Source of the DNA: Candidatus Latescibacterota bacterium
Lineage (GTDB): Bacteria > JAAXHH01 > JACQVL01
DNA: 22,116 nt
Reading direction: 5' to 3'
Assembly: GCA_016209865.1 (NCBI GenBank)
Contig: JACQVL010000129.1
Location: 1-22,116 of the forward strand
Numbering within the stretch: position 1 is the stretch's first letter; each line of letters opens with the position of its first letter. Under the pieces are notes generated by a model. That model searched no databases. It was not told the origin of the DNA and saw only the letters and a program-made list of their open reading frames with translations. The position numbers and the translations under genes were made by a program. Of the stretch, positions 1 to 22,116 are shown one piece after another.

Positions 1-32
1 ACCGACCACCGATCACTGACCACCGACCACCG
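1..32. repeat. GACCACCG word repeat downstream of the MATE gene
   Basis: ACCGACCACCGATC... tandem words occupying the window edge. The reverse complement carries the same GGTGGTCGG/CAGTGATC words as 16769-16800. Confidence 0.75.
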
Positions 33-36
33 TTCT

Positions 37-1416
37 TCAAATCACCATCCGCTTCCAGGCGCCCCGGCGGAACCGGTAGAAACAGGCCAGGCCGAGCACG
101 CAGATGTAGGCGGTCGCGCCGAGCCACGCCCCTAAGAAGCCCAGGCCGAGGGGCAGGGCCAGGAAGTAGGCGAGGGGGAGGAAGAACACCCAGGCTCCGA
201 TGAGGGCGGCGACCATCGTCCACCGGGTGTCGCCCGCCCCGCGCAGCGCGCCGGAGAACACCAACCCGCACGCATCGAACACCTGGAAGAACGCGGCCGC
301 GATGAGCGCCTCGCGTCCGAACCGGATGACGTCAGGGTCCTGGTTGAAGAACGCGATGACCGTCCCGGGAAACAGCACGAACCCGACCCCGACGACGCCC
401 ATGTACACGATGGCGAGCTTCACGGCGGAGTAGGCGCTCCGTTCGGCGGCGGCCAGGTTCTTCGCGCCGATGTACTGGCCGACGAGGACGGTCGCCGCCG
501 CCGCGATCCCGATTCCGACGGTATAGGAGACCGACATCAACTGAATGCCGATCTGGTTGGCGGCAAGCTGGGCGTCGCCGAGCCGGCCGATGAGGGCGCT
601 GAAGATGACGAAGCTCCCGATGTCTAAGAAGCGCTGGACGCCGATCGGCACGCCGACGCGGAGCACCCGGCGGAGGTCAGGCCAGACCGGGCGCGCGGCC
701 TGACGGGAGCCGAATTCCGCGTACCGGGGGTGGAAGAAAATCGCCACGTAGACGAGACCGCTCGCCAGTCCGGCGATGGCCGACCCCAGCGCGGAGCCAC
801 GCACGCCCAGACGCGGGAAGCCGAGATGGCCGTAGATCAGGACGTAATTGAGGCCGAGGTTGAGGAGGTTCGTCCCGATCCCGATCTTCATCGGGGTTTT
901 CGTATCCCCGATCCCGCGCAGGAAACTGGCGATCGTCATCGCCACCATCAGGCCGGGGCCGTCGAACAACCGAATCTGGAAGAACGACACCCCCAGTCGC
1001 TGGACTTCTGGGGAGGGCCGGGCCAGGTCGAACAGGACAGGCCCGAGCAGGATGCCAGACAGGATGAAGAGGCCGGAGACGACCGCCACAGAGAGTCCCT
1101 GCCAGGTCATCCGCCCGCACTCCCGGTACGCTTTCGCGCCGTAGCTTTGGGCGACAAAGGTGTTGATGCCCATCGCCAGGCCGAGGAACGGGAGGTAGAA
1201 CAGCCAGGTCATCATCGAGGCCAGCCCGACGGCGGCCACCTCGACGGTGCCCAGGCGCGCGACCATGAAGGTGTCCGTCGCGTTCATCAGTGTCTCGGAG
1301 ATCGTGGCCAGGACGATCGGATAGGCCAGATTCCAGACTTCCCGGTGCCCGCCCTGATGCGTCGCGTGTGGCGTCGTCAGCGGCTCGTGGGGTGGAACGG
1401 TGACCGTCTGTTCCAT
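37..1416 (-). CDS. MATE family multidrug/drug:cation antiporter
   Basis: A 459-residue polytopic inner-membrane protein of the length usual for MATE exporters, which expel cationic drugs or metabolites in exchange for Na+ or H+. The sequence is a series of hydrophobic helices (about 12 expected) with little else. The two pseudo-symmetric halves each carry the typical MATE signature of the form LRGxGDTxxxM: residues 166-176 (LRGIGDTKTPM) and 391-401 (LRGAGDTRWTM). The start ATG is followed by a hydrophilic tail of about 25 residues before helix 1. No clear ribosome binding site precedes it; a possible -10 (TACTAT, minus strand) lies at 1450-1455 with only a weak -35. It begins 79 nt after the kinase-TPR gene on the same strand, so it may be the last gene of that operon or have its own weak promoter. 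The family is secure; the substrate cannot be told from sequence. Confidence 0.93.
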   Translation of the reverse strand: MEQTVTVPPHEPLTTPHATHQGGHREVWNLAYPIVLATISETLMNATDTFMVARLGTVEVAAVGLASMMTWLFYLPFLGLAMGINTFVAQSYGAKAYRECGRMTWQGLSVAVVSGLFILSGILLGPVLFDLARPSPEVQRLGVSFFQIRLFDGPGLMVAMTIASFLRGIGDTKTPMKIGIGTNLLNLGLNYVLIYGHLGFPRLGVRGSALGSAIAGLASGLVYVAIFFHPRYAEFGSRQAARPVWPDLRRVLRVGVPIGVQRFLDIGSFVIFSALIGRLGDAQLAANQIGIQLMSVSYTVGIGIAAAATVLVGQYIGAKNLAAAERSAYSAVKLAIVYMGVVGVGFVLFPGTVIAFFNQDPDVIRFGREALIAAAFFQVFDACGLVFSGALRGAGDTRWTMVAALIGAWVFFLPLAYFLALPLGLGFLGAWLGATAYICVLGLACFYRFRRGAWKRMVI

Positions 1417-1495
1417 CGCGGTAGGATGGTCAAGGTAGAGTGTGTGAGGATAGTAAAACGCTGATCGGCGTGACGAATGGCTTGTGGTTGAGGTG

Positions 1496-3700
1496 TTACG
1501 GCTCTTTTTGGTCCAACTTCAGCGCTTTGTCCAGGTCCGCCCGGGCGCCGACCAGGTCGCCCTGTTCCCGCCGCAGGTTGCCCCGGTTGCGGTAGTAGCT
1601 CGCTTCGTTCGGGTTGAGGTCGATCGCCTTGTCGTAATCCGCCCGTGCCCCGGCCAGGTCGCCCTGCTCCTTGCGGAGCACCCCGCGACTGTTGTACGCC
1701 GCGCTATCCTTCGGGTTGAGCGCGATCGCCTGATCATAATCCGCCCGGGCGCCGGCCAGGTCGCCCTGCTGCCGCCGCAGGTTGCCCCGGTTGCGGTAAT
1801 AGGCCGGCTCGTTCGGGTTGAGCGCGATCGCCCGGTCGTAGTCCGCCCGGGCGCCGGCCAGGTCGCCCTGCTGCCGCCGCAGCACCCCCCGGCTGTTGTA
1901 CGCCGTGCTGTATTTCGGGTCGAGGGCGATCGCTTTGTCGAAGTCTGTCCGGGCGCCCATCAGGTCGCCCTGCTGCCGCCGCAGGTTGCCCCGGTTGCGG
2001 TAATACGTCGGCTCGTTCGGGTTCAACGCGATCGCCCGGTCGTAGTCGGCGAGCGCGTCGCCCAGATTCCCCAGTTGCTCGCGCACCAACCCGCGGCCGT
2101 TGTAGGAATCGCTCCCCTTCGGGTCGAGGGCGATCGCTTTGTCGAGGTCGGCCCGCGCCCCGGGCAGGTCGCCCTGCTGTTGTCGCACCACCCCCCGGCT
2201 CGTATACGCCGCGCTGTATTTCGGGTCGAGGGCGATGGCCTGGTCGAGGCTGGCCCGCGCCCCGGGCAGGTCACCCTGCTGCTCCCGCTGCCGGCTCCGT
2301 TCATAATGCGTCGTGGCGAAGGTATTCGTGCTCTGGACCAGCGGCCCGGTCGAGGAAACCCCGGCCTGTCCCCGCCCGCGGACACGCTCGGTCCGCGGCG
2401 GGAGTCCTGAGAGTTCGGCATCCGTCGGCTCCCGTGCTCCGCCCGCGGCCGGCCGGGCCGTTCCCTGGGGGGATGCGGGTTCCGTTCCGACCTGGTTACG
2501 CGCGTCAGTCCGACGCGACGGGGTTGCTGCCGTCTGTTTTGCTGTCCCACCTTGAGGCTGGAGCGACGTGCTTCCGGCCTGTCCCGCGGAGTGACGCGTC
2601 TGATCGGCGGACAGGAAGAACCAGGCGAGCGTGGAGGCCGCCGCGACGAGCACCGCCACGGCCGCGATCATCGCCCGTCTCTTCGTCATCAGGCGGGACT
2701 TTTTCTCGGCGGCGAAGGCGGGAGACCGCGGGGCCGGAGCCGGCTTGACCGGTTTCCTCGGTTTGGCTGTCTCCGCAGCCTTGCTGGGGGCGGCCGCCGC
2801 TCTGGGAGCGGACCAGCCGCCTGAGGCCAGGCCTTCCAGCGTACAATCATCCACCTCGCGGTCGCACCAAACGATCAGCGCCTCCGCCAGCCGGGGGATG
2901 ATGGGGTCTTTGAGCTTCCTCACGTCGTGCAGGGCTTCAGAGTCATTCGGGTTGACGAAGTCAGCGTGGATGAGGATCAGGTTATCATCGTTGCAGTAGC
3001 GGTCGAGCAACTCCGGGTCGACCGCCACGGCCAGGAGGGACAGATACCCGACGAGGCCGGGGAACTGGTCTAAGTAGGGGCCGAAGGTATCGGGCGCGCG
3101 CTTCGGGTGGTTCCAGTTCGGATGGCCGAGCTCGGGCGCCATTTCGTCGTGCATCACCGGGACGAACATCCCGTCGTAGTCGACGAGTTTGAGCTCCCCT
3201 GACGGGGCGACGAGGACGTTGCCCTGTTGCAGGTCGGCATGGGCCATCTGCAGGCCATACAGCGCGCCGATCATGCCCCGCCATGCCCTGGCGAGGTCTC
3301 GCAGCACATCCGGTTCCTTCTGATGCTCCCAGACCCAGCGGGTGAGCGTCCGTCCTTCAACCCACGCCATCTTGACGATCGGGTACCACCCCCCCTGGAC
3401 GAGGATGCCCTGCGGGAGGTACTGGAAGCTGACGATGTACGGGAGGCCGACGGCGCCGAGGTGCTCGGAGATGAGGAGGTAGCGTCGCTGCTGGTCCGTC
3501 ACTTCGCGGTTAAACGTCCGGACCGCCCAGCGCCGGTTGCCGTTCCGGATTTCGTACGCGCAGGCAAAATTGCCGGAGGCCAACTTCGGCTGGCCGAACT
3601 TGTCGCAGACGACCTGACCGGTCTTCAAATCCGGGTCGGTGAAGCACACCTGCGGGTTCTGGATCGCCCAGCGGAAGTCATCAAGCTGAGGCCACGGCAT
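1496..3700 (-). CDS. Atypical Ser/Thr protein kinase fused via a TM helix to eight TPR repeats
   Basis: This 734-residue protein has three parts. Residues 1-290 form a divergent protein-kinase-like domain: catalytic-loop HADLQQGN (H154, D156, N161) and a DYD in place of DFG (D174). The usual beta-3 lysine position reads AVRTF, with R61 where Lys is expected. Residues 297-460 are an Ala/Pro/Lys-rich and Ser/Thr/Gln-rich linker containing one transmembrane helix (about 344-364). It is preceded by KKSRLMTKRR, which predicts a cytosolic kinase and an extracytoplasmic C-terminus. Residues 461-732 are exactly eight 34-residue TPR units. The gene overlaps the end of the phosphatase gene by 20 nt, so the two are surely co-transcribed and probably act as an opposed kinase/phosphatase pair with the vWA protein. 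The repeats could bind an extracytoplasmic partner. Kinase activity is uncertain because of the missing lysine. Confidence 0.88.
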   Translation of the reverse strand: MPWPQLDDFRWAIQNPQVCFTDPDLKTGQVVCDKFGQPKLASGNFACAYEIRNGNRRWAVRTFNREVTDQQRRYLLISEHLGAVGLPYIVSFQYLPQGILVQGGWYPIVKMAWVEGRTLTRWVWEHQKEPDVLRDLARAWRGMIGALYGLQMAHADLQQGNVLVAPSGELKLVDYDGMFVPVMHDEMAPELGHPNWNHPKRAPDTFGPYLDQFPGLVGYLSLLAVAVDPELLDRYCNDDNLILIHADFVNPNDSEALHDVRKLKDPIIPRLAEALIVWCDREVDDCTLEGLASGGWSAPRAAAAPSKAAETAKPRKPVKPAPAPRSPAFAAEKKSRLMTKRRAMIAAVAVLVAAASTLAWFFLSADQTRHSAGQAGSTSLQPQGGTAKQTAATPSRRTDARNQVGTEPASPQGTARPAAGGAREPTDAELSGLPPRTERVRGRGQAGVSSTGPLVQSTNTFATTHYERSRQREQQGDLPGARASLDQAIALDPKYSAAYTSRGVVRQQQGDLPGARADLDKAIALDPKGSDSYNGRGLVREQLGNLGDALADYDRAIALNPNEPTYYRNRGNLRRQQGDLMGARTDFDKAIALDPKYSTAYNSRGVLRRQQGDLAGARADYDRAIALNPNEPAYYRNRGNLRRQQGDLAGARADYDQAIALNPKDSAAYNSRGVLRKEQGDLAGARADYDKAIDLNPNEASYYRNRGNLRREQGDLVGARADLDKALKLDQKEP
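1499..2320 (-). repeat. Eight tandem TPR-encoding units with a 204-bp higher-order period
   Basis: The 3' third of the kinase gene is eight 102-bp units. From unit 4 on, two flavours alternate: one with YYRNRGNLRR (units 4, 6, 8) and one with YNSRGVLR (units 5, 7). A 204-bp dimer has therefore been duplicated. Near-identical stretches around the codons for GNLRR recur at about 1571, 1775 and 1979, exactly 204 bp apart. Such repeats are prone to copy-number change and to assembly collapse. Confidence 0.9.
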
Positions 3701-4514
3701 GGCTGTCTCTCTCCTGACCCGACGAGCCTGGCAGACCGTCCGTCAGCGCCCCGATGGCCACGGTCGAGTCGTCATTCCGCATCCCTTCCTCGCGCGCGCG
3801 CGCCACCCAGGCCGTGAACTCGTCGGCCGTGCGTACGGCGAGGAGGGCGTTCCACACCTGCGGGCCGTCCTGGTTCGCATGCAACAGGTACGCCGCCATC
3901 GCGTCGGTGCAGATGATGAGGCGTTCTTCCTTCGTCCATTTGCCCGCTTTTCGCCACACGGTTTTCAGGGCGCGTTCCACGGCGGGGCCGGGAATCGACG
4001 GCACCAGGGAGGGGGACGTCCCGAACTCCTCGGGCGTCTGGGCGGGGACGGACAGACGTACCGTGCCCGCTATGTTCACGACGAAGAGGTTGCAGTCCCC
4101 GACCCCGATGGCCGACCACCGGGCGCCGGCGACCTTGACGCTCAAGAACGTGGCGAACGCTCCCTGCCGCGCCTTTTCCGCGAAGAGCCAGCCGCGTGAT
4201 TCGAGCCGGTCCCAGGGAACCCGGTCATGCCAGTGTTTCTGCACGACCCGCAGGGCGAGGTCGAACCGTTTCATCGGGGAAAACCAGTGCATCAACCGGT
4301 CGACCAGCCGCTCCGTGGTATGGGTCGACGGCGCGAACGATCGCGCTAAGAGCTGGGCCCATTCGCGTGAATAGGATGCCTCGGTCGCCCCGTCAGCCAC
4401 GGCGAACCAGCCCCGGGCCGCATCGTACGCGACCGCGTCTTCGTTCTCGTCGTCGTCATGGCCGTACTTGGGGACTGAGAAGGCTCGGATGGCGTACAAG
4501 GGAGTGGCCGTCAC
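3681..4514 (-). CDS. PP2C-type protein serine/threonine phosphatase
   Basis: A 277-residue, probably cytosolic PP2C (PPM) family phosphatase. Visible metal-binding motifs are NED (24-26), VADGAT (D41, G42), GVGDC (D140), TDA (D204) and NDDST (D248, D249). They occur in the order and approximate spacing of bacterial PP2C enzymes and should hold the two Mn2+/Mg2+ ions. The last 20 nt overlap the kinase start, and the vWA stop lies 4 nt upstream of its start, so vWA, phosphatase and kinase are translationally linked. It is expected to reverse phosphorylation by the neighbouring kinase. The first residues (TATPLYAIRAFSVPKYG) resemble the short beta strand before the first metal motif in compact PP2Cs of vWA/kinase modules. 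Family assignment is firm; the substrate is inferred. Confidence 0.88.
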   Translation of the reverse strand: MTATPLYAIRAFSVPKYGHDDDENEDAVAYDAARGWFAVADGATEASYSREWAQLLARSFAPSTHTTERLVDRLMHWFSPMKRFDLALRVVQKHWHDRVPWDRLESRGWLFAEKARQGAFATFLSVKVAGARWSAIGVGDCNLFVVNIAGTVRLSVPAQTPEEFGTSPSLVPSIPGPAVERALKTVWRKAGKWTKEERLIICTDAMAAYLLHANQDGPQVWNALLAVRTADEFTAWVARAREEGMRNDDSTVAIGALTDGLPGSSGQERDSHAVASA

Positions 4515-4518
4515 AGGA

Positions 4519-5409
4519 TCACCGCCCGGATCGGAGGTCGGTCATCGTCGTCACCCGCGTCCCGATGTCCAGGAAGCGGATCAGATCGGTCAACCCCCCG
4601 TTGAACACAAAGCCGTGTGAGCCTTGCCCGACCGGCAGTCCGCCCATCGAGGCCTCGACGACGAGTTTGTTCGGCAGGGTGGAGGACATCTCGAACAATT
4701 GTTTCGCGTAACTCTGGAGGCCATCGCTGGTGGGGGGGTAGAGGATCGGGGGCGCGTCCGAATTGCCGGAGACGTGAATGTTGAAGACGAGGGCCTGGCT
4801 GCCGTTGTTGTTGGTGAGTTCCATCATCTGCCAGGCAACCTTGCGCGGGTCCCCGTCGGACGACGCGCCGTCCGTGATGTTGATGATCGTCGGCGGGTAC
4901 GAGTCCCGGTGCCTGGCTATCCACCGATCGATGACCCCTCTCACCTTCTCTAAAGCCTCGCACATCGGAGTATTCCCGTCCGCTTTGACGTCGACCCAGA
5001 CGGGAAATTTGATCGTCTCAGAGATGAGTCCACCCGACCCGTCGGGCACCTGGCGGATCCGGTCTTCGATGCGTGAGATCTCGTACAGCTCAGAGACGGG
5101 GATGAGTTCTCGCCCTTCCGTCGCTCCTGCCAGCTCCACCCCGACCGTCGCCCCATACCCCCAGACGCCGACCTCAAAATAGTCGCGGACCCCTTCGTCT
5201 TTGGTACACCGCATGACGATATTCGCAAGACAGCGGTTCAACGCATCAGACGCGCCCTGCGCTTTCGTGGGATTCGGCTCACGGACGAGATCACGCCCGC
5301 GCCGCTCGCCGAACCCTTCGGCCATCGATCCCGACTGGTCGATGAGAAAGGCGATACAGGACGGTTTATTGCGTGAGATCTCCTCAAAATACGGGCGTAT
5401 GACTGGCAT
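4519..5409 (-). CDS. von Willebrand factor A domain protein (TerY-like)
   Basis: A 296-residue protein made almost wholly of one vWA domain with an intact MIDAS metal site: DQSGS (D24, S26, S28), T147 in GNTPMCEAL, and D180 in NITDGASSDGD. There is no signal peptide or transmembrane helix, so a cytosolic scaffold is likely. TerY-type proteins of this size pair with a PP2C phosphatase and a kinase, which are exactly the next two genes. The minus-strand start is preceded by an AAGGGGG ribosome binding site about 5 nt away. The gene lies 54 nt downstream of the SDR gene and 4 nt upstream of the phosphatase. The binding partner is not visible. The TerY comparison is by domain and context, not by close sequence identity. 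Confidence 0.86.
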   Translation of the reverse strand: MPVIRPYFEEISRNKPSCIAFLIDQSGSMAEGFGERRGRDLVREPNPTKAQGASDALNRCLANIVMRCTKDEGVRDYFEVGVWGYGATVGVELAGATEGRELIPVSELYEISRIEDRIRQVPDGSGGLISETIKFPVWVDVKADGNTPMCEALEKVRGVIDRWIARHRDSYPPTIINITDGASSDGDPRKVAWQMMELTNNNGSQALVFNIHVSGNSDAPPILYPPTSDGLQSYAKQLFEMSSTLPNKLVVEASMGGLPVGQGSHGFVFNGGLTDLIRFLDIGTRVTTMTDLRSGR

Positions 5410-5463
5410 ACAGTCCCCCTTCTCTGAGCGGACGTGACACGAGACTCGCGACGGGGCCGGGCG

Positions 5464-6213
5464 TTACGGATTCCCGACGATCGTCAGCCCCCCATCCACG
5501 ACCAGGCTCGCCCCGGTGATGAACGCTGCCGCGTCGGACGCGAGGAAGACGACGGCGCGCGCGATGTCGTCAGGCATCCCCAGCCGCTGCAACGGGCAGC
5601 GTTGGATGAACGGCTGGCGGCCCGCCTCCGTCGTCCCGTCCCAGGCCGGAGTCAGGATGGCGCCGGGCAGGACGGCGTTCGCCCGGATGTCCGGGCCGTA
5701 GTCGAGCGCGACCGACCGGGTCAGGCCGAGGACCCCGGCTTTCGCCGCGTCGTACGCCGCGTACTGGCGAAACCCGACCAGGCTATGGACGGACGCGGTG
5801 TTCACGATCGCCCCCCCGCCCGACTGCCGCATCGCCGGGATGGCGTGCTTACACCCTAAGTAGATCGCTTTCAGACACACGTCGAGGGTCCGGTCCCAAT
5901 CCGCTTCGGCGAGGTCGCAGACCGGGCCGGGGACGTGGGTGAAGGCGTTGTTGTGCAGGATGTGCAGGCCGCCGTACGTCTCGACCGCACACCGAACCAT
6001 CTGGATCACCTCGTCCTGGCGACCGACATCCGTCCGGCAGGCGATCGCCTGCCCCCCGCTCGCCGTGATCTCAGCCACCGTCTGGTGTGCGCCGGCCTCG
6101 TTGAGATCGGCCACGACCACCCTGGCCCCTTCCCGGGCGATGAGCACAGCGGTCGCCCGTCCGATCCCCGACGCCGCCCCGGTGACGATGGCGATTTTTC
6201 CCGTCAGTTGCAC
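5464..6213 (-). CDS. SDR family NAD(P)-dependent oxidoreductase
   Basis: A 249-residue classical short-chain dehydrogenase/reductase. The Rossmann motif TGAASGIG is at 11-18. D36 at the end of beta 2 suggests NAD preference. The catalytic Ser is S141, with Y154 and K158 in YDAAK. The usual NNAG motif reads NNAF (88-91), a small departure. The C-terminus has the common FLASDAAAFITGASLVVDGG. The start is GTG at 6213, preceded by AAGGGG at good spacing. It is the first gene after the minus-strand promoter at 6312-6340 and lies 54 nt before the vWA gene, so it may share that transcript, although no functional link to the signalling genes is apparent. The substrate (an alcohol, sugar or keto acid) cannot be told. 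Confidence 0.9.
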   Translation of the reverse strand: MQLTGKIAIVTGAASGIGRATAVLIAREGARVVVADLNEAGAHQTVAEITASGGQAIACRTDVGRQDEVIQMVRCAVETYGGLHILHNNAFTHVPGPVCDLAEADWDRTLDVCLKAIYLGCKHAIPAMRQSGGGAIVNTASVHSLVGFRQYAAYDAAKAGVLGLTRSVALDYGPDIRANAVLPGAILTPAWDGTTEAGRQPFIQRCPLQRLGMPDDIARAVVFLASDAAAFITGASLVVDGGLTIVGNP

Positions 6214-6311
6214 AAGAATCCCCTTGTCCGCAGTGTGCGTCTGTTTCGTCGGCCTGTGACAGAAGTCGTAACTCGAGAGGACGGGTCGAACCGGTGGTCA
6301 ATCTCGTGTGT

Positions 6312-6340
6312 AATCTACATGGTAGCGCCATGAGTGTCAA
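6312..6340 (-). promoter_or_regulatory. Sigma-70-type promoter for the SDR-vWA-PP2C-kinase genes
   Basis: On the minus strand a perfect -35 TTGACA (6335-6340) is followed by a 17-nt spacer and a -10 TAGATT (6312-6317, 4 of 6 matches). It points towards the GTG start at 6213, leaving a leader of about 90 nt. No operator was recognised. Confidence 0.6.
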
Positions 6341-6451
6341 TAGAAAAGCTACTGCCACTACGATGGCAGGTCTTCAGACGATCGTCAGTGACCGGGGTCA
6401 CGGGAGAAGGACTGCACTGTTTCGATTCCTGTGTGCGCCTCCAGAAACGTT

Positions 6452-6480
6452 TTGACATTTCCGTGAGATCGATATATTTT
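6452..6480 (+). promoter_or_regulatory. Candidate sigma-70 promoter for the secreted protein and kduD-like gene
   Basis: A perfect -35 TTGACA at 6452-6457, a 17-nt spacer, and an imperfect -10 TATTTT at 6475-6480 (TATATT at 6473 would leave 15 nt). It points to the ATG at 6623. The palindromic repeat lies between promoter and gene, in the leader RNA. Confidence 0.45.
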
Positions 6481-6511
6481 TTTGGTTCATCCGACATTTT
6501 TACGGATCACG

Positions 6512-6566
6512 CTGTAGGGGCGACCCGGCGGGTCGCCCAGGGCGAGGCACCGCCTCGCCCCTACAG
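6512..6566. repeat. Compound palindromic repeat, GTAGGGGCGA ... TCGCCCCTAC type
   Basis: Outer arms CTGTAGGGGCGA and TCGCCCCTACAG are perfect inverted repeats. Nested inside are two hairpins: GGCGACCC/GGGTCGCC and GGGCGAGGC/GCCTCGCCC. A related copy with the same outer arms but a different inside lies at 11035-11086. Elements with these arms are, as I recall, common between genes of several uncultured phyla. No transposase is present. Confidence 0.8.
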
Positions 6567-6622
6567 TCTTGCCCAACATAATTACAGCAATTCTTATGCC
6601 AAGTCAAGGACTTTCTGAACCG

Positions 6623-7603
6623 ATGAGACTGGAGTCCCGGACGGATGAGCGGCGCCGGGGGTGTCGTCACGGGTGGGGGGGATTGGTGTTGCTCGTCTTC
6701 CTCCTGTCCAGGACGGTCTCCGCCGCCGACATCCCGAAGAACCTGGCCGCCCTGCTCAAGCGGGAATACCGCCTGACCCGGACGCCCAGGCCGGGCGAGA
6801 CCGCCTACTATCGGATCAGACGAACGGACATGACGATGGATTCCGGCGGAGCCATCACGAGCCGGATGGAGAGTACGGGACTGTTCAGCCGGACGGTCCT
6901 CTACATCGGCCCTGCGGGAACCTGGATCGACCGGTATACCTGGAAGTCTTTTACGACAGGACGGTCCGAAGGGCCGGCCGACTCGGTGCGCCAGTCGGAA
7001 GTCACTGCCATCCGCGGGTTCTCCTACGAACTGTCGCCCGCAGAGATCGGGAGTCTGCCGGCTCTCCGGGTCGGGGGCCTGGCCAAGACCGCCGACACCT
7101 TCGCCTTCTTCGTGGCCGCGTGGGATGCGGCGACCTTCGACCTGCCTGTCACGCCGCGGCCATCGTTTCCGTTTGAGTCAGTCAGGCGCATCGGAGACCG
7201 GGTGACGGAGGTGAAAGACAACGTCCCGGCAGATTTCGATTTCACCCCGATCGTCTCGAACTTTTCGTATACCCGACGCCGTCTCTCCTCGACGTTTGCC
7301 AGTCTCTCCGTCGTCGGGGATACCCCCTGCGCGGTCGTCCACTTCGGCGCCACGGACAGTCCACTCACGTTCGACTTCCTCACCGAAACGATGGCCATCC
7401 GCTTCAACGGGACCGAGTCGATGACGGGCACGGCGTACGTCTCCCTGGCCGACGGGACGGTCGTCCGAGGGGAGATGACCACTGTGGTGGTCGCGTCGCA
7501 GACCGCGACCCTCTCCGGACGAACACAACGGGTGCAGAGCCCGACTGTCGTCCGTCAGCACGTCCTGTTGGAACGGGTGACGAAGGTGGAGTTTGAGCGA
7601 TGA
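6623..7603 (+). CDS. Secreted protein of unknown function
   Basis: 326 residues from the ATG at 6623, chosen because a signal peptide follows directly: an Arg-rich n-region, a hydrophobic core (about 18-29) and a VSA|AD cleavage site near residues 34/35. A longer open frame from 6569 would put about 18 extra residues ahead of it. The mature part is about 290 residues, rich in Thr, Val, Ser and Arg, with alternating hydrophobic residues that suggest beta structure, and no Cys cluster or catalytic motif. An early YYRIRRTDMTMDSGG segment and a later YVSLADGTVVRGEMTT segment resemble DUF-type lipoprotein-carrier or beta-barrel lipid-binding folds, but I do not recognise the family. It overlaps the next gene by ATGA, so the two are co-translated. 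Confidence 0.75.
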   Translation: MRLESRTDERRRGCRHGWGGLVLLVFLLSRTVSAADIPKNLAALLKREYRLTRTPRPGETAYYRIRRTDMTMDSGGAITSRMESTGLFSRTVLYIGPAGTWIDRYTWKSFTTGRSEGPADSVRQSEVTAIRGFSYELSPAEIGSLPALRVGGLAKTADTFAFFVAAWDAATFDLPVTPRPSFPFESVRRIGDRVTEVKDNVPADFDFTPIVSNFSYTRRRLSSTFASLSVVGDTPCAVVHFGATDSPLTFDFLTETMAIRFNGTESMTGTAYVSLADGTVVRGEMTTVVVASQTATLSGRTQRVQSPTVVRQHVLLERVTKVEFER

Positions 7604-8370
7604 GCACGATTCTCGACCTGTTCCGCTTAGACGACCGCGTCGCCGTCGTCACCGGGGCGAGCTTCGGGCTGGGGCGCGGGATGGCCGAGGGGCTGGCCGA
7701 AGCGGGGGCAGATGTCGTCGCGGTCAGCCGGCAGCGGGAGAACTTGCGGGCGGTGGAGCGCGCCATCACGGCGGTCGGACGCCGGTGCCTGCCGATCGCC
7801 TGTGACGTGACCGCCCGGAGCCAGGTCCACGCGATGGTCGATCAGGCGTACGACCACTTCGGCCAGGTTGACATCCTCGTCAACAACGCGGGGATCATCC
7901 GGCGAGCGCCCTCGGTCGAGTACTCCGAGGAGGACTGGCGCGCGGTGCTCGACCTCAACCTCGACGGGGTCTGGTACTGCTGCCAGGAGGTCGGCCGGCG
8001 GATGGTCGAGCGGAAGCGGGGGAAGATCACCAACATCGCGTCCGTCATCAGCTTCTCTGGCGGGGTCTTCATCCCCGCGTATGCGGCCAGCAAGGGGGCA
8101 GTCGCCCAACTGACGAGAGCGTTAGCCAACGAATGGGCGCCGCACGGGGTGCACGTCAACGCCATCGCGCCCGGCTACTGCGTCACGGCCAATACTGAAG
8201 CCCTCCGGAACGACCCCGACCGCTCGCAGGCGCTCATGGCCCGCATCCCGGCGGGCCGCTGGGGTCTGCCAGACGACTTGAAGGGGGCGGTCGTCTTCCT
8301 CGCGTCCGATGCGTCGGATTACGTCCACGGCCATCTCCTCGTCGTGGACGGCGGCTGGATGGCCAGGTAA
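7600..8370 (+). CDS. kduD: KduD-like 2-deoxy-D-gluconate 3-dehydrogenase (SDR)
   Basis: A 256-residue classical SDR: TGASFGLG at 18-25, NNAG at 95-98, and the catalytic triad S148, Y161, K165. The C-terminus (IPAGRWGLP, FLASDASDYV, VDGGWMAR) matches remembered E. coli KduD almost word for word, as do NIASVISFSGG and VNAIAPGY. KduD is a cytosolic enzyme that oxidises or reduces C3/C5 of 2-keto-3-deoxy sugar acids in pectin, alginate and glucuronate breakdown. No kduI or kdgK lies beside it; the PfkB kinase downstream could be a KDG-type kinase, but that is only an inference. The start ATG overlaps the upstream stop (ATGA). A gluconate 5-dehydrogenase role is possible. Confidence 0.87.
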   Translation: MSTILDLFRLDDRVAVVTGASFGLGRGMAEGLAEAGADVVAVSRQRENLRAVERAITAVGRRCLPIACDVTARSQVHAMVDQAYDHFGQVDILVNNAGIIRRAPSVEYSEEDWRAVLDLNLDGVWYCCQEVGRRMVERKRGKITNIASVISFSGGVFIPAYAASKGAVAQLTRALANEWAPHGVHVNAIAPGYCVTANTEALRNDPDRSQALMARIPAGRWGLPDDLKGAVVFLASDASDYVHGHLLVVDGGWMAR

Positions 8371-8424
8371 GATTTTGGATTTTGGATTTTGGATTTTAGA
8401 TTGTGGACTGGGGACTGGGGATTA
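8371..8424 (+). repeat. G-rich tandem word repeat after the kduD-like gene
   Basis: Directly after the stop codon a 7-nt word (GGATTTT) is repeated about four times, followed by a degenerate GGACTGGGGACTGGGGATT run. The RNA is G-rich and low in complexity. Similar but distinct words lie beside other genes in this window. Confidence 0.7.
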
Positions 8425-8449
8425 TCCAATCCATGTCTCATGGGCTGTC

Positions 8450-8469
8450 ATTCCCGCGAAAGCGGGAAT
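8450..8469. repeat. dRS3-like 20-nt palindrome
   Basis: A perfect ATTCCC-N8-GGGAAT palindrome: 8-bp stem ATTCCCGC/GCGGGAAT with a GAAA (GNRA) tetraloop, flanked by TC and CCA. It lies 19 nt upstream of the M81 start. One of six copies in the right part of the window. Confidence 0.85.
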
Positions 8470-8488
8470 CCATGAAGGGTAGATGCTT

Positions 8489-10006
8489 ATGCGAATCGCC
8501 ATCGGCGGGATGATGCACGAATCGAACACGTTCAGCCGGACGCCCACCGACCGGGCGGCGTTCGAGTCAGGCAGCCTGACCACCGGCGACCGCATCCTCC
8601 CGGTGTGGGGACCGGCGCACCATGAGATGGGCGGGTTCATCGAGGGCGCGCAGCGGTTCGGCTACGACCTCTACCCTACCCTGATGGCGGTCGCCACCCC
8701 GTCGGGCCGGGTGACGGATGACGCGCTCGGCTGGCTGACCGACGAGTTGATCGACCGGCTCTCCGCCGGCCCCTCGCTCGACGGCCTGCTGCTCGCCCTT
8801 CACGGGGCGATGGTGGCCGAGAGTTATCCCGACGGCGACGGTGAAGTCCTGCGGCGACTCCGCGCCGCGCTCGGTTCCGATTTCCCGATCGTCACGACGC
8901 TGGATTTCCACACGAACGTCTCCGAACAGATGGTCGGGGAGTCAACCGCGCTCGTCATCTATCAAACATGTCCCCACGTCGATCAGCGGGAGTGCGGCCT
9001 GCGGGCGGCGGAGTTGATCACCCGCATCGTCACGGGAGAGGTGCGTCCGACCCAGGCGTTGGCCAAGCCGCCTCTGCTGTTCAACATCCTGTTCCAGAAC
9101 ACCAGCCGGGAACCGCTCCGCCCGATCCTCGACGCGGCCCGCGAGCGCGAACGCCGCCCGAAGGTGCTCAGGGCGAACATCGCCGCCGGCTACCAGTACG
9201 CCGACGTCCACGAGATCGGCCCATCCGTCGTCGTCGTGACGGACAACGACCCCGACCTCGCCCGTTCAGAGGCGGCCTCGCTCTCAGACAGGCTCTGGGC
9301 CTGCCGGGACCGGCTCGTCCTCGACCTCCCCGATGCGGCGACAGCGGTGGAATGCGCCCGGCAGTCGGATGCCCATCCTGTCGTCCTCGTCGAGATGGGG
9401 GACAACATCGGCGGCGGGTCGGCGGGCGACAGCACGGTCATCCTCTCCGACCTGCTCCGCCAGGACGCCGAAGGCTGGGTGGCCGTCCTGTACGATCCGG
9501 AGGCGGTTCACGCCTGCGTTCAGGCAGGGATCAGCCGGACGGTCGACCTGATGGTGGGCGGAAAGACAGACGATCTCCACGGCCTCCCCGTCCGGATCGC
9601 CGGTCGCGTCCGTTCGTTGCACGACGGCCGGTACGAGGAGCCGGAGGTCCGGCACGGCGGAGCGCGCTACCACGACCAGGGCCTGACCGCCGTCGTGGAG
9701 GCGACTCTCCCTGGCCTTTCCCGAACCCCGAATCCCGAACCCCGAACCCCGAGTTTTTTAATTCTCACCTCGAAGCGTGAGCCGCCGTTCAGCCTCCGGC
9801 AATTGACCAGCCTGGGCATCGACCCGGCGCGGCAGCGGGTCCTCGTCGTGAAGGCCGCGATCGCCTACCGGGCGGCGTACGAGCCGATCGCCGGGCGCAT
9901 CATCGAGGTGGATACTCCGGGACTGACCGCCGTCAACCCGGCGCGGTTTACGTTCCGGCACATCCGGCGTCCGTTATGGCCGATCGATGAAATCAGTGAC
10001 GAGTGA
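8489..10006 (+). CDS. M81 family metallopeptidase-like protein (MlrC-type)
   Basis: 505 residues from the ATG at 8489. An ATG 6 nt earlier is open but too close (3 nt) to the AAGGG at 8475-8479, and families usually begin MRIAIGGxxHE. The metal ligands known for microcystinase C are all here at identical spacing: E11 (MMHESNTFS), H105 (LHGAM), D139 and H141 (LDFH), H163 (CPHVDQRE). MlrC hydrolyses linear microcystin fragments, but most relatives have unknown peptide or amide substrates, so microcystin is not implied. Residues 411-422 (SRTPNPEPRTPS) are a repeat-encoded insertion just before the conserved LTSKRxPPFSLxQLxSLGIDP. The last residues and stop are supplied by a TGACGAG word. It sits with sugar and amino-acid catabolic genes. 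Confidence 0.9.
   Translation: MRIAIGGMMHESNTFSRTPTDRAAFESGSLTTGDRILPVWGPAHHEMGGFIEGAQRFGYDLYPTLMAVATPSGRVTDDALGWLTDELIDRLSAGPSLDGLLLALHGAMVAESYPDGDGEVLRRLRAALGSDFPIVTTLDFHTNVSEQMVGESTALVIYQTCPHVDQRECGLRAAELITRIVTGEVRPTQALAKPPLLFNILFQNTSREPLRPILDAARERERRPKVLRANIAAGYQYADVHEIGPSVVVVTDNDPDLARSEAASLSDRLWACRDRLVLDLPDAATAVECARQSDAHPVVLVEMGDNIGGGSAGDSTVILSDLLRQDAEGWVAVLYDPEAVHACVQAGISRTVDLMVGGKTDDLHGLPVRIAGRVRSLHDGRYEEPEVRHGGARYHDQGLTAVVEATLPGLSRTPNPEPRTPSFLILTSKREPPFSLRQLTSLGIDPARQRVLVVKAAIAYRAAYEPIAGRIIEVDTPGLTAVNPARFTFRHIRRPLWPIDEISDE
9720..9753. repeat. In-frame C-rich/G4-forming word inside the M81 gene
   Basis: The word CCCGAA/CCCCGAA is repeated five times. On the minus strand it reads as four runs of three or four G with loops of 3-4 nt, a canonical G-quadruplex pattern. 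It encodes residues 411-422 of the M81 protein. The same word, in the other orientation, lies between genes at 18209-18233. Confidence 0.8.
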
Positions 10007-10010
10007 CGAG
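9994..10010. repeat. TGACGAG word repeat overlapping the M81 stop codon
   Basis: CAGTGACGAGTGACGAG. It codes for the final SDE of the M81 protein and contains its TGA stop (10004-10006). Related copies lie at 11012-11034 (after the dehydrogenase stop), 12772-12798 (inverted) and 14381-14401 (inside the PfkB C-terminus). The M81 and PfkB copies share 23 identical bases beginning TGAAATCAG. Confidence 0.8.
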
Positions 10011-10059
10011 CGAGCAGAGAAAACTTGACAACCGTCCATTGCCTGGCAGGAGATCGACG

Positions 10060-11007
10060 ATGAAAGCCCTCGTCCTCACGGCTCCCCGACGGCTGGAAAT
10101 CCGCGACGTCCCGGTACCCGACATCGGAGACGACGAGGTGCTCGTCAGAGTGCGAGCGTGTACCGTCTGCCATACCGACCTCGACATCTTCGCGGGCGTC
10201 CGGCAATGGGACGGTGGTCCGCCCAACCTGTTCGGGCACGAGGTCACGGGCATCGTCGAAGCGGCCGGCTCGGCGGTCACCCACATCGCGCCCGGCGACC
10301 GGGTGTTGCTCCGGATGACCCGGACCGGGTTCGCGGAGTATTGCAAGACGAAGGGGTCGCACGCGGTCGTGTTACCCCCCTCGATCGGGTTCGAGGAAGG
10401 GGCGATCGCCCAGCTCCTGCCGATCGCCATCCGGGGGGTTGAGAAGAGTGTCCGGACGGGGGATACGATGTTCATCAGCGGGGCGGGGCCGGCCGGAATG
10501 CTGTGCGCCCAGGTGGCGCGCGCGTACGGGGCCAGCCGGGTGATCGTCGCAGACCTCCACGACCTGCGCCTCCGGCGCGTCATCGACCTGGCCGCGAATG
10601 TCGGCATCAACGCCGCCACCGAGGATGTCGTCCGCCGCGTGCGGGAAGAGTCGAACGGCCGTGGAGCGGACGTGTGCATCGAATGTGCCGGCGTGGAAGC
10701 CTCCTTCCGGAATTGCGAACAAGGCGTCCGCAACGGCGGCAGTCTCGTCGTCTTCGGAACACACCTGAAGCCGGTGATACTCGACCTGCTCGACTGGGAA
10801 AGCCGCTCGCTCAGTCTGATCATCGCGCGGGAACAACCGGACGAGACGCCGGAGTTGTTACGCAAAGCCGTCGAGTTTGTCGAGGCCGGTGTCATCCTGC
10901 TCCGGCCGCTGCTCACCCACGTCTTCCCGCTCCACCGGGCTCAGGAAGCGTTCGACCTCCTGCTGACCGACCCGGCCCGTGCGGTGAAGGTGGCGATTCT
11001 CCCGTGA
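10060..11007 (+). CDS. Zinc-type medium-chain alcohol dehydrogenase
   Basis: 315 residues from the ATG at 10060, where CAGGAGA at 10047-10053 gives a ribosome binding site; the open frame from 10003 begins in a repeat and is rejected. This is an MDR-family enzyme. Catalytic zinc residues are C37 in VCHTD and H60/E61 in FGHE. The NAD(P) motif GAGPAG is at 141-146. The loop that in classical ADHs carries four structural-zinc cysteines is shortened and has no such cluster (GDRVLLRMTRTGFAEYC, 79-95), as in BchC-like and some polyol dehydrogenases. It probably oxidises a polyol, sugar alcohol or secondary alcohol; neighbours suggest sugar-derived substrates. The next gene starts 124 nt on. Confidence 0.88.
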   Translation: MKALVLTAPRRLEIRDVPVPDIGDDEVLVRVRACTVCHTDLDIFAGVRQWDGGPPNLFGHEVTGIVEAAGSAVTHIAPGDRVLLRMTRTGFAEYCKTKGSHAVVLPPSIGFEEGAIAQLLPIAIRGVEKSVRTGDTMFISGAGPAGMLCAQVARAYGASRVIVADLHDLRLRRVIDLAANVGINAATEDVVRRVREESNGRGADVCIECAGVEASFRNCEQGVRNGGSLVVFGTHLKPVILDLLDWESRSLSLIIAREQPDETPELLRKAVEFVEAGVILLRPLLTHVFPLHRAQEAFDLLLTDPARAVKVAILP

Positions 11008-11011
11008 AAGG

Positions 11012-11034
11012 CAGTGACGAGTGACAAGTGGCGA
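11012..11034. repeat. TGACGAG word repeat after the dehydrogenase
   Basis: Degenerate tandem copies of GTGACGA/GTGACAA just after the stop codon, leading directly into the GTAGGGGCGA palindrome at 11035. Same family as the copy ending the M81 gene. Confidence 0.7.
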
Positions 11035-11086
11035 GTAGGGGCGAATCTTGTGCCCCGATGCGGGCGATCACAAGGATCGCCCCTAC
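11035..11086. repeat. Second GTAGGGGCGA ... TCGCCCCTAC palindromic repeat
   Basis: Perfect 10-nt outer arms at 11035-11044 and 11077-11086 enclose a 32-nt interior that differs from the copy at 6512-6566. It lies 45 nt upstream of the methyltransferase start. Confidence 0.75.
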
Positions 11087-11131
11087 GGATGACCTGTTTT
11101 GATTATCAAATCTCATTAGGGGGGTTCCTCG

Positions 11132-11881
11132 ATGAAAGGCCTGCGCAGAGACCCGGAACGCAGAGAAATCCGCCTGCTCCGACGGCGCGCGTCGCTCGAC
11201 GGGGCGCGCGTGCTCGAGATCGGGTGCGGCTTCGGCCGGCTCACCCGGCGGTTCGCCAGCAGCACGCAGTCCGTCGTGAGTCTCGATTCGGCTTCGGACA
11301 CGATCGCCCAGGCGTGCCGGCTGACCCCGGCACGGCTGCGGAAAAACGTCCGGTTTGAGATTGGTTCCGCCGAGACGTTGAGTTTTCGGGATCACTGCTT
11401 TGACGTGGCGATTCTCTCCTGGTCCCTCTGATGAGTCGCCCCAAAGGGCATGGGGCATGCCCTGGAAGAGATTCATCGAGTCCTGACTCCGCAGGGGATC
11501 GTTGTCGATATCCATCCGAATCGACCGGCGGACACCCGCAATCGTCTTGTCGCACGGCCTCAAGTCTATGGCATGACAGGTGGCCGGATGATCCTCGTCG
11601 GAGCGCTTCAGGATCGGACCTCGCATTACCGCGCTGCCGACCGGACGGTACAGCAGGCGTTGAGGCAGGGGCTGTTCATCCTCCTGAGTAGTGAGGCATT
11701 TCCCCATCGGTATTACTTTCGCACCCTGGCGGTCCTCGATCAGTACCTGGCCACCCAGTGGACCGCCGCCTCCATCGGCGCGTCGCTGCGACGGCGGCTC
11801 CAGGCGTTCCTGGGCGCACACCCACAGGCGCAGATCATGGTCGAAACGTCTGTTCGGATGAATGTGATGAGCCAACCATAG
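11132..11881 (+). CDS. SAM-dependent methyltransferase with two in-frame TGAs (candidate Sec-Sec selenoprotein)
   Basis: Read through the tandem TGA at 11429-11434, this is a 249-residue class I methyltransferase. The N-terminal 99 residues carry SAM motif I (LEIGCGFG, 28-35), an acidic residue after beta 2 (D52), the GSAETLSF loop and FDVAILSWSL. The two TGAs fall at positions 100-101, and the same frame continues VAPKGMGHALEEIHRVLTPQG, the normal motif after beta 4, to a TAG stop. No frameshift is needed. Positions 100-101 match where UbiE-type enzymes carry RN or HH beside the active site, where a metal- or metalloid-binding Cys-Cys/Sec-Sec could act. I expected Cys here by recall of relatives; TGC to TGA is a single change. 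A G-rich tract precedes the ATG. The substrate is unknown. The alternative is a pseudogene with two nonsense codons. Confidence 0.72.
11426..11480 (+). promoter_or_regulatory. Candidate bacterial SECIS element in the methyltransferase mRNA
   Basis: Folded by eye. The upper hairpin is 7 bp, GGGCATG/CATGCCC, with a GGG loop (11446-11462), plus A11445-T11463. It begins 11 nt after the second TGA and is 17 nt long, the spacing and size known for the minimal E. coli fdhF SECIS. The loop lies 18 and 21 nt after the two TGAs, within the range of the bSECIS consensus, and opens with G. Both TGAs lie in a lower stem: GATGA (11430-11434) pairs with TCATC (11473-11477) and CTC (11426-11428) with GAG (11478-11480), leaving U11429 bulged. 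CC/GG at 11441-11442 and 11464-11465 may add two pairs. There is no energy calculation behind this. Confidence 0.55.
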
Positions 11882-11901
11882 GAACCGTTGGAGGAATTGT
11901 C

Positions 11902-11919
11902 ATTCCCGCGGAAGCGAAT
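11902..11919. repeat. Degenerate dRS3-like repeat before the hydrolase start
   Basis: ATTCCCGCGGAAGCGAAT lacks two bases of the right arm. It lies between a GGAGG sequence (11890-11894) and the hydrolase ATG (11929), separating them by 34 nt. Confidence 0.65.
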
Positions 11920-11928
11920 CCATCGCTT

Positions 11929-12762
11929 ATGCCGTTCTTCAGCCATGATGGTCTTCATTTCCACTACTACGACACGGGCGAAGGCCTCCCGTTCTTCTTC
12001 CAGCACGGACTCGGCGGCGACGTGAAGCAGCCGGTGGGACTGTTTACCCCGCCCCCTGGCTTCCGGCTGCTCGCGTTCGACTGTCGCGGGCATGGGGAGA
12101 CGCGCCCGCTCGGCGACCCGCACAAAATCAGGATCACCGCCTTTGCCGACGACTGGCTCGCCCTGATGGATCATCTTGCCATCGCGCGCGCCGTCATCGG
12201 CGGGATTTCGATGGGGGCGGCGGTCGCGCTGAATTTCACGTTGCGATTCCCGGATCGCGCGCTCGGCCTGATCCTCTCGCGTCCGGCCTGGCTGGATGGG
12301 CCCAATCGGAAGAATGTGTCGATCTACCACTCCATCGCACGACTGATCCGGGAGTCCGGTGCGAACGAGGGCCTTGAGCGCTTCAAGCAATCCGAAGCCT
12401 ATCGTGAGGTCTTACACCAGTCTCCCGACGCGGCGCAATCCCTGGTCGGCCAGTTCGAGCAGACCCGCGCCGAGGAAACCGTCGTGAAGTTAGAGCGCAT
12501 TCCGGCCGATGCCCCCAATCATGACCGGACGGAATGGCGCCGTATCACCGTCCCCACGCTCGTCCTCGCCAACCGGCAGGACCCTATCCATCCCTTCGAG
12601 TACGGCGAGGTCCTGGCGCGCGGGATTCCGGGCGCCGAGTTCGAGGAGATCACACCAAAGTCGGTGAGCAAGGAAGACCACGCGAGGGATGTGCAGAGGT
12701 GTATTGAAGAATTTTTACAACGGCACTCTGACACACATGGATTCCCGCTTGCGCGGGAATGA
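11929..12762 (+). CDS. Alpha/beta hydrolase
   Basis: 277 residues from the ATG at 11929. A longer frame from 11758 overlaps the methyltransferase and has no conserved content. The fold markers are HG at 26-27 (oxyanion), the nucleophile elbow GGISMG (S94), acid D218 (NRQDPIHP) and H251 (KEDH), the serine-hydrolase triad. A helical cap is expected at about 120-200. It is cytosolic, with no signal peptide. The family covers esterases, lactonases (3-oxoadipate enol-lactonase-like), C-C hydrolases and peptidases; the substrate is undetermined. The C-terminal GFPLARE and the TGA stop come from a dRS3-like repeat (12741-12760), so the native tail has probably been replaced or extended. The ribosome binding site is displaced by a repeat (see 11902-11919). 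Confidence 0.87.
   Translation: MPFFSHDGLHFHYYDTGEGLPFFFQHGLGGDVKQPVGLFTPPPGFRLLAFDCRGHGETRPLGDPHKIRITAFADDWLALMDHLAIARAVIGGISMGAAVALNFTLRFPDRALGLILSRPAWLDGPNRKNVSIYHSIARLIRESGANEGLERFKQSEAYREVLHQSPDAAQSLVGQFEQTRAEETVVKLERIPADAPNHDRTEWRRITVPTLVLANRQDPIHPFEYGEVLARGIPGAEFEEITPKSVSKEDHARDVQRCIEEFLQRHSDTHGFPLARE
12741..12760. repeat. dRS3-like palindrome forming the hydrolase C-terminus
   Basis: ATTCCCGCTTGCGCGGGAAT, a perfect 8-bp stem with a TTGC loop. It is read in frame as the last residues of the hydrolase and supplies the TG... of its TGA stop (12760-12762). It may also act as a 3' end hairpin. Confidence 0.85.
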
Positions 12763-12771
12763 CACCAGACG

Positions 12772-12798
12772 GTACTCGTCACTTGTCACTCGTCACTG
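12772..12798. repeat. TGACGAG word repeat, inverted copy
   Basis: Reads ACTCGTCACTTGTCACTCGTCACT on the plus strand, i.e. three GTGACGAG-type units on the minus strand. It lies in the 67-nt spacer before the epimerase gene, next to the dRS3-like repeat. Confidence 0.75.
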
Positions 12799-12829
12799 CT
12801 CTTTCCCCACGCTTTTGAAAGGACTCCCC

Positions 12830-13471
12830 GTGCTCAAGTGCTCAACCTCTCTCTGGTCAGCCGACCTGGCGAACCTGGCCGCCGACATGGAACGCGTCGA
12901 GCCGTACTCCGAGCGGTTCCATCTCGACGTGGCCGACGGGCAGTACGTCAAGACCCTGCTCTTCTTCCCCGACCTTGTCAAGGCGCTGCGGCCGCACACC
13001 CGGCTGCCGTTCGAGGTCCATCTGATGACGACCGACCCCGTAGGATGGGTCGATCCGTTCGTCGAAGCGGGCGCGGACGGGATTATTTTCTGCTTCGATT
13101 CGGCCAGAGACCCGGCCGAGGTACTGTACGCGATCAAAGCGCACGGCAAGTACGCGGGCGTCTCCTTGCTCCTCACCGAACCGCTCGACCTGCTCGAACC
13201 TCACTGGGAGAACCTGGACATCGTGACGATCGTCGGGACGGCCATGGGAATTAAAGGGGCGTCGATGGACTCCTCCGTGCCCGATAAAGTCCGGAGAGCC
13301 CGCGCCCTCATCACCCGGCGCGGCCTCAAGACAGAGATCGAGGCCGACGGCGGCATCCGCCGGGAGACCGTCCCCCTCCTCCATGCGGCTGGCGCCGATT
13401 ACATCGTGCCCGGCTCGCTGATGTTCCGGGAAGACCCGAAGGAGATGCGCCAGTGGCTCGCGTCCCTGTGA
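12830..13471 (+). CDS. Ribulose-phosphate 3-epimerase family protein
   Basis: 213 residues from a GTG at 12830 with GAAAGGA at 12817-12823. An ATG-started frame 141 nt upstream would read through repeats and is rejected. It is a cytosolic TIM barrel of the RPE/allulose-6-phosphate 3-epimerase family: early S-L-W-S-A-D, metal ligands H31 and D33 (HLDVADG), H64 (EVHLM), and the second catalytic Asp in IEADGGI near the C-terminus. The usual VNPGFGGQ phosphate loop is replaced by VGTAMGIKGASMD, so it may be a paralogue for another pentulose or hexulose phosphate rather than the housekeeping Rpe. It overlaps the PfkB kinase gene by 19 nt; a kinase plus epimerase pair fits the breakdown of a keto sugar. 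Confidence 0.87.
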   Translation: MLKCSTSLWSADLANLAADMERVEPYSERFHLDVADGQYVKTLLFFPDLVKALRPHTRLPFEVHLMTTDPVGWVDPFVEAGADGIIFCFDSARDPAEVLYAIKAHGKYAGVSLLLTEPLDLLEPHWENLDIVTIVGTAMGIKGASMDSSVPDKVRRARALITRRGLKTEIEADGGIRRETVPLLHAAGADYIVPGSLMFREDPKEMRQWLASL

Positions 13472-14412
13472 CCCCTGAGCCGGTGTCCGATGTGCTCGGC
13501 CTCGGCTGCGTGGCGATCGACGACCTGCTGTACGTCGAGTCGTACCCCCCGCCTGATATCAAAATCCCCATCCTGCGGCACGACCGCCAGTGCGGCGGGC
13601 TGACGGCCACCGCCCTGGTCGCGGCATCCCGTTTAGGTTCAGCCTGCGCGTACGCCGGCGTCCTGGGGGACGATGAGCTGTCCGATTACGCCATCCAGCG
13701 CCTGAAACAGGAACGGGTTGATCTCACCCATCTCGTCCGGCGTCCGGAGGTCCGTCCGGTCCATTCGGTCATCGTCGTGGACACGACGCGCCAGACGCGC
13801 ACGATCTTTTACGACCTGTACGGCGTCGTCGGGGCGGATGCGGCATGGCCGCCGGCGGCGGTCATCCGCTCGACACGGGTGCTGTTCGTCGATTATGTGG
13901 GGATGGAAGGGATGCTCCGGGCCTCACAGATCGCCCGCGAAGCCGGGATTCCCGTCGTGGCCGACCTCGAAGATGACCGATCGCCGTTCTTCGCGCGATT
14001 ATTCGGCCTCATCGATCATCTGATCGTGTCCCGCGACTTTGCCGCACGCCTGACGGGAGCCTCTGATCCCGCTGCGGCAGCCATCCGCCTCTGGACTCCG
14101 GAGCGGCGGGTTGTCGCCGTCACGTGCGGGGCGGACGGCTGTTGGTACCTGACCAGGGCGCATCACGGCGTCCCTCAGCATCAGCCCGCGTACCCGGTCG
14201 AGACGGTCGACACGACTGGCTGTGGGGATGTCTTCCACGGGGCGTACGCCTCCGCCCTCGCGCGTGGGGTCGAGGTCGCGGAACGTGTTCGATTCGCATC
14301 CGCCGCGGCAGCCCTGAAGGCCACGCAGCCGGGCGGCCAGGCGGGGATTCCGACGCGGCCGGTCGTGGAGGGGTTCTTGAAATCAGTGACGAGTGACGAG
14401 GAAACGCCATGA
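13453..14412 (+). CDS. PfkB family sugar kinase
   Basis: 319 residues. The start GTG at 13453 lies 8 nt after GAAGGAG (13438-13444), inside the epimerase gene; a GTGA overlap start at 13468 is the alternative. It is a ribokinase-type ATP-dependent kinase. The C-terminal PfkB signature DTTGCGD is at 253-259, with D259 the catalytic base and the glycines forming the anion hole. N-terminal GLGCVAIDDLLYV and a CGG (about 47-49) near the sugar site also fit. A Cys replaces the usual Ala of GAGD, as in some adenosine- and fructose-type relatives. The substrate is unknown; the epimerase partner suggests a keto sugar or pentulose. The C-terminal SVTSDEETP is encoded by a TGACGAG word repeat (14381-14401), so the native end probably lay near residue 308. 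Confidence 0.89.
   Translation: MARVPVTPEPVSDVLGLGCVAIDDLLYVESYPPPDIKIPILRHDRQCGGLTATALVAASRLGSACAYAGVLGDDELSDYAIQRLKQERVDLTHLVRRPEVRPVHSVIVVDTTRQTRTIFYDLYGVVGADAAWPPAAVIRSTRVLFVDYVGMEGMLRASQIAREAGIPVVADLEDDRSPFFARLFGLIDHLIVSRDFAARLTGASDPAAAAIRLWTPERRVVAVTCGADGCWYLTRAHHGVPQHQPAYPVETVDTTGCGDVFHGAYASALARGVEVAERVRFASAAAALKATQPGGQAGIPTRPVVEGFLKSVTSDEETP
14381..14401. repeat. TGACGAG word repeat inside the PfkB C-terminus
   Basis: AAATCAGTGACGAGTGACGAG. It shares 23 identical bases (TGAAATCAGTGACGAGTGAC...) with the copy at 9988-10010 that ends the M81 gene. Here the reading frame differs, so it is read as SVTSDEE and the gene ends just beyond. Confidence 0.8.
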
Positions 14413-14438
14413 AACCGGTTAGGGAACAGACGTTGTAC

Positions 14439-14467
14439 TTGACACGGAATGGCTTTACTGGTACAAT
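14439..14467 (+). promoter_or_regulatory. Strong sigma-70-type promoter for the PHP-HEAT-CBM9 gene
   Basis: TTGACA at 14439-14444 (6 of 6), a 17-nt spacer, and TACAAT at 14462-14467 (5 of 6). Transcription would start near 14474, giving a leader of about 45 nt before 14519. It separates the sugar-kinase operon from the next unit. Confidence 0.7.
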
Positions 14468-14518
14468 GGCGGAAGCGTCCGCCCGTCTCGTCGACCTCCG
14501 TCACTCAGTAGGGAACGC

Positions 14519-16762
14519 ATGTTACCCATGCTGTCATTCCCGCGTCAGCGGAAATCCATCCTGCGTTTCCTGATCGTCCTGTGCACCGGATTGCCACCGT
14601 CCTTGACCGCCGCTGAGCCGGACTCCCTCCGCTGGTACGCCGGGGATACGCACATCCATACCGCGATTCATGCCGTCTCATCCATCGGCGAGCGGGTGGA
14701 CGAAGGCCTTGCGGGTGGTCTCGACTGGCTGGCGATCACCCGTCATAAACGCTCCGGGGCGTTCTGGAAGGCGGATGAGGTCGATTCCGCGTTGGTGAAG
14801 CATGTTCCCCGGATCGCGCCCATCCTCGGCATGGAATGGGATGAGCCGCCGCAGTTAGGGGATGAGGATGTGGTTATCCTGGGAGCGAACCCCCAGGCTC
14901 CCATCCCGGATGATAGTCTCCAGGCGATCATCGACTGGGCAAACGCGGAAGGCGGGGTCTTCATCTTTGCCCACCCCAGTCCGTTTGTCTTCCAAAATAT
15001 CCACCGATGGCACGGCTACACCGCGTTCGAGGGGTACTCCGGGCCGGCGTGGAACGCCGCGTGCGAGCCGGGCGGCGCGTGGGATGGGTTGTTGAGCGCC
15101 GGCTCCCGGCTCTTCATCGTCGGCGGCAGCGATAATCACGACCAGAAAGCTCTCGGACAGCGCGTCAAGACGTACGTGCTCGCCCGGAGCAACCGGCCGC
15201 AGGACATCCTCGACGCGATCCGGGCCGGACGGGCCTACGTGTCACAACGCGGCCTGATCCGCCTGGATTTCCGGGTGAACAACCGGGTGATGGGCGAGAC
15301 GGTCTCGCTCTCCCAGCCGGACGTGGTCGTGACACTCTCCGTCCAGGCGAAAGTTCCTCTGACCCGCATCCAGTTGATCGGCAACGGGCGCGCACTCTGG
15401 TCAGCCACCCCCAATACCCCCTCGTTCGAGACTCAGCTTCATCTCCTGCTTCTATCAGACATCCGCTACATTCGACCGATCGTTGAGACGAAAGACACGA
15501 AGACGATGGGGAACCCGGTGTTCCTGGCGCGAAGCGGGGAGCCGGTCCGCGCGGCAGCCGTTCCGGACACAGCGAACACATTGTATCACTGGCATCGACT
15601 GGTCGACGTGGGGAAATCACTGGTGGGGACCGAACGGGCGGCGCTCACCCGTCTGCTCGCCCACCCAAACCCGACGGCCCGTCTGTACGCGGGGTACGCG
15701 TTGATCGAGCGGCACGATCCGCAACTCATGTCGATCCTCACCTCACTCGCCGCTGATTCGATTCCCAGAGTCCGCGCGTACGCGACGCGCATGCTCGCCG
15801 GACGGGCCGGGGCAGAAGACCTTCCGTTCCTTCGCCAGTTGATGCGCGACCAGGTCCCCGAAGTCCGGCTCTGGGCCGTGCGCGCGCTCGAACGGAGCGG
15901 AGCGCCGGAGACGAAGACGATCCTGATCGACATGTTAGACGACCCGGATGGCTGGGTCCATTTTGCCGCGATGGAAGGGCTGCTCGACCTGGCGAAGCAG
16001 GACAGCACGGTGCTCGACGACCTCACGGCGCGGGTGCGTGCCGGCCAGCTCAGCGCGGCTGAAGTCTTCCGGTGGGCCGGTGCCGTGAGCCGGAACACGA
16101 TCATTTCCCTCCTCCGCGAGCGATCTACCCAGGGGACTATCAGTCAGAAGGACCTCTACCTGGCTCTCGAGCAGCTCGGCGCCTCCCCCGCCGCTGCGTA
16201 CCAGTTCATCAGCAAGCGGACATCCGTCCCGCCCGTCCTCGACGGCCTGGTCACCGACCCGGCCTGGCGGAACACTGCGTCTGCTCTCACCCTCGTCCAG
16301 GACGATATGGCCGACACCCGGCCGTCCGAGACGCGCGCGCTCGTGAGCTACGACGACCGGGCGGTGTACGTCGCCGTCGTGTGCTCGACGGCCGGGATCG
16401 TCCCATTGGACGGCCGGGATGTCGAGTACGTGACGCTCGCATTCGACACGAACGATAACGGGAGCATCGACTACAGCTTCGAGATCGACCGGGACGGCCG
16501 GGTGTTCGGCTGGAAGGACGGAGTCGAGGACTGGCCGAAACCGCTCTCCGCCAAGATCGCTGAACGGAAGGGGCGGTGGAGTGTCGAGGTCGCCATCCCG
16601 TACACCACCCTTGAACGGGGTAGCCCTGCGGTCAACGAGGTCTGGGGGTTCAACATCGGCCACGGCGTCCGGGGGCGCAACACCCGGCTGACCTCGTGGG
16701 CGCCGACGCTCGGCCAACCGTCGAACGCGCGCCGGTACGGGAAGTTGGTGTTTGGGAAGTAA
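14519..16762 (+). CDS. Secreted PHP-domain metallohydrolase with HEAT repeats and CBM9-like domain (CehA/McbA-type)
   Basis: 747 residues in three parts. A signal peptide (1-31, cleavage near LTA|AEP) has its basic n-region (SFPRQRKS) encoded by a dRS3-like repeat (14536-14555). Then comes a PHP-type phosphoesterase domain (about 38-310): the HxH motif is GDTHIHT (D43, H45, H47), followed by AITRHKR (H76, where TDH would be usual) and later FAHPSP and GGSDNH, as in CehA/McbA proteins. Middle residues (about 375-510) are HEAT/PBS-like repeats. The last about 180 residues form a CBM9-like beta sandwich (VPPVLDGLVTDPAWRN ... GWKDGVEDW ... WGFNIGHGVRGRN), usually sugar-binding or membrane-anchoring. 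It may hydrolyse a phosphoester or carbamate on the cell surface. Its own strong promoter is at 14439-14467. The substrate is unknown. Confidence 0.85.
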   Translation: MLPMLSFPRQRKSILRFLIVLCTGLPPSLTAAEPDSLRWYAGDTHIHTAIHAVSSIGERVDEGLAGGLDWLAITRHKRSGAFWKADEVDSALVKHVPRIAPILGMEWDEPPQLGDEDVVILGANPQAPIPDDSLQAIIDWANAEGGVFIFAHPSPFVFQNIHRWHGYTAFEGYSGPAWNAACEPGGAWDGLLSAGSRLFIVGGSDNHDQKALGQRVKTYVLARSNRPQDILDAIRAGRAYVSQRGLIRLDFRVNNRVMGETVSLSQPDVVVTLSVQAKVPLTRIQLIGNGRALWSATPNTPSFETQLHLLLLSDIRYIRPIVETKDTKTMGNPVFLARSGEPVRAAAVPDTANTLYHWHRLVDVGKSLVGTERAALTRLLAHPNPTARLYAGYALIERHDPQLMSILTSLAADSIPRVRAYATRMLAGRAGAEDLPFLRQLMRDQVPEVRLWAVRALERSGAPETKTILIDMLDDPDGWVHFAAMEGLLDLAKQDSTVLDDLTARVRAGQLSAAEVFRWAGAVSRNTIISLLRERSTQGTISQKDLYLALEQLGASPAAAYQFISKRTSVPPVLDGLVTDPAWRNTASALTLVQDDMADTRPSETRALVSYDDRAVYVAVVCSTAGIVPLDGRDVEYVTLAFDTNDNGSIDYSFEIDRDGRVFGWKDGVEDWPKPLSAKIAERKGRWSVEVAIPYTTLERGSPAVNEVWGFNIGHGVRGRNTRLTSWAPTLGQPSNARRYGKLVFGK
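14536..14555. repeat. dRS3-like repeat within the signal-peptide coding region
   Basis: ATTCCCGCGTCAGCGGAAAT, one mismatch in the right arm. Read in frame it gives the SFPRQRKS n-region of the secreted PHP protein. One of six copies. Confidence 0.8.
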
Positions 16763-16768
16763 AAAAAC

Positions 16769-16800
16769 AGTGATCGGTGGTCGGTAGTCGGTGGTCGGTT
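16769..16800. repeat. GGTGGTCGGT word repeat after the PHP gene
   Basis: Tandem GTCGGTGGTCGG words following CAGTGATC. A matching array in the opposite orientation lies at 1-32, after the MATE stop on the minus strand. Both are thus sense-oriented 3' of a gene. G2-type quadruplex potential only. Confidence 0.75.
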
Positions 16801-16817
16801 AAAATAAGGAGGTCTGC

Positions 16818-18209
16818 ATGGCTGAGGAATCCATCCGCGCACCGGAGAACCGATTTGAGCTGGAGACCGAACTGGCACGTGACCTCGGCCTGCTCGGGGC
16901 GACGACGGTCATCATCGGGGGGATCATCGGCTCCGGCATCTTCGGCGCGCCCGCCGGCATCGCCAAACAGCTCGGCTCGCCCGGTCTGATGATGCTCGTG
17001 TGGGTCGTCGGGGGCATCCTGTCGTTCTGCGGGGCGGTCTGTTTCGCCGAACTGGGGGCGATGATGCCCCGGACGGGCGGACAGTTGATCTACCTCCGGC
17101 AGGTCTACCCGCCCATCATCGCGTTCCTCTACGGCTGGACCGAAGCGTTCCTCATCCAGACGGCGGCGATGTCGGCCATCGCGTTTATCTTCACGAGTTA
17201 CCTGGGGTACTTTCTCCCCTCCATCTCCCCTGACAACCCGCTCGTCACGGTCGGGAGCTACGTGTTCTCCACCCAGCACGCGGCCATGCTCGTCAGTATC
17301 ATCTTTCTCGGGGCGGTCAACTACTTCGGGGTGCGGTTCGGCGGGTTCGTCCAGAACCTGTTCACGATCTCGAAGGTGATTGCCTTAGGTGGGCTGGTGT
17401 TGCTGGTGATCGCCATCGGGGGAGAGTGGGGACACTTCAGGCCGCTCTTCCCGGAGAACCCACGGCCGGACCTGGCGGGCGCGTTCGGGGCGTCGATGAT
17501 CGGGGCGATGTTCGCGTACAACGGCTGGCACAACGCGAACATGGTGGCCGGGGAGATCAAAGACCCGCGCCGGATGCTCCCGCGCGCGATCATCATCGCC
17601 CTGTCGATCTGCACGGCCATCTACTTAGCGGTCAACTGGTCGTACCTGTACGTCATGACGATCGAGGAGATCGCCACCTCCCCGCGCATCGCCGCCGACG
17701 TGGCCACGAGGCTGATCGGGCCAATCGGAGGCTCGCTCATCTCAGCCGCGGTCATGATCTCGACGTTCGGGACGATCAACGGCGGGATGCTGGCCGTGCC
17801 CCGGATCAGCTACGCGATGGCGAAGGAAGGGCTGTTCTTCAAGTGGCTGACCTACGTCCATCCCGTCTACAAAACCCCGTCGCGCTCGATCATCGCCATC
17901 ACCGTCTGGGGAGCGATCTGGACGTTCCTCGGCGATTTCCAGGCGATCATCGACTCGTTCGCGTACTCGATGTACACGTTCTACATCCTGACCGTCATCG
18001 CGTTGTTCATCCTCCGGCGCAAATACCCGAACGTGGAGCGTCCGGTGAAGACCTGGGGGTACCCGATTACCCCGATCATTTTCCTGGCCATCGCCACCTG
18101 GTACGTCGGCACAGTCCTGATCTTCAAGACGTGGGAATCATTGCCGGGGCTCATCTTCCTGGCTGCCGGGCTGCCGATGTATTTTATCTGGTTCAGGAAG
18201 ACAAAGTAG
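16818..18209 (+). CDS. APC-family amino acid permease
   Basis: 463 residues, about 12 transmembrane helices, inner membrane. Helix 1 carries the APC signature GGIIGSGIFGAP (35-44), whose unwound glycines bind the amino-acid backbone. FAELGAMMPRTGG follows helix 2, as in LAT/APA-type permeases. Length fits the family. The start ATG has a textbook AAGGAGG 5 nt upstream (16806-16812). It probably imports amino acids or related compounds by proton symport or exchange; the substrate is not evident. Downstream are the LarA-like and ThuA-like genes on the same strand, 77 nt away, so co-transcription is likely. A G-quadruplex-type word begins at the stop codon. Confidence 0.93.
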   Translation: MAEESIRAPENRFELETELARDLGLLGATTVIIGGIIGSGIFGAPAGIAKQLGSPGLMMLVWVVGGILSFCGAVCFAELGAMMPRTGGQLIYLRQVYPPIIAFLYGWTEAFLIQTAAMSAIAFIFTSYLGYFLPSISPDNPLVTVGSYVFSTQHAAMLVSIIFLGAVNYFGVRFGGFVQNLFTISKVIALGGLVLLVIAIGGEWGHFRPLFPENPRPDLAGAFGASMIGAMFAYNGWHNANMVAGEIKDPRRMLPRAIIIALSICTAIYLAVNWSYLYVMTIEEIATSPRIAADVATRLIGPIGGSLISAAVMISTFGTINGGMLAVPRISYAMAKEGLFFKWLTYVHPVYKTPSRSIIAITVWGAIWTFLGDFQAIIDSFAYSMYTFYILTVIALFILRRKYPNVERPVKTWGYPITPIIFLAIATWYVGTVLIFKTWESLPGLIFLAAGLPMYFIWFRKTK

Positions 18210-18233
18210 GGGTTTGGGATTCGGGGTTCGGGG
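18209..18233 (+). repeat. Intergenic G-quadruplex-type word repeat
   Basis: Four G-runs (4, 3, 4, 4) with loops TTT, ATTC and TTC. It starts on the last base of the permease stop TAG. It is the reverse complement type of the insertion inside the M81 gene (9720-9753). Confidence 0.8.
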
Positions 18234-18286
18234 TACGGGAAAGAAACAGATACTCTCATGCCATGCCCTCATCATAAGGAGTCTGT

Positions 18287-19528
18287 ATGCACGATCACAC
18301 CGTCACTCTCCCCGTCGCCGCGTGGGGGCAGACCACCACGCTCGACCTTTCATTCCCCGAAGACTGGACAGTCACCTGTTGCCGGATGGCTGGACACGAC
18401 GCGCCCGGCCTGAGCGACGACCAGATCCGCGCCGCGCTCGCCAGCCCGCTCAGCACCCCGCGTCTGAGCGAGATGGCCCGTGGGAAGAAGCGCGTCGCCA
18501 TCCTGTTCGATGACCTGACCCGGCCGACGCCCGCTTATCGAGTCGTCCCGTTCGTCCTGGAGGAACTCCGTCGTGGCGGGATCAACGACGATCAGGTCCG
18601 GTTCATCGCGGCGATCGGGACGCACGCGCCGATGCCACGTTCTGAGCTCGTGAAGAAATTGGGAGAGGACATCGTCGAGCGGTTCCCGGTCTACAACCAT
18701 AACATCTACGACAACGTCGCGGAAGTCGGTGTCACAAGCTACGGGACTCCTGTCTTCATCAACCGGGAGGCGGCCTCATGCGACCTGAAAGTCGGAATTG
18801 GCGGCATTCTTCCATACGGCCAGAAACACGTGTATAACGGAGGAGGAAAAATCATCCTACCGGGGATCTCCGGGATAGAAACGATCGTTGATTACCACGT
18901 GAAGGTGTATGAGCGGATAAAAGATTTCTCGTTCGACCCCCGGGTAGTGGAAGGAATCCCGCCGTACCGAGTGAACCTGGAAGAGGCGGCCCGGCTCGCC
19001 GAGCTGGACATGAAGGTCGACCTGGTGCAGAACAACCGGAAGGAAGTGGTGGGGTTGTTCGCCGGGGATTTCATCCAGACTCACCGGACGGGCTCTCAAT
19101 GGGCAAGATGCATCTACACCACGCCAGTCGCCCCTCCATCCGATGTTGTCATCCTCAACTCGTATCCGAAGGAAGATCAGCCGTTGGTGGGGCTCTGGGT
19201 GGCGATCCAGTCGGTCAAGCCGGGCGGCGATATCGTGATTTTTTCGCACAGCACGAACGGGATCGCGCACGTCCACTACCTGTTCGGCCGCTTTGGCGAC
19301 GGCTTCGGCGGGCCGGGCTGGTCGCCGGGCCGGCATTTCCAGGCCGCCGAGGCGCGTCGCGTCATCTTCTGCTCCCCATACCTGTCGAAGGCGGACATGG
19401 ACAACTACAGTCCGGAGCGAGTGACGTTCTGCAAGTCGTGGAATGAGGTAAGGACGCTTTTAGAGCGGGAACGGAATGGGCAGACATCGGTGGCGATTTA
19501 CCCGTACGGGGCGCTCCAGACGGTGTAA
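18287..19528 (+). CDS. LarA-like nickel-dependent racemase family protein (DUF2088)
   Basis: 413 residues, cytosolic. LarA racemises lactate, and relatives racemise or epimerise other 2-hydroxy acids, using a nickel-pincer nucleotide linked to a lysine. Matching residues here: DDLTRPTP (D76, R79), H113 in GTHAPM, K188 in GGGKIILPGISG, and H204, the last exactly 16 residues after K188 as in L. plantarum LarA (K184, H200). The residue 10 before the lysine, a catalytic histidine in LarA, is G178 here; the nearest His is H181, so the reaction may differ. LarB, LarC and LarE, which make the cofactor, are not in the window. AAGGAG (18276-18281) lies 5 nt before the ATG. It sits between the permease and the ThuA-like gene. 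Confidence 0.87.
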   Translation: MHDHTVTLPVAAWGQTTTLDLSFPEDWTVTCCRMAGHDAPGLSDDQIRAALASPLSTPRLSEMARGKKRVAILFDDLTRPTPAYRVVPFVLEELRRGGINDDQVRFIAAIGTHAPMPRSELVKKLGEDIVERFPVYNHNIYDNVAEVGVTSYGTPVFINREAASCDLKVGIGGILPYGQKHVYNGGGKIILPGISGIETIVDYHVKVYERIKDFSFDPRVVEGIPPYRVNLEEAARLAELDMKVDLVQNNRKEVVGLFAGDFIQTHRTGSQWARCIYTTPVAPPSDVVILNSYPKEDQPLVGLWVAIQSVKPGGDIVIFSHSTNGIAHVHYLFGRFGDGFGGPGWSPGRHFQAAEARRVIFCSPYLSKADMDNYSPERVTFCKSWNEVRTLLERERNGQTSVAIYPYGALQTV

Positions 19529-19608
19529 GGGCGAACGATGCGTGATGAATGAAAGCCTGTCTGACATGACTCATCCCACCGATTATCTCACTGAAGAACT
19601 CGACCTGG

Positions 19609-19628
19609 ATTCCCGTTTCCGCGGGAAT
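19609..19628. repeat. dRS3-like palindrome before the ThuA-like gene
   Basis: ATTCCCGTTTCCGCGGGAAT, arms intact, variable centre. It lies in the 147-nt spacer between the LarA-like and ThuA-like genes. The spacer is otherwise featureless apart from the AAAGGAG ribosome binding site. Confidence 0.8.
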
Positions 19629-19675
19629 GACAAGACAACGTCTCTCGTCAATTCTCCCAGAAAGGAGATCGTGTC

Positions 19676-20320
19676 ATGAAATCGGTCTTGTTCGTACGAG
19701 GTGGATGGCCAGGACATGAGCCGGTACAATCTCAAGAGTACTTTATCCCCTTCATGCGGGAGCAAGGGTACAATGTGGAGATATCCGATACCCTCGACGT
19801 GTATCTCGACAAGGCCAGGATGCACGCCCTGAACCTGATCGTGCAGACGTGGACGATGGGGACGATCACCGGCGAGCAGGAGAAGGGGTTGCTCGCCGCC
19901 GTCGAGAGTGGGGTGGGGTTCGCCGGCTGGCACGGAGGGATGGTGGATGCGTTCCGCAACAACACCGCGTATCAGTTCATGACGGGCGGGCAGTGGGTCG
20001 CCCATCCGGGGAACGTCATCGACTACGCAGTCAACATCATCAACCATGACGATCCGATCACGGCGGGGATTCCGGATTTCATGATGCACTCTGAGCAGTA
20101 CTACGTGCATGTCGACCCGAAGAATGAAGTCCTGGCCACGACCACACTCAGCGGGGAGTACGCGCCGTGGACCGCAGGCTGCGTCATGCCGGTCGTCTGG
20201 AAGAAGGGATGGGGCGCGGGGAAGGTGTTCCACTGTACGTTAGGCCACGTCGCCAAAGATTTCGATGTCCCTGAAGCCCGTGAGATCGTCAAACGCGGCC
20301 TGCTGTGGGCGAGTAAATAA
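19676..20320 (+). CDS. ThuA-like domain protein
   Basis: 214 residues, a single ThuA-like (glutamine amidotransferase-like fold) domain, with no signal peptide. Telltale stretches: a short beta strand then RGGWPGHEP at the N-terminus, VGFAGWHGG (80-88), [12 protein letters not shown], an FMMHSEQYY motif (136-143), and [10 protein letters not shown] near the end. The class I amidotransferase Cys is absent, as in the family generally. ThuA is tied to trehalose use in rhizobia; related proteins occur beside sugar dehydrogenases, and the biochemical role is unproven. The start ATG has AAAGGAG 8 nt upstream (19661-19667). It follows the LarA-like gene and precedes a secreted peptidase. Confidence 0.88.
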
Positions 20321-20343
20321 CCTTATGTTCCGGATTTGTCGTC

Positions 20344-20363
20344 ATTCCCGCGAAAGCGGGAAT
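20344..20363. repeat. dRS3-like palindrome, possible terminator
   Basis: Perfect 8-bp stem with a GAAA tetraloop, followed after CC by ATTTTTCTTTGTT. Stable hairpin plus a U-rich tail could end the ThuA transcript 24 nt after its stop. One of six copies. Confidence 0.7.
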
Positions 20364-20396
20364 CCATTTTTCTTTGTTCTCTGCTGGAGGTCTATG

Positions 20397-22116
20397 ATGA
20401 AACGACAGGTGTTCTTGCTGACTCTTCCCTGTCTCGCTGTCTGGTTCTCTACGTTGCTCTTGCCCTCATCCAACCTCCAGGCCCAACAAGGGGTCCCCGA
20501 CGCGGCGCGGGTCGGGTTCGAGGCGATCTCCGCACAGAACCTGCGCGCCGTCCTCACCTACCTGGCCGGGCCGGAGTTCAAGGGGCGCGGCAACGGGACG
20601 GAGAGCCTGCAGATGGCGGGCGCCTACATCACCAGCGAGTTCGCCCGTGCCGGCCTCAAGCCCGCCGGGGATGACACCAGCTACTTCCAGCACTTCCGCA
20701 TCTACACCGTGCGTCCGGCCAGTAACGGGAATGCCCTGGTCGTGAAACAAGGAGGCGTCACCCGCACCCTGGTCGCCAACGCGGACTTTCTCTCCGCTCA
20801 GGTCTCGGCTAACGCCAGCGCGGACGGCGGACTCGTCTTCGTCGGGTACGGCATCTCCGCGCCGGAACTCGGCTATGACGACTACGCGGCCCGGAAGGGG
20901 GAATGGGTGAGCGGCCGCATCGCGGTCGTGCTCGGTGGAGAGCCGCAAGAGAAGGACCCGAAGAGCGTGTTCGAGGGACTAGCCGGGACGGATTATGCAC
21001 GGATCGATACCAAAGCTCGGAATGCCCAGGCACACGGCGCGGTCGGCCTGATCGTCATCACCAAGACCAAAGACCGGGATGAAGCGCTGCACGACGTCCT
21101 GACCGTCCCGACCGGGTACCGTCCGGATGCCATTACCCGCGAGAAGCCGATGATGCTGTTGACCGCCCCGGACCCGATCACCATCCCGGTCGTCACCCTG
21201 CGTGCGGATGTGAGCCAGACGCTGCTCAAGGATGAATTGGGCAAGGTCAGACCCTCCGCGGAAATCGAGCAGGAGATCGACCGAACGCTCAAGCCGGTGA
21301 CGTTCCCTTTAAGCGGCACAACAGCTACCCTCTCCGTCAACCTTGAACGTGACGTGATCCCGACGCGGAACGTTATCGGCCTGCTCGAGGGGACGGACCC
21401 GCAATTGAAGAACGAGTACCTCGTCATCGGCGCCCACTACGACCATGACGGCGAAGGCCGCGGCCAAATCTGGGCGGGCGCGGACGATGACGGCAGCGGG
21501 ACGACCGGTCTGATCGAGCTGGTCAGAGCGTTCACGACGAACCCGATCAGGCCGAAACGTTCGATCCTCTTCGCCGCGTGGAGCGCGGAAGAGAAGGGAC
21601 TGCTCGGCTCCTATTCCTACACGTACAACCCCAGGCGTCCGCTCGACCAGACGGTGGCGATGCTCCAGATGGATATGATCGGGCGTAACGAGGATCATCC
21701 GGCGACTCCGAATTCTGATTATACCGAGGAAAAAGACGAGGTCAACGGGAACATGCTCAACATCGTCGGCTCGAAGTTCTCCGACGACCTCGGCCGGATC
21801 GTCCGCGAGCAGAACCGCGCAGTCGGCCTCGACCTGAAGTACCGGTATGACTTCGGGGTACAGAACCTCAACCGCCGGAGCGACCAGTATCCCTTCCTCA
21901 AGAAGGGCATTCCGGCGATCTTCTACTTCACCGGTCTCCACCCCGACTACCACACCCCGCGCGACACCCCGGACAAGATCAATTATCCCAAGATGGAGAA
22001 AGTCGTCCGGCTGGTCTACCTGACGGCATGGGATGTGGCAAACAGCGAGACGCGCCCGCGCTATCAGCGTCCGACGAACACGACGACGGAGGTGCTGGTG
22101 CCTCCGAAGCCAGCAC
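20397..22116 (+). CDS. Secreted M28 family aminopeptidase with PA-like insert (3' end missing)
   Basis: 573 codons run to the window edge without a stop. The second ATG (20397) is 6 nt from GGAGG (20386-20390); the first is 3 nt away. A signal peptide of about 30 residues (cleavage near LQAQ|QG) sends it out of the cytoplasm. Residues about 110-260 form a protease-associated-like domain. The M28 zinc-peptidase domain follows: AHYDHDG (H347), GADDDGSG (D363/D364), SAEEKG (E398 base, E399), MDMIGRN (D426) and a His in LHPDYHTPRDTPD near the end, giving a complete two-zinc site. It is an aminopeptidase or glutamate carboxypeptidase type enzyme, fitting the permease upstream. It may be anchored or free in the periplasm. 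The C-terminus, with possible further domains, lies outside the window. Confidence 0.92.
   Translation, partial: MKRQVFLLTLPCLAVWFSTLLLPSSNLQAQQGVPDAARVGFEAISAQNLRAVLTYLAGPEFKGRGNGTESLQMAGAYITSEFARAGLKPAGDDTSYFQHFRIYTVRPASNGNALVVKQGGVTRTLVANADFLSAQVSANASADGGLVFVGYGISAPELGYDDYAARKGEWVSGRIAVVLGGEPQEKDPKSVFEGLAGTDYARIDTKARNAQAHGAVGLIVITKTKDRDEALHDVLTVPTGYRPDAITREKPMMLLTAPDPITIPVVTLRADVSQTLLKDELGKVRPSAEIEQEIDRTLKPVTFPLSGTTATLSVNLERDVIPTRNVIGLLEGTDPQLKNEYLVIGAHYDHDGEGRGQIWAGADDDGSGTTGLIELVRAFTTNPIRPKRSILFAAWSAEEKGLLGSYSYTYNPRRPLDQTVAMLQMDMIGRNEDHPATPNSDYTEEKDEVNGNMLNIVGSKFSDDLGRIVREQNRAVGLDLKYRYDFGVQNLNRRSDQYPFLKKGIPAIFYFTGLHPDYHTPRDTPDKINYPKMEKVVRLVYLTAWDVANSETRPRYQRPTNTTTEVLVPPKPA

Follow-up and report, generated by a model that had tools for sequence, protein, structure and literature searches.

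The gene at positions 11132-11881 of the forward strand of the window (the whole stretch of DNA that was analysed, 22,116 nucleotides) is almost certainly not broken by its two consecutive in-frame TGA codons, which are predicted to insert two adjacent selenocysteine (Sec) residues. It is strongly supported, by comparison of sequences, that both UGA codons are decoded as Sec by way of SelB and tRNA-Sec with the help of a single SECIS hairpin. The best explanation of the data as a whole, which is held here with high confidence, is that the product is a functional methyltransferase of class I, dependent on SAM, that carries a Sec-Sec pair in a loop of its acceptor pocket and depends on one SECIS; no experiment shows selenium in the product, and methyl transfer is inferred.

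The frame starts with ATG, ends with TAG and comprises 249 codons, including TGA TGA at 11429-11434 (codons 100 and 101), which are its sole internal stops; re-reading it agrees with the preliminary description, according to which the frame is interrupted only by these two adjacent stops and continues for 148 codons behind them. The predicted read-through product is MKGLRRDPERRE...FDVAILSWSL-UU-VAPKGMGHALEEIHRVL...VMSQP, and its start, length and frame are conserved in relatives. If TGA is read as stop, the frame breaks into ORFs of 99 and 143 aa, but in the read-through protein the Pfam domain Methyltransf_25 crosses the TGA-TGA site (residues 27-122, E 1.1e-17), and hence both halves belong to one methyltransferase. 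An alpha/beta hydrolase ORF (11758-12762) is listed as starting at a GTG within the methyltransferase gene; since the Pfam domain of the hydrolase sets in only at about residue 78, translation probably begins further downstream, in the vicinity of the ATG at 11929.

When the read-through protein was used to search 16 genomes of the window's phylum, including the window's own, relatives were found in 13 of the 15 others, at 36-43% identity and extending to two further families of the same order, and each has exactly two in-frame TGA, all at the same two codons. A profile built from the 14 phylum members was then run on genomes of Chloroflexota and Acidobacteriota, yielding 47 places in 42 of the 400 Chloroflexota genomes sampled and 5 places in 396 Acidobacteriota genomes (phyla named after the records that served as centres); every one of these places carries one or two in-frame TGA. 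Across the 65 sequences read from these three phyla, with members ranging down to about 27% identity, the site is Sec-Sec (UU) in 50, Sec-Cys (UC) in 13 and Cys-Sec (CU) in 2; the first codon (11429-11431, Sec100) is UGA in 63 members and Cys in 2, and the second (11432-11434, Sec101) is UGA in 52 and Cys in 13. One Chloroflexota sequence with a single TGA (L135) could not be read with the motif pattern and was left out of the 65. Homologous positions 100-101, which the preliminary description had singled out for inspection, are thus occupied by Sec or Cys alone, and the criterion for a bacterial selenoprotein, a UGA that is conserved in homologues and swapped with Cys alone, is met. Some Chloroflexota genomes contain two copies of the family (G089, G112, G232, G394 and G412; L122, L130, L131, L149, L151 and L152), which lie within 6 kb of each other in G089 (L122), while G412 combines a UU copy with a CU copy.

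When 39 members were placed in a maximum-likelihood tree, UC forms came out at several separate positions among the UU forms, suggesting that Sec and Cys were probably exchanged more than once. An all-Cys (CC) member was not found among the 65 genes read, nor was any other residue at the site, and since Cys homologues are said to exist for nearly all selenoproteins (PMC13188914), this absence counts against the selenoprotein interpretation. However, sampling was confined to four phyla, the window's own among them, and in the other three scoring was limited to the highest-ranked candidates of each genome, so that all-Cys members may still form a branch elsewhere. Among relatives that lack TGA, the nearest (L105 and L106, from Myxococcota) have His-His at the site and are set apart by a long, fully supported branch; Myxococcota gave three weak hits without TGA, two of them having HH. 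The earlier statement that related enzymes have HH here is right for the nearest non-members (L105, L106 and P0002). Searches of plasmid and phage collections returned generic methyltransferases only, most of them matching the SAM domain at 30-37% (with HH in the one that was read), and a scan of genome contigs with the window protein alone likewise returned only generic relatives.

The assignment to the class I SAM-dependent methyltransferases rests on Pfam score, conserved SAM motif and fold, and is met on all three. The protein scores 64.9 bits against PF13649 (gathering score 27) and 60.7 bits against PF08241 (21.2). Across 26 members, SAM motif I (GCG.GR) is invariant together with D52, D7, E12, S98, both Sec/Cys positions, A110, G122, P129 and F190. 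AlphaFold2, supplied with the 26 members, predicts a confident class I fold (pLDDT 92, pTM 0.88), in which Sec100-Sec101, modelled as Cys, directly follow strand beta4 (residues 90-96) in a short helical turn that precedes the next helix. In class I methyltransferases, the loop behind beta4 faces the methyl acceptor. Structure comparison ranks small-molecule O-, N- and S-methyltransferases highest, along with uncharacterised proteins; YcgJ (1xxl), TleD (5gm1), RebM (3bus) and TmtA (5egp) share the fold over the whole chain with Z of about 20-23, but only 12-22% identity, and have no Sec, TleD having Cys-His (SLCHM) at the site of the Sec pair in the profile alignment. We regard the product as a methyltransferase that uses SAM and holds a pair of selenolates in its acceptor pocket, both methyl transfer and selenium content being inferred. 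It remains possible, though unlikely, that the selenoprotein is no longer a methyltransferase and has turned the methyltransferase scaffold to redox chemistry or metal binding, in line with the view that selenoproteins mostly have redox functions (PMC13188914) and with the lack of a known substrate; against this, the invariance of GCG.GR and D52 makes SAM binding look conserved.

The putative SECIS, A-GGGCATG-GGG-CATGCCC-T (11445-11463), begins with its core 11 bases past the second TGA; this core (11446-11462) holds the loop at 11453-11455 and is extended by an outer A-T pair (11445/11463). Over 39 aligned members (37 distinct), 95.6% of the helix cells are paired, versus 23-57% for slid versions of the helix, and six of the eight pairs show double compensatory change. 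The covariation score of 0.195 compares with a mean of 0.105 for shuffled alignments and was reached by none of 500 shuffles, a comparison that is inflated by the relatedness of the sequences, as the tool itself warns. Of 65 members, 63 have all six inner pairs intact, and every one has G as its first loop base, followed by G or U. The stem is rebuilt as AGAACGTC-GGT-GACGTTCT in L104, and is further altered yet still complementary in L141 and L143. Synonymous sites are frozen as well: of the degenerate columns whose residue does not vary across the 14 phylum members, only those of G106, G108, H109 and A110, all in the hairpin, and that of E12 are confined to one codon, whereas the remaining columns use two to six codons each. 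Published bacterial SECIS elements have a loop of 3-9 nt with G in its first two positions, a stem of 4-16 bp, a distance of 16-37 nt from the UGA and an MFE of at most -7.5 kcal/mol (PMC13188914), and the hairpin meets this model for both UGA codons, with a loop of 3 nt (GGG), a stem of 7-8 bp, spacings of 18 and 21 nt and an MFE of -13.5 for a 40-nt stretch. Rfam gave no match in the window.

Sharing of one hairpin by both codons also leaves room for a different outcome, in which Sec is inserted at one UGA only, the other being read as Cys or Trp or mostly causing termination, so that the double-Sec protein would be a minor product. Decoding two UGA codons should be costly, and this presumed cost, together with the UC and CU members, which show that one Sec can suffice, speaks for such an outcome. 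It is nevertheless improbable, as 50 of 65 members retain the double UGA although a single base change would give a Cys codon. UC members retain the first UGA only and CU members the second only, with the hairpin unchanged in position, and hence it is inferred that the hairpin evidently serves either spacing.

The machinery for Sec insertion, which the preliminary description had proposed to look for, was found in the same genome (G000), a draft of 3.75 Mb that is 83% complete. It contains a tRNA-Sec with the anticodon UCA (68 bits against a gathering score of 47; ARAGORN concurs), a SelB match (337 bits, cut-off 242) that ends about 80 bases before the tRNA-Sec, SelA (351 bits, cut-off 268) and SelD (390 bits; L076, G000:C19:21578-22510). 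The selD gene has an in-frame TGA within SHGAGUACKL, the usual Sec site of SelD, and SelD is itself a selenoprotein. The membership criterion, the presence of selA, selB, selC and selD together, is met, and from tRNA-Sec, SelA, SelB and the Sec-containing SelD it follows that the organism very probably makes and uses selenocysteine. In the genomes tested, SelB does not discriminate between bearers (34 of 37) and non-bearers (32 of 39) of the methyltransferase selenoprotein, because Sec use is common among them; the three bearers without a full SelB hit are draft genomes. Two members of the phylum, G007 and G014, do not have the methyltransferase selenoprotein gene. G014 has full SelB and SelD, so that Sec decoding there is independent of this gene, and in G007 (87% complete) no SelB match exceeds the cut-off.

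If TGA were reassigned or suppressed in general, with Trp, Gly, Cys or another residue inserted and no Sec involved, the frame would equally be open, but this is very improbable: TGA terminates 8 of the 15 window ORFs checked and is thus a normal terminator for other window genes, relatives that replace one of the two UGA codons always have Cys instead, and neither the tRNA-Sec, SelA, SelB and Sec-containing SelD nor the covarying SECIS-type hairpin downstream would fit. The earlier judgements that TGA is a real stop in neighbouring genes and that general recoding is unlikely are thereby borne out. A pseudogene or assembly error, that is, an ordinary methyltransferase gene with two nonsense codons, might have been entertained for a lone case in an incomplete draft genome but has practically nothing left to commend it, since 65 independent relatives have UGA/UGA, UGA/Cys or Cys/UGA at exactly this pair of codons, in a frame that is otherwise conserved; it is refuted by this recurrence, which, across dozens of independent genomes, also excludes a read error hiding TGC or TGG, and the preliminary view that random decay is hard to credit is upheld. 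The UU selenoprotein first proposed from the window alone is supported by the UU/UC/CU pattern of the homologues, the sel genes and the covarying hairpin taken together; each of the three refuting conditions set out in the preliminary description was checked, and none was fulfilled.

In the proposed mechanism, SelB and tRNA-Sec would decode the two consecutive UGA codons with the one hairpin behind them, and the Sec-Sec pair would come to lie after beta4 in the loop lining the methyl-acceptor pocket, its position being taken from the predicted model and its role from family knowledge. The two selenolates could close to a diselenide, or to a Se-S bridge in UC and CU members. The most likely way of action, by inference, is that the selenolate pair binds or activates a soft acceptor beside the SAM methyl group; this acceptor could be a thiol, a selenol or a metalloid such as As(III), which is a guess, and the Sec pair may also gate activity by its redox state. 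A more far-reaching proposition, for which we consider the chances about even, is that the family has never lost selenium, always keeping at least one Sec and mostly Sec-Sec, with one SECIS serving two UGA decoding events and a diselenide or bis-selenolate forming the acceptor site.

Clustering of neighbouring ORFs at 20 loci and the window revealed no conserved gene partner that would hint at the substrate, and mainly reflects lineage-wide synteny in Chloroflexota, involving genes for uracil phosphoribosyltransferase, triosephosphate isomerase and a zinc alcohol dehydrogenase (named from sequence by eye). The alcohol dehydrogenase adjoining the window gene is only distant kin of those in Chloroflexota (25-35% over parts), which suggests that its adjacency is probably due to chance. 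Other neighbours in the window include an M81/MlrC-type metallopeptidase (8483-10006) and a protein whose N-terminal domain is that of lactate racemase (18287-19528). In one acidobacterial genome (G516:C31; L125, L100), the surroundings include an upstream rhodanese-like ORF and, a short distance away, an ArsM-like methyltransferase (SNCVLNL motif), neither of which was seen at the other loci looked at.

The occurrence of UU, UC and CU forms round one fixed SECIS makes this gene family a natural test bed for the action of SelB on two successive UGA codons and for the spacing tolerance of the SECIS. That a widespread methyltransferase keeps selenium wherever it was found points to a methylation reaction that has not been described. 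Annotation software that treats every TGA as a stop would split such genes in two.

In our assessment, these genes form a selenoprotein family that is new and shows an unusual variant, the vicinal Sec-Sec pair, with the proviso that unpublished database annotations may exist. In NCBIfam (June 2026), no specific model is met, and neither adjacent Sec-Sec nor a methyltransferase with such a motif is found in a 2026 inventory of 119 prokaryotic selenoprotein families (PMC13188914). Text searches of the accessible papers for tandem or adjacent Sec retrieved nothing relevant, although the source for MduS (Haft and Tolstoy 2025) was not covered. MduS (NF045649) also combines a methyltransferase domain with two Sec (PMC13188914) and has weak similarity in the SAM domain, but the window protein reaches only 39 bits against a cut-off of 380, the model has 338 positions versus 249 aa, and the listed motif is CxxU rather than adjacent Sec-Sec, so that identity with MduS is rejected. 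Sec-containing ArsM (NF008823) and its fusions with AhpD/DUF2284 (NF041537, NF041536) are likewise class I SAM methyltransferases with Sec, whereas their listed motif is UxxG and the window protein has no fused domain; the scores against NF008823, NF041536 and NF041537 are 26.4, 36.2 and 40.3 bits, short of the cut-offs of 263, 575 and 510. The best NCBIfam hit of the window protein (P0001) is the corrinoid protein-associated methyltransferase CpaM (NF043040), which hits all 26 members scanned, but at 58.9 bits P0001 does not meet the cut-off of 180 and is not assigned to CpaM. As to the hairpin, the SECIS of Escherichia coli fdhF has the same 11 nt between UGA and stem (spacing taken from the genome record and compared with the second UGA of the window gene), a 5' arm of 7 nt and a loop starting with G. 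In contrast to fdhF, which has one UGA and a bulged stem, the window hairpin is unbulged, has 7-8 bp and would serve two successive UGA codons.
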